The notes under the pieces are model-generated. The model did not search any database. It saw only the letters and a program-made list of their open reading frames with translations, and was not told the origin of the DNA. A stretch of DNA of 64,000 nucleotides, from contig NZ_JAATVW010000002.1 in NCBI RefSeq assembly GCF_011947225.1, forward strand, positions 186,001 through 250,000. Reading direction: 5' to 3'. The translations under genes were made by a program, and so were the position numbers. Below, piece after piece: positions 1-64,000 of this stretch (positions within the stretch are counted from its first letter, which is position 1; every line of letters begins with the position of its first letter). Origin of the DNA: Planosporangium flavigriseum (GTDB lineage: Bacteria > Actinomycetota > Actinomycetes > Mycobacteriales > Micromonosporaceae).

Positions 1-1
1 G

Positions 2-631
2 ATGGACCCTGACGACGCCGCCGACCTGCTCGCTGAGTTGCCCAAGCCCGACCAGGACGCCCTGCTCGACCTGATGGAGCCGGACGAGGCGTCCAAGGTG
101 AGCCAGTTGCTCGACTACACGCCGGGCACGGCCGGCAGCCTCATGACCTCGGAGCCCATCATCCTGCCCCCGGACTCGACGATCGCGGAGGCGCTGGCCC
201 GCATCCGCGAGCCCCAGTTGTCGCCGGCCGTGGCGGCTGCGGTGTTCGTGACGCGGCCGCCGAACGACACCCCCACCGGGCGATACCTGGGCGTGGTGCA
301 CTTCCAGCGGCTGCTGCGCGAGATGCCCTCGGCGCTGCTGGGCGGTGCCGTCGACAACGACATCGACCCGCTCGACCCGGCCACCCCGCTGTCGGAGATC
401 ACCCGGCGGATGGCGACCTACAACCTGGTCTGCATGCCCGTCGTCGACAGCAACAACCGGCTGGTGGGCGCGGTCACCGTCGACGACGTCCTCGACCACC
501 TGCTGCCGCCGGACTGGCGCGACCGCGACCAGCTGGAGACAGCCCCGGGAGGATCCCCCGTGCCGCGGCCGTCGCACCTCACCGGCCGACCGGTCTCGGT
601 ACCCGCACGGGAGGACAACCGCCGTGGCTGA
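2..631 (+). CDS. MgtE_N/CBS-domain protein without membrane part (5' end outside window)
   Basis: The visible part is the C-terminal 209 residues; the reading frame is open at the window edge, so the true start lies upstream. It begins in an MgtE intracellular-N-like helical repeat (the DPDDAADLL type) and continues into a CBS pair (roughly residues 45-165). It ends in a Pro/Arg-rich tail with no transmembrane segment. Full-length MgtE Mg2+ channels carry a membrane domain after the CBS pair, so this is a soluble relative, probably sensing nucleotide or Mg2+. Its stop overlaps the next gene by 8 nt, as in the mycobacterial Rv1232c-Rv1231c pair, which suggests co-translation with the DUF1003 membrane protein. 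Confidence 0.8.
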   Translation: MDPDDAADLLAELPKPDQDALLDLMEPDEASKVSQLLDYTPGTAGSLMTSEPIILPPDSTIAEALARIREPQLSPAVAAAVFVTRPPNDTPTGRYLGVVHFQRLLREMPSALLGGAVDNDIDPLDPATPLSEITRRMATYNLVCMPVVDSNNRLVGAVTVDDVLDHLLPPDWRDRDQLETAPGGSPVPRPSHLTGRPVSVPAREDNRRG

Positions 632-1280
632 GGCTCGCCGCGCCGGCCGCCTCGACCAGCCCCGGGAGCCGGGCCGGATCACGCTGCCCCGGCCGGACAA
701 GGAGGCGTTCGGGCGCTTCGCCGAAACGTTCGCCCGGTTCATGGGCACCGCCCGGTTCCTCTTCTACATGACGATCTTCCTGCTCATCTGGGTGGCGGTG
801 AACCTGATCGGAATCTTCGGATTCCGTTGGGACCCGTACCCGTTCATCCTGCTCAACCTCTTCTTCAGCGCCCAGGCGTCGTACGCCGCGCCGCTCATCC
901 TGCTCGCCCAGAACCGCCAGGCCGATCGGGACCGGGTCTCGCTCGACGAGGACCGCCGGCGGGCGCAGATGCAGAAGGCGGAGACCGAGTACCTGTCGCG
1001 GGAGATCGCCTCGTTGCGGATCGCCCTCGGCGAGGTGGCCACGCGCGACTTCATCCGCTCGGAGCTGACCCGGCTGGGCGAGGAGCTCGACGAGGCGGCG
1101 CACCGCCGGCACAAGCAGGAACGCAAGGATCAGCGCAAGGACATGAAGCGCGCGGCACGGCGGGCGGTCGAGGGAGCCGAGCACGAGTACGAACTCGATT
1201 ACGACGAAGAGCCGGACTCGATCGGCCCGGCGATCGGCTCGGGCCCGGAGGTGCAGGCGCCGCGCGCCTCAAGGGGCTAG
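624..1280 (+). CDS. DUF1003 family membrane protein
   Basis: A 218-residue protein starting at GTG 624, chosen because GGGAGG lies 9 nt upstream and the start overlaps the preceding stop by 8 nt. After about 45 polar residues there are two hydrophobic segments (around residues 50-75 and 80-105, with FLLIWVAVNL and FILLNLFFS). A long Lys/Arg/Glu-rich, probably coiled-coil cytoplasmic tail follows. This is the DUF1003 architecture. The biochemical function of the family is not known to me. Linkage to the MgtE_N/CBS protein suggests a joint role, possibly in ion homeostasis, but that is inference. Confidence 0.85.
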   Translation: MAEARRAGRLDQPREPGRITLPRPDKEAFGRFAETFARFMGTARFLFYMTIFLLIWVAVNLIGIFGFRWDPYPFILLNLFFSAQASYAAPLILLAQNRQADRDRVSLDEDRRRAQMQKAETEYLSREIASLRIALGEVATRDFIRSELTRLGEELDEAAHRRHKQERKDQRKDMKRAARRAVEGAEHEYELDYDEEPDSIGPAIGSGPEVQAPRASRG

Positions 1281-1433
1281 GCGCGCGGCGTTACCTGCAC
1301 CGATGGTCGCACCGGCAGGCGCCACACGTCCAGTCCTGATCCAGGGACCGCCGGCTCCCCTGTCGGACCTGTGGTCGGCCCCACGCACCCCGACCTCGAT
1401 GGGTATCAAGGGGCCGGACGTAGCATTGGCACC

Positions 1434-2579
1434 ATGTCTGCCCCCGCCACCACCAGCGAGGCCGCGCTCCAGTCCGCCCTCGCGACCGTCAACGACCCCG
1501 AGATCCGCCGTCCGATCACCGACCTGGGCATGGTCAAGTCGGCGACGGTACGCCCTGACGGCGTCGCCGAGATCGCGATCCTGCTGACGGTCGCCGGCTG
1601 TCCGCTGCGGGACAAGCTGCGCAACGACATCACCGTCGCGGTGGCGCAGGTGCCCGGCGTCAGCGGCGTCGACATCGAGTTCGGCGTCATGACCGACGAA
1701 CAGCGCCGCAATCTCCAGACCAGCCTGCGCGGCAATGGCGGCAGCGAGCCGATCATCCCGTTCGCGCAGCCCGGATCGCGTACCCGGGTGTACGCGATCG
1801 CCAGCGGCAAGGGCGGCGTCGGCAAGTCCAGCGTGACCGTGAACCTGGCCGCGTCCCTCGCCGCGAAGGGCCTGGCCGTCGGCGTCGTGGACGCCGACAT
1901 CTACGGCCACTCCGTGCCCCGCATGCTCGGCGCCGAGGGCCGCCCCACGCAGGTCGAAGAAATGATCATGCCGCCGCAGGCGCACGGCGTGAAGGTCATC
2001 TCCATCGGCATGTTCACCGCCGGCAACGCCGCCGTGGTGTGGCGCGGCCCGATGCTGCACCGCGCGCTGCAGCAGTTCCTCGCCGACGTGTACTGGGGCG
2101 ACCTGGACGTGCTGCTGCTCGACCTGCCGCCGGGCACCGGCGACGTGGCGATCTCGCTGGCCCAGCTGCTGCCGAGCGCGGAGATCCTGGTCGTCACCAC
2201 GCCCCAGATGGCCGCCGCGGAGGTCGCTGAGCGCGCCGGCGCGATCTCGCTGCAGACCCACCAGCGGCTCGTCGGCGTGGTCGAGAACATGTCGTGGCTG
2301 GAACTCCCCTCCGGCGAGCGGATGGAGGTCTTCGGCGCGGGCGGCGGCCAGACGGTTGCCGACTCGCTGACCCGCCTGACCGGCGCCCAGGTGCCGCTGC
2401 TCGGCCAGATCCCGCTGGACACCCGCGTACGGGAGGCCGGCGACGCCGGTCGCCCGGTCGTCCTGGAGGCCCCCGAGGCGCCGGCGGCCAAGGCGCTCGC
2501 GGCCGTGGCGGACCGTCTCGCGGTACGCCGGGAGAGCCTGGTCGGCAAGCCCCTCAACCTGCGGCCGGCGGGGCGGTAA
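1434..2579 (+). CDS. mrp: Mrp/ApbC-type P-loop ATPase, iron-sulfur cluster carrier
   Basis: A 381-residue protein. It starts with a DUF59/MIP18-like domain (about residues 5-85), followed by a deviant Walker A motif GKGGVGKSS near residue 125 and the switch sequence DADIYGHS. These mark the Mrp/NBP35 scaffold and carrier ATPases that bind and transfer Fe-S clusters in the cytoplasm. The CxxC motif of many Mrp proteins is absent: the equivalent stretch reads SWLELPSGERMEVFG, as in actinobacterial Mrp proteins I remember. ATG 1434 is used; an upstream in-frame GTG at 1371 would add 21 poorly conserved residues. A strong hairpin follows the stop. Confidence 0.9.
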   Translation: MSAPATTSEAALQSALATVNDPEIRRPITDLGMVKSATVRPDGVAEIAILLTVAGCPLRDKLRNDITVAVAQVPGVSGVDIEFGVMTDEQRRNLQTSLRGNGGSEPIIPFAQPGSRTRVYAIASGKGGVGKSSVTVNLAASLAAKGLAVGVVDADIYGHSVPRMLGAEGRPTQVEEMIMPPQAHGVKVISIGMFTAGNAAVVWRGPMLHRALQQFLADVYWGDLDVLLLDLPPGTGDVAISLAQLLPSAEILVVTTPQMAAAEVAERAGAISLQTHQRLVGVVENMSWLELPSGERMEVFGAGGGQTVADSLTRLTGAQVPLLGQIPLDTRVREAGDAGRPVVLEAPEAPAAKALAAVADRLAVRRESLVGKPLNLRPAGR

Positions 2580-2601
2580 GCGCCTCCTCGCCGACCTAAG
2601 C

Positions 2602-2638
2602 GAACGGCGGCCCCTGGGAAGTCCCGGGGCCGCCGTTC
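2602..2638. terminator. Bidirectional hairpin terminator between mrp and tatB
   Basis: A perfect 13-bp inverted repeat (2602-2614 with 2626-2638, GAACGGCGGCCCC arm) flanks an 11-nt loop. It lies between two convergent genes and has no U-run, as is common in high-GC actinobacteria. It can serve both strands. Confidence 0.8.
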
Positions 2639-2653
2639 TGCGCTGTCTGGGGC

Positions 2654-3070
2654 TCAGGTGGCCTCGTCGTAGGTGTGCCGCGTGAGCGCCGGCCGGGGCG
2701 CGGGCGCCGCCGGGGTGGGCTGGTGCACGTCCAGGGCGGTCGCGGTGCTGCTCAAGTCGCCCTTGACCTGGTCGGCCGTGCCGCGCAGGTCGTCGTAGAG
2801 GCCCTGCAGCGGCTTGCGGAGGGCGGCCTCATCATCCTCGCTGAGCACGTGCTTGCGCAGGAACGTCTTCGGGTTGAGGTCCTCGAGCTCGATGTCCGTG
2901 CCCAGCTCACGGCTGAGGTCGGTGGTCGCGTTGCGGGCCATCGAACGCAGCTGCCGGATCATGCGGACCCCGTCGCTGATCGCCTTGGGCAGCTTCTCCG
3001 GGCCGAAGATGAACAGGCCGACCAGGACGATCAGAATCAACTCCCAGCCGCCGATGTTGCTCAAGCCCAT
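2654..3070 (-). CDS. tatB: Sec-independent protein translocase subunit TatB
   Basis: A 138-residue protein from ATG 3070. A short periplasmic N-terminus and one transmembrane helix (about residues 8-22, ELILIVLVGLFIF) lead to the FGPEKLP hinge that defines Tat A/B proteins. A long amphipathic helix and a Pro/Ala-rich tail follow. The length and extended charged C-terminal part favour TatB over TatA. It would recruit folded twin-arginine substrates to TatC. It lies downstream of htrA on the same strand, as in mycobacteria (Rv1223-Rv1224). Confidence 0.92.
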   Translation of the reverse strand: MGLSNIGGWELILIVLVGLFIFGPEKLPKAISDGVRMIRQLRSMARNATTDLSRELGTDIELEDLNPKTFLRKHVLSEDDEAALRKPLQGLYDDLRGTADQVKGDLSSTATALDVHQPTPAAPAPRPALTRHTYDEAT

Positions 3071-3140
3071 ACTGCCCCTCCCTGCTTCACGCCCAGCGTA
3101 CGCACCTTATGCGGCCTGCGGGGAGACGCCAACCAACCGT

Positions 3141-4472
3141 TTACTTCCCGTCCGCCGCCAGGACGACCTGCGCGCTGCGCTTGGCGCCGTCCCGGGTGTA
3201 CTCGACGCTGACCCCGGTGCCGGGCGCGTACTTACGTACGAGAGCGATCAGGTCGCCGGGCTCCTCCACCTGGGCGCCGCCGATGCGGGTCAGCACGTCC
3301 CCCGGGTGCAGCCCCGCTGCCGCCGCCGGACCGCCGGCCGGGACCGTCTGGAGCCGTACGCCGCCGCCTGCGCCGCGGTAGGTGGTCTCCAGTTCCGCTC
3401 CGATGACCGTACGGCGTGCCTTGCCGGTGTCGACGATGTCCTGGGCGATGCGCTTGGCCTGGTTGATCGGGATCGCGAAGGCGAGCCCGACGTTGCCGGC
3501 CTGCTCCTGGTCGGCAGCGAGGGACTTGATCACAGCGTTGATGCCCACGACCCGACCGGCCCCGTCGACCAGCGGACCGCCGGAGTTGCCTTGGTTGACC
3601 GCCGCGTCGGTCTGGATCGCCGCGTAGTACCGCGTCGGGCCACCGGACTCGCCCGCCGCGATCGGCCGGTCGACGGCGCTGACAATGCCGTACGTCACCG
3701 TGTTGGCCAGCGCCAACGGCGACCCGATCGCCAGCACCGGATCGCCGACCTGGGCCGAGTCCGAGTCGCCGAACTGGATCGGGGTGAGGTTGGTGGCGTC
3801 CACCTTGAGCACCGCTATGTCCGATTCCGGATCACTGCCGACGACCTTGGCGGCCACCGTGTTGCCGTCGCTGAACGTGACCACGGTCGACCCTGCGGCG
3901 CCGGCCACGACGTGATCGTTGGTGATCGCGTACCCGTCGCTGGAGACGATGAAGCCCGAGCCGAGGCTGGTGCTACCACCACCCCGTACCTTCACGGTGA
4001 TCACGCTGGGCAGCACCTTCTTGACGACCCCGGCCACGGAGTCGGGCCCGCGCTGCGTCAGCGGCGCGGGGTTTCCTCCCCCGAGCTGCGGGCCGCTGCC
4101 CAGCCCGCCCCGGCTGGCGAAGACGAACCCGAGCGTGCCGCCTAGCGCGCCGGCGAGCAGGGCGGTGATCACCGACACCAGGACCACGAGCCGCAGGCCG
4201 GGCCGTACGCCCTCGCCGGGGCGCACGGCCACCGGCTCAAGCGGGGGCGCGCCGGACACCGGCGGCGTGACCACGACGGCGGCGGGGGCTGCCGGATCAC
4301 GCCACGGGTCGGACAGCGCATCGGACCACCAGGGCGAACCGGCGCCGTTCGCCGAGCCGACCTGGCCGCCCGTGGCCGGCGGAGGCGCCGGCACAGCGGA
4401 CCCGGGCTCGGGGTGGGCCCACGAGCCGGGCGCTTCCACAGCGGGTCTCTGCCGCCGCGTGCCCCAGTCACT
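3141..4472 (-). CDS. htrA: HtrA/DegP-family membrane-anchored serine protease with PDZ domain
   Basis: About 443 residues. A Pro-rich cytoplasmic N-terminus precedes one transmembrane helix (near residues 95-120, LVVLVSVITALLAG). An S1C trypsin-like domain follows with His in TNDHVV, Asp in SDIAVLKV and the nucleophile Ser in GNSGGPL, and the protein ends in a PDZ domain. It should act outside the membrane in envelope protein quality control. GTG 4472 (VSDWGTRR) is preferred; ATG 4490 is the alternative and is followed by the GGAG that would serve 4472. In mycobacteria sigE and rseA lie just upstream of this gene; here they are absent. Confidence 0.9.
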   Translation of the reverse strand, partial: SDWGTRRQRPAVEAPGSWAHPEPGSAVPAPPPATGGQVGSANGAGSPWWSDALSDPWRDPAAPAAVVVTPPVSGAPPLEPVAVRPGEGVRPGLRLVVLVSVITALLAGALGGTLGFVFASRGGLGSGPQLGGGNPAPLTQRGPDSVAGVVKKVLPSVITVKVRGGGSTSLGSGFIVSSDGYAITNDHVVAGAAGSTVVTFSDGNTVAAKVVGSDPESDIAVLKVDATNLTPIQFGDSDSAQVGDPVLAIGSPLALANTVTYGIVSAVDRPIAAGESGGPTRYYAAIQTDAAVNQGNSGGPLVDGAGRVVGINAVIKSLAADQEQAGNVGLAFAIPINQAKRIAQDIVDTGKARRTVIGAELETTYRGAGGGVRLQTVPAGGPAAAAGLHPGDVLTRIGGAQVEEPGDLIALVRKYAPGTGVSVEYTRDGAKRSAQVVLAADGK

Positions 4473-4596
4473 CACGATTCGCCACTCCATTCGTCCGTAC
4501 GCCCACAAGGATTACACGCCCCGACATCCCCCACACCGGCCTACGGTTCCCTAGGCTCAATACCAGACTCCACATCGACCGGCCAGGAGGTGCGTC

Positions 4597-5253
4597 ATCG
4601 CCGCGTCCACCAGGATTCCCCAGCAGAACGCTGCCCACGCCCACGACTTCGCCCAGGCGTACGTGGCCGAGGACAGAGTTCTGGCCGTGGCCCGCGCGGT
4701 GGCGGGCGAGGTCGGGTTGACGCCGGTTGGACCCGCCGCCGGCGCCGCACTGCGCTTCATCGCGGCGGCCAGCAACGCCAAAGCCGTGGTCGAGGTGGGC
4801 ACCGGCACCGGGGTCAGCAGCGTGTGGCTGCTCCGCGGGATGCGCTCCGACGGCGTGCTGACCACCATCGACATCGAGGGCGAACACCAGCGGATCGCGC
4901 GCCGGATCTTCGCGGAGGCCGGGTTCGCCCCGTCGCGTACCCGCATCATCACCGGGCGCGCCCTCGACGTGCTCCCGCGGCTCGCCGACGGTGTCTACGA
5001 CCTCGTCTTCGTCGACCACGACGCCAGCGAGTACGCCGCGGCCGTCAACGCGGCGGCCCGACTGCTGCGCCCCGGTGGCGTTCTCGTCCTCGGCGCGGCG
5101 CTCGCCGACGGCAAGGTGGCCGACCCCGCGGTGCGCGACCCGGAGACCGTCGCGCTGCGTGAGGTGGTCAAGGCGCTGCGGGAGGCGGACGAGTGGATTC
5201 CCGCGCTGCTGCCCACCGGCGACGGGCTCCTGTGCGCGGTCAAGCGCCCCTGA
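4597..5253 (+). CDS. Class I SAM-dependent O-methyltransferase-like protein, probable ATC start
   Basis: The SAM-binding motif VEVGTGTGVS and LTTIDIEGEH place this in the CCoAOMT-like O-methyltransferase family; mycobacterial Rv1220c is the positional relative. The first ATG/GTG/TTG in frame is GTG 4663, which would remove about 22 conserved residues (AHAHDFAQAYVAED). AGGAGG at 4585-4590 sits 6 nt before ATC 4597, and the frame has no ordinary start between the stop at 4552 and 4663, so ATC initiation is proposed. Family metal-binding positions look lost: the usual DADK-type motif reads DHDASEY and the usual DN reads GAAL. Methyl acceptor unknown. Confidence 0.75.
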   Translation: MAASTRIPQQNAAHAHDFAQAYVAEDRVLAVARAVAGEVGLTPVGPAAGAALRFIAAASNAKAVVEVGTGTGVSSVWLLRGMRSDGVLTTIDIEGEHQRIARRIFAEAGFAPSRTRIITGRALDVLPRLADGVYDLVFVDHDASEYAAAVNAAARLLRPGGVLVLGAALADGKVADPAVRDPETVALREVVKALREADEWIPALLPTGDGLLCAVKRP

Positions 5254-5343
5254 CGACGGTCGGATCGTGTCGTACCCGTCCGCCACGCTGGGCTATCTGA
5301 GCCGGCTGGGTCTCGGCTGGGTAGCCGCCGACGCCAAGGCGGC

Positions 5344-6924
5344 TCAGGAAGCTTGCGTGGCGACCGTGCCGAGCCAGCGCACCAGCGTACGCACACCCCA
5401 GCCGGTGGCACCCTTGACCAGCTCCGCGTCGGGCGAGTCCGCCCAGGCGGGCGCCGACATGTCGACGTGCGCCCAGCGGTCCCGGAACTCCCCGGTGAAC
5501 TCGCGCAGGTACATCGCGGCCATGACCGACCCGGCGCCGACCTCCGTGGCGTTGACCAGGTCTGCCACCTGACTGTCGAGCGCCTCGCGGTAGTCGTCGG
5601 GCATCGGCATCCGCCAGACCCGCTCGCCGGCGGCGTCCGCCGCGTCTGCGAGGGCCCCGGCAAGCGCCTCGTTGTCGCTGAAGAGCGCGGCGGTGCGCTT
5701 GCCGAGGGCGACGCTCTGCGCGCCGGTCAGCGTGGCGAGGTCGACCATGAGGTCCGGGTCGAGCCGGCGCACGGCGTACGCCATGGCATCCGCGAGCACC
5801 AGCCGCCCCTCGGCGTCGGTGTTGAGCACCTCGGTGGTCATCCCACCGTAGTGACGCACGACGTCGCCGGGGCGGTACGCGGTGCCGCTGACCATGTTCT
5901 CAGCCAGTGGTGCCAGCGCGGTCACCCGTACCGGCAGGCGCAGCGCCGCCGCCGCGATCGTCGCGGCGGCCACGGCGGCGGCGCCGCCCATGTCCTTGCG
6001 CATCAGCTTCATGCCCGCCCGGGGCTTGATGCAGATGCCTCCGGTGTCGAAGGTGATGCCCTTGCCGACCAGCACCACGTGCGTACGCGCAGCTGGCGGC
6101 TGCCAGGACAGTTCCACCAGCTTGGGCGGGCGCGTCGAGCCACAGCCGACCGCGAGGATCGCACCGAAGCCCTCGGCGGCCAGTTGCTCCTGATCACGGA
6201 CGGCGACGGTGAGGCCGGGACGGTCCGCCGCCGCCTCCCGGATCCGTTCGGCCAGCCAGGCGGGCGACTTCTGATCGCTCGGCATGTTCGTCAGGTCCCG
6301 GGCCAGGATGGTCGCCTCGGCCACCGTACGGGCCTCGCTCAGGGCCGCCTCGTACCGCTCGGGCCGGTCGACCACGATCGTGGCGCTCGCCAGGCGCGGT
6401 GCCTTGTCCGGCGCCTCGGAACCCAGCCGGAAGCGGTAGGACGCGAGCCACAGGCCTTCGGCGAGGCCGCGGACCGCCTCCGGTTCCACCCCGGGCGGTA
6501 CTCCGACCGTCACGGACGGCTGCATCCGGGCCGACCGGGCGATCGCCGCCCCAGCGGCGCGCCAACCGGCCTCATCGCCGGCGCCCACCCCGGCCAGCAG
6601 CAGCCGACGCGGGCTGGCCAATGGCCGGTTCAGGGTGTGCAGCACGCCGCGCTTCCCGGAGTGGTGGACGTCGGCGATGAAGGCGAGCGCCTCCTCGCGT
6701 ACCGCGCTCTCGGCGGCGTACGCGGTGCGCAGCAACCCGCCCACGTCAACGCCGCCCACCGGCACTTCGGACCCGGCGATATCGGTGTCGGCGGTGTCGA
6801 CCTCAGGCGGCTGCTGAACGTCAGGTAGCCGCTGCTCCGTCTCTGCGGTACCGGCCGGGGCCGCCACGGGCAGCGCCAGCGTTTCCGGTACCGCACCGTC
6901 GACCGCGAGCCGAATCTCGATCAC
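5344..6924 (-). CDS. pepA: Leucyl aminopeptidase, M17 family
   Basis: A 526-residue cytosolic aminopeptidase. The C-terminal catalytic domain has KGITFDTGG, MKLMRKDMGG and the family signature NTDAEGRL, which supply the two-metal site and catalytic Lys/Arg. The N-terminal domain is the usual less conserved M17 macro-like fold. Start GTG 6924 is chosen because GAGGAGG lies 6 nt upstream; an upstream ATG at 6969 lacks this. It would trim N-terminal residues from peptides in protein turnover, and in some bacteria the family also binds DNA. It is convergent with the O-methyltransferase gene. Confidence 0.93.
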   Translation of the reverse strand: MIEIRLAVDGAVPETLALPVAAPAGTAETEQRLPDVQQPPEVDTADTDIAGSEVPVGGVDVGGLLRTAYAAESAVREEALAFIADVHHSGKRGVLHTLNRPLASPRRLLLAGVGAGDEAGWRAAGAAIARSARMQPSVTVGVPPGVEPEAVRGLAEGLWLASYRFRLGSEAPDKAPRLASATIVVDRPERYEAALSEARTVAEATILARDLTNMPSDQKSPAWLAERIREAAADRPGLTVAVRDQEQLAAEGFGAILAVGCGSTRPPKLVELSWQPPAARTHVVLVGKGITFDTGGICIKPRAGMKLMRKDMGGAAAVAAATIAAAALRLPVRVTALAPLAENMVSGTAYRPGDVVRHYGGMTTEVLNTDAEGRLVLADAMAYAVRRLDPDLMVDLATLTGAQSVALGKRTAALFSDNEALAGALADAADAAGERVWRMPMPDDYREALDSQVADLVNATEVGAGSVMAAMYLREFTGEFRDRWAHVDMSAPAWADSPDAELVKGATGWGVRTLVRWLGTVATQAS

Positions 6925-6975
6925 GGTCGCCTCCTCACAATCCCGCCGGAACGTTCCACAGTCGCCCATCAGCAG

Positions 6976-7010
6976 CCCGCCGCACGGAACTCCTCAAACC
7001 GTGCGGCGGG
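6976..7010 (-). terminator. Hairpin terminator downstream of the DUF3117 gene
   Basis: A perfect 12-bp inverted repeat (6976-6987 and 6999-7010, CCCGCCGCACGG arm) with an 11-nt loop. It lies between the DUF3117 stop and the pepA start, both on the minus strand, so it should insulate pepA from the small upstream gene. Confidence 0.75.
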
Positions 7011-7033
7011 CATCGGTGGCGGCGAAACCGCGG

Positions 7034-7201
7034 TCAGCCAGTGGCCGACTTCAGCGCCTCGCTCAGCGCGTTGGCCTCGTCAGGCGTCATCTCTACGACG
7101 AGCCGGCCACCACCCTCCAGTGGGACCCGCATGACGATGCCCCGGCCCTCCTTGGTGACCTCAAGCGGACCGTCGCCCGTCCGCGGCTTCATGGCCGCCA
7201 T
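7034..7201 (-). CDS. DUF3117 small conserved actinobacterial protein
   Basis: A 55-residue protein starting MAAMKPRTGDG, from ATG 7201 with GGGGAGA just upstream. The sequence (VMRVPLEGGGRLVVEM, then a short helix with EANALSEAL) matches the DUF3117 family in length and core. In mycobacteria (Rv1211) it lies next to the tagA gene. Function unknown; the size suggests a compact beta-sheet plus helix. A second in-frame ATG at 7192 is possible but less conserved. Confidence 0.85.
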   Translation of the reverse strand: MAAMKPRTGDGPLEVTKEGRGIVMRVPLEGGGRLVVEMTPDEANALSEALKSATG

Positions 7202-7372
7202 GTTGTCTCCCCTCACACTGTATGGTCTTTCAGATCCCGGGCACGTCAGCCGCACCCGTGAGCTGCGCAGACCCCGTTCGGGCGTCCGCTTGTGCGTGCG
7301 GACGTCCAGAAACGGCGCCGACCAATGATTTTCCCTGATGATGGCCCCAAGACCCAAACTGGGGCCGATTTG

Positions 7373-7414
7373 TTGTGACAGTCCCTGGTGGGCTCAACTC
7401 AGGACCTGTCACAA
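7373..7414. promoter_or_regulatory. Inverted repeat upstream of PaaX-like regulator, candidate operator
   Basis: Half-sites TTGTGACAG (7373-7381) and CTGTCACAA (7406-7414) form a perfect 9-bp inverted repeat ending 9 nt before the regulator's ATG. A separate weak 6-bp hairpin, GGCCCC/GGGGCC (7343-7348 and 7361-7366), lies just upstream. Autoregulation by the adjacent PaaX-like protein is a reasonable guess. Confidence 0.45.
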
Positions 7415-7423
7415 TATGCGGCC

Positions 7424-8242
7424 ATGCAAGCACGGTCGGCACTCTTCGACCTGTACGGCGACTACCTGCGTCCCCGCGGTGGCCGCGCACCCGTTGCTGC
7501 GCTCGTACGCCTGCTCGCCCCCCTCGGGATCGCCGCGCCGGCGGTACGCACCGCAGTGTCGCGAATGGTCCGACAGGGCTGGCTGCACCCGCTCCGGCTC
7601 TCCACCGGACCCGGCTACCTGTTGACCCCCAAGGCCGCCCGCCGGCTCGACGAGGCGGCGACCCGCATCTACCGCACCGGCGGCAACTCCTGGGACGGCC
7701 GGTTCGACCTGATCGTCATGGACCCACCCGCGCAGCGCGCCGACCGGGCCCGTCTCGCCTCGAACCTGTCCTTTCTGGGCTACGGGGCGATCGAACCCGC
7801 GACGTGGGTCGCCGCCCGACCCACCGACGAGGTCGAGACGCTGCTGGCAGAGTCGGGCATCCGGTTCGAGCGGTTCACCGCCAGCCACGCCGGCGGTGTC
7901 GACGGCGCTGCGGCCCTGGTGCGCCGGGCGTGGAACCTGGAGGAGATCGGCGCCGCGTACGAGGAGTTCGTGCGGACCCTGCAGCCCGTCGTCGCCCCGA
8001 TCCACGCCGGCAGCGACGACCAGGAGGCGTACGCGGCCCGCTTCACGCTCGTACACGCGTGGCGCACGTTCCTGTTCCGCGACCCGCAGCTACCCCCTCA
8101 GCTCCTGCCCGAACAGTGGCCAGGCAGCGCCGCCGCCGACTTCTTCGACACCCATGCCGCACGGCTGCGCCCGGCCGCCGACCGGTTCGTGGACCGGTGC
8201 TTTGAGCTTGCCTCGTCCCGGCTCCCGGTGACAGCATCCTGA
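7424..8242 (+). CDS. PaaX-family transcriptional repressor
   Basis: A 272-residue protein. Its N-terminal winged helix-turn-helix region (LFDLYGDYLRPRGG, then AAPAVRTAVSRMVRQGWL) and downstream domains match PaaX, which represses phenylacetate degradation until phenylacetyl-CoA binds. ATG 7424 is used because it begins the conserved domain; GTG/ATG options upstream add 12 unrelated residues. The next gene is an enoyl-CoA hydratase/isomerase of the PaaG/PaaB type, 26 nt downstream on the same strand, consistent with an acyl-CoA catabolic role. No other paa genes are in the window. Confidence 0.82.
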   Translation: MQARSALFDLYGDYLRPRGGRAPVAALVRLLAPLGIAAPAVRTAVSRMVRQGWLHPLRLSTGPGYLLTPKAARRLDEAATRIYRTGGNSWDGRFDLIVMDPPAQRADRARLASNLSFLGYGAIEPATWVAARPTDEVETLLAESGIRFERFTASHAGGVDGAAALVRRAWNLEEIGAAYEEFVRTLQPVVAPIHAGSDDQEAYAARFTLVHAWRTFLFRDPQLPPQLLPEQWPGSAAADFFDTHAARLRPAADRFVDRCFELASSRLPVTAS

Positions 8243-8268
8243 CCACCAGCGACGAAAGAGGCTTCACC

Positions 8269-9060
8269 GTGTCCGATGTCCTGCTCGTCGAGCGCGCTGA
8301 CGGAATCGCGACGCTCACTCTCAACCGCCCCGACTCCCTGAACTCGCTCGACGTCGGCCTGAAGGAGGCGCTGCGCGAAGCGCTCGGGGAGCTCGCCACC
8401 GACGACTCGTGCCGAGCGGTGCTGCTCACCGGCGCCGGCCGGGCCTTCTGCGTGGGTCAGGACCTGCGCCAGCACGTCGAGACGCTCGAGTCGGGCAACA
8501 GTGATCCCTTGTCGACCGTACGGGAGCACTACAACCCGGTCGCCACCCTGCTGGCGGAGATGCCCAAGCCGGTCGTCGCGGCCGTCCGTGGCATGGCAGC
8601 CGGGGCTGGCGCGTCGCTCGCGATGCTCGCCGACTTCCGCATCGGCGGCCCACGTACCGGCTTCCTGATGGCGTTCGCCAACGTCGGCCTGGCCGGCGAC
8701 ACGGGCGCGTCGTGGGTGCTGCCGCGGCTGGTCGGCCATGCCAAGGCCACCGAGCTGATGATGCTCGCCGAGCCGATCGGCGCGGCCGAGGCGCTGCGGC
8801 TCGGGCTGCTGACCAAACTGGTCGACGACGACGAGGAGATCCTGCCGGCGGCGCGGGCGCTGGCCGCCCGACTGGCCGGCGGGCCGACCGTCGCGTACGC
8901 CCAGATCAAGCGCCAGCTGCGCATCGGCGGGACCGGCGCCCTGGCGGAGGCCCTCGAAGCCGAGTACGAGGCACAGAAGATCAGCGGCGCCACCGCCGAC
9001 CATCGCAACGCCACCTACGCGTTCGTCCGCAAGGAGCGGCCGACGTTCGAGGGGCGTTAA
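8269..9060 (+). CDS. Enoyl-CoA hydratase/isomerase (crotonase superfamily)
   Basis: A 263-residue crotonase-fold protein from GTG 8269 (AAAGAGG upstream). The first oxyanion-hole segment reads GRAFCVGQDL and the second reads AAVRGMAAGAGASLAMLADFRI. The Asp in GQDL and the Asp in AGDTGAS at the position often occupied by catalytic Glu/Asp suggest a PaaG-like isomerase rather than a classical two-Glu hydratase, though the exact reaction cannot be told. Its TAA overlaps the opposite-strand stop of the next gene. Confidence 0.85.
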   Translation: MSDVLLVERADGIATLTLNRPDSLNSLDVGLKEALREALGELATDDSCRAVLLTGAGRAFCVGQDLRQHVETLESGNSDPLSTVREHYNPVATLLAEMPKPVVAAVRGMAAGAGASLAMLADFRIGGPRTGFLMAFANVGLAGDTGASWVLPRLVGHAKATELMMLAEPIGAAEALRLGLLTKLVDDDEEILPAARALAARLAGGPTVAYAQIKRQLRIGGTGALAEALEAEYEAQKISGATADHRNATYAFVRKERPTFEGR

Positions 9061-9653
9061 TCCTCGTCGTCCTCCTCCGGGTCGAGGTTGGTCACCTCGC
9101 CCAGCACGTACGCCTGCATGGCCAGCTCGTCGCCGCGCGGTGACACGTACGCCGGCAGCTCGCGCGGGCCGAGTTGCTGCACGTGCGTCCAGAACGCCCG
9201 TACCGCCTCGGCCGGCGAGCTCGCCTCGATCGGCAGGTAGACCCCGACCAGCCACTCCCGCCGGGCAGCGGGCTCGGCGGCCACCTTGTCGACGAGCGCG
9301 GCGAACCGGTCGGGGGCGACCGGGAGGACACCGGCGCCGTGCCCGGCGTCGGCGCCGTCCACCAGGTCGTCGGCGGGCAGCGGCGCGTCGAAGAGGCGGT
9401 AGGTGTACTCGATGTCCAGGGCGGTCGCCGGCTGGCCGGCAGCGGGATCGTCGGGATCGTGGGCGTCGCCGCCGACGGCGACCACCCGGCCCAGCGCGAA
9501 CACGACGGGCTCCGCCCCGACGGCCACGAGGGCCACCTCGTCGCCGACCGCCGGCAACGGGCCGTCCAGCCCCGTCAACTCCAGCGTCTCGTGCAGGAAA
9601 AGCCGTTCCGCCTCGTACCGCTCGACCGGTACCGCCACCGCCCAGTGCGCCAT
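9057..9653 (-). CDS. Conserved actinobacterial protein of unknown function
   Basis: A 198-residue acidic protein from ATG 9653. No catalytic motif was recognised. The N-terminal third (MAHWAVAVPVERY, then VVFALGRVVAVGG) alternates short strands and loosely resembles an EVE/PUA-like small-molecule or RNA-binding fold; this is a weak impression. There is no signal peptide or membrane segment, and the tail is very acidic (DPEEDDED). The stop codon overlaps that of the convergent enoyl-CoA hydratase, so the two share a 4-nt end. Confidence 0.6.
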   Translation of the reverse strand: MAHWAVAVPVERYEAERLFLHETLELTGLDGPLPAVGDEVALVAVGAEPVVFALGRVVAVGGDAHDPDDPAAGQPATALDIEYTYRLFDAPLPADDLVDGADAGHGAGVLPVAPDRFAALVDKVAAEPAARREWLVGVYLPIEASSPAEAVRAFWTHVQQLGPRELPAYVSPRGDELAMQAYVLGEVTNLDPEEDDED

Positions 9654-9672
9654 GCCTTCATCTCATCATGGG

Positions 9673-10299
9673 CTAGCGGGGCTGACCGCAGGCCACGTGG
9701 CAGTCGGCCAGATGGTCGTCGACCATGCCGGTGGCCTGCATCAACGCGTACGCGGTGGTGGGGCCGACGAACCGGAAGCCGCGCTTCTTGAGCTCCTTGG
9801 CCATCGCCGTGGACTCCGGTGTGATCGCAGGCACGTCGGCGAACGAGCGGGGCCGTTGCGCGCGTGGTGGCGGCGCGTACGACCACAGCAGCGTGGCCAG
9901 CCCCGCGGGCAGGTCGGCGGCGGCCCGGGCATTGTGCAGGGCGGCTTCGATCTTCGCCCGATTGCGGACGATGCCCGGGTCGGCCAGCAGCCGGGCGACG
10001 TCCGACTCGTCGAACCGGGCGACCTCGGTGATCACGAAGTCCTTGAACGCGGCCCGGAAGGCCGGGCGCTTGCGCAGGATGGTCAGCCAGGACAACCCGG
10101 ACTGGAACGCCTCGAGGGTGAGTCGCTCGTACAGGCCGTCGTCGTCGCGTACGGGCCGGCCCCACTCGTCGTCGTGGTAGGCCATGTAGTCGAGCGCGCT
10201 GCCGGCCCAGGCGCAGCGGGCGCGGCCGTCAGGCCCGGTGACGAGGTCGGTCACGGCAGCGTCGGTCACGGCAGCGTCGGTCATGGCAGCGTCGGTCAT
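9673..10299 (-). CDS. tag: DNA-3-methyladenine glycosylase I
   Basis: A 208-residue helix-hairpin-helix glycosylase. The N-terminal RCAWAGS and YHDDEWG and the C-terminal DCHVAC supply the Cys/His residues of the Tag zinc snap, and the core LEAFQSGLSWLTIL with NRAKIEA is characteristic. It removes 3-methyladenine from alkylated DNA. ATG 10299 forms an ATGA overlap with the upstream SRPBCC stop, so that start is preferred. A 15-bp tandem repeat creates three more in-frame starts at 10284, 10269 and 10254, each encoding another copy of (M/V)TDAA or its truncated end. Confidence 0.93.
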   Translation of the reverse strand: MTDAAMTDAAVTDAAVTDLVTGPDGRARCAWAGSALDYMAYHDDEWGRPVRDDDGLYERLTLEAFQSGLSWLTILRKRPAFRAAFKDFVITEVARFDESDVARLLADPGIVRNRAKIEAALHNARAAADLPAGLATLLWSYAPPPRAQRPRSFADVPAITPESTAMAKELKKRGFRFVGPTTAYALMQATGMVDDHLADCHVACGQPR

Positions 10300-10305
10300 G
10301 GCAGC
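10246..10305. repeat. Four tandem 15-bp repeats spanning the tag start region
   Basis: Units begin at 10246, 10261, 10276 and 10291 and differ only at one position (CAC or CAT). On the minus strand this single change makes the in-frame starts ATG, ATG, GTG and GTG. Repeat-number change would alter the length of the N-terminus by five residues per unit without a frameshift. Confidence 0.9.
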
Positions 10306-10865
10306 TCGCCCGTCTCCACCAGCCGGGCGAACCGGCGCAGCGCCTGGATCAGGCTGACCTTGGAACCAGGCCACAGCACCGGCCAGGCGACCTTGCCCGC
10401 CGCGCCGGCTGGCAGGTGGAACCACTCGTGCCAGACCACCTGGGTGCGGTCGCCGTCCATCGGGGTGCACCGCATCACGCCGGGGCCGCGCAGCACCTTG
10501 CCGTAGTGGACGACGCGGATCTCGTACGGCCGATCCACCTTGACCACACGCATCTCGTCGCGCAGCACCGCCGGGCCAACCTGGGTCACCGCCTCGACCG
10601 AACTTCCCTCGCCACCGTCGCCGGCCACCAGGCGTACCCGCGTGAATGGGATCCAGTCGCTCTGCCGCTCCCAGTCCAGCAGCGCGGCGAAGACCCGTGC
10701 CGCGGGGGCGTTGACGATGACGGTCGCGGTCACCTCACCGGCGCCGGGCTGAACGGCGTCACCGAGCCCGGCTTGGGCTGCGGAAGCCGCCTCGTCGCCG
10801 GGCGGATCGAGTGGCGTGCGGTCGGCTGCCCGATCCCCCGCAGGCCGGGGCTCGGGGATGGTCAC
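10296..10865 (-). CDS. SRPBCC/polyketide-cyclase-like lipid-binding protein
   Basis: About 189 residues. After a disordered Pro/Ala-rich N-terminus the protein has a START-like fold: VTATVIVNAPAARVFAALLDWERQSDWIPF near residue 60, then YEIRVVHYGK and VVWHEWFHLP. Such proteins bind hydrophobic ligands or, rarely, act as cyclases or dehydrases. GTG 10865 is used because GGAGATGAGG lies upstream. It starts 8 nt after the DivIVA-like gene and its TGA overlaps the tag ATG, so the three genes look co-transcribed. Ligand unknown. Confidence 0.78.
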   Translation of the reverse strand: MTIPEPRPAGDRAADRTPLDPPGDEAASAAQAGLGDAVQPGAGEVTATVIVNAPAARVFAALLDWERQSDWIPFTRVRLVAGDGGEGSSVEAVTQVGPAVLRDEMRVVKVDRPYEIRVVHYGKVLRGPGVMRCTPMDGDRTQVVWHEWFHLPAGAAGKVAWPVLWPGSKVSLIQALRRFARLVETGELP

Positions 10866-10872
10866 GACAACC

Positions 10873-11373
10873 TCATCTCCTGATCTCCTGGGGTCGGTGC
10901 GGCGCCTCCTCGGACCGGTGCGTCTCTTGCGCCGGGCGCTCCGGCAAAGTGTCCGGCTCGGCAGCGGCCACCGGCTCCGCCTCGGCGGGCGGTTGCCCAC
11001 CTTCCGAAATCACGTGGGACGCCGCCTCGCGCGCGGCGCGCAGCTTGTCGGCGTCGGCGAGCCGCCCGTCGCGCAGCGCCTCCACCTCCGCCTCGAGCAC
11101 GCCGATCAACTCCAGCTTGTACCCGGTGTCGTAGGCCACCCGGCGGAGCGCCGCGTCGACCTGGGCCATCCGGTATCCGCGCAGCGCTGTGTCGAACCGG
11201 GTGCGCGCCAGATCAGCCTCGACGAGCGGGCGGTCAGCTGGCAGCGGCACCGGCTGGCCCTGCGACTCCACCGGCGCGAGGCCCGGATCGGAGCCGGTGA
11301 GGAGCACCGCGACGCCGAAGCCGATCGCGCCGACGATGAGGGCACCGATCGTCAGGAGCAGGAGCTGACCCAT
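10873..11373 (-). CDS. DivIVA-domain-like membrane protein
   Basis: A 166-residue protein from ATG 11373. It has one N-terminal transmembrane segment (residues 3-26, LLLLTIGALIVGAIGFGVAV). A motif then follows that resembles the actinobacterial DivIVA-domain repeat (RFDTALRGYRMAQVDAALRRVAYDTGY), then a helical, Glu/Pro-rich tail. DivIVA-domain proteins localise to curved membrane and recruit growth machinery. In mycobacteria the equivalent position (Rv1209) also precedes tag. A role in cell-envelope organisation is inferred. Confidence 0.75.
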   Translation of the reverse strand: MGQLLLLTIGALIVGAIGFGVAVLLTGSDPGLAPVESQGQPVPLPADRPLVEADLARTRFDTALRGYRMAQVDAALRRVAYDTGYKLELIGVLEAEVEALRDGRLADADKLRAAREAASHVISEGGQPPAEAEPVAAAEPDTLPERPAQETHRSEEAPHRPQEIRR

Positions 11374-11442
11374 GTCCTGATCGTGGCATGCGCGCCCGAC
11401 CGAGGCGAGCCCGGTGCCCCGGAGCGCCGCGAAAGCCGCGGA

Positions 11443-11820
11443 TCAGCTCCAGCGCAGAACCCGCTTGCGCCACGCGTACAGCAGGCCGAGCGCGAGCAGC
11501 CCGACGAAGATGCCCATCTCGACCAGGGTCGCCACCCCGAACCCGGGCCGGTCGAAGATGACGGCCCACGGGAAGAGAAAGACGCTCTCCACCGCGAAAA
11601 GGACATACAGGTACGCGTACACGTAGTACCTGATCTGCGCCTGCGCCCAGTCACCCCCGACGGGGTCCAGGCCACACTCGTAGGTCTCGAACTTGCCCGG
11701 CGTATCGACGGGGCGGCGCGGGCGCAGCACCCGGTTGGCCGCGAAAGCCGCCCCGAAGAACAGCGCTCCCCCGATGACGAGCAGGCCGAGCGTCGCGTAC
11801 GAGCCGAGATAACCGGTCAC
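11443..11820 (-). CDS. nuoA: NADH-quinone oxidoreductase subunit A, orphan copy
   Basis: A 125-residue protein with three transmembrane segments (about residues 10-30, 70-90 and 95-115) and the NuoA signatures FETYECGLDP and QIRYYVYAYLYVLF. NuoA is a membrane-arm subunit of complex I and has no known function alone. None of nuoB-nuoN lies within the flanking 10 kb on either side. In Streptomyces a second nuo cluster lies close to korAB, so this may be its surviving member. GTG 11820 is the likely start; no strong SD is visible. Confidence 0.85.
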   Translation of the reverse strand: MTGYLGSYATLGLLVIGGALFFGAAFAANRVLRPRRPVDTPGKFETYECGLDPVGGDWAQAQIRYYVYAYLYVLFAVESVFLFPWAVIFDRPGFGVATLVEMGIFVGLLALGLLYAWRKRVLRWS

Positions 11821-11961
11821 GCTGGCAGCTTAATCCCAGGCGTCTGTCGCATGACCGATCGCCGGGCTGCGGGGACGCGGGACCCCGCCTCATAATGGAT
11901 GCCTTTGGGGCGTTTGCCGGCCACCTAAACCGGCGAAGCGCGCGCTGCGTACTTCCGAGCA

Positions 11962-11993
11962 GAAGACATGTTTCTGATCAGTAACGTGTCTTC
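11962..11993. promoter_or_regulatory. 32-bp near-perfect palindrome in the nuoA-korA divergent region
   Basis: Outer arms GAAGACA (11962-11968) and TGTCTTC (11987-11993) are perfect, and the centre CTGATCAG (11974-11981) is itself palindromic. Only two symmetric position pairs mismatch over 32 bp. It lies in the 320-bp divergent intergenic region, where a dimeric regulator could control both genes. No other feature was seen in 11821-12140. Confidence 0.5.
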
Positions 11994-12140
11994 ACCCACG
12001 TCTGAGAAGCCACACAAAGGTCCCCCTGCCCGCGCCGACGTAGGCTCGGGGTGTACAGAGTAGCGGGTCCGCCGGGCCCGTCGCCCAATGCTGCGCGACG
12101 GCCGCACCCCTTACCCGCCGTCACCGAGGAGGTCAGCCAC

Positions 12141-13985
12141 GTGACCAAGCAGGTCCGTCAACTGGATCGAGTGGTCATTCGTTTTGCCGGAGACTCCGGC
12201 GACGGCATGCAGCTCACGGGCGACCGGTTCACCTCGGAGACCGCTCAGCTCGGCAACGACATTTCGACCCTACCGAACTTCCCCGCCGAGATCCGGGCCC
12301 CTGCCGGCACGCTGCCCGGCGTGTCCAGCTTCCAGGTGCACTTCGCCGATTACGACATTCTGACGCCCGGTGACACCCCGGACGTCCTCGTGGCGATGAA
12401 CCCGGCAGCGCTGAAGGCCAACCTCGGCGACCTGCGCCCCGGTGCGGACATCATCGTCAACACCGACGAGTTCACCAAGCGGAACCTGGCCAAGGTCGGC
12501 TATACGGAAAACCCGCTGGAGGACGGCTCGCTTGAGGGGTACGTCCTGCACCCCGTCGGGCTGACCTCGATGACCGTCCGGGCGCTCGAAAGCTTCGAGA
12601 TCTCCAAGAAGGACGCCGAGCGGGCCAAGAACATGTTCGCCCTCGGCCTGCTGTCGTGGATGTACTCGCGGCCCAGCGAGTCCACGCTCCGGTTCCTGGA
12701 GCGCAAGTTCGCCGCCCGACCGGAGGTCGCCGCCGCGAACATCGCCGCGTTCAAGGCCGGCTTCAACTTCGGCGAGACCACCGAGGACTTCGTCGTCCGG
12801 TACGAGGTCAACCCCGCGAAGATGCCCGCCGGCGAGTACCGCAACATCACCGGCAACACCGCGCTGGCGCTGGGCATCGTGGCGGCCGGCGTGCGCTCGA
12901 AGCTGCCGGTCTTCCTCGGCGCATACCCGATCACCCCGGCCAGCGACATCCTGCACGAGCTGTCCAAGCACAAGAAGTTCGGCGTGACGACCGTGCAGGC
13001 CGAGGACGAGATCGCCGCGGTCGGGGTGGCGCTGGGCGCCTCCTACGGCGGCGCGCTCGGCGTGACCAGCACGAGCGGCCCCGGCGTGGCGCTCAAGAGC
13101 GAGACGATCAGCCTGGCCGTCGCCCTGGAGCTGCCGCTGCTGGTCATCGACGTGCAGCGCGCCGGACCGTCGACGGGCATGCCCACCAAGACCGAGCAGG
13201 CCGACCTCACCATGGCCCTGTTCGGCCGGCACGGCGAGGCGCCGGTGGCGGTCATCGCGCCGCGCTCCCCCGCCGACTGCTTCGACGCCGCCCTGGACGC
13301 CGCCCGGATCGCGCTGACCTACCGGACCCCGGTGATCCTGCTGTCCGACGGTTACATCGCCAACGGCTCCGAGCCGTGGCGGCTGCCCGACGTCGCCACG
13401 CTGCCGGACCTGCAGGTGGAGTTCGCCTCCGCGCCCAACGGGCCCGACGGGCAGTTCCTGCCGTACCTGCGGGACGAGAAGACGCTCGCCCGTCCGTGGG
13501 CCGTGCCCGGCACGCCCGGTCTGGAGCACCGCATCGGTGGTCTGGAGAAGGCCGACAAGACCGGTGACATCTCCTACGACCCGGCCAACCACGACTTCAT
13601 GGTCCGCACCCGCGCCGCTCGGATCGAGGGCATCGAGGTACCGGACCTCGAGGTCGACGACCCGGACAGCGACGCCCGTCTGCTGGTCCTCGGCTGGGGC
13701 TCGACCTACGGGCCGATCGGCGCCGCGTGCCGCGCCCTGCGCCAGCGCGGCCTTCCGGTCGCTCAGGCGCACCTGCGGCACCTCAACCCGATGCCGAAGA
13801 ATCTCGGCGAGGTCCTGAAGCGCTACGACCGGGTGGTCATCCCCGAGATGAACCTCGGCCAGCTCGCCAGCGTCATCCGGTCCCGGTACCTGATCGACGC
13901 CATCCCCTACAACCAGGTCCGCGGCCTGCCGTTCACCGCCGCCGAGCTGGAAACCATGTTGGAAGAGGTCGTGAAGAATGCCTGA
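12141..13985 (+). CDS. korA: 2-oxoglutarate/2-oxoacid:ferredoxin oxidoreductase, alpha subunit (gamma-alpha fusion)
   Basis: A 614-residue protein. It opens with a POR gamma domain (VIRFAGDSGDGMQLTGDRF), followed by the alpha pyrimidine-binding domain (GAYPITPASDILHELS, AEDEIAAVG, TSTSGPG) and a C-terminal transketolase-like domain. With KorB it decarboxylates 2-oxoglutarate to succinyl-CoA, reducing ferredoxin. GTG 12141 is chosen because GAGGAGG lies 8 nt upstream. The stop overlaps korB by 8 nt. It is an alternative to NAD-dependent 2-oxoglutarate dehydrogenase in many actinobacteria. Confidence 0.93.
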   Translation: MTKQVRQLDRVVIRFAGDSGDGMQLTGDRFTSETAQLGNDISTLPNFPAEIRAPAGTLPGVSSFQVHFADYDILTPGDTPDVLVAMNPAALKANLGDLRPGADIIVNTDEFTKRNLAKVGYTENPLEDGSLEGYVLHPVGLTSMTVRALESFEISKKDAERAKNMFALGLLSWMYSRPSESTLRFLERKFAARPEVAAANIAAFKAGFNFGETTEDFVVRYEVNPAKMPAGEYRNITGNTALALGIVAAGVRSKLPVFLGAYPITPASDILHELSKHKKFGVTTVQAEDEIAAVGVALGASYGGALGVTSTSGPGVALKSETISLAVALELPLLVIDVQRAGPSTGMPTKTEQADLTMALFGRHGEAPVAVIAPRSPADCFDAALDAARIALTYRTPVILLSDGYIANGSEPWRLPDVATLPDLQVEFASAPNGPDGQFLPYLRDEKTLARPWAVPGTPGLEHRIGGLEKADKTGDISYDPANHDFMVRTRAARIEGIEVPDLEVDDPDSDARLLVLGWGSTYGPIGAACRALRQRGLPVAQAHLRHLNPMPKNLGEVLKRYDRVVIPEMNLGQLASVIRSRYLIDAIPYNQVRGLPFTAAELETMLEEVVKNA

Positions 13986-15039
13986 GGCTGGCCTTCCCGC
14001 TGGTGCCGCTGGCGCGACACCGCTCAAGCTCACCGCGAAGGACTTCAAGTCCGACCAGGAGGTGCGCTGGTGCCCCGGCTGCGGTGACTACGCGATTCTG
14101 GCCGCCATGCAGTCGTTCCTGCCGGAGCTGGGCATCCCGCGCGAGCGCATCGCGTTCGTGTCCGGCATCGGCTGCTCGTCGCGCTTCCCGTACTACCTCA
14201 ACACGTACGGCATGCACTCGATCCACGGCCGCGCGCCGGCGATCGCGACCGGCCTGTCGGTGTCCCGTCCGGATCTGTCGGTATGGGTCGTCACCGGTGA
14301 CGGCGACGCGCTGTCGATCGGCGGCAACCACCTCATCCACGCGCTGCGCCGCAACGTCAACCTGAAGATCCTGCTGTTCAACAACAAGATCTACGGGCTG
14401 ACCAAGGGCCAGTACTCGCCGACCTCCGAACTCGGCAAGATCACGAAGTCGACCCCGGTCGGCTCGACGGACTCGCCGTTCAACCCGCTGTCGCTGGCGC
14501 TGGGCGCGGAGGCGACGTTCGTCGCGCGCACCATCGACTCCGACCGCAAGCACCTCCAGTCGGTGCTGCGCCAGGCCGCCGAGCACAAGGGCTCCGCGTT
14601 CGTGGAGATCTACCAGAACTGCAACATCTTCAACGATGGCGCGTTCGAGGTGCTCAAGGACCCGGAGACCCGCGACGAGTACGTCATCCGCCTCGAGCAC
14701 GGCCAGCCGATCACGTTCGGCAAGGACGGCGAGTGGGCCGTGACCCACCCGCCGGGTGCGTTCGGACTGCAGGTGAAGCGAACCGCCGAGGTGGCGGCCG
14801 ACGAGGTCGTCGTGCACGACGCGACGGTCGACGCGCCGGCGTACGCGTTCGCCCTGTCCCGGCTGCCCGACACCGACCTGCGCAACACCCCGATCGGCGT
14901 GTTCCGCGCGGTCGACAAGCCGGTGTACGACGACCTCGTCCGCACCCAGCTCGACACGGCCAAGGCGAAGGTCACCCGCGGCGCCGACGATGAGCTGGCC
15001 GCCCTGCTCGGCTCCGGCGACACCTGGACGATCCTGTAA
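13978..15039 (+). CDS. korB: 2-oxoglutarate/2-oxoacid:ferredoxin oxidoreductase, beta subunit
   Basis: A 353-residue protein with the WCPGCGDYAIL motif, the thiamine-diphosphate site GDGDALSIGGNH and the downstream NNKIYGLTKGQ. It carries TPP and a [4Fe-4S] site and pairs with KorA. The ATG overlaps the korA stop, so the subunits are translationally coupled. A 16-bp hairpin ends the operon. Confidence 0.94.
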   Translation: MPEAGLPAGAAGATPLKLTAKDFKSDQEVRWCPGCGDYAILAAMQSFLPELGIPRERIAFVSGIGCSSRFPYYLNTYGMHSIHGRAPAIATGLSVSRPDLSVWVVTGDGDALSIGGNHLIHALRRNVNLKILLFNNKIYGLTKGQYSPTSELGKITKSTPVGSTDSPFNPLSLALGAEATFVARTIDSDRKHLQSVLRQAAEHKGSAFVEIYQNCNIFNDGAFEVLKDPETRDEYVIRLEHGQPITFGKDGEWAVTHPPGAFGLQVKRTAEVAADEVVVHDATVDAPAYAFALSRLPDTDLRNTPIGVFRAVDKPVYDDLVRTQLDTAKAKVTRGADDELAALLGSGDTWTIL

Positions 15040-15053
15040 CCCTGTAACGCTCA

Positions 15054-15094
15054 CCGAGATCGTCACAACGCGCCCTGTGTTGTGACGATCTCGG
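15054..15094. terminator. Strong hairpin terminator after korB
   Basis: A perfect 16-bp inverted repeat (15054-15069 with 15079-15094, CCGAGATCGTCACAAC arm) with a 9-nt loop. It lies between convergent korB and the cyclase-ATPase gene, so it can act on both strands. Confidence 0.85.
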
Positions 15095-15098
15095 CGTA

Positions 15099-17759
15099 TC
15101 AGGACGAGTGGCTGAACCGGTCGGAGCCGGCGACCAGGTCCGGGTGCTCCACAGTGAGCGCGACGGCCACGGCGTCGGTCAGGGTGAGCGTCGCGCCCTC
15201 GGCGTACGCCGCGTCGAACACCACGTCGCCGAGCACCGCGCGGGCCACGGCCTGCTGCTCGTGCCAGTACGCGCCGTCCGGCCCGACCGTCAGCCGCAGC
15301 CTCGCCCGTACCGTCTGCGCGGCGCCGAACAGCCGCGCCGCCGTGAGCGGGTCCTCCCCGGTCAGGCAGCGCACCGCGACGGCGTTGAGCGTCTCGCACG
15401 CGCTGGCGTGGAACCCGAACCCCATGCGGGAGCGCAGCGCCACCGTGAGGTGGTCGTGCGCCGCAACGACGTCCCCGCGCCGCAGCGCCACCAGGCCCAG
15501 GAGCATGTCGACGGTACGCCGGCCGCGCTCGGCCGGTCGGGACGCCTCCAGGGGACGGGCGTGGGCCAGCAGATCGGCGGCCTCGTCGAGCGCGCCGCGG
15601 CGCATGAGGATCCGGGCCAGCGTGTACACCGCACCCAGGGCGTCGCCCGGCACGCTCTCCCGGCGGGCCCAGCCGGTCACCTCGCGGCACGTCCGCTCGG
15701 CGTCGCCGGTACGCCCCACCCCGTAGAGCGCCCCGCCGCGGCCCGCGAGTACCCGTGCCAGCAGGCCGACGTCCCCGACCCGGCGCGCGGCGAGTTCCGA
15801 CCGCTGGGAGAAGCGAAGCTGCTCGACGTACTCGCCGTCAGCGGCTGACAGCAGAGCGTGGATGCGGTAGGCGGCGGCCAGCTCGGCGTCGGTCAGCCGC
15901 TCCCCGGTGGCTCTGATCCGCTCGTACAGCCGGAACAGCCACAGCCGCGCCTCAGGCGCCCGCCCCCGCTCGCGCCACCATTGGTCGAGGGAGGTCGTCA
16001 CCGCCAACCCTTCGCGGGCGAGGCCCCTCGTCACCGTCCACCGCAGCGCGCCGCGCACCTCGTCGACCAGTGGGTCGAGCGTGTACAGCGAGAGCGTGGC
16101 CGCGCGCCCGTTCGCGTCCGCGTGCGCACCACGGATCTGCCGCAGGCACCAGCCCACGTGCCGGTCGCGGACGACCTCCTCCTCGCCGTTGTCGCACAGC
16201 TCCCGCGCCGCGTACGCGCGGATCGGGTCGAGCATCCGGTAGGTCGCCGCGTCCGGCTGCTGCTCGACCTGGATCAACGACTTGTCGACCAGGGTCGCCA
16301 GCGCGTCGAGCGGGTCACCACCGCCCAGCCACTCGATGGCCGGCAACGTCACCGGGCCGGCGAACACCGACAGCCGGCGCAGCAACCGGGCCGCCGGGCG
16401 GTCAAGCGTCCGGTACGACCAGGCCAGGGTCGCCCGCAACGAGCGGTGCCGGTCCGGCGAGTAGCCGCCGGAGCCGGCGTCGAGGGTGCTCAGAACGTCG
16501 TCGATGCGGGCGGCCAACTGGCCGGCGGAGAGTACCCGCAAGCGGGCCGCCGCCAATTCCAGCGCCAGTGGCAGCCCGGCGACCGCCGTCGCGACCCGGT
16601 CGAGATACCCGAGTTCGTCGTCGGTCGCGAGCTGACCGCCCCGGCTCGCCGCAGCCCGGTCGAGCAGGAGCGACACGGCATCGCTCGGGCGACCGTCGGC
16701 GGCGGGGCCGATCGGCAACGGCAGGATCCGCCAGACAACCTCCCCGGGCAGGCCGAGCGGCTCGCGGCTGGTCGCGAGGATCCGGGCACCTGCCCCGCCA
16801 CCGAGCAGCCGGGCGACCACGGCGGCGGCCACGGGCAGGTGCGCGTCACAGGTGTCGAGCACGAGGAGTATCCGGCGGTCGGCGGCCTGGTCGGCGATGG
16901 TCTGCGTGACCGGCCGCCCCGGCTCGGGCCGCAGCCCGAGGGTCTGCGCGACCGCCGACGCGACCGACTGCGCGTCGCCGGCCTCGGCGAGGTCGACGAA
17001 CCACACCCCGTCCGGGTAGTCGCCGACGAGGCCGCGGGCGACTTCCACGGCGACGCGGGTCTTCCCGGACCCACCGGCACCGACCACGGTGACCAGACGC
17101 TGGACGCTCAGCACCTCGCGCAGCTGCTCCTGCTCGGCGACCCGCCCGACGAAGGAGCCCACCGGAGTCGGCAGGTTGTGCGGTGGGCCGCCGACCGTGC
17201 GCGGACGCGGGAAATCGCGGTCGAGGCCCGGCGCCACGAGTTGGTACAGCCGCTCCCGGCCGTCGAAGCCGCGCAGCCGGTACAGGCCGAGGTCGCGAAG
17301 CGCGGCGCCGGCGGGGAGGGCACCCGCCGCAGCGGCTGCGGTCGCCGCCGAGCACAGGACCTGGCCGCCGTGCGCGGCCGCCGCTACCCGGGCCGCGCGG
17401 TGCACCTCGGGGCTCGCGTACTCCCCCGCGACCGGGTGGGCGTAGCCGGTGTGCAGCCCCATCCGTACCATCGGCCGGGCGTGGTCCCCCGGCCATTCGT
17501 GTGCGGACAGCGCGCGTTGCGCCGCCGCGCACGCGGAAAGGGCGGCGGCCGCGTCGGCAAACGCGACGAAGAGCGAATCCCCCTCTGTGGACAGCTCCAC
17601 ACCGTCTCCTATGGACAATGTGTGCCGCAGCACCTGCCGGTGCTCCGTGAGCACCGAGCGGTAATCCACACCGAGCATCTGGGCCAACCGGGTCGAACCC
17701 TCGATGTCGGTGAACAGAAAGGTCACCTGCCCGTCCGGCAGGTGCATCCGTGCCGACAC
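15099..17759 (-). CDS. Class III nucleotide cyclase-like domain fused to NB-ARC/AAA ATPase and TPR-like repeats
   Basis: An 886-residue protein from GTG 17759 (GGAGG 7 nt upstream). An N-terminal class III cyclase domain (residues 7-175) keeps both metal aspartates (Asp18 in FTDIEGST, Asp61 in EGDSLF) and Arg124. The usual transition-state Asn is His120 (VHRAAR). A STAND-type ATPase follows with Walker A GAGGSGKT (around residue 215) and LVLDTCD as Walker B, then helical repeats to the end. No LuxR or AfsR-type DNA-binding domain was seen. Mycobacterial relatives of this layout are regulators; this copy may be a sensor with weak or no cyclase activity. Confidence 0.82.
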   Translation of the reverse strand: MSARMHLPDGQVTFLFTDIEGSTRLAQMLGVDYRSVLTEHRQVLRHTLSIGDGVELSTEGDSLFVAFADAAAALSACAAAQRALSAHEWPGDHARPMVRMGLHTGYAHPVAGEYASPEVHRAARVAAAAHGGQVLCSAATAAAAAGALPAGAALRDLGLYRLRGFDGRERLYQLVAPGLDRDFPRPRTVGGPPHNLPTPVGSFVGRVAEQEQLREVLSVQRLVTVVGAGGSGKTRVAVEVARGLVGDYPDGVWFVDLAEAGDAQSVASAVAQTLGLRPEPGRPVTQTIADQAADRRILLVLDTCDAHLPVAAAVVARLLGGGAGARILATSREPLGLPGEVVWRILPLPIGPAADGRPSDAVSLLLDRAAASRGGQLATDDELGYLDRVATAVAGLPLALELAAARLRVLSAGQLAARIDDVLSTLDAGSGGYSPDRHRSLRATLAWSYRTLDRPAARLLRRLSVFAGPVTLPAIEWLGGGDPLDALATLVDKSLIQVEQQPDAATYRMLDPIRAYAARELCDNGEEEVVRDRHVGWCLRQIRGAHADANGRAATLSLYTLDPLVDEVRGALRWTVTRGLAREGLAVTTSLDQWWRERGRAPEARLWLFRLYERIRATGERLTDAELAAAYRIHALLSAADGEYVEQLRFSQRSELAARRVGDVGLLARVLAGRGGALYGVGRTGDAERTCREVTGWARRESVPGDALGAVYTLARILMRRGALDEAADLLAHARPLEASRPAERGRRTVDMLLGLVALRRGDVVAAHDHLTVALRSRMGFGFHASACETLNAVAVRCLTGEDPLTAARLFGAAQTVRARLRLTVGPDGAYWHEQQAVARAVLGDVVFDAAYAEGATLTLTDAVAVALTVEHPDLVAGSDRFSHSS

Positions 17760-17949
17760 GCGTGAACCTCCGCCCTGCCAGTCGCCCTCATGCTGCCGGA
17801 CCCCCACCGCGCGCACATCATAGGAACGGCTCAGCCCGGCCCACCCGGGTCGCAGCCCGGGACCGGCCGAGCAGACCACTTGACGCGGGCAACATCGGCT
17901 GAGACGGCGGCAGGTGCGCCGCACGGGCCAGGGCTGCGCCCGGCATCAA

Positions 17950-18150
17950 TCAACAGCCGCAGGAGCCTCCGCAGCATCCGCCCGCGGCGGCCGGCTGACC
18001 GGCCCGGCCGGCAACGGACACAGTGGACAGTAGTTTGACAGTGTCGTCGTGACCGTCCGGGCATCGAGCCGGATCACCGGACTCACGCATCGGCCGGTTC
18101 ATCTCGAAGGTGGAGCCGCAACTGCGGCAGCGGTACTCGTAACGGGGCAT
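17950..18150 (-). CDS. FmdB-type zinc-ribbon protein
   Basis: A 66-residue protein, MPRYEYRCRSCGSTFE at the start, with CxxC pairs typical of FmdB/putative regulatory zinc ribbons and a Gly/Cys-rich tail (GGCCGGSCGC) that could bind extra metal. The second zinc Cys lies in RCPDGHDD, where a His replaces the usual second Cys. Function unknown. It is divergent from the transglycosylase gene. Confidence 0.8.
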   Translation of the reverse strand: MPRYEYRCRSCGSTFEMNRPMRESGDPARCPDGHDDTVKLLSTVSVAGRAGQPAAAGGCCGGSCGC

Positions 18151-18241
18151 GTCATCAGGTTACTCAGCCGCCGGGTAGCGTTCAGGTATAACAGCATCGG
18201 AACATGGGCCCTACTCGATGACCTGGCGCAGGGGGAACCTG

Positions 18242-19297
18242 GTGGCTGATCCGGCGGCACAGTTGCGACCGGCGGTTCCCGCCACAGTACCCAGCAGCCC
18301 GGACATTAGCGACGGATCCGGTGCCACGCCGGCCGTCGAGCAGGGCGCCACGCCGGCGGCGATGACGGACGTGCTCATGCCGCCGGACTCTGCGACACCC
18401 CCCGCTCGCCCGAGCGGCTGGCGGGCGTTGCCGGTTCATGCCAGCCAGCGGCTGCGCCCCATCCTGCGCTCGGTCGCGGCCTGGCCTCGGCGCCCGTACG
18501 CCCGGGCCGTCCTACCCGGCCTGCTGATCTTCATCCTCGTCGCCGCGTCGATCCTGGCTGGTGCGTACGTCGTGCCCGCGCTGACGTCGAAGCCCCAGCG
18601 CACCTTCACCCTGCTCGATCCGCCAGCGGCAGGGGTGCCGGGCGTCCCGGGCGCCGGGCTGCCCGCCACGAACCCGAGCGCGGACGCCGGTGACACGACC
18701 GCCGCCCCGACCCGCGGCCCGGACGCGGCCACCAGACCCTCGAACCTCGCCGCCTGGGCCCGGCCCCTGTCGGCGAAGCTCGGCATTCCGCTGCCGGCGA
18801 TGCAGGCGTACGGGTACGCCGAACTGGTCACCGCCGCCACGTCACCGAACTGCCAGCTGCGCTGGACCACGCTCGCGGGAATCGGCAAGGTCGAGTCGGC
18901 GCACGGCCAGCACCAGGCAATCCTCGCCGCCGACGGCGCAGTTCTACCGCCGATCATCGGCGCGCCGCTGGACGGCCAGGGTGACCGGATGAAGATCGCC
19001 GACACCGACGGCGGGAAGCTCGATCTCGACCGCACGTGGGACCACGCGGTCGGGCCGATGCAGTTCATCCCCTCCACCTGGGCCCGCTACGGCGCGGACG
19101 CCGACGGCAACGGTGTCGCCGACATCAACAACATCAACGACGCAGCCCTGGCGGCGGCCAACTACCTGTGCGCCGGCAACCGCAACCTGTCGGTCGCTGG
19201 CGACTGGTGGGCAGCGATCATGTCGTACAACGCAGTACAGGCGTACGTGCGGGACGTGTTCGACGCCGCGAACGATTACGGCGTGCGCAGCCGCTGA
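18242..19297 (+). CDS. Membrane-anchored lytic transglycosylase (SLT/MltB-like)
   Basis: A 351-residue protein. A Pro/Ala-rich cytoplasmic segment is followed by one transmembrane helix (about residues 90-115, VLPGLLIFILVAASILAGAY). A linker and an extracellular goose-lysozyme-like domain follow: KVESAHG supplies the catalytic Glu, and GPMQFIPSTW and NYLCAGN are MltB-type motifs. It cleaves peptidoglycan glycan strands. GTG 18242 is used for its close GGGGGAA; the ATG at 18218 lacks an SD. Confidence 0.88.
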   Translation: MADPAAQLRPAVPATVPSSPDISDGSGATPAVEQGATPAAMTDVLMPPDSATPPARPSGWRALPVHASQRLRPILRSVAAWPRRPYARAVLPGLLIFILVAASILAGAYVVPALTSKPQRTFTLLDPPAAGVPGVPGAGLPATNPSADAGDTTAAPTRGPDAATRPSNLAAWARPLSAKLGIPLPAMQAYGYAELVTAATSPNCQLRWTTLAGIGKVESAHGQHQAILAADGAVLPPIIGAPLDGQGDRMKIADTDGGKLDLDRTWDHAVGPMQFIPSTWARYGADADGNGVADINNINDAALAAANYLCAGNRNLSVAGDWWAAIMSYNAVQAYVRDVFDAANDYGVRSR

Positions 19298-19367
19298 TCC
19301 GGAGAGAAATAACTTAGTTATCGCTAAGGACTTCCGTCCCGGGCGGAACATCGGCAAGCTATGAGCC

Positions 19368-20375
19368 GTGCAGGTGCGCGAGTGGGATCCGGCTGCCGCT
19401 CCCGCCGAGGAGCTTTCCTCCCTGCTGCGCGCCAACAACCTGATGCTGGCCACCGACGTGCCTGAAGATCCACCGTGGCGGGCCGACTCCTTCCGGGAGT
19501 ACCTCGCCGTCACCATGCCCGACGAGCGGCGCGTCTCCTGGATCGCCGTCGAAGGCGAAGACCTTCTCGGGTACGCGAGCATCCTGCTCGTCGGCGACAT
19601 CGCTGTCCTCGAAATCATGGTGCGGCCCGACGCCCGCCGGGCCGGCCTAGGCACCAAGCTCTTGGCGACGGCCGCGAAACGTGCCGAGTCGGAGGCGTAC
19701 GGCTCCATCGGGGTCGAGGTCGCGGGCGGCACGGCAGCTGCGGACTTCTTTGAGGCACAGGGCTTCCGGTGCGCTTTCGTCGAAATGCGCAACTTGCTCG
19801 ATCTGTCTACCGTGGACTGGCCGCAGCTCGCCATCCTCGCCGAGGGAGTCGGCTCCGGGTACCGGATCGAATACCACCCCGGCGGGCCGCCCGAGCTCAT
19901 GTTCGACGAGTACGCGCACGCCAAGGCGACCATGCGGCTGAACCCGTCGTACGACCTCGAACTGCGCCCCAGCTCCTACGACAGCGACCGGCTGCGGGCC
20001 AGCCTCGCGACCCTCCACGCCCGGGGCCTGAAACCGTACGTCGTGCTGGCCGTGCACGAGCCGTCCGGCACGGTGGCGGGCCTGACCGAGGTGGTCGTGC
20101 CCGCACAGCGGCCGACCCGGGCCGACCAGTACGACACGGTCGTGGTGCAGGCCCACCGGGGGTACGGGCTGGGCCGCGCCCTGAAGGCCCGCATGCTGAC
20201 CGAGCTGCGGACAGCCGAGCCCCAGCTCGAGGACGTGCAGACCTGGAACGCGGTCGGTGGCGACGAGGCGATGGGCCGGATCAACGACGAGCTCGGGTTC
20301 AAGTCCAACCGGGAGTGGCGCGAGTACGAGGCCGACGTCGACGACGTGCTGCGCCGGCTGGGCCGGGGCGACTGA
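19368..20375 (+). CDS. Protein with two tandem GNAT acetyltransferase domains
   Basis: A 335-residue protein. The first GNAT domain (about 1-150) has the acetyl-CoA loop VRPDARRAGLGTKLL. The second (about 160-330) has VQAHRGYGLGRALKARM and ends in NDELGFKSN. This two-domain plan is seen in MshD (mycothiol synthase) and in other actinobacterial acetyltransferases; the sequence does not look like MshD proper, so the substrate is unknown. GTG 19368 is the start. The short upstream sequence is AT-rich (AACTTAGTTATCGC). Confidence 0.82.
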   Translation: MQVREWDPAAAPAEELSSLLRANNLMLATDVPEDPPWRADSFREYLAVTMPDERRVSWIAVEGEDLLGYASILLVGDIAVLEIMVRPDARRAGLGTKLLATAAKRAESEAYGSIGVEVAGGTAAADFFEAQGFRCAFVEMRNLLDLSTVDWPQLAILAEGVGSGYRIEYHPGGPPELMFDEYAHAKATMRLNPSYDLELRPSSYDSDRLRASLATLHARGLKPYVVLAVHEPSGTVAGLTEVVVPAQRPTRADQYDTVVVQAHRGYGLGRALKARMLTELRTAEPQLEDVQTWNAVGGDEAMGRINDELGFKSNREWREYEADVDDVLRRLGRGD

Positions 20376-20381
20376 TCGCGC

Positions 20382-21353
20382 TCAGGCGCCCACCTTCTCC
20401 CGCCGGCGTACCCGCGGCAGCACCTCCTTGGCGTACAGGTCGCACAGCTCGCGGTAGTGCGGGCCGATGTTCGACACGTACACCTCGTCGTAGTCGGCCT
20501 GCTCGAACTGCTCGATCATGGCCAGGTGCCGGTCAGGGCTCGGGCCGAGCGCGAACGTGTCCTTGAGCATCTCCGGCTTGACCAGCGTGCTCGCCTGCTC
20601 GAAGTGGCGCGGTGACGGCAGCACCTGGGCCAGTTCGCCGGGCAGCCCCTCGTTGCGCCACTTCTCGTGCGCGATCCGGAGCGCCTCCTCCTCGCTCTGC
20701 GCGTAGCAGGCCTTGAATCCGCCCTGGACCACCTTGCCGTCGCCGCCGTTCTGGCGGAAGCGGCGTACCTTCTCGGCGTCGGGCATCACGCAGATGAACC
20801 CGTCCCCGATCTGGGCAGCGAGATCGATCGCCTTCGGGCCGAACCCCGAAACGTAGATCTTCGGCGGCTGGTCGGGCAGGGTGTAGATCCTGGCCTGTTC
20901 GACCTGGTAGTGCTCGCCGAGGTGGTTGACGAACTTGCCGGTCCACAGTTCGCGGATCACGTCGACCGCCTCTTCGAGCATCGCCCGCCGCACGTCCGCC
21001 GACGGCCACGGGTCGCCGAAGATGTGCTCGTTGAGGGCCTCGCCGGTGCCGACTCCCAGGGTGAACCTGCCCCCGGTGAGGACCGCGCTGGTCGCCGCCG
21101 CCTGCGCGATGATCGCCGGGTGGAGGCGGATCGTCGGGGCGGTCACCGCCGTGGTGATCGGCAGGGAGCAGACCTGGCTGATCGCCCCGATCATCGACCA
21201 GACGAATGGGCTCTGGCCCTGCTCCTCCAGCCAGGGATGGAAGTGGTCCGAGATCCACAGAGCGTCGAAGCCGGCCTCCTCGGCCGCCTTCGCCTGCTCG
21301 ATCAGCTCAGCGGGGGTGAACTCTTCGCACGACAGGAAGTATCCGATCCTCAT
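20382..21353 (-). CDS. LLM-class F420-dependent oxidoreductase
   Basis: A 323-residue luciferase-like TIM barrel with FDALWISDHFHPW, GRFTLGVGTGEALNEH and KIYVSGFGPKA. These are the motifs of the F420-dependent glucose-6-phosphate dehydrogenase-like subfamily (TIGR03557 type). F420 provides hydride transfer; the substrate is not predictable. ATG 21353 is used; a TTG three codons upstream is possible. It lies downstream of hemB on the same strand but is separated by a hairpin. Confidence 0.85.
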   Translation of the reverse strand: MRIGYFLSCEEFTPAELIEQAKAAEEAGFDALWISDHFHPWLEEQGQSPFVWSMIGAISQVCSLPITTAVTAPTIRLHPAIIAQAAATSAVLTGGRFTLGVGTGEALNEHIFGDPWPSADVRRAMLEEAVDVIRELWTGKFVNHLGEHYQVEQARIYTLPDQPPKIYVSGFGPKAIDLAAQIGDGFICVMPDAEKVRRFRQNGGDGKVVQGGFKACYAQSEEEALRIAHEKWRNEGLPGELAQVLPSPRHFEQASTLVKPEMLKDTFALGPSPDRHLAMIEQFEQADYDEVYVSNIGPHYRELCDLYAKEVLPRVRRREKVGA

Positions 21354-21393
21354 GCCGGTCAAATACCCGGCCGGCGGATCAGTATCCCTGGCG

Positions 21394-21410
21394 GAGCGGC
21401 TTCGCCGCTC
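21394..21410 (-). terminator. UUC-loop hairpin at the end of hemB
   Basis: GAGCGGC and GCCGCTC (21394-21400, 21404-21410) form a 7-bp stem with a 3-nt loop at the hemB stop codon, without a U-run. Likely a partial terminator of the hem operon. Confidence 0.5.
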
Positions 21411-22389
21411 AGTAACCTCTGCGCAGCAACTGCGCGGCCTCGACCGCCCAGTAGGTGAGGATGATCTGCGCGCCGGCGCGCCGGATCGACGTGAGCTGCT
21501 CCAGGATGACCCGCTCGCGCTCGATCCAGCCGTTCGCGGCGGCCGCCTCGACCATCGCGTACTCCCCGGAGACCTGGTAGGCGGCGACCGGCACGTCGAC
21601 GCTCTCGGCCACCGCGGACACCACGTCGAGGTACGGCAGGGCCGGCTTGACCATGACCATGTCGGCGCCCTCGGCGAGGTCGAGCGCGACCTCGCGCAGC
21701 GCCTCCTTGAGGTTGGCCGGGTCCTGCTGGTAGGCCTTGCGGTCGCCCTGCAGGGTCGACTCGACGGCCTCCCGGAACGGGCCGAAGAACGCCGAGGCGT
21801 ACTTGGCGGCGTAGGCCAGCACGGCGGTGTCGGTGTGGCCGGCCTCGTCGAGCGCCTCGCGGATCACGCCGACCTGGCCGTCCATCATCCCGGACGGGCC
21901 CAGCACGTGCGCGCCGGCTTCGGCCTGCGCGAGCCCCATGTCGGCGTACCGCTGGAGCGTGGCGTCGTTGTCGACGGAGCCGTCCGGGCGCAGGACGCCG
22001 CAGTGCCCGTGCGAGGTGAACTCGTCCAGGCACAGGTCGCTCATCACCACGGTGGCGTCGCCGACCTCGCTGATCACGTCACGGATGGCGGCGTTGAGAA
22101 TCCCGTTGGGGTCCGTGCCGGCCGAGCCGATCTCGTCGCGGGTGGTCGGGATGCCGAAGAGCATGATCCCGCCGATGCCGGCCTGTACCGCCTCGGCGGC
22201 GGCCTTGCGCAGCGAGTCGCGGGAGTGCTGGACCACGCCGGGCAGCGAGGTGATCGGCCGCGGCTCGGTCAGCCCCTCGTGCACGAACATCGGAAGCACC
22301 AGTTCGGCGGGGGCGGGCCGGGTCTCGGAGACGAGCCGGCGAATGGCGGGCGTACGGCGCAGGCGCCGGGGGCGCACTGAAGGGAACAT
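21409..22389 (-). CDS. hemB: Delta-aminolevulinic acid dehydratase (porphobilinogen synthase)
   Basis: A 326-residue enzyme. The metal-site segment is [16 protein letters not shown] and the Schiff-base lysines lie in [10 protein letters not shown] and [10 protein letters not shown]. It condenses two 5-aminolevulinates to porphobilinogen. The retained Asp/Cys pattern around [10 protein letters not shown] is of the mixed Mg-type rather than the three-Cys zinc type. Start ATG 22389 has GGAGG 7 nt upstream. It is last in the rex-hem operon, separated from hemD by a 71-nt gap holding a long hairpin. Confidence 0.95.
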
Positions 22390-22400
22390 GTGTTTCCTCC

Positions 22401-22448
22401 GATCTTGGACACTTAGACCGGTAATAGGCGGCCTAAGTGTCCAAGATC
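22401..22448 (-). promoter_or_regulatory. Perfect 16-bp inverted repeat immediately upstream of hemB
   Basis: GATCTTGGACACTTAG (22401-22416) and its exact complement (22433-22448) flank a 16-nt loop. On the hem-operon transcript the hairpin ends directly before the hemB SD (GGAGG). It could act as an internal terminator, attenuator or mRNA-processing element, or as a DNA operator. Confidence 0.6.
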
Positions 22449-22460
22449 CATCGAGAGTCG

Positions 22461-24038
22461 TCAGCGATAGCGTAGCGCGGTCGGGCCCTGAACCTTGGAC
22501 CCGCGGCGCTGCTTGGCCGGCATGGCCGCCAGCTTCTCGCGCAGCTCGACCGCGTACGCGGCGAGGGCCTCGACCAGGTCGGGAACGCTCGCGTGCGGCG
22601 GCTGCACGTCGACGCGCAGACCGAACTCGGTCGCCGTCTCGGCGGTCTTCGGCCCGATCACCGCGACGACCGTACGAGCGTGCGGCTTGCCGGCGATGCC
22701 GACCAGGTTGCGCACGGTCGAGGACGACGTGAACAGCACCGCGTCGAAGCCACCCGACTTGATGGCGTCGCGGATCTCGGCTGGCGGCGGGGCGGCCCGC
22801 ACGGTCCGGTAGGCCGTGACGTCGTCGACCTCCCAGCCGAGCTCGGTCAGGCCGGCGGCCAGGGTCTCGGTGGCGATGTCGGCGCGCGGCAGCAGGATCC
22901 GACCGACCGGGTCGAGCACCTCGTCATGCGGCGAGAACTCGGCCAGCAGCCCCTCGGACGACTGCTCACCCGACGGGACCAGCTCCGGCTGCACACCGAA
23001 CGCGCGTACCGCGTCGGCGGTCGCCTCACCGATGCAGGCGATCTTCACGCCGCCGAAGTGGCGGGCGTCCAGACCGTGCTCGGCGAACTTCTCCCACACC
23101 GCGCGGACGGCGTTGGTCGAGGTGAAGACGACCCAGGCGTACCGGCCGTCGACCAGACCCTTGATCGCCCGCTCCATCTGGGCCGGCGTACGTGGCGGCT
23201 CGACGGCGATCGTCGGCACCTCGCACGGGATCGCCCCGTACGCGCGCAGCCGCTCACTCATCGCCCCGGCCTGCTCCTTGGTACGCGGGACGAGCACCTT
23301 CCACCCGTACAGCGGGCGGTTCTCCCACCAGCCCAGCTTGTCCCGGTGGGCGACGCCCTCGCCGAGGCTGACCACGACCCGGCCGGCGAAGCCGATCACA
23401 GCGGTGACCATGCTCTCGACGGTCGACGACGTCGTGTACTGGGTCTCCCCCGTGCCCTCACCGGTCACGGAGACCGGCGTAGTGGCGTCGACTCCCGCGG
23501 CGAGCAGCCCGTCGCGGACCGTGGCGAGGTCCCCGGCGTCGACCGCGACCGCGGTGGAGCTGCCACGCGACAGCGCCGCGGCGAGCAGCTCGAAGTCGAG
23601 GCTGTGCACGTCGTCGACGTCGGCGACGGTGCGCACGCCGGGCAGCGGCACACCGGCGTAGGTGGCGACGCCTGCGGCTGTGCCGATGCCGGGCACGACC
23701 TCGAACGGGACGTTCGTACGCGCGACCGCCTGCACCTCCTTGACCACGGAGTCATGGCCGAGCGGGTCGCCGCCGACGAGGTGAACCGCCTTCAGCCCGG
23801 AGCGGGCCGCGGACAGCAGCACCTTGGCCACGTCGCCCGGCGCGCCCTCGGCCGGCGAGAACTGCGCGTCCGGCGCGGCGTCCGCCCGGATCGCGGCGAG
23901 CATCGCCTCAGGGACGTGTCGGTCATATACGACGTGATCGGCGGTCGTCACGGCGTCGTACGCGCGGCGCGTGAGCAGGCCGGGGTCACCCGGCCCAGCG
24001 CCCACGAATACGATGCGACCGGTGGTCTTACGGGTCAT
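22461..24038 (-). CDS. hemD: CobA-HemD fusion: uroporphyrinogen-III methyltransferase and synthase
   Basis: A 525-residue protein. The N-terminal half is SUMT-like ([43 protein letters not shown]). The C-terminal half (about 255-510) is uroporphyrinogen-III synthase ([31 protein letters not shown]). It should close the tetrapyrrole ring and, if the N-terminal half is active, methylate it towards sirohaem/cobalamin. The SUMT active site looks variant (GIGTAAG in place of a more usual GITSA-type stretch), so methyltransferase activity is less sure. ATG overlaps the hemC stop (ATGA). Confidence 0.9.
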
Positions 24039-25009
24039 GCTGTACTCCCCAGTACAGAGTCAGCGCCTTGGGCGAGCAGGTCGGCTGCGAGCAGCCGGCC
24101 GACCTGATCGGCCTCAGCGAGCGTTCCGGTGCGCGACAGCCGGACGCCGAAACGACCATCCGGGCTGAACACGGCACCGCGCACGTAGATCTCGAGGCCG
24201 TTGTCGCCTTCGGCGACCTCGGCCAGGGCGGCGACCGGTGCGGAGCAGCCGGCCTCCAGTTCCGCGAGCATGGCTCGCTCGGCCGTCACCGCAGCACGGG
24301 TGTCCGTGTCGTTGAGGACGGCGAGCAGCTCGAGCAACTCGTCGTTGTCTTCCCGGCACTCAACGGCCAGCGCCCCTTGAGCCGGGGCGGGCAGCACGAG
24401 CATCGGGTCGAGAATTTCGGTTGCCTCGGCCGCCCGGCCGAGGCGGGACAGACCGGCACGCGCCAGGACGATACCGTCCAGCTCGCCCTGAGCGACTTTA
24501 CGCAACCGAGTATCAACATTACCTCGAATTGGTACACATTCGAGATTTCTGCCGAGCGCGGCGATCTGGGCGATTCGCCGAGGCGAGCCGGTGCCGATCC
24601 GCGCGCCACCCGGAAGCTCGGTCAGCGTCCGCCCGTCTCGGGCGACGAGCACGTCACGGGGGTCCTCCCGCGGCGGCACGGCGGCGATGCGCAGGCCCTC
24701 GCCGAAGGTCCGGGGCGCGGTGGAGCCCCGCGGGCCGGGCCCCTCGTGCAGGGACGTCGGCAGATCCTTGTAGGAGTGGACCGCGAAATCGATCTCTTTG
24801 GCCATGAGTGCGTCCCGGAGAGCGCTGACGAACACGCCGACCCCCAGGTGGGCGATCGGGGCGCTCGACCGGTCACCGGCCGTGCTGATCTCCACCAACT
24901 CGACCTCGCGCCCGGTCTTGGACCGGACGGCGTCGGCGATCATGCCGGACTGGGCCATCGCGAGAGCGCTTGCCCGGGTGCCCAGCCTCAGCTTCCCATG
25001 GACCGTCAT
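24035..25009 (-). CDS. hemC: Porphobilinogen deaminase (hydroxymethylbilane synthase)
   Basis: A 324-residue enzyme. It has RLGTRASALAMAQ, DLPTSLHEGP, the cofactor-binding region RGNVDTRL, and the dipyrromethane Cys in ELEAGCSAPVAAL. It polymerises four porphobilinogens. ATG 25009 overlaps the hemA stop (ATGA) and is preceded by GGAGGAG. A 60-nt stretch around RGNVDTRL (roughly 24487-24550) uses A/T third positions in about 16 of 20 codons, including AGA, TGT and GTA, unlike the rest of the gene. Confidence 0.94.
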   Translation of the reverse strand: MTVHGKLRLGTRASALAMAQSGMIADAVRSKTGREVELVEISTAGDRSSAPIAHLGVGVFVSALRDALMAKEIDFAVHSYKDLPTSLHEGPGPRGSTAPRTFGEGLRIAAVPPREDPRDVLVARDGRTLTELPGGARIGTGSPRRIAQIAALGRNLECVPIRGNVDTRLRKVAQGELDGIVLARAGLSRLGRAAEATEILDPMLVLPAPAQGALAVECREDNDELLELLAVLNDTDTRAAVTAERAMLAELEAGCSAPVAALAEVAEGDNGLEIYVRGAVFSPDGRFGVRLSRTGTLAEADQVGRLLAADLLAQGADSVLGSTA

Positions 25010-26421
25010 GACTCCTCCGACCTCGGAACATCGACGCCGCACGCGCCGACAGGGTCGATGGCCTGCGGAATCTCCAGGTCGAACAGTGCCCGCAACGCGA
25101 CCGCGTATGCCTCGCCGCCGGGCTCGGCGGCGAGTTGACGCACCCGCACCGAGGGCAGGTGCAGCAACCGCTGCACGATCCGGTGCACCGTGTACGCCAC
25201 GTCGTCGCGCTGCTCGTCGGTGAGGTCCGGGCGGCGCTGCCGTAGCCGACCCAGCTCCGCCGTGACGACCTCGTCGGCCCGGGCCCGCAGCGCGGCGACC
25301 GTCGGTGCGACGTCGGAGCTGCGCTGCCAGTTACGGAACGCCTCCACCTCGTCGGTCACGATCGCCTCGGCCGCCCGGACGTCGGTGTCGGCCGGCAGGC
25401 CGAGCTGCTCGCCCTCCGGCAGGACGACGTCCCCGGCGACGCCGATGACGTTGGCGGCCTCGCCCGCCCGCTCGTCGGCGGCGAGACCGATGCGCTCCAT
25501 GTCGACCAGGATCACGCCGGGCAGGTCACCGACGCCGGGCGCGACGTCCCGGGGCACGGCGAGGTCGAGTACGAGCAGTGGCCGCGCCGTCGAGTCCGAC
25601 CTCCGCGCGGCCAGCAGTTCGGGGGTGAGCACCGGCTCCGGCGAGGCGGTGGCACACACCACCAGATCGACCTTTGCCAGTGCCGAAGCGAGCTCGTCGA
25701 AGGGCACGGCCTCGGCGTCATAGTTGGCCGCGAGCCGCTGCGCCCGCGCCGCGCCGCGGTTGGCGACGTAGATGTGACGCGCGCCGGCCCGGCGCAGCGT
25801 GGCGAGAGCAAGCGCACCCATGGCGCCCGCGCCGATCACGAGCGCGTCCGCCGGCGCCTCCACCGGGAAGCCCTCGGTCTGCTCGCCGTACAGGCTGGAC
25901 AGGCCCAACCGGAGCGCCGCGGTGACGACGCTCTGGCCCGCGCGGTCGATGTCGGTCTCGGCGTGCGCACGCTTACCCACCCGCAGCGCCTGCTGGGTCA
26001 GCTCGTGCAGCAGCCGGCCGGCGGTGCTGTGCTCGGTGGCCACCGCGTACGCGTCGCGCAACTGGCCGAGGATCTGCGCCTCGCCGACGACCATGGAGTC
26101 CAGCCCGGCGGCCACGCGGAAGGCGTGCCGGACCGCGTCGGAGTCGTAGTTGACGTAGAGGTGCGGGGCCAAGTCAGCGACGGAGCAGCCGGCTCGCTCG
26201 GCGAGCACGGCACCGATGTCGGAGAGACCGCCGTGGAACGCCGACACCGCCGCGTATACCTCCACCCGGTTACAGGTGGACAGCACGAGGGCCTCGCCGA
26301 CGTACTCCTGGGCGAGTAAACGGGTCAGCAGTTGGGGGATCTGGTCGGCGGTCACTGCGAGCCGCTCCAGCAGGGGGACTCCAGCGGTGCGGTGCGAAAC
26401 GCCGACAACGAGCAGGTTCAC
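25006..26421 (-). CDS. hemA: Glutamyl-tRNA reductase
   Basis: A 471-residue enzyme making glutamate-1-semialdehyde, the first committed step of C5 tetrapyrrole synthesis. It has VGVSHRTAGVPLLE, the catalytic Cys in LSTCNRVEVYAAV, VVGEAQILGQ, and the NADPH site VIGAGAMGALA. GTG 26421 overlaps the rex TGA (GTGA) with GGGGAGG upstream. It contains a rare TTA leucine codon at codon 35 (26317-26319), so its translation may depend on the bldA-type tRNA in this organism. Confidence 0.95.
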   Translation of the reverse strand: MNLLVVGVSHRTAGVPLLERLAVTADQIPQLLTRLLAQEYVGEALVLSTCNRVEVYAAVSAFHGGLSDIGAVLAERAGCSVADLAPHLYVNYDSDAVRHAFRVAAGLDSMVVGEAQILGQLRDAYAVATEHSTAGRLLHELTQQALRVGKRAHAETDIDRAGQSVVTAALRLGLSSLYGEQTEGFPVEAPADALVIGAGAMGALALATLRRAGARHIYVANRGAARAQRLAANYDAEAVPFDELASALAKVDLVVCATASPEPVLTPELLAARRSDSTARPLLVLDLAVPRDVAPGVGDLPGVILVDMERIGLAADERAGEAANVIGVAGDVVLPEGEQLGLPADTDVRAAEAIVTDEVEAFRNWQRSSDVAPTVAALRARADEVVTAELGRLRQRRPDLTDEQRDDVAYTVHRIVQRLLHLPSVRVRQLAAEPGGEAYAVALRALFDLEIPQAIDPVGACGVDVPRSEES

Positions 26422-27173
26422 GTAGCGAGCGCCTCCCCATCGAGGGTTGGACGGATCTTCATGCTGCCGTCGCCGGTGGGCGACGGCAGGGTGGTCAGCG
26501 CCGATTTGCGATGCTCGTGGAACGACAGGATCTGAAGCTCGATCGCCAGATCGACCTTTCGCACGTCGACCCCGTCGGGCACGGACAACACGCACGGCGC
26601 GAAGTTAAGGATGCTGGTGACACCCGCCGCGACCAAACGATCGGCGACCGACTGGGCGGCGTGGGCGGGCGTGGCGATGACGGCGATCGAGATCGCCTCG
26701 GCGGCCACCACCTCGGGCAGCCGCGCGATGTCGTGCACCACCAGGCCGTTGATGCGCTCACCGATCCGCCCCGGGTCGGCGTCGAACAGCGCGGCGATAC
26801 GGAATCCTCGACTGCTGAACCCAGCGTAACCGGCAAGCGCGTGACCAAGGTTACCCACACCGACGAGGGCGACGGCCCGTCGTTGGGTGAGGCCGAGGAC
26901 ATGCTCGATCTGCGCGATCAGCAGGGCGACGTCGTAGCCGACCCCGCGGGTGCCGTACGAGCCCAGGTGAGACAGGTCCTTGCGCAGTTTGGCGGAGTTC
27001 ACACCGGCCGCGGCGGCCAAGCCCTCGCTGGACACCGTGTCGAAGCCGGTCTCCGCGAGGTTGTGCAGGGCACGGAGATACTCCGGTAGCCGGGCGACGG
27101 TGGCTTCGGGAAGGTCCGGGAAGACGGCCCCGTCGGATACACCGGCGGCTTGCCCGTTGCGCTGCTGGCTCAT
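26418..27173 (-). CDS. rex: Redox-sensing transcriptional repressor Rex
   Basis: A 251-residue protein. An N-terminal winged helix (RLPEYLRALHNL, SAKLRKDLSHLGSYGTRGVGY) precedes a Rossmann domain with VGVGNLGHALAGY, the site that senses the NADH/NAD+ ratio. NADH releases Rex from DNA. A Rex operator lies in its own promoter, and it leads the hem operon, as in Streptomyces (SCO3320 region). The segment coding GNLGHALAGYAGFSSRGFR uses many A/T third positions. Confidence 0.95.
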   Translation of the reverse strand: MSQQRNGQAAGVSDGAVFPDLPEATVARLPEYLRALHNLAETGFDTVSSEGLAAAAGVNSAKLRKDLSHLGSYGTRGVGYDVALLIAQIEHVLGLTQRRAVALVGVGNLGHALAGYAGFSSRGFRIAALFDADPGRIGERINGLVVHDIARLPEVVAAEAISIAVIATPAHAAQSVADRLVAAGVTSILNFAPCVLSVPDGVDVRKVDLAIELQILSFHEHRKSALTTLPSPTGDGSMKIRPTLDGEALAT

Positions 27174-27255
27174 CTGACTCCGAGACGTCGAACGTACTGG
27201 GAACCCCTCGTGCGCAGCCCTTGAAGGGCTGTGCTATCAGGCTCGACGTCGTAAC

Positions 27256-27285
27256 AGAGTAGGCGTTTGTGAACGCTTGCACAAA
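27256..27285 (-). promoter_or_regulatory. rex-hem promoter with Rex operator
   Basis: On the minus strand, -35 TTGTGC (27279-27284), a 17-nt spacer and -10 TACTCT (27256-27261) form a housekeeping-type promoter. The sequence TGTGAACGCTTGCACA (27268-27283) matches the Rex operator consensus TGTGAACN3TTCACA at all but one defined position and covers the -35 and spacer, so bound Rex would block RNA polymerase. A small 7-bp hairpin (27215-27231) lies in the leader. Confidence 0.85.
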
Positions 27286-27319
27286 CTCACGATCTTGAAG
27301 AAGCCCATGGTCAGCGCGA

Positions 27320-27377
27320 CTGGGCGGAGAGACGCCCTCTTCCAGACCGTGCAGAAAGAGGGGCGCGCTCCGCCCAG
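27320..27377 (-). terminator. Large hairpin terminator between HAD gene and rex promoter
   Basis: The outer 10-bp stem CTGGGCGGAG/CTCCGCCCAG (27320-27329, 27368-27377) extends through GCCCTCTT/AAGAGGGGC with one bulge. It lies downstream of the HAD gene and before the rex promoter. Its right arm resembles the hairpin at 45682-45737. Confidence 0.75.
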
Positions 27378-27407
27378 AACAAGGGCGAAACCCGACTAAA
27401 GGTACAG

Positions 27408-28067
27408 CTACCTGAGCGCCTGAGCGCCGACCGCCGCGCGGGCCAGCGAGACCGCTTCCAGCAGGCTGGTGGCGACCGGCACACCGACCTCGGCGAGCCG
27501 ATCCGGATGAGTGAAGCCACCGCCGTAGAGCACGCAGGCCGCGCCGACCGCCGCCGCCGCGTGCGCATCGTCAGCCGAGTCGCCGATCAGCACGGCGTCG
27601 GCGGCGGCCACCCCAAGGGCATCCAGGTGCCCGACCAGGTGCTCCGCCTTGTGACCGCCGGCGACGACGTCCGGACGGAGCCCGTCGATGCGCTCGAACA
27701 CGGCGTGCAGCCCGCGCCGGGTCACCTCCGGCACAAGCTCCTCGTGGAACCACATGGACAACAGCGACTGGGTGCCCGGCCAGGCCTTCATCGCCGCCTC
27801 GGCGTCGGCCGCGAGCCCGCAGTCGAGCAGGCCCTCCCGGTAGAAGTCGTGGTAGACCCGATCGAGCTGGAGGAACTCCTCCGTCGACAGCGACCGGCCG
27901 AGCACGTGGCCGTAGTAGTCGGCGATCGGGCGGCGGAAGTCGCGCCGGTGATCGTCAGTGGTGATCTCCGGGCCGCCGATGGCCGTGAGTGAGACGTTCG
28001 TCGCAGCGACAACGAGGGTCAGATCATCGAGCAGGGTGCCGTTCCAGTCCCAGACAAGGTGAGCCAC
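27408..28067 (-). CDS. HAD-superfamily phosphatase (Gph-like)
   Basis: A 219-residue protein with motif I WDWNGTLLDD (nucleophile Asp kept, second acid replaced by Asn), the motif II/III region GHKAEHL and motif IV LIGDSADD. The layout matches phosphoglycolate-type or pyrophosphatase-type HAD enzymes with a helical cap. The DxN variant is seen in several actinobacterial relatives. It should be a cytosolic phosphomonoesterase; substrate unknown. It lies upstream of rex on the same strand behind a terminator. Confidence 0.82.
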   Translation of the reverse strand: MAHLVWDWNGTLLDDLTLVVAATNVSLTAIGGPEITTDDHRRDFRRPIADYYGHVLGRSLSTEEFLQLDRVYHDFYREGLLDCGLAADAEAAMKAWPGTQSLLSMWFHEELVPEVTRRGLHAVFERIDGLRPDVVAGGHKAEHLVGHLDALGVAAADAVLIGDSADDAHAAAAVGAACVLYGGGFTHPDRLAEVGVPVATSLLEAVSLARAAVGAQALR

Positions 28068-28095
28068 GCGGCAACCTTAGCGACCGGGACCGACG

Positions 28096-28335
28096 CTAGC
28101 GACCGAGATCTCGCAGCAGTCGATCTTCCTCGACCCGCCAGTACCCGTGCTCCTTGCCGTCGAGGAGCACCACCGGGATCCGGTCGCCGTACTCCCCTTC
28201 CAACTCCCGGTCGCCGCTGATGTCAACCTCGTGCCAGCTCTCGCCCGACGCCTCGGCGACCCGCGCCATCGCCCCCTTGGCGACGTCGCACAGGTGGCAC
28301 CCCGGTCGGGTCAACAGCACGAGCCGGTCAGCCAC
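28096..28335 (-). CDS. Glutaredoxin/thioredoxin-fold protein with CxxC
   Basis: A 79-residue thioredoxin-fold protein. LVLLTRPGCHLCDVAK gives the redox-active CHLC, and RIPVVLLDGKEHGYW contains the cis-Pro. It is shorter than thioredoxin and of the glutaredoxin-like DUF836 type. GTG 28335 overlaps the stop of the AMP-ligase gene by 8 nt, with GGGAGAG upstream. The mycobacterial relative Rv0508 also lies beside hemA. A role in thiol-disulfide balance is inferred. Confidence 0.82.
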   Translation of the reverse strand: MADRLVLLTRPGCHLCDVAKGAMARVAEASGESWHEVDISGDRELEGEYGDRIPVVLLDGKEHGYWRVEEDRLLRDLGR

Positions 28336-29923
28336 CGAGCTCTCCCTTACGGACCTTGCCCGTCGCGGACTTGGGCAGCTCGGCAAGGAACTCCACCGCG
28401 GTCGGGCACTTGAACCGGGCGAGGTTGCGCTCGCAGTAGGCGATGATCTCCTCGGCCGTGACCGTAGCGCCGGGGCTGCGGACGACGTAGGCCTTCACGG
28501 TCTGCTGGGTGTACGGGTGCGGCACCCCCACCACGGCCGAATCGGCCACCGCCGGGTGGCTGCCCAGCACCAGTTCGACCTCGTGGGGGTACACGTTGAA
28601 CCCGCTCACGATGATCACGTCACCGACCCGGTCCACCAGGAACAGGTCGCCGTCGGCGTCGGCGTACGCGATGTCGGCGGTCGACCACCAGCCATCGGCG
28701 TCCGGGCCGTCAGCCCCGTCCGGCCAGTACCCGGAGAAAAGATTCGGGCCGCGCGCGACGATCACGCCGGGATCCGTCCCGGGGCTCTCCGGCGAGTCGT
28801 ACTCGACCTCGAAGTCCTCGTCGTCGATCCCCTCGTCGTCGACGGCGCCGACCACGTTGCCCTCCGCGTCGACGAGCTTGACTTCGACGTCGGGCAGCGG
28901 GCCCCCGATCGACCCCACCTTCGGGGACTTGTCCCCCAGCGTCGTGGTGAGCACCGGCGCGGTCTCGGTCAGCCCGTACCCCTCGTACACCGGCCGGCCG
29001 ACGACCTCGGCGAACCGGCGCGCGGTCTCGACGTCCAGCGGCGCGGCGCCGGAGACGGCCACCCGGACGCCGGCGAACGCGGTCGCCAGCTGGTCGCCCA
29101 TGAGCGACCAGGCGACGAACATCGGCGGTACACCGACGACCACCGTGACGCCGTGGCGGCGGATCCGCGCGAGCGTGTCCGCCGGGTCGAATCGCTCGAC
29201 GAGGACGCCGCACGCGCCGTGGTAGGCGATGGCGCCCAGGCCGGTATTGAGCCCGTACGAGTGGAACAGCGGCAGCGTGAGCAGCACCACGTCGTCCGCG
29301 TTCATGGGCTGCGGTTCGATCGCGGCGAGCTGGGCGTGGTTCGCAATCAGCGCCCGGTGCGACAGCATCGCGCCCTTGGGCATCCCTGACGTGCCCGAGG
29401 TGAAGAGCAGAACGGCGATGTCCTCACCGCCGGCGGTCGGCTCCACCGGGTCCGGGGCGCCCGCGAGAAGCTCGGCGAAGGGGCGTGCGGCGATGCCACC
29501 GTCACCGGTCGATTCACCCAGGGTGTACGCGTACCGCAGCGTCGGCACGTCGACGCCGGCGAGGGCATCGAGAACGGCCGGCGTCCCGACGATCACCTCG
29601 GCACCGGTGTCGGTCAGCACGTACTGCAGTTCCCGCGCCGTGTAGCCGGGGTTGACCGGCACGACGACCAGGCCGGCGCGCAGCGCGCCGAAGTAGGCGG
29701 CGGCGAAATCCGGAACGTTGGGCAGCGCGATCGCCACCCGGGGCGCCACGGCCGCGTCGGGCTCGGCCCGGACGAGGTCGCGCAGCACGGTGGCCACGGC
29801 GTCGACCTGCCCGTCCAACTCCCCCCAGGTGAGCACCTGGTCGTGCCAGCGCAGCGCCGGGCGAGCGGCGCCCATCTCTGCGGCTCGACGGACGAGATCG
29901 GCCACGTTTCGTACGTCCTGCAC
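28328..29923 (-). CDS. AMP-dependent acyl-CoA synthetase/ligase (ANL family)
   Basis: A 531-residue enzyme with the P-loop FTSGTSGMPKGAMLSH, YEGYGLTETAP, the hinge LVDRVGDVIIVSGFNVYP and the catalytic Lys region PKSATGKVRKG. An acidic insert (about residues 370-395) lies before GVIVARGPNLF. It probably activates a fatty or aromatic acid as acyl-AMP then acyl-CoA; the substrate cannot be read from the sequence. GTG 29923 is the likely start. Its stop overlaps the thioredoxin-fold gene. Confidence 0.88.
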   Translation of the reverse strand: MQDVRNVADLVRRAAEMGAARPALRWHDQVLTWGELDGQVDAVATVLRDLVRAEPDAAVAPRVAIALPNVPDFAAAYFGALRAGLVVVPVNPGYTARELQYVLTDTGAEVIVGTPAVLDALAGVDVPTLRYAYTLGESTGDGGIAARPFAELLAGAPDPVEPTAGGEDIAVLLFTSGTSGMPKGAMLSHRALIANHAQLAAIEPQPMNADDVVLLTLPLFHSYGLNTGLGAIAYHGACGVLVERFDPADTLARIRRHGVTVVVGVPPMFVAWSLMGDQLATAFAGVRVAVSGAAPLDVETARRFAEVVGRPVYEGYGLTETAPVLTTTLGDKSPKVGSIGGPLPDVEVKLVDAEGNVVGAVDDEGIDDEDFEVEYDSPESPGTDPGVIVARGPNLFSGYWPDGADGPDADGWWSTADIAYADADGDLFLVDRVGDVIIVSGFNVYPHEVELVLGSHPAVADSAVVGVPHPYTQQTVKAYVVRSPGATVTAEEIIAYCERNLARFKCPTAVEFLAELPKSATGKVRKGELGG

Positions 29924-30260
29924 GATGGATCACACTATCGCGTCCGGGCCGCTCGAATCACCGCGAGGGCGGCGTGCGCGGGTGCGGATAGGTATCGATG
30001 AGTAGCCGTTCGGCGGATATCCGCGTGCCGTAACGGCCATCGATGACCACCACACACGCGATCTTTCGGACCTTCACGCACAAACCGGGCCCGTTCGCGT
30101 CGCGCGACGCACACGGTGTGCGACGGAGGGCCTGTCAAATCGGGAAACCTCCCACCTGTAACCGAGTGCCCACGCGTTGGTGAATAAGCCCCCCCTTATA
30201 GTCACGAGCAGTTCACCCCTTTTGGGGGGATTAATACCCCTCACCCCCGAGGAGGCCGGA
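29924..30260. promoter_or_regulatory. bldN upstream region with two structured elements and an A/T-rich promoter
   Basis: A nested hairpin lies at 29994-30044: ATCGATG pairs with CATCGAT, GCCGTT with AACGGC, and CGGATATCCG is palindromic in the centre. A 15-nt palindrome lies at 30108-30122 (CGCACAC-G-GTGTGCG). TATAGT (30197-30202) is a good -10 candidate with no clear -35. A G6 run (30224-30229) can pair with any of three C-tracts (30216, 30237 and 30244), the last directly before the leader-ORF SD GAGGAGG. Confidence 0.5.
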
Positions 30261-30383
30261 GTGCCCTACTTTGCGCTATATCAGCGCTTCTCGGGCGCGG
30301 ATCGGGGCGCCGAGTGCGCCACGCCTACGCCACTTGTCCCAGGGCTGACCGCCACCGTCCGCGAGCTCGGGAAGTGCGCGTGA
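30261..30383 (+). CDS. Possible 40-residue leader peptide coupled to bldN
   Basis: GTG 30261 has an excellent SD (GAGGAGG, 30249-30255, 5-nt spacer) and opens a 40-codon frame, MPYFALYQRFSG at the start and VRELGKCA at the end. Its TGA overlaps the bldN GTG as GTGA. The bldN start itself has only a weak GGGAAG. This suggests translational coupling or a sensing leader. It has no recognised family and could be chance, but the SD is stronger than that of most genes here. Confidence 0.5.
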   Translation: MPYFALYQRFSGADRGAECATPTPLVPGLTATVRELGKCA

Positions 30384-31291
30384 ACGCGTACGAGTTGGGT
30401 TTCGGCCCTGAGGTCCTCGCGGCCCGCCTCGCCCTCGCCGAGAGCCTGCACCTGGCCGGCACGACGGCGGTCCGCAGCGACGGCGGCGTACCGCACACCC
30501 GTCAGCGCCCGCACTCCGGTGGCCTACCCGGGGCCCGCCACGCTCCGGAAGCGGATACCCGCGCGGGCGACGGCCGAGGGATGCCGGCCGGCCGCGTGTC
30601 GCCGGAGGGCCACCCGGAGGCCTCCGGGACCGGCTCCATCGCGATCGACACCGAGTCGGATCCGCACGCGGGCGGTGGTCCGAACAGCCCGCCGCCGGGC
30701 TACCCGGACCGGCCCGACTCCGACGATGCGGCAACAGCCGTCTGGCTGCTGGTCGAGCGGGCCCAGGCGGGCGATGCCGCGGCGTTCGGGCAGATCTACG
30801 ACCGCTACTTCGACACGGTCTTCCGGTTCGTGTACTTCCGCGTCGGCAACCGGCAGCTCGCCGAGGACCTGACCGCCGACACGTTCCTCCGGGCACTCAA
30901 GCGCATCGGCAGCTTCACCTGGCAGGGCCGCGACCTCGGCGCCTGGCTGGTCACCATTGCCCGCAACCTGGTCGCCGACCACTTCAAGTCCGGTCGGTAC
31001 CGGCTGGAGGTCACGACCGGCGAAGTACTCGACGCCGAGCGCGCCGACAGTGGCCCCGAGGGCAGCCCCGAGAGCGCCGTCGTCGACCACATCACCAACG
31101 TGGCGCTGCTGAAGGCGGTCAAGCAGCTCAACCCGGAGCAGCAGGAGTGCATCGTGCTGCGCTTCCTGCAGGGCTTCTCGGTCGCCGAGACCGCACAGAC
31201 GATGGGTAAGAACGAAGGCGCGATCAAGGCCCTGCAGTACCGCGCGGTCCGCACCCTCGCTCGGTTGCTCCCCGACGGCTTCCAGCCGTGA
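30380..31291 (+). CDS. bldN: ECF RNA polymerase sigma factor BldN
   Basis: A 303-residue sigma factor. About 120 low-complexity residues (Pro/Gly/Arg-rich) precede the ECF core: region 2 (AAAFGQIYDRYFDTVFRFVYFRVGN, ending GAWLVTIARNLVADHFK) and region 4 (NPEQQECIVLRFLQGFSVAETAQ, GKNEGAIKALQYRAVRTL). The long N-terminal extension fits BldN, which in Streptomyces is a processed pro-sigma needed for aerial growth and sporulation. It lies in the Streptomyces order rex-bldN-rsbN (SCO3320-3324). GTG 30380 forms GTGA with the leader ORF. Confidence 0.85.
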   Translation: MNAYELGFGPEVLAARLALAESLHLAGTTAVRSDGGVPHTRQRPHSGGLPGARHAPEADTRAGDGRGMPAGRVSPEGHPEASGTGSIAIDTESDPHAGGGPNSPPPGYPDRPDSDDAATAVWLLVERAQAGDAAAFGQIYDRYFDTVFRFVYFRVGNRQLAEDLTADTFLRALKRIGSFTWQGRDLGAWLVTIARNLVADHFKSGRYRLEVTTGEVLDAERADSGPEGSPESAVVDHITNVALLKAVKQLNPEQQECIVLRFLQGFSVAETAQTMGKNEGAIKALQYRAVRTLARLLPDGFQP

Positions 31292-31348
31292 GGCGCAGCC
31301 TCGCAAGATCTCGTCGCAAATAGTGCCGCAACTCACGTTTCGGACGGC

Positions 31349-31377
31349 CGTAACCGGAGTCTGTGCACCTCCGTTGG
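31349..31377 (+). promoter_or_regulatory. Sigma-BldN-type promoter upstream of rsbN
   Basis: CGTAAC (31349-31354), a 17-nt spacer and CGTTGG (31372-31377) resemble the sigma-BldN promoter consensus I remember, CGTAAC-16-CGTTGA. It lies in the bldN-rsbN gap, where Streptomyces rsbN has its own BldN-dependent promoter. Confidence 0.6.
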
Positions 31378-31477
31378 ATGGAGTACGACCGGTGGCGGGG
31401 CGCCCGCTGGTCCCGGTGGCGACCCGTGCCATCCCGTCGCGCCACACACTCGCGACGAGCGAAGGCGGGTGTTCGCG

Positions 31478-32581
31478 GTGAACCTCTTCTTCTTCCGCCG
31501 CCAGCGCGCCGAGCGCTTCGCGCAGCTCCTGGACAACGCCTACGGTGGCGCCCGCCACCCCGACGCCTGTTTTACGGCCGACCAGGAACTGAACGACCTG
31601 ATGGGCGTAGGCGACCGGCTGCGCCGGATCGACGTCGACGCGCAGGCAGACCCGGAGTTCCGTACCGACCTGCGCGCCATGCTGATGGCGACGATCGAAC
31701 GCGACGGCATCGGAGCGAGCGCCGTCGAACCGGACGCCACTCGCCAGTTCGCCCGCCGACCGGCCGCTACCGCGTCGATGCTGGCCTGGCTTCCGCTACG
31801 CAGCCGGCGGGCCCGTGGCGCGGTAGTGGTCGGGCTGGCCGTCAGCGCCCTGGCCCTCGCCAGCATGTCCGCGCTGAGCGGCGACGCGAAGCCCGGCGAC
31901 GCGCTGTACGGGGTGAAGCGGTCCGGCGAGCAGGCCCAGGTGGCGCTGTCCAGCTCCCAGCTCAGCCGCGGCCAGCTGTACCTCGACTTCGCGAGGACCC
32001 GACTGAACGAGGCCGCCGCAGGGCGCGGCGACGTCGTCGCGATCCTCGCCGATATGGACGGCGAGACCCGTCAGGGCGTACGGCTGATCACCGCGACGGC
32101 CGTCGAACGGCGCGATCCCGCGTCGCTGGACCCGATCGACGTGTTCGCCGCGGGTCAGCGGCACACGATCGCCGGCATGCTGGCCACCCTCACCGGCACG
32201 CCGCGCACCCGTACCGTCGCCTCGCTGCAGCTTCTCGACCAGATCACACAGCGGGTCGCCACCCTGCGCACGAGCCTGAACTGCGGTGACCTCTCCGGTT
32301 CCCCGGTCGACGAGCTGGGCCCGGTCCCCGGCGGCTGCGCGATCCAGAATCCATCGGCGAGCGGCGTCTACGGGGCCCCGACCGGAAGCTCTCCGGCCCG
32401 GAACGACGCCACGCAGGCGCCGGCGAGCGGATTGGGTGTCACCACGTCCGGGACGACCCCCCGCGGCATCACGGTGACGCGGCCCGCTGCGCAGACCCCC
32501 GCCACGAGCGCGCCGCAGCCGAGCCAGCCGGCCGACGACGGCCTCCTGGACCGGATCGCGCGCATGCTCGGCGTCGGCTGA
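31478..32581 (+). CDS. rsbN: Anti-sigma factor RsbN (DUF5667-type membrane protein)
   Basis: About 367 residues. A cytoplasmic N-terminal part ([19 protein letters not shown]) precedes one transmembrane helix (about residues 110-130, [18 protein letters not shown]). The extracytoplasmic part contains [20 protein letters not shown], typical of DUF5667, and a Ser/Thr/Pro-rich tail. It should hold BldN inactive. GTG 31478 has AAGGCGGG at a good distance; GTG 31469 is the alternative. Confidence 0.75.
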
Positions 32582-32724
32582 GCAAACGGCGACGGTCGAC
32601 ACACCCGTTCGCGTATATCGGCGGGCGTGTCGACGCATGTCTGCCACGTGTAAGCCTGTTGTCCACCCACGACCCGCTACAGGACGGATACCCTCATTTA
32701 AGACGGCCCGAGGGAGCCGCCGGA

Positions 32725-33678
32725 ATGTCGGACAGGGGGGCGAGAATGGCGAGCCGGATCCAGAGCCGCCGGAAGTCACGCGCCGGTGCTGCATCGACGA
32801 AGCTGGTCGACCCGCTTTCGGGTTGGGCGGCCGCAGAGGTCGAAGCGGCGCTCACGGTGCCGGCGGACCCGGGCGCGGCCGCATTCTTCGACGTCGACAA
32901 CACCATGATGCAGGGCGCCTCGATCTACTACCTGGCGCGGGGCCTCGCTTCCCGCAAGTACTTCACCACCGGCGACCTGGTGCGCTTCGGGCTGCAGCAG
33001 CTCAAGTTCCGGCTGCTGGCCTCGGAGAACTCCGGCGATGTGTCCGCAGCCAGGGACGCCGCTCTGGCCTTCGTGGCCGACTGGCACGTCGACGACCTGG
33101 AGCGGTTGAGCGAGGAGATCTTCGACGAACTGATGGCCGAGCGGATCTGGGCCGGCACCCGGGCTCTGGCCCAGATGCACCTGGACGCCGGCCAGCGCGT
33201 CTGGCTGGTGACCGCCGCCCCCGTGGAGCTCGGCCGAGTCATCGCCAAGCGGCTGGGCCTGACCGGCGCGATCGGCACGGTCGCCGAGGTTCGTGACGGT
33301 CACTACACCGGACGGCTGGTGGGCGACCTGATGCACGGCCCGGCCAAGGCCGAGGCGATCCGGGGACTGGCCGACGTCGAGGGTCTCGACCTGACCCGCT
33401 GCTCGGCCTACAGCGACTCGGTCAACGACATCCCGATGCTGTCCGCCGTCGGCCACGCGGTCGCCGTCAATCCGGACACGGCGCTGCGTAACGAAGCCCG
33501 CCGGCGCGGATGGGAGATCCGTGACTTCCGCACCGGCCGCAAGGCCGCGAAGGTGGCCGTGCCAACCGCCGTGGGCACGGCGGCAGCCGCTGGCGCTCTG
33601 GTCGCCGGCGTCGCCTTGGCACGGCGACGCCGGGGCGCGCATGAAAGCCGCCTCCTGATCGGACGCAACGGGCGGTGA
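32725..33678 (+). CDS. HAD-IB phosphatase, SerB1-like
   Basis: About 317 residues. The HAD motif I DVDNTMM, the Ser/Thr motif [10 protein letters not shown] and the motif III/IV residues in [11 protein letters not shown] define the subfamily IB with phosphoserine phosphatase. Mycobacterial SerB1 (Rv0505c) is near the same neighbours. A C-terminal hydrophobic stretch ([16 protein letters not shown]) may attach it to the membrane. ATG 32725 is used; ATG 32746, with AGGGGGG 6 nt upstream, is also plausible. Its stop overlaps the next gene as GTGA. Confidence 0.8.
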
Positions 33679-34799
33679 CCGTAGGACGGGGGCGCCGCTT
33701 GCCGGCGTTCGGCAGCCTCGCCGTGGCGCTCGTCGCAGCCGGTGCCTTCCTCGCCGGCTCGCCGCCGCAACGGGCCACCCCCGCGTCCGCCGGCGCCACC
33801 CCGTCCCTACCCGACCTCGCGCAGGTCTGGCCGAACGCCCGCCCGTCCGACGCGCCGGGGCTACTGGCCGACGGCTCGGCGTACACGCCCCTGCTGTACT
33901 TCGATCCGCAGACCTCGATCGGCTCCGCGCCGACACCCGACAAGACGGCGGTACGCATCATGCTGCGTACCGGCGCCAGCCAGGTACGTGAGCTGCACCG
34001 GGCTGCCACGGGCGGCAATCCGCAGTTCGCCGGCTTCGTGGCCAGCGGCGACGACGTGGTCTGGGCAGAGTCGACAGCCGACGCCAGCGGGCATGCCGAG
34101 ACCCGCCTGTGGAAGGCCAACTGGCGTACGGGCGGGCCGGCCGCATCGATCACCGCGGACACCGGCGACGCCATCTTCTTCAACTCCCAGTACGACCTCG
34201 TCATCGCCGACGGTCGGGTCCACTGGGCCGCCGCCGCGCGCAGCGCGGAGGTCGTCACCGAGGTCCGCTCCGTCCCACTGGGCGGCGGCAAGGTGGACGT
34301 CCGGAAGGTGCCCGGGGCGTACGCCCTGTCGGCATGGCCCTGGCTGGTCAGCGCCGGCAGCGGCCAGGCCGGGCCGGTCGAGTTGTACGACATGGTCGCT
34401 GACCGGAAAGTCCGGGTGCCGGCGGCATCGACCGAGCTGCTCGCCTGCACCCCGGCCTGGTGCCGGGTACTGGTTCTCAGCGGCACCGGCGGGCCGGCCC
34501 GCGTCGATCTGATGCGACCGGACGGGAACGGGCGTCGCCGGATAGCCGGATCACAGACCAGCGCGGCAACGGCCGACGTGGCGCTGCTCGACCGGTTCGA
34601 GGTCCTCTCGCAACCCGGCCCGGACGGCTCCCCCACCAGCAGTCAGCAGTTGATGGTCCACGACGCCGCGAAGAACCGGACGGTCATCGTGTCTCGGGGC
34701 GTCGGTACGATCTCCGCCCGCGGCGGCGTACTCGTCTGGTCCACCGGCGACAACGAGGCGCTCGGGTGGCATGCGCTGGACCTGCGCAGCCTGTCCTAA
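33675..34799 (+). CDS. Secreted protein of unknown function, beta-propeller-like
   Basis: A 374-residue protein. The N-terminus ([26 protein letters not shown]) is a typical Sec signal peptide. The mature part has repeated short strand patterns such as [29 protein letters not shown] and [14 protein letters not shown], which look like blades of a propeller; no catalytic motif was seen. The GTG overlaps the HAD stop, so the two products are probably co-translated. The pairing suggests a shared envelope role that I cannot name. Confidence 0.65.
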
Positions 34800-34806
34800 A
34801 GACCGG

Positions 34807-35697
34807 TCAGGCGGACCAGGGGTCAGGACGCAGCTCCAGCAGCCGGTACAGGCTCTGCTGGATTGTCTCGCGTACCTGATCGGCGAGGTTGAACACGACC
34901 ATGGGATCGTCCCCGGAGTCCGCCAGGCCCTCGGTGGTGATCGGCTCGCCGAACTCGATCAGCCACTTGCTCGGCAGCGGCACCACGCCGAGCGGCCCGA
35001 GCCACGGGAAGAGCGGGGTGACCGGGAAGTAGGGCGTGCCCAGCAGCCGCGCCAACGGTCGGATGTTGCCGATGAGCGGATAGGTCTCCTCGGCGCCGAC
35101 GATCGAGACCGGAATGATCGGCGTACCGGTGCGCAGCGCGGCCGAGACGAACCCGCCGCGCCCGAAGCGCTGCAGCTTGTACCGGTCGGCGAAGCGCTTG
35201 CCCACGCCCTTGAACCCCTCGGGGAACACTCCGACCAGCTCACCGGAGCGCAGCAGTCGCTCGGCGTCCGGGTTGCAGGCGAGGGTGCTGCCGGACTTGC
35301 GGGCGACCTCGGACAGCCCCGGCATGCGGAAGACGAAATCGGCGCCGAGCAGGCGCAGGAAGCGCTGGGCGGGGTGCTCGTCGTGTACGGCGACGGCCAG
35401 CATCGCCGCGTCGAGCGCGATCGTGCCGGAGTGGTTGGCGACGATCAGCGCCGCGCCCTCCTCCGGCAGGTGCTTGACGCCGTACGTCTCGACGCGGAAC
35501 CAGGTCCGGTAGAGCGGGCGCAGCGCGGGGAGGAAGACGGACTCGGTGAGCTGCTTGTCGAAGCCGAACTCGTCGACGGAGTAGTCGCCGGTGAGGCGGT
35601 GGCGCAGCAGCGCGAGCAGACCGGCCACCCGCCGATCCCAGGCGTCGCCCTCGGACGTCGGGTCGGCGTCCGCCGCCTCGTACCGACCGTCGGTCAT
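34807..35697 (-). CDS. 1-acyl-sn-glycerol-3-phosphate acyltransferase-like protein (PlsC family)
   Basis: A 296-residue protein. The PlsC motifs are present: NHSG with a downstream Asp (TIALDAAM), the FPEGFKG phosphate-binding motif, and IIPVSIVG. It should acylate a phospholipid precursor at the cytoplasmic membrane face. Its ATG overlaps the epimerase stop (ATGA), and the order epimerase-acyltransferase matches mycobacterial Rv0501-Rv0502, suggesting linked glycolipid or envelope functions. Confidence 0.85.
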   Translation of the reverse strand: MTDGRYEAADADPTSEGDAWDRRVAGLLALLRHRLTGDYSVDEFGFDKQLTESVFLPALRPLYRTWFRVETYGVKHLPEEGAALIVANHSGTIALDAAMLAVAVHDEHPAQRFLRLLGADFVFRMPGLSEVARKSGSTLACNPDAERLLRSGELVGVFPEGFKGVGKRFADRYKLQRFGRGGFVSAALRTGTPIIPVSIVGAEETYPLIGNIRPLARLLGTPYFPVTPLFPWLGPLGVVPLPSKWLIEFGEPITTEGLADSGDDPMVVFNLADQVRETIQQSLYRLLELRPDPWSA

Positions 35698-36785
35698 CGG
35701 TCCCCTTCCACGGTGCCCCGGATCCGCTGGATGCTCTCCAGGATCGACCGCTCGGCCGCGCGCACCCGGTGTGGGCCGAGCGGCCCGAATCCGGCCCCGC
35801 GGATGAAGTCGTCGAAGGCTGCCGCCGTGGAGCGCGGTTCGAAGCCGAACTCCTCGATCAGCCGGGTGGTGTCCACCACCCGACCGTGAACGAACAGGTC
35901 CAACTGGTCAAGGGAGAAGTCGAGCGCTCCCGAACTCTTTGCGAAACCGGCGACCGCGGAGAGGCCGGGCTCGACGACGGGGAACGTGACGCGGCCGGCC
36001 CGCCGGATCGCCTGGGACAGCGTGAGCACCCCCGCTCCGGCCACGTTGTACATGCCGGGGTGGCGCTCCACGATCGCCCGGTGCAGCACCTCGAGCCCGT
36101 CATCGACGTGGATGAACTGCAGTCGCGGATCGCGCCCGAGGACCGTGGGCACCACGGGCAGCGCGAAGTACCGGTTCAGCCGGGTACCGGCGTGCTCACC
36201 GATGAACGGCGCGAACCGCAGCACGGTCGCCACGACGTCCGGGCAACGGCGGCGGAAGCCGCGCACGTACCCCTCGATGTCGAGCACGTCACGGCCGAAG
36301 CCACCGCGCGGCGCCTCGCGCGGCTCGGTGTCCTCGGTGAAGACCGCCGGGTCGCGGAAGGAGGCGCCGTACGCCGCCGTTGACGACCGGACCACCAGTT
36401 TGCGCAGGTCGGGCGCCTGCTGGCACGCCGCGAGCAACTGCATCGTCCCGATGACGTTGAGTTCCTTGCTCGCTCCGCGCCCGCCCGACTGGTAGTCGAC
36501 GGCGGTCGTGATCGCCAGGTGCACCACCGCCTGCACGCCTTCGTCGCCGAGCAGCCGGGCGATCTCCGGGTTACGGAGGTCGACCCGGTGCAGGTCGACG
36601 CCTTCGAGCAGGGGCGCGAGCTCGTCGGGCGGCGCGGTGAGGTCAACCCCGATGACGCGCTCGACCCGCGGGTCGGCGACGAGCCGGGCGGCGACCTGCG
36701 CGCCGAGGTGACGGGCCACGCCGGTGACCAGCACGATCCTGGGCGCGCTCCCACGACGCTTCGACACGTCGCTTCGCTCGCTCAC
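35694..36785 (-). CDS. NAD-dependent epimerase/dehydratase (extended SDR)
   Basis: A 363-residue extended SDR. The Rossmann site reads VLVTGVARHLGAQVAARL. The catalytic region has the Ser/Thr of RSSTAAYG, where Tyr lies in AAYGA, but the usual YxxxK spacing is not obvious, so sugar-epimerase activity is not certain. The mycobacterial relative Rv0501 is labelled GalE2. It is upstream of the acyltransferase and downstream of bS22. Confidence 0.75.
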   Translation of the reverse strand: MSERSDVSKRRGSAPRIVLVTGVARHLGAQVAARLVADPRVERVIGVDLTAPPDELAPLLEGVDLHRVDLRNPEIARLLGDEGVQAVVHLAITTAVDYQSGGRGASKELNVIGTMQLLAACQQAPDLRKLVVRSSTAAYGASFRDPAVFTEDTEPREAPRGGFGRDVLDIEGYVRGFRRRCPDVVATVLRFAPFIGEHAGTRLNRYFALPVVPTVLGRDPRLQFIHVDDGLEVLHRAIVERHPGMYNVAGAGVLTLSQAIRRAGRVTFPVVEPGLSAVAGFAKSSGALDFSLDQLDLFVHGRVVDTTRLIEEFGFEPRSTAAAFDDFIRGAGFGPLGPHRVRAAERSILESIQRIRGTVEGDR

Positions 36786-36894
36786 GATTCCTCCGTGCTG
36801 CGTCCCCGCGTGAGGTGGGCAGATCGGTTAAGACATACCCACGGCGCGTGGGCACGTACCGATCAACGATACGCGCCGACGCACCGCCCGAAGG

Positions 36895-36996
36895 TCACTT
36901 GCCGAGACGGCGACGCTGGACCCTGGTCTTGCGCAGCAGCTTGCGGTGCTTCTTCTTGGCCATGCGCTTGCGGCGCTTCTTGACCACCGAGCCCAT
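36895..36996 (-). CDS. Small ribosomal protein bS22 (AURKAIP1/COX24-type)
   Basis: A 33-residue, extremely basic protein starting [17 protein letters not shown] and ending RRRLGK, with AAGGGGA before ATG 36996. It matches the actinobacterial 30S protein first seen in mycobacterial ribosomes (Rv0500B). The gene is too short for most gene finders. The bldC gene that is next to it in mycobacteria is not here. Confidence 0.9.
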
Positions 36997-37129
36997 ACGA
37001 CTGTCCCCTTGTCACGTACTCGTGGGCGTCAGCCGTCGCCCTAAGCGGCGCTGACACACGGAAATAATGGCGCGTCCAGGGTAGCCGGCACATGACGAGT
37101 TCGAAAAATGGGCTCACGGTAGACGCCGT

Positions 37130-38464
37130 TCACCCCAGGTTCCGCCGCACGTACCCGGCGCAGTCGCCGGTGATCTCACCCCAGTCGACCCCGAACTCCC
37201 CGGCCGCGGCCGACTGCGGTGCCACCCCCTGGCGGACGACCTGATCGAAGAAGCGCAGCATCTTCTCCTCGCCGTAGCGCTCGGCCAGCCGCCGCACCGA
37301 CAGGAACGCCACCCCGTACCGGCCGCTCGCGTCCTCGGCCGAGGCGCTCGCCGCCGGCTCCGTCAGCGCCGGCACCCCCGTGGGGTTACCGGCGCGCACG
37401 TACCGGCGCGACGCGCTCAGCAACTCGTACTCGCTCAGCGGCCGCCCGACCATCCGCACGTACTCGGCGACCCCCTCGACGAGCCACCACTGCGCCGAGT
37501 AGTCCCGATGCACGTCGACCAGCGTCACCACGTGCGCGAACTCGTGGCGCAGAGTGTCGACGACCTCGTCACCGGCGACCCGCTGGCCATTCAGCACGAT
37601 CTCGGCGTGGCGCACGGTGATCGGCATGGCGTACCCGGCGACCCACTGCGCCTGGCGCACCCCGTACCAGCGGCCCCACTCCTCCGGCCCGGCGAGGTAG
37701 ACGAGGTAACGGCCGGGCGGTGGCCCCCAACGGGCGTACCGGTCGGTGACCGCGGCCGCCTTCTCGGCGGCGGCGAGGAGCGCCGGCACCCGGTCTGCGT
37801 ACCGGGGCGTGGCGGCGACCACCACTCGCGACCCGATCGCCACCCGGAGATCGCTGACCTCCCACGGCCGCGGGCCGAGATCGGACGCGTCGGAGGACCC
37901 CAGCTCGACCAGACGGGGTGGCCCGGGGGCGTCCGCCCAGCGGGTCGGGACCGGGATCACCACCGGCTCGCAGCCGGCGACGACGAAGCAGTACCCGATC
38001 CGCACGACCGCCCGCCAACCGCCCTCGACCGCCTCCGGCTCGCCGCCGAGCGTCTCGGTCCAGCCCGCGATGTTCATGCTGCGTAGGACGACGAAGCGCC
38101 GGCTCAGATCACCCCGGAGAGCACTGTTGCCCGGATCGACCGGAGCGAGGAAGCCCGCCTCGTCACCGCCCAGTAACGCCGCCGCCTGCGCGTCGAGCAG
38201 CGCCTGCAGCCGGGCGCGTACCAGGCCGGGACGGTCGATGCTCGACTGCGAGAACGCTATCGCCCCGCCATTGCGGGGACTCCCGGACGGCGAATTCATC
38301 GTCATAGCGGTCCGGTCGAGCGGCTGCCACCAGCCGCGGCCCACGGCCATCGCGGCCGGACCGCCGAGCAGGCCGAACAGCGCGGCCAGACCGAGTCCGA
38401 GCCGGACGAGCAGATCCCGCTTGGGTACCGGCACCACCCCGGGATCGAGCTCCTCCTCGGTCAC
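37130..38464 (-). CDS. Membrane-anchored zinc metallopeptidase with HExxH
   Basis: A 444-residue protein. An N-terminal transmembrane segment (about residues 18-42) anchors it. The outer part includes DTLRHEFAHVVTLV, an HExxH zinc site, followed 20-25 residues later by WWLVEGVAEYV, a likely third Glu ligand as in gluzincins. It resembles Peptidase MA-like extracellular proteins. Substrate unknown. A TTA codon occurs at codon 97 (38174-38176). Confidence 0.72.
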   Translation of the reverse strand: MTEEELDPGVVPVPKRDLLVRLGLGLAALFGLLGGPAAMAVGRGWWQPLDRTAMTMNSPSGSPRNGGAIAFSQSSIDRPGLVRARLQALLDAQAAALLGGDEAGFLAPVDPGNSALRGDLSRRFVVLRSMNIAGWTETLGGEPEAVEGGWRAVVRIGYCFVVAGCEPVVIPVPTRWADAPGPPRLVELGSSDASDLGPRPWEVSDLRVAIGSRVVVAATPRYADRVPALLAAAEKAAAVTDRYARWGPPPGRYLVYLAGPEEWGRWYGVRQAQWVAGYAMPITVRHAEIVLNGQRVAGDEVVDTLRHEFAHVVTLVDVHRDYSAQWWLVEGVAEYVRMVGRPLSEYELLSASRRYVRAGNPTGVPALTEPAASASAEDASGRYGVAFLSVRRLAERYGEEKMLRFFDQVVRQGVAPQSAAAGEFGVDWGEITGDCAGYVRRNLG

Positions 38465-38527
38465 GATTTGACGCTACGCGATGCCGCCTCCGGCCGCTTG
38501 AGTAACGCGGAAGCCGATGGGTGTCGA

Positions 38528-39448
38528 TCAGCTACGCGACCGCAGGGCCCTCGCGAAGAACGCGACGTTGGCCGGCCGCTCGGCCAGCCGGCGCATCAGG
38601 TACCCGTACCACTGAGTGCCGTACGGCACGTAGACCCGCACGGTGTAGCCCTCCCTGGCCAGCCGAAGCTGCTCCTCCGGCCGCACCCCGTACAGCATCT
38701 GGAATTCGAATTCGTCGACGCCGCGGTCGAACCACTTCGACCGGTCCTCCGCGATCGTCACGATCCGCGGGTCGTGGCTTGCGATCATCGGGTACCCGTC
38801 GCCGGCCATCAGGATGTTCATGCAGCGTACGTACGACTTGTCGACGTCGAGGCGGGACTGGTAGGCCACCGACTCGGGTTCGGCGTACGCGCCCTTGCAC
38901 AGCCGGATCCGCGATCCGGGCGTCGCCAGCTCACGGCAGTCCGCCTCGGTACGCCGGAGGTACGACTGGAGGGCGACGCCGACGGTCGGGAAGTCGGTGC
39001 GCAACCGCGCCAGCATCTCCAACGTGGAGTCTGTGGTGGTGTGGTCCTCCATGTCGAGGGTGACGGTGGTGCCCGCCTCGGACGCCTTGGCGCAGATCAG
39101 CCGGGCGTGCTCCTCGGCGAGTTTCTCGTCGAACGCCTGGCCGAGGGCGGACAGTTTCACGCTCACCTCGGCCGCCGGGGTCAGCTCGCTGGCCGCCAGC
39201 CCATCGAGCAGCCTGAGGTACTCGTCCCGGGCCGCCTCGGCGCCGGCCGGCGTGGTGGTGTCCTCGCCCAGGTAGTCGAGCGTCACCGCCAGCCCGTCCG
39301 CAACCAGCTCACGCGTCACCCGCAGGGCGTCGTCGGATCCCGTACCCGCGACGAACCGGCTCACGATGCTGCGGCTCAGCGGCACGCTCTGGACGAGCCG
39401 CTCCGCCCGGGATGACCCGGCAGCGGCAAGGATCACCGATCGGAACAT
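38528..39448 (-). CDS. Proline dehydrogenase
   Basis: A 306-residue FAD TIM-barrel enzyme. It has VTLDMEDHTTTDSTL, the substrate region IRLCKGAYAEPE and RVYVPYGTQWYGYLMRRLAERPANV, where the YxxxxRRxxE pattern is the family signature. It oxidises proline to pyrroline-5-carboxylate. No P5C dehydrogenase is in the window. ATG 39448 lacks an SD and may be leaderless; GTG 39496 is an alternative. Confidence 0.9.
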   Translation of the reverse strand: MFRSVILAAAGSSRAERLVQSVPLSRSIVSRFVAGTGSDDALRVTRELVADGLAVTLDYLGEDTTTPAGAEAARDEYLRLLDGLAASELTPAAEVSVKLSALGQAFDEKLAEEHARLICAKASEAGTTVTLDMEDHTTTDSTLEMLARLRTDFPTVGVALQSYLRRTEADCRELATPGSRIRLCKGAYAEPESVAYQSRLDVDKSYVRCMNILMAGDGYPMIASHDPRIVTIAEDRSKWFDRGVDEFEFQMLYGVRPEEQLRLAREGYTVRVYVPYGTQWYGYLMRRLAERPANVAFFARALRSRS

Positions 39449-39596
39449 GAGAGGAGCGTAGCCCCCCGCCCCGACCGGTCCGTGCTCGATGGCCACCGGC
39501 GGTTCGCGTCCTGGTACGGATGGATACGCCCGGTTTCGCCACCCGGCTGACCCCGCTGGACTAGGGCCTGGCGTATTTCTTGTCTACCTTTGTCGC

Positions 39597-40136
39597 GTGG
39601 ACTTCGACGCGTACGCCCGGACGGCCGTCGACATCGTCAACACACCGCTGACGGAGTTGGCCGACCTGACGGAGTTGTTCGGCGAGCAGGAATGGATGGC
39701 TGAGGAAGCCACCGAGCGAGACTTCAACGTGATCAAACGCGCCCAGAAACGCCTGCGGGACGTGTTCGAGCACGGCTCCGCCGGCCGCGACGGCGAAGCG
39801 GTGAAAGAGCTGAACGCGCTGCTCGAGGCGTACCCGATCCGGCCGCGGATCTCCGGCCACGACAGCAATGACTGGCACATGCACGTGACGGGCCGGGGCT
39901 CGGCGGTCAGCTCCGAACTTCTGGCCGGCGCGGCGTGGGGCCTCGCGGTCTGGCTGTGCGAGCACGGGAGTTCCCGATTCGGCATCTGCGCCGACGAGCG
40001 CTGCGGCAACGTGTACCTCGACACCTCGTCGAACTGCTGCCGCCGCTTCTGCTCCGAGCGCTGCGCGACGCGCTCGCACGTCGCCGCCCACCGGGCCCGC
40101 AAGCGGGCCGCCGAGTCGGAGCCGATCCCCGCGTAG
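39597..40136 (+). CDS. CGNR zinc-finger protein (ABATE domain)
   Basis: A 179-residue protein from GTG 39597. The N-terminal part (TAVDIVNTPLTELADLTELF) fits the ABATE domain, and the C-terminal zinc finger has CADERCGNVYLD and FCSERCATRSHVAAHR, the CGNR pattern. Members are stress-type regulators. TACCTT at 39585-39590 lies 6 nt before GTG, so the mRNA is probably leaderless. Confidence 0.85.
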   Translation: MDFDAYARTAVDIVNTPLTELADLTELFGEQEWMAEEATERDFNVIKRAQKRLRDVFEHGSAGRDGEAVKELNALLEAYPIRPRISGHDSNDWHMHVTGRGSAVSSELLAGAAWGLAVWLCEHGSSRFGICADERCGNVYLDTSSNCCRRFCSERCATRSHVAAHRARKRAAESEPIPA

Positions 40137-40151
40137 CTCGACCGAAGGGGC

Positions 40152-40949
40152 TCAGGCGTCCACAACGGACGGCGTGCCCAGGTGCTGGCGGGCGAACGCC
40201 AGCGACTCGGCGAGGTCGGCCTCGCGCTCGGCACGGCTGGCGGCCCGGCGGGTGGAGACCTCCACCGCAACCGATCCGGCGAAGCCACGCCGGACGAGCG
40301 ACTCCAGCAACTCGGCGCAGGGCTGGCCGCCGCGGCCGGGCACCAGGTGCTCGTCGCGACCCTCGCCGGTGCCGTCACCGAGGTGCACGTGGCTGAGCTG
40401 GTCACCCATGGCATCGGCCAGCACGAGCGCGTTCGTCCGCGAGGCGGCGCAGTGCGACAGGTCGAGGGTGTAGTCGTCGAACCCGGCGACCGTCGGGTCC
40501 CACCCCGGCGAGTAGGGCACGAACTCCCGGCCGGCCATCCGCACCGGATACATGTTCTCGACCGCGAACCGGATCGACGGATGGTTCTTCGCCGCCCGGC
40601 GGATGCCGGTCTCGAACCCCCGGGCGTACTCGCGCTGCCAGGTGAAGGGCGGGTGCACCACGACCGTCGGCGCATCGAGGGTCTCGGCCAGCTCAGCCGC
40701 GCGCCGAAGCCGCTCCCACGGGTCGGCGCTCCACACCCGCTGGGTCACCAGCAGGCACGGCGCGTGCACCGACAGGACCGGCACCCCGTAGTGCTCGGAC
40801 AGCCCGCTCAGCGCCCCCGCGTCCTGGCTGACGGCATCGTTCCACACCATGACTTCGAGCCCGTCGTAGCCGAGCGTGGCCGCTACCTCGAATGCCGCGG
40901 CGGTGGGCTCGGGGAACACGGACGAGGTGGAGAGCAGGACCGGGGTCAC
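40152..40949 (-). CDS. Sugar phosphate isomerase/epimerase-like TIM barrel
   Basis: A 265-residue xylose-isomerase-like TIM barrel. The metal-ligand regions [26 protein letters not shown] and [13 protein letters not shown] match AP-endonuclease-2-type enzymes. The mycobacterial relative Rv0498 sits near ppx too. Cytosolic; substrate unknown. The start is GTG 40949. Confidence 0.82.
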
Positions 40950-41027
40950 CGCTTCAGCCTAGCCGCCAATACGACAACCGAACCCAAACGCACCCACTAA
41001 TGACTGACCCCGGTCGGGTATCCGCGC

Positions 41028-41957
41028 TCAGGAAGAGAGGATGTCGAGGCGGCGTAAAATCACGCCCTCGCGCAGCGCCCACGGGCACATGTCGACGGCT
41101 TCGATGCCCAGCCTGCGCATCGCCGTCTCGGCGACCACCGCTCCGGCGAGTAGCTGGTGCGCCCGACTGGCGCTGACCCCCTCCATCTCGGCCAGCGCGG
41201 CGGACGGCATCCGCCGGATGAAGCCGAGCACCTGGTGCAGACCGGTGAGCGCGAGCTCCCGGTGCACCCACCGACCGGCGCTCGACGGGGCAGCGCCGGC
41301 GAGGCGGGCCAGCGTACGGAAGGTCTTGGAGGTCGCGACCGCCCGGTCCCAGCGCTCGGGCAACTGCCCCAGCGCCTTGCCGATCTGCTCGTCGACGTAT
41401 TCGTACAGCTTCTCGACCTGTGCCGCGGTCGGCGGATCCCCGCGCAGCCATTCACGGGTGAGCCGACCGGCGCCGAGCGGCAACGAGAGCGCCACGTCAG
41501 GCTCCTCGTCGATGCCGGACGCGATCTCCAGCGAGCCGCCGCCGATGTCGAGTACGAGCAGTCGCCCGGCCGACCAGCCGAACCAGCGGCGCACGGCGAG
41601 GAACGTCATGATCGCCTCGGCTTCGCCCGAGAGCACCTGAAGGTCGACGCCGGTCTCATCGCGTACCCGGCGGAGGACCGCCGCCGAGTTGGTGGCGTCC
41701 CGGACCGCCGAGGTGGCGAAGGCCAGAAGATCTTCCGTCTCGTACGTCGCGGCGGCGTCCCGGGCCTTGGCGACCGCCTCGACCAGCGCGTCGGCGCCGG
41801 CCCGGCTCAGCTTGCCGTCCGCGCCGATCTTCTCGGCGAGCCGTAACTCGGCCTTCTCCGAATACGCCGGCCACGGGTGCGCACCGTGGTGAGCATCGAC
41901 TACGAGGAGGTGAACGGTGTTAGAACCGACATCAAGTACGCCGAGTCGCATCCGCAT
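41028..41957 (-). CDS. Ppx/GppA-family exopolyphosphatase/pppGpp phosphatase
   Basis: A 309-residue protein of the short actinobacterial type (one Ppx domain). It has [39 protein letters not shown] and the catalytic Glu in SGEAEA. It should degrade polyphosphate or (p)ppGpp. It has two TTA codons (codons 38 and 301), unusual for this window. ATG 41957 is used; ATG 41951 is possible. It is divergent from the cysteine-rich gene. Confidence 0.9.
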
Positions 41958-41996
41958 ACCGTAATTCCCACCGGGTAGCCGCGTACCGTAGGTCAC

Positions 41997-42806
41997 GTGG
42001 TGGTGGAGATTATGGTCCAGACAGGCAAGCCGGACGACCCCCGCAGCCGTGAGGTCGAGCTTGACTTCCCGCGTGAGTGGGTGGAGTTCGTGGACCCGGC
42101 CGACGCGAAGCACCTGATCCGGGCCGACCTGACCTGGCTGCTGTCCCGGTGGACCTGCATCTTCGCCCGCGGCTGCCACGGCGTCGTCGGCGGGCGTGCC
42201 GCCGACGGCTGCTGCTCGCACGGCGCGTTCTTCACCGACCCCGACGACGAGAAGCGGGTACGGGCGGCGGCGAAGAAACTGACGCCGGAGACCTGGCAGC
42301 ACTTCCGGCGCGGCTTCAAGAACTACACCGAGATGGACACGATCGACGGAAATACACCCGCACGGCGTACCGCCACCCGCGGGCCGGACCAGCCGTGCGT
42401 GTTCCTCAACGACGCGTCGTTCCCCGGCGGGGGCGGCTGCGCGCTGCACGGGCAGGCGCTGCGCGACGGCGTGCACCCGCTGGAGTACAAGCCGGACGTG
42501 TGCTGGCAACTGCCGATCCGCCGGGAACAGGAGTGGATCAAGCGCCCCGACGGCACGAAGATCCTGCAGTCCGTACTCGGTGAGTTCGATCGCCGCGGCT
42601 GGGGCGAGGGCGGCCACGACCTGCACTGGTGGTGCACCTCGTCACCCGAGGCGCACGTCGGGACCAAGCCGATGTACCAGGAGTACGGGCCGGAGCTGAC
42701 GGCCCTGATCGGCAAACCGGCGTACGACAGGCTGGCCGAGATCTGCGCCCGCCGGCTCGAGCTGGGCCTGGTCGCCAAGCACCCGGCGTCGCCGCCCGAC
42801 GCCTGA
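41997..42806 (+). CDS. Conserved cysteine-rich protein of unknown function
   Basis: About 269 residues from GTG 41997 (ATG 42012 is also possible). Several conserved cysteines are spread over the protein: [37 protein letters not shown] and WWCTSS. This resembles the YkgJ-type Fe-S or zinc cysteine cluster proteins. The position matches mycobacterial Rv0495c, between ppx and regX3. Function unknown. Confidence 0.7.
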
Positions 42807-42818
42807 GCGGTTCGCGGC

Positions 42819-43502
42819 TTACGGCTCGAACTTGTACCCGAGGCCGCGCACCGTGACGATGTAGCGCGGCGCCGACGGCTCCGGCTCGATCTTGGAGCGC
42901 AACCGCTTGACGTGCACGTCCAGCGTCTTGGTGTCGCCGACGTAGTCCGCGCCCCAGACCCGGTCGATGAGCTGGCCACGGGTGAGCACCCGACCGGCGT
43001 TGCGCAGCAGCAGTTCGAGCAGCTCGAACTCCTTGAGCGGCAACTGCACCGCCTCGCCACTCACGGTCACCACGTGCCGGTCGACGTCCATGCGTACCGG
43101 CCCGGCGGACAGGGTCGGCGGGGTGAGCTCCGTGGCGTCGCCGACCTGCCGGCGCAGCACCGCCCTGATCCGCGCCACCAGTTCACGGGGCGAGTACGGC
43201 TTCGTCACGTAGTCGTCGGCGCCGATCTCCAGCCCGACGACCTTGTCGATCTCGCTGTCCCGGGCGGTCACCATGATGATCGGCACGTGCGACTTGGCCC
43301 GCAACTGCCGGCAGACCTCGGTCCCCGACATCTCCGGCAGCATCAGGTCCAGCAGCACGATGTCCGCACCCGTACGGTCGAACTCGGTCATCGCCTCCGT
43401 GCCGGTCGCCGCCACGGAGACCTCGAAGCCCTCCTTGCGCAGCATGTACGACAGGGCATCGGAGAACGACTCCTCGTCCTCAACCACCAGCACTCGCGAC
43501 AA
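42819..43502 (-). CDS. regX3: Response regulator RegX3 (OmpR family)
   Basis: A 227-residue OmpR/PhoB-type regulator. The receiver has the acidic pocket VVEDEES, phospho-acceptor Asp in LLDLMLPEMSG, and Lys in TKPYSPREL. The winged-helix DNA-binding domain ends VRGLGYKFEP. TTG 43502 is used with AGGAAGG 7 nt upstream. It starts 12 nt after senX3 and should control the phosphate-starvation regulon. Confidence 0.92.
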   Translation of the reverse strand: MSRVLVVEDEESFSDALSYMLRKEGFEVSVAATGTEAMTEFDRTGADIVLLDLMLPEMSGTEVCRQLRAKSHVPIIMVTARDSEIDKVVGLEIGADDYVTKPYSPRELVARIRAVLRRQVGDATELTPPTLSAGPVRMDVDRHVVTVSGEAVQLPLKEFELLELLLRNAGRVLTRGQLIDRVWGADYVGDTKTLDVHVKRLRSKIEPEPSAPRYIVTVRGLGYKFEP

Positions 43503-43514
43503 CGTACGTCCTTC

Positions 43515-44822
43515 CTAAACAACCGAACTCGGTTTGATCTCAACCGACTGCGGTAGCGGCACGGAGGCCTCTGGCGGACGGCCAGGAAGCCGCAGGGTGA
43601 ACGTAGACCCCACACCGGGGGTACTGCTCACATCGACCCGACCGGCGTGATTCGTGGCGATGTGCTTGACGATCGCCAGGCCGAGGCCCGTGCCGCCGGT
43701 CGCCCGTGAGCGTGCCCGGTCGGCCCGGTAGAACCGCTCGAAGATCCGGTCCAGGTCCCGCGGCTCGATGCCGATCCCCTGATCGACCACGGAGATCTCC
43801 ACCGTGCCGACGGTCGTCTTGGTGCCCAGGGTGACCCGGGTGTTCTCTGGGGAGTACGCGATGGCGTTCTCCACCAGGTTCGTCACGGCGGTCACGAGCT
43901 GACCCTCGCTGCCGTACACGGTCAGCGCCCGGTCGCCACTGACCAGCACTTCGATGTTCTTGGCCGAGGCCGGCGTACGCGTACGGTCGATGACCTCGGC
44001 GATGATCCGGTCGACCGCGACCGGCTGCGGCTCGGGCAGCGGCTCGGCGCCCTGCAGGCGCGACAGCTCCAGCAGTTCGCTGACGAGCCGCCCGAGCCGG
44101 GTCGACTCCTTCTGGATGCGCTCGGCGAACCGGCGGGCCGCCGCCGGATCGGGCGAGGCGTCACCGCCTTCGGTGTCGGTCGCCTCCAACAGCGCCTCGG
44201 CCAGCAACTGCAGGGCCCCGACCGGCGTCTTCAGCTCGTGGCTCACGTTGGCGACGAAGTCGCGGCGCACCCGGGCCACCCGGTGCGCCTCGGTCACGTC
44301 GGCGGCCTCCACCACCACGTGCCCGTCCTCGGCGGCCGACGCGCGCACGTGCACACCGAGCAGTTTTGCGCCGCCACCCTCGATGCTGCGCGGACGGGGC
44401 AGGTCCAGCTCGACCTCGCGGCACTCCCCCGTCCGGCGCACCTGGCCGGCGAGGGTACGCACGATGCTGTGCGCGTCGGCTCCGGCGTCGCCGCGCCCCC
44501 GCACGAGCCCCATGTCCCAGGCTGCGGGATTGGCCAGCACGGGACGGTCGTCGGCGTCGAGGACCAGCACGCCCACCCGGAGCGCCTCCATGGCAGCCTG
44601 GGCCAGTGGAACGCCGGCGGGCTGCAGGATCGGGAGGTCGAGAGATTCAGGTGATTTCGCCAGCGGGCCGCCATCGGAGCCGAGTCCCGCGGGCTGCCCA
44701 TCCTTTGCAGCTGGTGACACGACCATGAGGGTACGCCGCGACCGGAATGCCGCCATGACGACGGCCGCTGCGACCAGGCAAAGTAGCGCAGCACACATCG
44801 CGAGGAGCTCATTGGACGGCAC
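43515..44822 (-). CDS. senX3: Sensor histidine kinase SenX3
   Basis: A 435-residue kinase. One N-terminal transmembrane segment precedes a PAS-like region (residues 80-170), the H-box SHELKTP and the ATP site with NLVENAIAYSP, GIGIEP and GTGLGLAIVKH. As in other SenX3 proteins the sensor part is cytoplasmic, so the signal probably comes through PhoU and the Pst transporter. A conserved pair with regX3, gpmA close by, and phoU divergent. Confidence 0.92.
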   Translation of the reverse strand: MPSNELLAMCAALLCLVAAAVVMAAFRSRRTLMVVSPAAKDGQPAGLGSDGGPLAKSPESLDLPILQPAGVPLAQAAMEALRVGVLVLDADDRPVLANPAAWDMGLVRGRGDAGADAHSIVRTLAGQVRRTGECREVELDLPRPRSIEGGGAKLLGVHVRASAAEDGHVVVEAADVTEAHRVARVRRDFVANVSHELKTPVGALQLLAEALLEATDTEGGDASPDPAAARRFAERIQKESTRLGRLVSELLELSRLQGAEPLPEPQPVAVDRIIAEVIDRTRTPASAKNIEVLVSGDRALTVYGSEGQLVTAVTNLVENAIAYSPENTRVTLGTKTTVGTVEISVVDQGIGIEPRDLDRIFERFYRADRARSRATGGTGLGLAIVKHIATNHAGRVDVSSTPGVGSTFTLRLPGRPPEASVPLPQSVEIKPSSVV

Positions 44823-44895
44823 ACGCCGATCGTAGGTGCCCGGTACGCCTGCTGATCAGGTCTGATGCCACAATCCCAGCACAGCTTCGTCGACT

Positions 44896-44960
44896 GTTCA
44901 CCGACGCGCCCGGACCAGTTCACATATCTATCGCACGAGATAGCCGACCCGACACATAAT
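44896..44960 (+). promoter_or_regulatory. PHO-box-like direct repeats and phoU promoter
   Basis: GTTCACCGACG (44896-44906) and GTTCACATATC (44918-44928) lie two 11-bp units apart, with CGCCCGGACCA (44907-44917) between. The first unit matches the PhoP repeat consensus G(G/T)TCAYYYR(G/C)G in 10 of 11 positions. CATAAT (44955-44960) is a good -10 with no good -35, as expected for an activator-dependent promoter. It can also serve the divergent senX3. Confidence 0.6.
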
Positions 44961-44991
44961 GTGGGCGGCCAGCCCCAGTGTCAGGAGTGTA

Positions 44992-45636
44992 ATGCGCGAA
45001 GAGTTCCGGTCCGACCTGACGCAGGTCGGCCGCACGTTGGTGGCCATGGCGGAGGCGGTCCAAGTGGCCATGCGTCACGCCACCGGAGCACTACTCAAAG
45101 CTGACCGGACCGAAGCCGAGCAGGTGTGCGACCGGGACGCCGAGATCGACGCCCTGTACCGCATCGTCGAAGACAAGGTGTACGACGTGATCGCCCGGCA
45201 GGCGCCGGTCGCGTCGGACCTGCGGGTCGTCCTGACCGCGCTGCACGTCGCCGGCGATCTGGAGCGGATGGGTGACCTGGCCGAGCACGTGGCGAAGGCC
45301 GCCCTGCGCCGACACCCGGCACCGGCGATCGGGCCGGAGCTCACCTCGGTGGTCGAGCGCATGGGCGAGGTGGCCGACCTGCTGGCCGGCAAGATCGCGA
45401 GCGCGCTGACCAATCTGGACGCCGTCATGGCCGCACAGCTGGAGCGCGACGACGACGAGATGGACGAGCTGTACCGCCAGCTGTTCAAGATCGTCCTCAA
45501 GGCCGACTGGCCACACGGTGTGGAGTCCGCGGTGGACGCCGCCCTGCTGGGCCGCTTCTACGAGCGGTACGCCGACCACGCGGTCAACATCGGCCAGCAC
45601 GTCATCTTCCTGGTCACCGGCGAGAACGCCCCGTAA
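44992..45636 (+). CDS. phoU: Phosphate transport regulator PhoU
   Basis: A 214-residue all-helical protein made of two PhoU repeats, each with the acidic metal motif: CDRDAEIDALYRIVEDKVYDV in the first and ERDDDEMDELYRQLFKIVLK in the second. It links the Pst transporter to SenX3 and keeps phosphate genes off. ATG 44992 has AGGAG 4 nt upstream. It is divergent from senX3, and a complex hairpin follows. Confidence 0.93.
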   Translation: MREEFRSDLTQVGRTLVAMAEAVQVAMRHATGALLKADRTEAEQVCDRDAEIDALYRIVEDKVYDVIARQAPVASDLRVVLTALHVAGDLERMGDLAEHVAKAALRRHPAPAIGPELTSVVERMGEVADLLAGKIASALTNLDAVMAAQLERDDDEMDELYRQLFKIVLKADWPHGVESAVDAALLGRFYERYADHAVNIGQHVIFLVTGENAP

Positions 45637-45681
45637 CCGCTTTGCGAAGGGCGCCCCTGTTCGGGACGCCTTCGGGAAGAT

Positions 45682-45737
45682 GGCGCCCCTCTCCCGGAAT
45701 AGACCGTAAGACCGGAATAGACCGTAAGAGGGGCGCC
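45682..45737. terminator. Hairpin enclosing two 18-bp tandem repeats between phoU and gpmA
   Basis: GGCGCCCCTCT (45682-45692) pairs with AGAGGGGCGCC (45727-45737). The two 18-bp direct-repeat copies occupy 45694-45711 and 45712-45729 (CCGGAATAGACCGTAAGA), so they fill the loop and enter the right arm. The genes on both sides are convergent. Nearby fragments (AAGGGCGCCCC, AGGGGCGCCCTCC) repeat the arm. A related hairpin is at 27320-27377. Confidence 0.75.
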
Positions 45738-45778
45738 CTCCGCAGAAACAGGGGCGGTTTCCTCAGAAACCTGGATCG

Positions 45779-46531
45779 TCAGCGGCCCTGGTTCGCCACC
45801 GCCGCAGCGGCCTCCTTAGCCGCCTCCGGGTCGAGGTAGGTACCGCCGGGCGTGATCGGTCGCAGGTTGCGGTCGAGGTCGTAGCGCAGCGGGATGCCGG
45901 TGGGGATGTTCAGGCCGGCGATCGCCTCGTCGGAGATGCGGTCGAGGTGCTTGACCAGCGCGCGAAGCGAGTTGCCGTGCGCGGCGACCAGGACGGTCTT
46001 GCCCTCCAGCAGATCCGGCACGATCTGGTCGTACCAGTACGGCAGCATCCGCTCGACCACGTCCTTGAGGCACTCCGTCCGCGGCATCAGCTCCGGCGGC
46101 AGGTACGCGTAGCGCGGGTCCCCGAACTGCGAGTACTCGTCGTCGTCGGAGATCGGCGGCGGCGGGGTGTCGTAGGAGCGCCGCCATAGCATGAACTGCT
46201 CTTCGCCGTACTGCTCGAGGGTCTGCTTCTTGTTCTTGCCCTGGAGCGCCCCGTAGTGGCGCTCGTTGAGCCGCCACGACCGGCGCACGGGGATCCAGTG
46301 CCGGTCGCAGGTGTGCAGGGCGATCTCGCCCGTACGGATGGCACGGCGCAGCACCGAGGTGTGCACCAGATCGGGAAGTAGGTCGTGCTCGCGCAGCAGC
46401 TCGCCGCCGCGACGCGCCTCCGCCTCTCCCTTGGCGCTGAGGTCGACATCGACCCAGCCGGTGAACAGATTCTTGGCGTTCCACTCACTCTCGCCGTGGC
46501 GCAGCAGCACCAGCGTCCCGACTTCGCTCAT
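45779..46531 (-). CDS. gpmA: 2,3-bisphosphoglycerate-dependent phosphoglycerate mutase
   Basis: A 250-residue cofactor-dependent mutase. [18 protein letters not shown] gives the catalytic His, and [12 protein letters not shown] and [14 protein letters not shown] the second His region. It interconverts 3- and 2-phosphoglycerate in glycolysis. ATG 46531 begins [10 protein letters not shown]. In mycobacteria gpm1 (Rv0489) precedes senX3-regX3, as here after inversion of phoU. Confidence 0.95.
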
Positions 46532-46690
46532 GCCCACATCTTCGCCTACCCGGGCGGGCGGCTCTGCGCGTACCCATAGGGCGGGCGCGGCAGTGACCGC
46601 CGCCACGGGAAAAGCAGTGTCGTGACGATCTCGCACCACTCTATGGTGTAAGGCACGCACGGGCGTGCGGGCATTACGAGGGGATGTCAC

Positions 46691-47947
46691 ATGGAGCGGC
46701 TGCGACGGGCGGCACGAGGCGCGACCGGCGGGCTCCCGAGCCAGTTCTGGGCCATCTGGGCCGCGACGCTCATCAACCGGGCGGGCAGCTTCGTCATCCT
46801 CTTCCTCGCGCTCTACCTGACGACCCAGCGCCACTTCTCCCCTGGTGTAGCCGGCTTGGTGGTCGGGCTCTACGGGGCCGGCGGCGCGGTCGGCGTGACC
46901 ATCGGCGGGTTCCTGACCGACCGGTGGGGCCGGCGCCCCACGGCGCTCCTGTCACTGGGTACGGCATCGGTGCTCATGGTGCTGCTCGGGCTCGCCAACC
47001 AGCCGCTGACGATCATGGCCGCGGCGACGGCGCTCGGGTTCGCGGCCGAGGCCGCCCGCCCTCCCCTGGGCGCGATGATCGCCGACATCGTCCCGGACGC
47101 CCACCGCATGCGCGCCTTCTCCGCCTACTTCTGGGCGGTCAACCTCGGCTTCGCCGGATCGGCCATCCTCGCCGGATTCGCCGCCCAGGCGGGCTACCTG
47201 ATGTTGTTCATCCTCGACGCGGTGACCACCGCGGCGGCGGCGATCCTGCTCGCCGTCAAGGTGCCCGAGACCCGGCCCGCCGCCCAGACCGGCGGCGAAG
47301 ACAAGGCCGGCAGCCTCCGCACGGTCCTCGCCGACCGGACCTTCATGAGCTTCGTCGTCTGCAACCTGATCCTCATGGTCGTGCTGATGCAGCACGCGTC
47401 GATGCTGCCGATCGCCATGGGCCGGGACGGGCTGTCGAGCCGGACCTTCGGTCTGGTGATCGCCCTCAACGGCATCCTCATCGTGCTCGGCCAGATGTTC
47501 GTGACCCGCCTGCTGCGTGACCGGCGACCCGCCCGGGTGATCGCCGTCTCCGCCGTTGTGATGGGCGCCGGCTTCGGGCTGACCGCCGTCGCACACACGC
47601 CGCTCTGGTATGCGGCCACGGTCGTGGTCTGGACGTTCGGCGAGATGCTCAACGCGCCGTCGAACGCGACGCTGCTGGCGTCCCTGTCACCGGTCGCGAT
47701 GCGCGGGCGCTACCAGGGCGTGTACAGCCTGTCGTGGCAGATCGCCAGCTTCGTGGCGCCGGTGCTCGGCGGTTACGTGCAGCAGGAGGCGGGCGGACCG
47801 GCGCTCTGGCTCGGCTGCCTCGCGCTCGGCCTGATCGCGGGGGCGTGGAACCTCGCCGCCGCGCCCGCCCGCGAGCGGCGCGGCGACGCGCTCCGCGTCG
47901 CGACCGCCGCTGGCGTCGGGCCCAACACGGAACTCGCTAGGATCTAG
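46691..47947 (+). CDS. MFS transporter (12-TM drug/metabolite efflux type)
   Basis: A 418-residue major facilitator protein with the TM2-3 signature [13 protein letters not shown] and many hydrophobic helices. The N-terminus [26 protein letters not shown] and the paralogous downstream gene suggest recent duplication. Substrate unknown. ATG 46691 has GAGGGG upstream. CACCA-CTCTA-TGGTG (46634-46648) is a candidate operator. Confidence 0.88.
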
Positions 47948-47949
47948 CT

Positions 47950-47968
47950 TTTAGTACTCCTAACTAAA
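47950..47968. promoter_or_regulatory. MarR-like palindrome between the two MFS genes
   Basis: TTTAGT (47950-47955) and ACTAAA (47963-47968) form a 6-bp perfect inverted repeat with a 7-nt centre, overlapping the SD of the second MFS gene (AAAGGAG). No regulator gene is adjacent. Confidence 0.45.
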
Positions 47969-47977
47969 GGAGTTTCC

Positions 47978-49105
47978 GTGCGGACCTGGTACCGGGCGAA
48001 CGTGGGCGGCCTGCCCCGCACCTACTGGTACCTGTGGACCGGCATGCTGATCAACCGCCTCGGCGGCTTCGCGGTGCTGTTCCTGTCGCTGTACCTCACC
48101 AGCGCCCGGGGCCTGTCCCCGACAACCGCCGGCCTGGTCGTCGGCGCACACGGCCTCGGCGGGGCCGTGGGCGTACTGGCCGGCGGGGTGCTCGCCGACC
48201 GGTGGGGCCGGCGCTCGACCCTGCTCACCTGCCACGCCGCCGCGGCCGTACTGCTGTTCAGCCTCGCGTTCGTGACCTGGCTTCCACTGCTCGCGGCGAT
48301 CACGGCACTGGTCGGCTTCGCCCAGCAGATGGCCAGCCCGGCGCTCGTGGCCGCGATCGTCGACGTCGTACCCGAGCCCGACCGCACCCGCGCGTTCAAC
48401 CTCCAGTTCTGGGCGTTCAACCTCGGCGTGGCGGGCGCCTCGCTGCTCGCCGGCATCGTGGCCGAGGTCAGCTTCACGCTGCTGTTCACCATCGACGCGG
48501 CGGCCACGCTGATCGCGTTCCTGCTCCTGCTGCTGCGGGTACCGGAGACCGGCGCCACCCGGGACCCGGGAAGAGCACAATCCGGCAGCCTGCGTACCCC
48601 GCTCACCGACCGGACCTTCCTGACCTTCGTCGGGCTGACGTTCGTCCTGGCGGTGCTCAGCATGCAGGCGTCGACGATCCTGCCGCTCGCGATGCGCGCG
48701 GACGGGCTGCGACCGTCGGCGTACGGGCTGCTCGGCCTGGGCACCGGCGCGGTGGCCGTCTCCGACACCGTGCCGGCGTACCTCGTGGCCGCGGCGGTGT
48801 GGACGGTCGGCCAGATGCTCGCCGCCCCGCCGAACGCCGAGATCATCGCCGAGCTGTCCCCTCCGGCGCTGCGCGGCCGCTACCAGGGCGTGTTCTACCT
48901 GACGTTCCCGGCGGCCGGGTTCGTCGCGCCGGCCGTCGGCGGGTGGGGCCTGCAGCACCTGGGTGACCGGTTCTGGGCGCTGGGTGGCCTGACCGGCGTG
49001 CTCGCGGCCGCCGGCCATCTCCTCGCCGCACCGGCCCGCGAGCGCCACCTCCAGCGCATGCTCACCGAGAGTTCTCGGGCCTATAGCACCCAAGAGTCTC
49101 GGTGA
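47978..49105 (+). CDS. MFS transporter paralogue with internal deletion
   Basis: A 375-residue paralogue of the preceding gene with GGVLADRWGRRST. Alignment by eye places about 35 residues fewer around 48722-48748: in the first protein FGL is separated from GAGF by 36 residues, here YGL is followed almost directly by GLGTG. That should remove one transmembrane helix plus part of another. The frame is otherwise intact. The function may be altered or lost. GTG 47978. The final 20 codons sit inside an imperfect hairpin that probably terminates transcription. Confidence 0.8.
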   Translation: MRTWYRANVGGLPRTYWYLWTGMLINRLGGFAVLFLSLYLTSARGLSPTTAGLVVGAHGLGGAVGVLAGGVLADRWGRRSTLLTCHAAAAVLLFSLAFVTWLPLLAAITALVGFAQQMASPALVAAIVDVVPEPDRTRAFNLQFWAFNLGVAGASLLAGIVAEVSFTLLFTIDAAATLIAFLLLLLRVPETGATRDPGRAQSGSLRTPLTDRTFLTFVGLTFVLAVLSMQASTILPLAMRADGLRPSAYGLLGLGTGAVAVSDTVPAYLVAAAVWTVGQMLAAPPNAEIIAELSPPALRGRYQGVFYLTFPAAGFVAPAVGGWGLQHLGDRFWALGGLTGVLAAAGHLLAAPARERHLQRMLTESSRAYSTQESR

Positions 49106-50671
49106 TCATGGGAAGACTTGGGATGAGCGGTAGAAGTTGATGCCCTGCGCCTCCCACCGTGGGCCCTGGGTGGCCAGTCGGGCACGGAAGGACGTCCAGT
49201 CGTGCGCCGACGCCGGCGACCACCCCAGCTCGGCGATCGCCGGCAGCCGCGGGAACGCCATGTACTCGATGTCGGCCAGCGTCGCGATCGTCTCCGTCCA
49301 CAGCGGAGCCTCCACGCCGAACACGGACGATTCACTGACGCCGTCGAGGTACGCGCCCGGGTCCCAGTCGTACGCGTCCTTCACCTCGACGTACCCCGCC
49401 CAGCTCAAGCCCAGCGGCGTGCTGGGGTCGTACTTCATGTCCAGGTACGCCTTGTTGGCCGGCGAGAGCAGCAGTTTCGTCCCGCGCCCGGCGGCGGCCG
49501 CGACGTCCGGCGCCGACCGGGTGGTGCCCCAGTACTGCCCGACCGTGGACGGCAGCGGCGTCGCGTTCACGACCTGGTGCCAGGCGAGCGCCGACTTGCC
49601 GTGGGCGGCCACGATCTTCTGCACCCGATCCATGAAGGTCGCGTAGTCGTCGGGCTTGGTGGCGTGCGCCTCGTCCCCGCCGATGTGCAGGTACGGCCCT
49701 GGCGTCAAGGCGACCAGCTCACGCACCACGTCGTCGATGAACCTGTACGTGATCTCCTTGGACACGCACAGGGAGCTGAAGCCCACGTCGATCCCGGTGT
49801 ACAGCGGCGGGGCCTTACCGTCGCAGTTCAGCTCGGCGTACGAGGCGAGCGCGGCGTTGACGTGGCCCGGCATGTCGACCTCGGGCACGACCGTGATGTA
49901 GCGGGACTTCGCGTACGCGACGATCCGCGCGTAGTCCGCCTTGGTGAAGTACCCGCCCGCGCCGCCGCCGACCTGCGTGCTGCCGCCGTAGGCGGACAGC
50001 CGCGGCCAGCTGTCGATCGCGATCCGCCAGCCCTGGTCGTCGGTCAGGTGCAGGTGCAGGTGGTTGATCTTGTACAGGGCGAGTTCGTCGATATAGCGCA
50101 GGACGGTGCCGACCGGGTGGAAGTGGCGGGCCACGTCGAGCATCGCGCCCCGGTAGGCCAGCCGTGGGCGGTCGACGATCTGCCCACCGGCGATGACCCA
50201 CGGCCCCTTGCGCACTATTGCCGACTCGATGGCCGGCGGGAGCAGTTGGCGCAGCGTCTGGACCCCGGCGAACAGGCCCGCCGGCCGCTGCGCCCGGATG
50301 ACCACCGCCTTCGACGTGACGTCGAGTCGGTACCCCTCGTCGCCGACGCTCGGGTCGGCGCCGGTGAGCAGCAGTGAGATCCCCGGCCCGGAACCGGAGA
50401 CCACCGGCAGCCGGTACCCGGTGGAGCGGCGCAGGACACCCGCGAGATAGCCGCCGATGTCGCGGGCGTCACCCGAGGCGAAGATCGGAGTACCGGGCCG
50501 GAGAGTAAACGTCGTGCCGCCCGCCGGCTTGACCGTGAGCGGGGCCGGGACCACGTCCCGCATCGAAGACACTGCCGGGGCGGCGGCAGTCGCCGCCTGC
50601 GGACCGACCAGCGCGACGGCTACCGCGAGGACAACTGTCAGGACGGCAGCGCGAACCCGTGATCCACCCAT
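49106..50671 (-). CDS. Secreted beta-N-acetylhexosaminidase (GH20)
   Basis: A 521-residue secreted enzyme. A Sec signal peptide (about residues 1-30) precedes a GH20b-like domain and a TIM barrel. The TIM barrel has YRGAMLDVARHFHP, HLHLTDDQGWR, PEVDMPGH and the catalytic Asp-Glu of HIGGDEAH. It releases N-acetylglucosamine from chitin or peptidoglycan fragments. Upstream (50672-50747) a single TGGTCTA matches half of a DasR site; the other half is absent. Confidence 0.93.
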   Translation of the reverse strand: MGGSRVRAAVLTVVLAVAVALVGPQAATAAAPAVSSMRDVVPAPLTVKPAGGTTFTLRPGTPIFASGDARDIGGYLAGVLRRSTGYRLPVVSGSGPGISLLLTGADPSVGDEGYRLDVTSKAVVIRAQRPAGLFAGVQTLRQLLPPAIESAIVRKGPWVIAGGQIVDRPRLAYRGAMLDVARHFHPVGTVLRYIDELALYKINHLHLHLTDDQGWRIAIDSWPRLSAYGGSTQVGGGAGGYFTKADYARIVAYAKSRYITVVPEVDMPGHVNAALASYAELNCDGKAPPLYTGIDVGFSSLCVSKEITYRFIDDVVRELVALTPGPYLHIGGDEAHATKPDDYATFMDRVQKIVAAHGKSALAWHQVVNATPLPSTVGQYWGTTRSAPDVAAAAGRGTKLLLSPANKAYLDMKYDPSTPLGLSWAGYVEVKDAYDWDPGAYLDGVSESSVFGVEAPLWTETIATLADIEYMAFPRLPAIAELGWSPASAHDWTSFRARLATQGPRWEAQGINFYRSSQVFP

Positions 50672-50747
50672 AGCGCCTCCCAGCCAGAGCTACTGTTAAG
50701 AAAGCAGGCCAATAGGCTATGGTCTATGCGGCGGTGCGGACAAGAGC

Positions 50748-51881
50748 TCAGGCTTGAATCGCCACAGCTGCCGCGATGAGCGCGTTGACGTCGTCCACGC
50801 CCCAGTCGGCCAGCGCCTCCCGGGTGTGCTCGCCCGGGTGCGGCGGCGGCGCGGTCAGTGCGGCCGGCGTGGCCGAGAACCGGGGCGCCGGGGCAGGCTG
50901 GGTGACCCCGTACGACTCGACGAACGTGCCCCGCGCGGCGAGGTGCGGGTGGTCGGCCGAGGCCGCCTCGGACAGCGAGAGCACCGGCGCGACACAGGCG
51001 TCCGAGCCGTCGAAGACCGCCAGCCACTCGGCCCGGGTACGCGTCGCGATCCGCTCGGCGATCCGCTCCCGCAGTGCCGGCCAGCCGGCCGGGTCGTACG
51101 GGTCACCGTCCACCCCGACCCGCGCGGCGAACTCGGCCCAGAACTTCGGTTCGAGGGGCCCGACCGCGAGGTGGCGGCCGTCCGCCGTGGTGTAGACGCC
51201 GTAGTTCGGGGCGCTGCCGTCGAGCAGGTTGCCGCCCCGCCGGTCGGCCCACAGGCCCTGGCGCATCAGCCCGTGCACCTGCGCCGAGAGCAGGGCCGCG
51301 CCGTCCACGATGGAAGCGTCGACGACCTGGCCGACTCCGGCCTGGCGCGCGCTCAGCAGCGCCGCGAGGACGCCGAACGCGAGCAGCATCCCACCGCCGC
51401 CATAGTCACCCACGACGTTGAGCGGCGGCACCGGCGGCCCGTCCGCCGGACCGATGGCGTGCAACAGCCCGGACAGCGCGAGATAGGTGATGTCGTGGCC
51501 GGCGGTATTGGCGAGCGGCCCGTCCTGCCCCCAGCCCGTCATCCGCCCGTACACCAGAGCGGGGTTGACCGCCTGGCAGTCCTGCGGGCCGATCCCCAGC
51601 CGCTCGGCGACGCCCGGGCGGAAGCCCTCGATCAGGATGTCGGCGCGGGCGGCCAGGTGCCGGACGACCTCCGCCGCCCGTGGCTGCTTGAGGTCGAGCG
51701 CAACAGAGCGCTTGCCGCGGCCGAGCACATCGAGACCCGGATCGCCGGGGTGCCCGTGGACGCCGGGCCGGTCCACGCGCAGGACCTCGGCGCCCAGATC
51801 CGCCAGCAGCATGCCGGCGAACGGCCCGGGGCCCATCCCGGCCAGTTCGACAACCCGTACACCGGTCAGGGGTCCAGCCAC
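50748..51881 (-). CDS. Class III CoA-transferase / alpha-methylacyl-CoA racemase family
   Basis: A 377-residue protein. GVRVVELAGMGPGPFAGMLLADLGAEVLRVD, the catalytic Asp region GHDITYLALSG and GQVVDASIVDGA match the Frc/CaiB-AMACR family. It either racemises 2-methylacyl-CoA or transfers CoA. GTG 51881 is used. No partner metabolic genes are close; it lies in the accessory block. Confidence 0.85.
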   Translation of the reverse strand: MAGPLTGVRVVELAGMGPGPFAGMLLADLGAEVLRVDRPGVHGHPGDPGLDVLGRGKRSVALDLKQPRAAEVVRHLAARADILIEGFRPGVAERLGIGPQDCQAVNPALVYGRMTGWGQDGPLANTAGHDITYLALSGLLHAIGPADGPPVPPLNVVGDYGGGGMLLAFGVLAALLSARQAGVGQVVDASIVDGAALLSAQVHGLMRQGLWADRRGGNLLDGSAPNYGVYTTADGRHLAVGPLEPKFWAEFAARVGVDGDPYDPAGWPALRERIAERIATRTRAEWLAVFDGSDACVAPVLSLSEAASADHPHLAARGTFVESYGVTQPAPAPRFSATPAALTAPPPHPGEHTREALADWGVDDVNALIAAAVAIQA

Positions 51882-52223
51882 GTCGGGACGGTAACACCGT
51901 CGACGGCGGGCGGTGCGGACCCCCACGTCCGCGCCGCCCGCCTGCGCCCGGCCCCCGTATCACCGGCGCGGGTCCTCCGCCGTCGACCCATCCCCCAGGG
52001 ATCCCCAAAATGCGGGTCGATCTGCGGATCACCGTCGGATCAAAGCATCGACGGTCGTGCGCGTTACGTCTGTCATCCGGCTCACAGTGTGAGTGACCGC
52101 TAATGGACAGGTGACAGTGGTCACTTCCCGGCTCAGCCGAAGTGCTGGAACTCCGGCCACAGCTGCGCCCACGCGTCGACGGGAGTTGGTGCGTACGCCG
52201 TCGACTCGGCCACGAGAGCTACC
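51882..52223. promoter_or_regulatory. 342-bp region with palindromes upstream of the CoA-transferase gene
   Basis: CTCACA-G-TGTGAG (52081-52093) is a perfect 13-nt palindrome, directly followed by AGTGACC/GGTCACT (52092-52098, 52119-52125). These could be operators or a terminator for the ybjN operon. No coding sequence was recognised in the region. Confidence 0.4.
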
Positions 52224-52724
52224 TCAATCCGTACGTTTCACGAAGTGTTCGAATGCGCGCAGGTTGTCCAACGGCTCGCCGCGCTTGACCCGCCACTCCC
52301 ACTCGCGCCGGATCGCCGTACCGAAGCCAATCTCCAGCATCGGATCGAAGCTCTCATCCGCGTAGGTGAGCACCGAGCCGAGCAGCCGGTCAAGCTCGTC
52401 CGCCGTGATCGCGCGAAGCGTGATCCGGCCGGTCAGGTAAATGTCACCGACGTCATCGATCGCGAACGCCACGCCATACATCCGGGCATTTCGCTTCAGC
52501 AACCAGGCCCACAGCTCTTCGCGGTTCTCGTCGGGCTGGCGCATCACGAACGCCTCGACCCGCAGCGCGTGCTCGCCGACGATCAGGTTGCAGTTCGTCT
52601 TCAGCTTGTGCGCGCCGGGCAGCGTCACCACAAAGGAGTGGTCGCCGGTGCGCTCGACCGGCACCTCACGCTCGGCGCAGACGGACTCGATCAGATCGCT
52701 GACCCGCTTGCGTTCGTCACTCAT
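52224..52724 (-). CDS. YbjN-domain protein
   Basis: A 166-residue YbjN-like protein (bacterial sensory transduction-like fold). It contains [31 protein letters not shown] and GDIYLTGRI. The ATG overlaps the mshA stop (ATGA). The pairing with mshA is the same in mycobacteria (Rv0486-Rv0487). Possible type III secretion chaperone-like fold; function unknown. Confidence 0.85.
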
Positions 52725-54067
52725 GAGCACACTCCGGTCGAGATGGCAGCGGCCCGACGGTCCCGGTGCTCGCTCAACGCATCGCGGTAGACGTCGAGCA
52801 GGCCGCAGGCGGTGCGGTTCCAGGAGAAGTTGCGGGCGTGCGCGACCGCGCCGCGCGCAAACCGCGCCCGTTCGCCGGGCGCCCGCAACAGACGCCCGAT
52901 CGTACGGGCCCAGTCGGCCGGGTCGTGGCCGTCGACCAGCACGCCGGAGACGCTGTCCCGTACCGCGGTCACCAGGCCACCCACGGCGGCGGCAACGACC
53001 GGCGTGCCGCACGCCTGCGCCTCCAGGGCGACCAGGCCGAAGGACTCGTTGTAGCTGGGCACGGCGACCAGGTCGGCGGCCCGGTACAGGTCGGCGAGGG
53101 CGTCCCGGGGCTGCGGCTCGATGAACCGCACGGCGTCGGAGATGCCCAGTTCGGCGGCGAGTTCGATGAGGGCGGTGGGCCGTTCGAGGCCGGTGCCACT
53201 GGGCCCGCCGCAGACAGCGACCACGAGCCGCCTGGCCGTCTCGGGGTCGTGCGTACGCAGCTCGGCGACCGCGCGCAGCAACACATCGGGGGCCTTGAGT
53301 GGCTGGATGCGCCCGACGAAGGCCACCACGTGCGCGTCCGGAGGCAGGTTGAAACGGCGTCGTGCGGTCGCGCGGCCACCCTCCGATGGGCTGAATCGGT
53401 CGAGGTCGACCCCGGGCGCGACGACGGCGACCCGGCCGAGGTCCGCGCCGTAGAGGTCGATCAGCTCGCGCGCCTCGGTCGGCGTGTTGGCGACCAACCG
53501 GTCGGCCTCGGCCACGACCTGCTCCTCGCCGATCACCCGAGCCTTCGGCTCGGGGGTGTCACCCTCGGCCAGCAGCAAATTCTTTACTTTCGCCAGGGTA
53601 TGAGCGGTATGTACGAACGGGACGCCCCAGCGGTCCTTGGCCAGCCAGCCCACCTGACCGGACAGCCAGTAGTGGGAGTGGACCAGGTCGTACCAGCCCG
53701 GCGCCTGGGCGGCCTCGGCGCGCAGCACCCCGTTCGTGAAGGCACACAGCTGCGCCGGTAGCTCCTCCTTGGCCAGCCCCTCGAACGGGCCGGAGATCAC
53801 GTGCCGGACGAGCACGCCGGGCGCCATCTCCACCACCGGCGGCAGGTCGCTCGCGGTCGCCCGGGTGAAGATCTCCACCTCGACGCCGGCCTCGGCCAGG
53901 CGCTTGGCGACCTCGACGATGTAGACATTCATCCCGCCGGCGTCCCCGGTGCCCGGTTGGTCCAGCGGTGAGGTGTGAACCGAGAGCGTCGCCACCCGCC
54001 GGGGCAGCCCCGAACGAGCAGGTCGGCGGCATGGACCGAAGTTGTGTAGCGAATCCACCCGCGCCAC
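52721..54067 (-). CDS. mshA: D-inositol-3-phosphate glycosyltransferase (mycothiol biosynthesis)
   Basis: A 448-residue GT4 glycosyltransferase. It has [46 protein letters not shown] and [18 protein letters not shown]. It joins GlcNAc to inositol phosphate, the first step of mycothiol synthesis. GTG 54067 (VARVDSL) is used, with GAGGGAG upstream. The segment coding [12 protein letters not shown] uses AAA, GTA and AAT, unlike its neighbours. Confidence 0.93.
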
Positions 54068-54215
54068 ATGTACTCCCTCTGTCGTTGCCCGTGCCGCTCC
54101 ACACAACCGCCCCGATCAACACGCCGGGGCTGCTCCATCTTCCCAGGAACCGTGATACGCCTCTCCGGTGTACCCCCCGTTGGGGTGAAGATGCGATCGG
54201 CGAGAGGATCGGTAC

Positions 54216-54983
54216 ATGCCACAGAGGATCGCCGTGATAACGGGAGCGTCCAGCGGAATCGGGGCGGCGACCGCCCGCAGACTCACCGCCGAGGGGTTCC
54301 ACGTCGTGGCCGCCGCGCGCCGCGCAGAGCGCCTCGACTCCCTGGTCAAAGAGGTGACGGACGCCGGCGGCAGCGCCACCGCGGTGCCGGTCGACATCAC
54401 CGACGACACCTCGGTGGCCGCGCTGGCCGAGACCGTCGCGGGCCTGCCCGGGCGGCTGGAACTCCTGGTGAACAACGCGGGCGGCGCTCGCGGCGGCGAC
54501 TACGTGGAAGCGGCGGACATCAGCGACTGGCAGTGGATGTACGACGTGAACGTCCTCGGCACGGTACGGGTGACCAAAGCGCTCCTGCCGGCTCTCGAGG
54601 CGTCCGGCGCGGGCACCATCGTGATCATGAGTTCGACCGCCGGCCTCATCGTGTACGAGGGCGGCGGTGGGTACACGGCCGCCAAGCACGGCACGACCGC
54701 CGTCGCCGAGACGCTGCGCCTGGAACTGTGCGGCCGGCCGGTGCGCGTCATCGAGATCGACCCCGGCATGGTGAAGACCGACGAGTTCACGCTGAAGCGC
54801 TTCGGCGGGGACGCCGAGAAAGCGGCAGCCGTCTACCGCGGCGTAGCGAAGCCCCTGACGGCCGAGGACATCGCCGAGTGCGTGGCGTGGAGCTCGACCC
54901 TGCCCCACCACGTCAACATCGATCGGCTCGTGGTCCGCCCGCTCGCCCAGGCCGCCCAGCACAAGGTGTGCCGGGTGGAATGA
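54216..54983 (+). CDS. Short-chain dehydrogenase/reductase
   Basis: A 255-residue classical SDR with AVITGASSGIGAATARRL, the NNAGG motif, catalytic Ser in MSSTAG and YTAAKHG with the Tyr-Lys pair. The cofactor is probably NADP(H), from the Arg-rich region AARRAERL. Substrate unknown; the relative in mycobacteria (Rv0484c) has the same position beside mshA and murB. TGA overlaps the methyltransferase ATG. Confidence 0.9.
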   Translation: MPQRIAVITGASSGIGAATARRLTAEGFHVVAAARRAERLDSLVKEVTDAGGSATAVPVDITDDTSVAALAETVAGLPGRLELLVNNAGGARGGDYVEAADISDWQWMYDVNVLGTVRVTKALLPALEASGAGTIVIMSSTAGLIVYEGGGGYTAAKHGTTAVAETLRLELCGRPVRVIEIDPGMVKTDEFTLKRFGGDAEKAAAVYRGVAKPLTAEDIAECVAWSSTLPHHVNIDRLVVRPLAQAAQHKVCRVE

Positions 54984-55774
54984 AGCCTTTAGGGTCGATC
55001 ACCCGCGGCACCACCAACCCCAACCGGTTGCGCCGCGTCGACAACTGGATCGCGGTACACCTCGGTGGCCTGCTCGGCGGGGCCGAGGACCCGCTCGTGG
55101 TGGACCTGGGGTACGGCGCGAGCCCGGTCACCGCGGTCGAACTGCGCTCCCGGCTGAGCCGGGTGCGGCGTGACGTTCGGGTCGTCGGGCTGGAGATCGA
55201 TCCGGAGCGGGTCGCCGCGGCGGCCCCGGCCGCCGACCCGCCCGCGCTGGAGTTCCGGCGCGGCGGCTTCGAACTGGCCGGCCTACGGCCGGTGGTGGTA
55301 CGGGCGATGAACGTGCTCCGCCAGTACGACGAGTCCGAAGTGAAGCAGGCCTGGTCGACCATTGCGCAGCGGCTCGCGCCGGACGGCGTGCTGGTGGAGG
55401 GTACGTGCGACGAGTTGGGGCGGCTGGCCTCCTGGGTCACCCTGGACGCCGCCGGCCCGCGTACGCTCACCCTGGCCGCCTCGCTGTCCACCCTGGACAG
55501 TCCCGCGACGCTGGCCGAGCGGCTACCGAAGGCGCTCATTCACCGCAATGTGTCCGGCGAGCCGATCCACGGCCTGCTGCGGGCGCTGGACGAGGCGTGG
55601 CGCGCCAACGCCGCGTACTCGGCCTTCGGCCCACGCCAGCGGTGGCGCAACAGCGTCGAGGCGGTACGCGCAGCGGGGTGGCCGGTGCTCGACCGGCCCG
55701 CGCGCTGGCGCCTCGGCGAGCTGACCGTCCCCTGGTCCGCCGTCGCCCCGCGCCTCTCCTCCCCATACTCATGA
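54980..55774 (+). CDS. Class I SAM-dependent methyltransferase-like protein
   Basis: A 264-residue protein. VVDLGYGASPVTAVELRSRL and VVGLEIDPERV resemble SAM-binding motifs I and II, with GYGASP in place of the usual GxGxG. It may therefore bind SAM weakly. ATGA coupling with the SDR suggests a joint pathway. Codon 4 is TTA, directly at the start where it could influence translation most. Confidence 0.72.
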   Translation: MKPLGSITRGTTNPNRLRRVDNWIAVHLGGLLGGAEDPLVVDLGYGASPVTAVELRSRLSRVRRDVRVVGLEIDPERVAAAAPAADPPALEFRRGGFELAGLRPVVVRAMNVLRQYDESEVKQAWSTIAQRLAPDGVLVEGTCDELGRLASWVTLDAAGPRTLTLAASLSTLDSPATLAERLPKALIHRNVSGEPIHGLLRALDEAWRANAAYSAFGPRQRWRNSVEAVRAAGWPVLDRPARWRLGELTVPWSAVAPRLSSPYS

Positions 55775-55810
55775 AGACTTCGGGGTGTCATGGCGCCCCG
55801 AATCTTTCAT
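55771..55810. terminator. Hairpin terminator between methyltransferase and murB
   Basis: TTCGGGG/CCCCGAA with the outer ATGAA/TTCAT arms forms an imperfect 15-bp stem (55771-55810), overlapping the methyltransferase stop, between two convergent genes. Confidence 0.7.
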
Positions 55811-55812
55811 GA

Positions 55813-56898
55813 TCACGGGATAGCGCAGTTGATCAAGACTGGCTCGGGGTGCAGCACCACACCAAACCGGTCCCGCACGCCGTCCCGGATCTCGCGCGCC
55901 AGGTCCAGCAGCTCGGCCGTCGTGCCCGTGCCACGGTTGGTCAACGCGAGAGTGTGCTTGGTGGAGATGCCGACGCCGGTGCCGACCTGCGCGTACCCGC
56001 GAGCGAAGCCGGCACGCTCGATCAGCCAGGCGGCGCTGACCTTGACCGAGCCGTCCCCGGTCGGCCAGGCCGGCGGCTCCACCCCGGCCTGCGCCCGCAC
56101 CGCCGCGTACTCGTCGGACGTCAGCACCGGGTTGGTGAAGAACGAACCCACCGAGTAGGTGTCCGGGTCGCCCCCGTCGAGCACCATGCCCTTGCCCGCA
56201 CGCAGGGCCAGCACGGCTTCGCGTACCCGCGCCGGCTCGACCCGATCCCCCGGCGCCACACCGAGGGAGCGCGCCAGCTCCGCGTAGCGAATGGGCATGG
56301 ACCGAGCCGACACCGCGAGCGAGAAATCCACCGAAAGCACAACAAAGCGGTGGTTGTGCTTGAAAATGCTTGTCCGATAGCCAAAACCGCACTCGTCAGG
56401 CCGCATCACAACGGTTTCGCCGGTCTGGCGGTCGTAGACGCGCACGGCCGTGATCGTCTCCGCGACCTCCTGCCCGTACGCCCCGACGTTCTGAATCGGG
56501 GTGGCACCGGCCGAACCGGGGATTCCGGACAGGCACTCCAGCCCGGCCAGCCCCTCGGCGACGGTGGCCGCAACCAGCTCGTCCCACTTCTGACCAGCCT
56601 CGACGCACACGATCGCCCGCTCGCCCTCGCGGCGCACACTGAACCCGCGGTTGCGCAGCAGGACCACAGTGCCCGGAAAACCGGCATCCGCGACAACGAC
56701 ATTGCTGCCGCCGGCAAGCACCAAGGCGGATATGCCTGCATCATCAGAGGCGGAGTCACCGGCGTCGGCCTTCCTGAGCGCGGCGACGATCTCCTCGGCG
56801 CTCGCGGCCTCGATCAACTCCGTGGCAGGGCCGCCCAGGCGCAGCGTGGTATGCGCGTCGAGCATGGCGCGATGGGTACGTTCAGGCACGTGTTTCAC
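55813..56898 (-). CDS. murB: UDP-N-acetylenolpyruvoylglucosamine reductase
   Basis: A 361-residue type I MurB from GTG 56898 (VKHVPERTH); GTG 56928 would add 10 residues. FAD-binding motifs: LVLAGGSNVVVAD and GLECLSGIPGSAGATPIQNVGAYGQEV. The catalytic Ser is in YSVGSFFTNPVL. It makes UDP-MurNAc for peptidoglycan. The segment coding GYRTSIFKHNHRFVVLS uses many A/T third bases (TTT, TAT, ATT and CTT). Confidence 0.93.
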   Translation of the reverse strand: MKHVPERTHRAMLDAHTTLRLGGPATELIEAASAEEIVAALRKADAGDSASDDAGISALVLAGGSNVVVADAGFPGTVVLLRNRGFSVRREGERAIVCVEAGQKWDELVAATVAEGLAGLECLSGIPGSAGATPIQNVGAYGQEVAETITAVRVYDRQTGETVVMRPDECGFGYRTSIFKHNHRFVVLSVDFSLAVSARSMPIRYAELARSLGVAPGDRVEPARVREAVLALRAGKGMVLDGGDPDTYSVGSFFTNPVLTSDEYAAVRAQAGVEPPAWPTGDGSVKVSAAWLIERAGFARGYAQVGTGVGISTKHTLALTNRGTGTTAELLDLAREIRDGVRDRFGVVLHPEPVLINCAIP

Positions 56899-56964
56899 CC
56901 TAGGCTGGATGCCGACGGGACATCCCACCGGCGCGGTCAGTTATGTGTGAGGAGGGGATGGGGG

Positions 56965-57726
56965 ATGGGTAAGCCGCACTTCAACAAGGAGTTCTGGGTG
57001 GCCGGCCTGCGCGCCGAGGGTGCCGCCTTCCGCGCTGCCGTCGGGCAGGAGGGCGTGCTCACAGCACCCGTACCGAGCTGTCCTGACTGGACGATCGAGG
57101 ACCTCGTGCGCCACTTGGGCGGCGTCTACCGCTGGGTCGCCGGACATGTCGGCCGTGGCACGACAGGTCATCCGGGCCAGCTTGACGTCAGCGACACGCC
57201 GACCGGACCCGCCGTGCTGTCGTGGTGGGACGACCAGTTTGCAAAAACTCTCAAACTCCTTGATTGGCTCGATCCTGCTTTACCAGCGTGGAACTGGGCA
57301 CCACAGCCGAAAAAGGCTGAATTCTGGCATCGCCGGTTGGCCCACGAGACCGCCGTGCACCGCTGGGACGCGCAGATCGCCGTCGGGCTCAGCGAGCCGA
57401 TCGAAGCCAAACTCGCCGCGGACGGCATTACCGAAGTGCTCGACTCCTGGCTGCCGGCGGGGCGGCGGCGAGGGCCGCTCGACCGTCACGGCGTCATCGC
57501 ACTGCGCGCCACCGACCTCGCCGAGGTGTGGAACGTGCGGCTGCGGGGCGAAGGGATAGCGCTCCTCGACACCGACACCCTTCTCGACCACGACCACCAC
57601 AACGAGCGCGCGGTCGCCTGCGGAACAGCCAGTGACCTGCTCCTCGCGCTCTACGGACGGGTGCCGTTCGAGGTGCTCGACACAGCCGGCGACGGGAGCC
57701 TGCTGGCCGCGTTGCGCACCGGCTGA
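56965..57726 (+). CDS. Mycothiol-dependent maleylpyruvate isomerase-family protein
   Basis: A 253-residue DinB-like protein of the TIGR03083 type. PVPSCPDWTIEDLVRHLGGVYRWV at the start carries the first metal His, and WHRRLAHETAVHRWDAQIAVG the remaining Glu/His. It probably binds a metal and mycothiol. About 90 nt (57236-57330) are A/T-rich in third positions (TTT, GCA, AAA, ACT, CTT) and include one TTA (57280-57282, codon 106). ATG 56965 is the start. Confidence 0.85.
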   Translation: MGKPHFNKEFWVAGLRAEGAAFRAAVGQEGVLTAPVPSCPDWTIEDLVRHLGGVYRWVAGHVGRGTTGHPGQLDVSDTPTGPAVLSWWDDQFAKTLKLLDWLDPALPAWNWAPQPKKAEFWHRRLAHETAVHRWDAQIAVGLSEPIEAKLAADGITEVLDSWLPAGRRRGPLDRHGVIALRATDLAEVWNVRLRGEGIALLDTDTLLDHDHHNERAVACGTASDLLLALYGRVPFEVLDTAGDGSLLAALRTG

Positions 57727-57727
57727 C

Positions 57728-58252
57728 TCAGCCGAATACTTCGGCGTACACCTCGTCCGCGATCGCCCGGCTCGCGTCGTCGAAGAGCACCAGCCTGACC
57801 TCGTCCACGCCGGCAGGCGCCGTGCGGATGGCGTCCAGGGCCTGCACCACGGCGTCCCGCTTCGGCCACCGGTACACCCCCGCTGAGATCAGCGGAAACG
57901 CCACCGACACGGCGCCAAGCTCAGCGGCGACCCGCAGCGAGTTCGTGTAGCAGGCCCGCAGCAGCGGCGTGCGGTCCTCGCGCTCAGACCACACCGGGCC
58001 TACGGTATGGATCACCCACCGGGCGGGCAGCCGGCCGGCCGTGGTCGCAACCGCCTCGCCGGTCGGCAGGCCACGGCCGTACCGACTGGCCCGCAGCGCC
58101 CGGCACTCCGCTCCGATCGCAGGCCCACCCCGCCGGTGGATCGCTCCGTCTACCCCTCCCCCGCCCAGCAGCGACGAGTTGGCGGCGTTGACGACCGCGT
58201 CGACCTCATGGGTCGTGATGTCACCGGTGACCAGTTCGATCCGTCTACTCAT
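57728..58252 (-). CDS. Macro-domain protein (O-acetyl-ADP-ribose deacetylase-like)
   Basis: A 174-residue single macro domain. VTGDITTHEVDAVVNAANSSLLGGGGVDGAIHRRGG and FPLISAGVYRWP are the ADP-ribose-binding motifs of the MacroD/YmdB type, which remove O-acetyl or ADP-ribosyl groups. It is 8 nt overlapped with the EI24 gene (co-translated) and convergent with the isomerase gene. Confidence 0.92.
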   Translation of the reverse strand: MSRRIELVTGDITTHEVDAVVNAANSSLLGGGGVDGAIHRRGGPAIGAECRALRASRYGRGLPTGEAVATTAGRLPARWVIHTVGPVWSEREDRTPLLRACYTNSLRVAAELGAVSVAFPLISAGVYRWPKRDAVVQALDAIRTAPAGVDEVRLVLFDDASRAIADEVYAEVFG

Positions 58253-59018
58253 GGGGCTGTCCGAGTACGCGCCGGGTCAGCAGGGTGGCGCCGGCCACCG
58301 CGCCCGGCATCACCAGTACCGACATGAAGGGCACCAGAAAAACCAGGAACACCGGTACGCCGAAGCCGAGCGCCAATGCCCGATTGGCCCGCAGCAGCCG
58401 ACGCCGGTCGCCCAGCCGTAACCCGCGACGGTTGAAGGGCACGCCCGAGATCTCGACCGTGAGCAGCCACCCACCGACGAACGCGCCGACCACGGGCACG
58501 ACCGTCTGCCCGACGACCGGGATGAAGCCGAGGACGAACAGCGCCACGCTGGCGGCGAGCGACAGCAGGAGCAGCCGCACCGAGTCGGCCAGATTCCACC
58601 GGAGGGTGCGGTGCCACGGCGCGTCGGACTCCTGCGCGCCGCCGAACCGGTCGTCGACCCGCTTCGAGATGGCCTCGTAGAACGGGTCGCCGATGGTGAG
58701 GGTCAGCGCCGTGAACGTGACCACCGCGAGGATGATCCCGGCCACGTCGAGCGCGATCGTGACCAGCCAACGGAGGGCTTGGCGCACCGGCTCCGACCAG
58801 TCGTTGGCGAACCAGGTGAGGAGCGCGGCGAGGTCGCCGCTGAAGACGAACAGCGTCACCAGCGCGGCCAGCACGACCGCGAACGAGACGACGCCAGGCA
58901 CGATGCCGAGCAGCAACAGGCGCGGGCTGCGCACGACCACACCGAGGCCGCGAACCAGCAGGCCGGCGCCGGTGAAGAACTCTGACAGGGCGCTCTGTTG
59001 TCGCACGATGGGGGCCAC
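58245..59018 (-). CDS. EI24/CysZ-like membrane protein
   Basis: A 257-residue protein with five or more hydrophobic segments (about 30-60, 85-110, 150-175, 180-200 and 220-245). The family motif is LTIGDPFYEAISKRVD. The EI24 group is related to sulfate permease CysZ, but the function is not clear here. It overlaps the macro-domain gene by 8 nt. TTA at codon 200 (58419-58421). Confidence 0.82.
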   Translation of the reverse strand: MAPIVRQQSALSEFFTGAGLLVRGLGVVVRSPRLLLLGIVPGVVSFAVVLAALVTLFVFSGDLAALLTWFANDWSEPVRQALRWLVTIALDVAGIILAVVTFTALTLTIGDPFYEAISKRVDDRFGGAQESDAPWHRTLRWNLADSVRLLLLSLAASVALFVLGFIPVVGQTVVPVVGAFVGGWLLTVEISGVPFNRRGLRLGDRRRLLRANRALALGFGVPVFLVFLVPFMSVLVMPGAVAGATLLTRRVLGQPHE

Positions 59019-59084
59019 GGCGGCAGCCTAATCGGTCAGTTCAACCCGTCCGGCGGCACTTCGGGCAGGTTGAAGTCATCCTGC

Positions 59085-59987
59085 TTAGTCGTCAAGGCCC
59101 TGCCCGTTTAGGAACGCCGCTATCCGCTCCCGCAGGTCGGCGCGCTCCGTCCACAGCACGCCGGGCCGGTCGTACACATGCAGCGTCGCCCGTGGGAGGG
59201 CAGCCGCGAGCTCCTCGGCGACCTCGACCGGGTGCAGGTCATCACCGCGACAGGCGAGTACGAGCGCTGACGCCGTGACCTCCCCCAGCGCGCGGCGGTC
59301 AGGGAGCGCCACCTGGTCGGGCAGTTCGGCCAGGGCCTGAGCGAGCCCGTCGCGCATGAGCTGCTCCAGCCGCTGCCGCAGGTAGGCCCACCCGGCCGGC
59401 GTGTTTCGCACCTGCGCCGGCGCTTCCAGGGAGATGACTTCCGCGACCCCGGCCGCGTCCCCGGCCTCGACCGCCGCCAGCAGTTCGGTCAGCCGAGCCG
59501 CGGCGGTCCGTTGACGGGGCTGGTCGAGCACCGCGGGCAGGAAGAAGACGGCCTTCTCGAAGCGGTTCGGATTGTCGGCGAGCAGTCGGCACAGCGCACC
59601 GGCGCCGAGACTGACCCCGAGCGCGCGGGTCGCGCCGTGCAGATCGGCGATCGCCCGGAGATCCCGGGCCAGGTCGAGGTACGTCCAGTGGCCCGGTGGC
59701 GCGGCGGACCGGCCGTGGCCGCGGAACTGGAAGAAGACCCGGCGGCCGCGTACGCCGCTGCCCAGGGGGCGGGTCTCGGCGATGCCCCCGGCCAGTCCAT
59801 GAGCGAACACCGTGACCGGGTGTCCCGACCCGGTGGTCAGGCACTCCAGTTCCACCCCGTGCGGGGTGGCCACCAGCTCGGTCGGTGGCGTCGGCAGCGT
59901 CGGCCGACCGGTGTGCGGGCCCCGGTTGACCGGCGGCCGGTATCGATCAGGGCGTCCGTCCGGCGGTGGCGGCCAGCGGAAGTCCAT
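59085..59987 (-). CDS. Alpha/beta-hydrolase
   Basis: About 300 residues. The nucleophile elbow reads GVSLGAG, and VFAHGLAGG is the HG oxyanion region. The catalytic Asp is likely in LACRGDDLHPVE; a clear final His is not evident in the C-terminal part. Substrate unknown. The ATG overlaps the DUF2516 stop (TAATG). The family is typically esterase-like. Confidence 0.78.
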   Translation of the reverse strand: MDFRWPPPPDGRPDRYRPPVNRGPHTGRPTLPTPPTELVATPHGVELECLTTGSGHPVTVFAHGLAGGIAETRPLGSGVRGRRVFFQFRGHGRSAAPPGHWTYLDLARDLRAIADLHGATRALGVSLGAGALCRLLADNPNRFEKAVFFLPAVLDQPRQRTAAARLTELLAAVEAGDAAGVAEVISLEAPAQVRNTPAGWAYLRQRLEQLMRDGLAQALAELPDQVALPDRRALGEVTASALVLACRGDDLHPVEVAEELAAALPRATLHVYDRPGVLWTERADLRERIAAFLNGQGLDD

Positions 59988-60298
59988 TACCAGGATCCGC
60001 GGCCGTCGATCACATCACGCAGAGCGGGCCGAACGTCGAGCAGGTAGACAGCCGCGATCGTGATAGCGATCAGCGCGAGCATCAGGAAACCAGACCCGAT
60101 GACCGTCAGGAGCGCCGAACCGCCAATCAAGGCGAGCCAGGCCCCCTTGGGCAGCGTATTGATGGCCGAAAACGCGTCGGGCCGCTGGAGCAGGCAGTGC
60201 CCAAACGCGACCACCTCGATAAGGAGGGCGAAGATGACCAAAAGCAGGTCCACCCAGCGGATGACCTGGGTGTAGAAGATCGGCGCGGCTATAGCCAT
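59987..60298 (-). CDS. DUF2516 membrane protein
   Basis: A 103-residue protein with three hydrophobic helices (about 12-35, 50-68 and 72-92) and the DUF2516 layout seen beside hbhA in mycobacteria (Rv0476). Function unknown. It follows the HBHA-like gene on the same strand and is coupled to the hydrolase. Confidence 0.85.
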   Translation of the reverse strand: MAIAAPIFYTQVIRWVDLLLVIFALLIEVVAFGHCLLQRPDAFSAINTLPKGAWLALIGGSALLTVIGSGFLMLALIAITIAAVYLLDVRPALRDVIDGRGSW

Positions 60299-60382
60299 GC
60301 ATTGAGCTTAGGCGCGGTCCCCGGTGCCGTGTGTCGACACCGGGGGACCGGGCGTGTCTTGCCGTCTGGTTGTTACTCGTTG

Positions 60383-60889
60383 TTACTTGTTCGTGGCGGC
60401 GCGGGTGCGCTTGGTGGGCTTGGCCGGCACCGACGGCAGCGGCTGCTGGGCGTCCTCGGCGTGCCGCTCGATCAGGGCCTCGGCCTCGACCTTCGCCTCG
60501 GTCTTCTCCGCGTCCTTGATCTCGGCCTTGGCCGTGGCGAGCTGCGCCTTGGCCTGCTCGGTACGGGCACCGGCCACGATCCGCTCGCCGCGGGCGACCA
60601 GCTCGTCGTAGACGGCGGCGGCCTGCCGCTGCGCGATCTGGGCGCTGCTGACGAACGCCTGGGCGTTCCGGCGGGCGCCATCACGCAGCTTGTCGAGATC
60701 AGCGCGTAGGTTACGCTCCGATACGCGCTCGGTCACGGCCTCGGCGACCGGACGGAGCTCGAACACGCGTCCGCGTAGCTCGGCGACGCGCTCCGGAAGC
60801 CTGCGCAGCTGCTCGTAGGCCAGTTCCCCAGCACCGGCGGCGGCGTAGAGCGGGGTCGGGATCTTCCTGGGCTCGGTCTTCGCGTTCAT
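60383..60889 (-). CDS. HBHA-like coiled-coil protein with basic C-terminus
   Basis: A 168-residue helical protein. A long Ala/Glu/Arg-rich coiled coil (residues 20-140) ends in a short Lys/Arg-rich tail (PAKPTKRTRAATNK), as in heparin-binding haemagglutinin of mycobacteria (Rv0475). The basic tail is much shorter than in HBHA, so adhesion is doubtful; a surface or membrane-associated role is possible. ATG overlaps the XRE regulator stop (ATGA). Confidence 0.75.
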   Translation of the reverse strand: MNAKTEPRKIPTPLYAAAGAGELAYEQLRRLPERVAELRGRVFELRPVAEAVTERVSERNLRADLDKLRDGARRNAQAFVSSAQIAQRQAAAVYDELVARGERIVAGARTEQAKAQLATAKAEIKDAEKTEAKVEAEALIERHAEDAQQPLPSVPAKPTKRTRAATNK

Positions 60890-61569
60890 GCTGTCTCCTC
60901 GGTCCTTTCCTTCGCGTCCTTCGTGCCGGAGCCCTCCACGCTGGGGGCCTCGGAGTCTGGCTTGGATCGGGTCGGGCGTGGCTGCCGCTTGGCGACCTTG
61001 CGTGGCTTCCGCGCCGGGGTGGTCTCGTCGGCACCGTCGGCCGGCCTCGGCTCCCCGGTCGCCGCGGCCTTGCGAGTCGCAGCCGTTTTACGGGCCGTAC
61101 GGGTCCCTGCAGCACCCCGTTCCGCTGCGGACTCGTCCACCTCGGAGCCGGCCACTCTCTGCGTACCCTCGCTCGCCGGCGGGTCAAACGTGAGCGGATC
61201 CGCATCTTCCCCACCGGTCGCGCTCCGCAGGTTCTCGCGGCGGAACGTCTCATAGATCTGGGTCAGGGACTGCTTCTGCGCGATGGTCAGGTCGTCATCC
61301 GCGGCGATCGCGGCGAGCACTCCCTGGCCTCCGCTGGCGTCGAGCAGCCCAGCACGCAGGTACATCAGCGGAGTAGACACCCGTAGCGCATGCGCCAGTT
61401 GAGAGAGGACCTCGGCGCTCGGCTTGCGCAACCCGCGCTCGATCTGGCTGAGGTATGGGTTACTCACCCCGGCCTGCTCGGCGAGCTGACGCAGGGAGAT
61501 CTGCGCGCTGCGGCGCAGGTCACGGATGAATCCACCAATGTCACGCGGCAGATCTCGATCGGTGTTCAC
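60886..61569 (-). CDS. XRE-family helix-turn-helix regulator
   Basis: A 227-residue protein. The HTH covers residues 10-65: ISLRQLAEQAGVSNPYLSQIERGLRKPSAEVL. A helical middle and a Lys/Arg/Thr-rich C-terminus follow. Mycobacterial Rv0474 precedes hbhA in the same way. GTG 61569 is proposed because the putative promoter puts the transcript start there (leaderless). The C-terminal tail may help DNA binding. Confidence 0.85.
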   Translation of the reverse strand: MNTDRDLPRDIGGFIRDLRRSAQISLRQLAEQAGVSNPYLSQIERGLRKPSAEVLSQLAHALRVSTPLMYLRAGLLDASGGQGVLAAIAADDDLTIAQKQSLTQIYETFRRENLRSATGGEDADPLTFDPPASEGTQRVAGSEVDESAAERGAAGTRTARKTAATRKAAATGEPRPADGADETTPARKPRKVAKRQPRPTRSKPDSEAPSVEGSGTKDAKERTEETA

Positions 61570-61575
61570 CACTCG

Positions 61576-61617
61576 AACGTACGCCGCCCTGCTTGCTCTT
61601 GCAAGCAAAGCGCTTGC
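61576..61617 (-). promoter_or_regulatory. Leaderless promoter and three-part operator of the XRE gene
   Basis: On the minus strand, -35 TTGCAA (61599-61604), 17-nt spacer and -10 TACGTT (61576-61581) give a start near GTG 61569. The half-sites GCTTGC (61591-61596), GCAAGC (61601-61606) and GCTTGC (61612-61617) form two overlapping inverted repeats covering the -35, as expected for autorepression. Confidence 0.6.
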
Positions 61618-61709
61618 TCGAGTTAGCGTGACTCCCTGCACACGTCAATTGCATCGCGCGGAGGTTCCCGGCGCATTACGACGCCGTGTCTGTTGATGAG
61701 AAAAGGGCG

Positions 61710-62044
61710 TTACCAGACGGAACGCACCGAACCCACCCGCCGGCCGCCGCCGAAGATCGGCGACTCCGCGTACGCGTCCAGCACCTCACCGGTGACGGAA
61801 CGCCCCCGGCGCCGCCCTTGGACAGCAGCCCCGGCACGGCACGTATGAGCCGGGTGTCCGCACCCTCCGTCCCGGAGACCAGCTCCGGGTACGCGCGCCA
61901 GGTGGAACGGCTCACCCTGGTGACTGGCGCAGACGAGAGCCAGGTCGGCGTCGTCGGTCAGGTCGAGCCCGGCGCGGAGCATGCCGACCGCCTGGAGCGG
62001 ACGACCTCGGCCAGCACTTCCCCGCCGGCGTACAGATCACTCAC
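61710..62044 (-). pseudogene. Decayed L-asparaginase II-like gene
   Basis: Read from GTG 62044, the frame SDLYAGGEVLAEVVRS is a typical asparaginase II N-terminus and forms GTGA with the BKACE stop. It then breaks. In the next frame QAVGMLRAGLDLTDDADLAL and CASHQGEPFHLA continue the family. A third frame has AYPELVSGTEGADTRLIRAV and VPGLLSKGGAGG, and the second-frame register resumes with VLDAYAESPIFGGGRRVGSV before TAA (61710-61712). About 335 nt remain of a normal ~950 nt. Identification is from remembered family motifs. Confidence 0.72.
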
Positions 62045-62883
62045 GCTCGGATCCCCAGCAGTGCGCGGGCCTCGGTGACGGCCATCGGAGGGCGCTGGGC
62101 AAGGCGAGCGAACCCGGCCGCACGGGCGACGAGCTGCGCATTGCTCTCCACCGGCTGACCCTTCGCGTACGTCACCGTGTCCTCCATGCCCACGCGCAGG
62201 TGGCCGCCGGCCGACAGCGACGCGAGCAGGACCGGCAGGGTGCTGCGCCCGATGCCGGTGGCCGAGAACGTCGTGCCGTCCGGCAGGTCCCGCAGCGCGT
62301 GCTTGAACGCGACGACGGTCTCCGCCGTACCCGGCGCGCCGCCCGGCACCCCGAGGACGAAGTCGACGTGCACGTGCCCGCCGAATGGCAGCCCGTGCTT
62401 GTCGAGCAGGCGCTGCAGCGAGGTCAGGTGGCCGAGGTCGAAGATCTCGTACTCCGGCACGATGGCCCGCTCCCGCATCTCCTCGTGCAGCGCGACGATG
62501 AACTCCCACCGGTTGAGGAACACGTCATCGCCGAAGTTGACCGTGCCCATCGTGCAGGAGGCCATGTCGGGCGCGGCGTCCAGTACCCGGATGCGGTCGT
62601 CCTCGGGGTCGGTGACGGCGCCGCCGCTGGACAGCTGAACGATCAGCCCGGTCTCGGCACGCAGCGCGGCGACGGTGTCCCGCAGCCGGCCGAGGTCGAG
62701 CGTGGGCCGGGCAGCGTCGTCACGGAGGTGTACGTGAATGATGCTCGCACCGACCGCCTCGCACTCCTTGGCGGTGGCGACCAGCTCGTCCAACGTCACG
62801 GGCAGCGCCGGCACGTCGGTCTTACTCGACTCGGCCCCGGTCGGGGCAACCGTGATCAACGTCGTTGTCGTCACGCCGGCCAT
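62041..62883 (-). CDS. BKACE (3-keto-5-aminohexanoate cleavage) family enzyme
   Basis: A 280-residue TIM barrel of the DUF849/BKACE family. The metal ligands are the paired His of IIHVHLRD and of GGHVHVDF, and the Glu in MEDTV may be the family Glu. These Zn enzymes cleave beta-keto acids using acetyl-CoA; the substrate is not predictable. ATG 62883 overlaps the NUDIX gene by 13 nt; GTG 62874 is possible. It sits before the asparaginase remnant. Confidence 0.87.
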   Translation of the reverse strand: MAGVTTTTLITVAPTGAESSKTDVPALPVTLDELVATAKECEAVGASIIHVHLRDDAARPTLDLGRLRDTVAALRAETGLIVQLSSGGAVTDPEDDRIRVLDAAPDMASCTMGTVNFGDDVFLNRWEFIVALHEEMRERAIVPEYEIFDLGHLTSLQRLLDKHGLPFGGHVHVDFVLGVPGGAPGTAETVVAFKHALRDLPDGTTFSATGIGRSTLPVLLASLSAGGHLRVGMEDTVTYAKGQPVESNAQLVARAAGFARLAQRPPMAVTEARALLGIRA

Positions 62884-63305
62884 CCTCGCACGTGGGCGGA
62901 GCGGTACTCCGGTGACGTGAGGAACCCGGGGAGCAGCAGAGCCGCGGTGCCGGCGAGGTCGCGGCTGAGCGCCTCGTCCGGCGGCAGGAACACCATCGCC
63001 TGCCCCTCGCCCAGCACCACGTCGTCCTGCGTCGCGGCGGTCACCCCGTGGAACGCCCAGACCTCTACCGGCAACTCCCCCGGCTTCGCGCCCCGCCACC
63101 ACAGGTCGAGCCGGTCCACCGTGAGGCCGGTCTCCTCCAGCAACTCCCGGTGCGCGGCAGCCAGCGGCTCCTCACCGGGCTCCACGTGCCCGCCCGGGAA
63201 GCCCCACAGGTTCGGCGAGACGGGCGCGTCAGCCGTGCGGTGCTGCATGAGGAGCCGCCCGTGCCGGTCCACCAGCAGGACGAGCGCGACCCGGGTGCCG
63301 GACAC
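62871..63305 (-). CDS. NUDIX hydrolase
   Basis: A 144-residue NUDIX protein. The Nudix box (GX5EX7REUXEEXGU) is complete: GGHVEPGEEPLAAAHRELLE followed by ETGL. Likely an 8-oxo-dGTP or other nucleoside diphosphate hydrolase; substrate unknown. The GTG start comes 4 nt after the ygfZ stop, so the genes are co-transcribed. Confidence 0.9.
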   Translation of the reverse strand: MSGTRVALVLLVDRHGRLLMQHRTADAPVSPNLWGFPGGHVEPGEEPLAAAHRELLEETGLTVDRLDLWWRGAKPGELPVEVWAFHGVTAATQDDVVLGEGQAMVFLPPDEALSRDLAGTAALLLPGFLTSPEYRSAHVRGWPA

Positions 63306-63308
63306 CGC

Positions 63309-64000
63309 TCAGACGCCCGGGTCGATCGCGGCCGCCGCCTCGCCCACCCGCAGTTCCGCGTCGTCGGGCACGTTCTGCCGGACCAGCGCGAGCGCGATCA
63401 TGCCGAGCTCGAAGTGGCGCGCCGCCGTGCCGATGAACCCGACCTGACGCCCCTCCGGGGTGGTCACCGCCGTGCCGTGCGCCGGTAGCTCCTCGGTGGT
63501 GATCCCGTCGAGGTGCAGGAGTACCAGTCGACGCGGCGGCCGGCCGAGGTGATGCACCCGGGCGACCGTCTCCTGACCCCGGTAACACCCCTTCTCCAGG
63601 TGCACCGCCGGGGCGGTCCAGCCCACCTCGGCGGGCAGCGTGCGGTGGTCGGTCTCGAAGCCGAAGCGCGGCCGGCGGTCGGCCACCCGGAGTGCCTCGA
63701 ACGCCCAGGTACCCGCCACCGGCACCCCGGCCACCTCGACCAGGTCGGCCTCGGTCCCCCGGCGTACCAGCAGGTCCGCCCCGTACGGCATGCGCCGGAC
63801 CCAGCCGCCCAGGTCGGGCAGGCTCGCGGCCGAGTACTGGACCGTTGGCCGAGACGGCACGGAGCCCGCGGCGAACTTCGGGCCCGGCACCGCGACGGCG
63901 TCCGGGGACAGCAGCGGGCCGACGCCCAGCGCGGTGAGCGCCTCGTCGGTGTCCGGCCCGACCAGCGACAGCAGCGAGAAGTCAGCGCTGACATCCGCCG
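63309..64000 (-). CDS. Folate-binding YgfZ-like protein (5' end outside window)
   Basis: The visible 230 or so C-terminal codons extend beyond the window edge; the true start lies past 64000. KGCYRGQETVARVHHLG carries the family motif K-G-C-Y-x-G-Q-E. YgfZ is a folate-dependent factor that helps iron-sulfur cluster enzymes. Relatives share the GcvT fold. It starts the ygfZ-NUDIX-BKACE group. Confidence 0.88.
   Translation of the reverse strand, partial: ADVSADFSLLSLVGPDTDEALTALGVGPLLSPDAVAVPGPKFAAGSVPSRPTVQYSAASLPDLGGWVRRMPYGADLLVRRGTEADLVEVAGVPVAGTWAFEALRVADRRPRFGFETDHRTLPAEVGWTAPAVHLEKGCYRGQETVARVHHLGRPPRRLVLLHLDGITTEELPAHGTAVTTPEGRQVGFIGTAARHFELGMIALALVRQNVPDDAELRVGEAAAAIDPGV

Follow-up and report, generated by a model that had tools for sequence, protein, structure and literature searches.

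A short open reading frame overlapping the bldN start in most Micromonosporaceae as a probable translated entry ramp for a developmental sigma factor

The window, meaning the whole 64,000-nucleotide stretch of Planosporangium flavigriseum DNA analysed here, carries the gene for BldN, a key developmental sigma factor. Directly upstream lies a short leader open reading frame (ORF) whose stop codon shares bases with the bldN start codon. The features of the locus are as follows.

30197-30202, forward strand, -10-like TATAGT of a putative promoter
30210-30232, forward strand, predicted hairpin P1; in the window version 30210-30214 and 30216-30219 pair with 30224-30232
30239-30252, forward strand, predicted mini-hairpin P2; CCTC (30239-30242) pairs with GAGG (30249-30252), so that the Shine-Dalgarno sequence is partly covered
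30249-30255, forward strand, leader Shine-Dalgarno sequence GAGGAGG
30261-30383, forward strand, leader ORF of 40 sense codons, from a GTG start to TGA at 30381-30383; product MPYFALYQRFSGADRGAECATPTPLVPGLTATVRELGKCA
30261-30276, forward strand, predicted hairpin P3; GTGC of the start-codon region (30261-30264) pairs with GCGC (30273-30276)
30380-30383, forward strand, GTGA, shared by the leader stop and the bldN start
30380-31291, forward strand, bldN, ECF sigma factor with an N-terminal extension (Pfam Sigma70_r2 1.8e-16, Sigma70_r4_2 6.1e-12)
31481-32581, forward strand, rsbN-like anti-sigma gene (DUF5667; Pfam PF18915 5.1e-08, ORF list); start picked by eye, the longest frame starting at 31469

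A preliminary description of this DNA had recorded the GTG at 30261, the GAGGAGG, the TGA and the GTGA overlap with bldN, all of which are present. It was also right in naming bldN, as the ECF sigma domains, the N-terminal extension seen in alignment and the adjoining DUF5667 gene together mark a BldN-RsbN sigma/anti-sigma pair. The genome itself has a single close BldN match, with ten further matches only 26-35% identical. The leader product has no Pfam counterpart at E up to 1. Within the same genus, the loci of Planosporangium thailandense and P. mesophilum are letter-identical to two loci of the sample (L005 and L007). A sigma-70 scan for a leader/bldN promoter gave no match; a motif like the -10 hexamer (TATCAT or similar), 64-70 nt ahead of the leader start, is present in 118 of 164 leader-bearing loci. 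Further upstream, the window has a perfect inverted repeat at 30108-30122 (CGCACACGGTGTGCG). Repeats of this GCACA-n-TGTGC kind precede bldN in 113 of 219 family loci, at a median of 154 nt ahead of the leader start, and in none of 47 distinct loci of other families; they are likely candidates for an operator.

For a comparison across the Micromonosporaceae, soil bacteria of filamentous growth, 250 genomes were drawn, BldN was found in 247, and 220 loci were analysed; of the 27 BldN loci outside that set, 26 were left out and one lay on a cut contig. A paralogue (L251) was also set aside: genus g17 has a second BldN-like gene, approximately 65% identical, in eight of nine genomes (e.g. G051 contig 4), and L251, the copy that was analysed, lacks the leader site. 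Loci were classed with a leader-start-site matrix built from 38 distinct leader-bearing sequences, which makes site scores within the leader-bearing group partly circular; no fused, leaderless or outgroup locus entered the matrix. By this scheme, 164 of the 220 loci, in 32 of 43 genera, have a leader that ends in an NTGA overlap with bldN, and their common site reads CCCCTC..GAGGAGGCC..GTGCC. A further 30 loci are fused, i.e. the leader site is the bldN start itself, 21 are without the site (including the cut contigs L149 and L232, as well as L048 with a diverged leader-like ORF), and five are of other kinds. Site scores run from 16.5 to 34.1 in fused loci and stay at or below 1.5 in 20 of the loci without the site, and in 23 loci of other families the site was not seen (score at most 9.7). 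Among 80 named loci, which overlap the main set, 74 have the leader, five are without the site and one is of another kind. Leader bearers include Micromonospora, Dactylosporangium, Phytohabitans, Plantactinospora, Catellatospora, Asanoa and Catenuloplanes, among others, and Winogradskya humida and Amorphoplanes nipponensis lack it. In genus g29, of the Actinoplanes group, the site is absent in 16 of 46 loci (L018, L020-L023, L026, L095, L096, L100, L103, L104, L124, L127, L129, L144, L168), and bldN is open in all 16; of the 14 distinct ones scored, 13 have a 7-base Shine-Dalgarno match for bldN. These loci offer a natural control group without a leader.

Leader length is highly variable, with 34 distinct values from 16 to 67 codons in the 164 loci. 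Since the split class is defined by its overlap, its in-frame status is circular, and the fair count is that of all unfused loci with the site, in which the leader-to-bldN frame is kept in 167 of 169. These comprise the 164 tight loci, L123, where the leader stops one codon earlier (TAGTG), and L097 and L101, where leader and overlap are intact and the bldN frame is broken further downstream, through either an assembly error or a real change; the frame is altered in L158 and L099. Within genera, 23 extra leader lengths are in frame by class definition, and six extra lengths of the spacer upstream of the leader include no multiple of three. The check called for by the preliminary description, i.e. 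conservation of frame and Shine-Dalgarno sequence in relatives, thus came out in favour of the leader, which is a real and strongly conserved ORF, beyond chance.

The preliminary description had also called the bldN ribosome-binding site weak. This holds in the window, where the longest match to AAGGAGGTGA is 3 bases, and is a trait of that species rather than a general one, as 125 of the 162 distinct leader-bearing loci have a match of at least 5 bases; given such fair sites, independent initiation at bldN is possible in most of them. Leader RNA was not found to hide the bldN site beyond what codon-shuffled leaders do in 64 loci with leaders of at least 28 codons, limited in number per genus (mean z -0.07; the window itself, z = -2.8). 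Simple masking of the bldN site by the leader is thus not supported, opening costs being equal to those with shuffled leaders. Opening the leader site costs 12.9 kcal/mol on average, and opening the bldN site 14.4 kcal/mol behind leaders, 13.5 kcal/mol in leaderless loci and 12.0 kcal/mol in fused ones; special closure of the leader site is therefore unsupported, its opening being no more difficult than that of bldN sites.

Three hairpins are predicted for the 5' end, and they hold the leader Shine-Dalgarno sequence and start codon. In single folds, one per genus and judged by eye, P1, P2 and P3 often stand in series, with exceptions. RNAalifold on the full alignment returned P2 only, and, because divergent loops misalign P1 there, the three were tested as named structures. 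On 67 rows, 86.6% of P1 and P2 cells are paired, compared with 28-53% in slid controls, and two-sided changes number 27, a level that no shuffle out of 500 reaches (shuffle value 11.6). This test is biased toward P1 in that five of the nine rows left out of 76 (L015, L024, L029, L060, L062, L063, L146, L230, L231) are fused g12/g14 loci where P1 is unrecognisable. P2 taken by itself is paired in 97.8% of cells over the 67 rows with zero two-sided changes, as expected if one arm is the Shine-Dalgarno sequence, so that its support is a matter of conservation alone. For P3, 87% of 144 distinct sequences can make all four pairs of the GTGC/GCAC type, as can 90% of 30 fused ones; among control offsets on the 144 sequences, three reach 29%, 24% and 57% and the others at most 3%. 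On 30 standard-type rows, which were chosen by eye and hence biased too, 93.5% of P1-P3 cells are paired, compared with 30-56% when slid, and the outer P3 pair is GC in 19, CG in three, UA in three and unpaired in five. Relatives show covariation of P1 pairs; the window, where several of the consensus pairs are non-standard, makes its own stem. Overall, covariation supports P1 and part of P3. A covariance model located the element in its own genome at 30199-30282 (E 6.4e-7), and, in 148 genomes of the class, matched in four, two of them Micromonosporaceae, with two weak matches in other families. A second match in the own genome (E 0.005), a strong hairpin without a Shine-Dalgarno sequence just 3' of another ORF, was taken as chance. 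Searches of Rfam gave two weak matches far under the gathering score for the window region at E up to 10 and one weak, sub-threshold match for L025 and L086.

The fused loci bear on where the leader came from. They belong to genera g5, g8, g12, g14, g15 and g26, and their BldN starts read VPGTVPVVTAG..., VPGSAHVVTDEL...; several of them have a VT there that is similar to the one found at the beginning of split BldN, but the alignment did not bring the two into register in every case. A tree of 82 BldN proteins, in which 10 outgroup rows stand apart, puts the fused genera outside the split ones; the nodes placing fused ahead of split are weak (82/24 and 86/85), and the fused rows form one group in 18% of bootstrap trees. 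Since the same site opens bldN in six early-branching genera, bldN probably started ancestrally at what is now the leader start, which was split off later; the leader would have arisen when the extreme N-terminus of bldN was separated by a net frame change. A simple reading has a single split, after which part of the Actinoplanes group and a few others lost the leader.

Taken together, these data make it probable that the 40-codon ORF is translated and serves as an entry ramp for bldN by termination-reinitiation, with the act of translating it, and not its peptide, being what matters. The bldN mRNA would start about 50 nt ahead of the leader, and its first ~75 nt would fold into the three hairpins around the leader Shine-Dalgarno sequence and start codon. 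Ribosomes would load at the leader site, translate the short ORF, end at the TGA that shares bases with the bldN start (GTGA 30380-30383, an upstream stop overlapping a downstream start as in coupled pairs) and reinitiate on bldN. The entry site appears to be older than the leader, opening bldN directly in the early-branching genera, and, if this conserved site served as the bldN start before there was a leader, ribosome entry at it matters for bldN; in the split genera, such entry would get to bldN only via the leader and overlap. What selection keeps would be the entry site, the open frame and the 4-nt overlap, with the peptide doing little or nothing. As to the proposal in the preliminary description that bldN translation depends on the leader, the comparative evidence argues for the coupling, and dependence may be supposed; against it, the leaderless g29 loci have bldN intact.

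A rival to a peptide-neutral ramp is a sensing leader peptide, in which stalling at certain codons or a nascent chain controls bldN in attenuator-like fashion. In its favour, many genera have a similar sequence over the first 12-16 codons (VPV.AP.QHLKG.CR), and, for codons 2-16, dN/dS is 0.43 in genus g4 (pS 0.126, pN 0.058; 51 sequences, 1269 pairs, the pairs not being independent) and 0.46 in a 16-genus mix, values on account of which a weak peptide constraint there may exist. However, pS and pN are both low at the g4 start, which points to constraint at the nucleotide level. At leader codon 5, 108 of 144 distinct sequences have GCA and 15 GCG, with GCC never used, whereas GCC is the commonest alanine codon in the bldN frame (3228 of 5739; GCA, 258); this preference fits pairing of the start-codon GTGC with GCAC, and a taste for A-rich early codons in general could contribute. 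Early conservation thus lies largely at the nucleotide level, and the leader body is weakly constrained as a peptide. In the tail, beyond about codon 16, dN/dS rises to 0.85 in g4 (pS 0.38, pN 0.338), to 0.96 in g29 (30 sequences; 1.25 at the start and 1.1 for leaders overall) and to 0.76 in the mix, with six small genera giving 0.40-3.33 at the start and five of them 0.51-1.33 in the tail. Tail GC by codon position is 0.80/0.71/0.81, a weaker bias than the 0.73/0.62/0.87 of the first 80 bldN codons. A leader of 16-67 codons with tail dN/dS of 0.85-0.96 in the best-sampled genera shows neither the conserved peptide nor the stall-point codons of a sensing or attenuating leader, so that a functional leader peptide is unsupported, and the sensing reading is improbable. 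Sixteen of 164 leaders (L006, L008-L010, L030, L036, L045, L108, L111, L113, L122, L132, L145, L146, L204, L221), including all five of genus g7, have a TTA codon. Such a codon is usable by bldA-type control, a point for a sensing peptide, and in g7 it could tie bldN to the rare TTA tRNA.

Quite improbable as well is the reading of the leader as a remnant, inherited from the bldN N-terminus and of little effect, with bldN initiating from its own Shine-Dalgarno sequence. The losses in g29, the fair bldN sites of most leader-bearing loci and the lack of masking by leader RNA would all suit such a remnant; yet a remnant would be expected to lose its frame, which is instead kept over 34 lengths, and the window species is almost without a bldN Shine-Dalgarno sequence of its own. 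Programmed -1 frameshifting at the overlap, which would join leader and bldN into one protein, recalls the early-branching genera where site and bldN share one frame, and bldN does lie in the -1 frame relative to the leader. However, an in-frame X XXY YYZ heptamer occurs in the last 30 nt of none of 162 distinct leaders, and leaders end in 57 kinds of last-four-residue sequence, making this reading very improbable. A broader proposal, which is tentative and rather unlikely, is a family-wide RNA switch over the entry into development, in which the three-hairpin 5' end opens or closes on a cell signal and sets ribosome entry for bldN, in most Micromonosporaceae indirectly via a peptide-neutral coupling ORF split from the sigma factor N-terminus. 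Regulation might act through the fold, and the switch is made less likely by a leader site that is not specially closed.

In the source text available, the described control of BldN is transcriptional, by BldD, and through the anti-sigma factor RsbN; the conserved entry site and coupled leader point to translation as an added level of control in a large actinomycete family. The fused, split and lost forms are a natural series that shows how a coupling ORF can come about, and why the frame of such an ORF persists when its peptide hardly does. A leader of this size would escape gene finders that pass over short ORFs.

Genus g70 (family f21), which we take from its BldN to be Streptomyces, has the orthologous sigma factor, and the start region of its bldN is likewise conserved far beyond protein need, being almost invariant from about -36 to +48 in 26 loci (L066-L091); in the first 16 codons, identity at third positions is at least 92%. 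The loci examined have no such site or leader, and this conservation suggests that an RNA-level element exists there too, unlike the one in Micromonosporaceae. The closest known system is rseD-rpoE of Escherichia coli, in which rpoE translation is coupled to RseD and controlled through it. In both cases a short leader ORF heads an ECF sigma operon that includes an anti-sigma gene, RseD being named the rpoE leader peptide in the part of PMC8595263 available. However, E. coli belongs to another phylum and the likeness is one of gene arrangement; the bldN leader start seems to be the ancestral start of the sigma gene, leader length varies fourfold, and the leader site sits in a conserved, predicted three-hairpin 5' end. 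Within the open-access text available, and among the matches listed, including PMC4895711, PMC8103513 and PMC4255298, no description of a bldN leader was found, in line with the preliminary description, which knew of no described peptide here. Termination-reinitiation pairs with ATGA or GTGA share the 4-nt overlap and often have a Shine-Dalgarno sequence inside the upstream gene, and, in the available text of PMC6728339, 13 of the 14 pairs with such overlaps that were tested in Haloferax and E. coli showed strict coupling; at bldN, by contrast, the upstream member is an ORF with little peptide constraint and not a known gene. The sigR-rsrA operon of Streptomyces, as given in the part of PMC5472188 available, is also a case of an actinobacterial sigma factor under translational control with an ATGA overlap, but in that operon the sigma gene comes first, and control runs via a GTC start and IF3.
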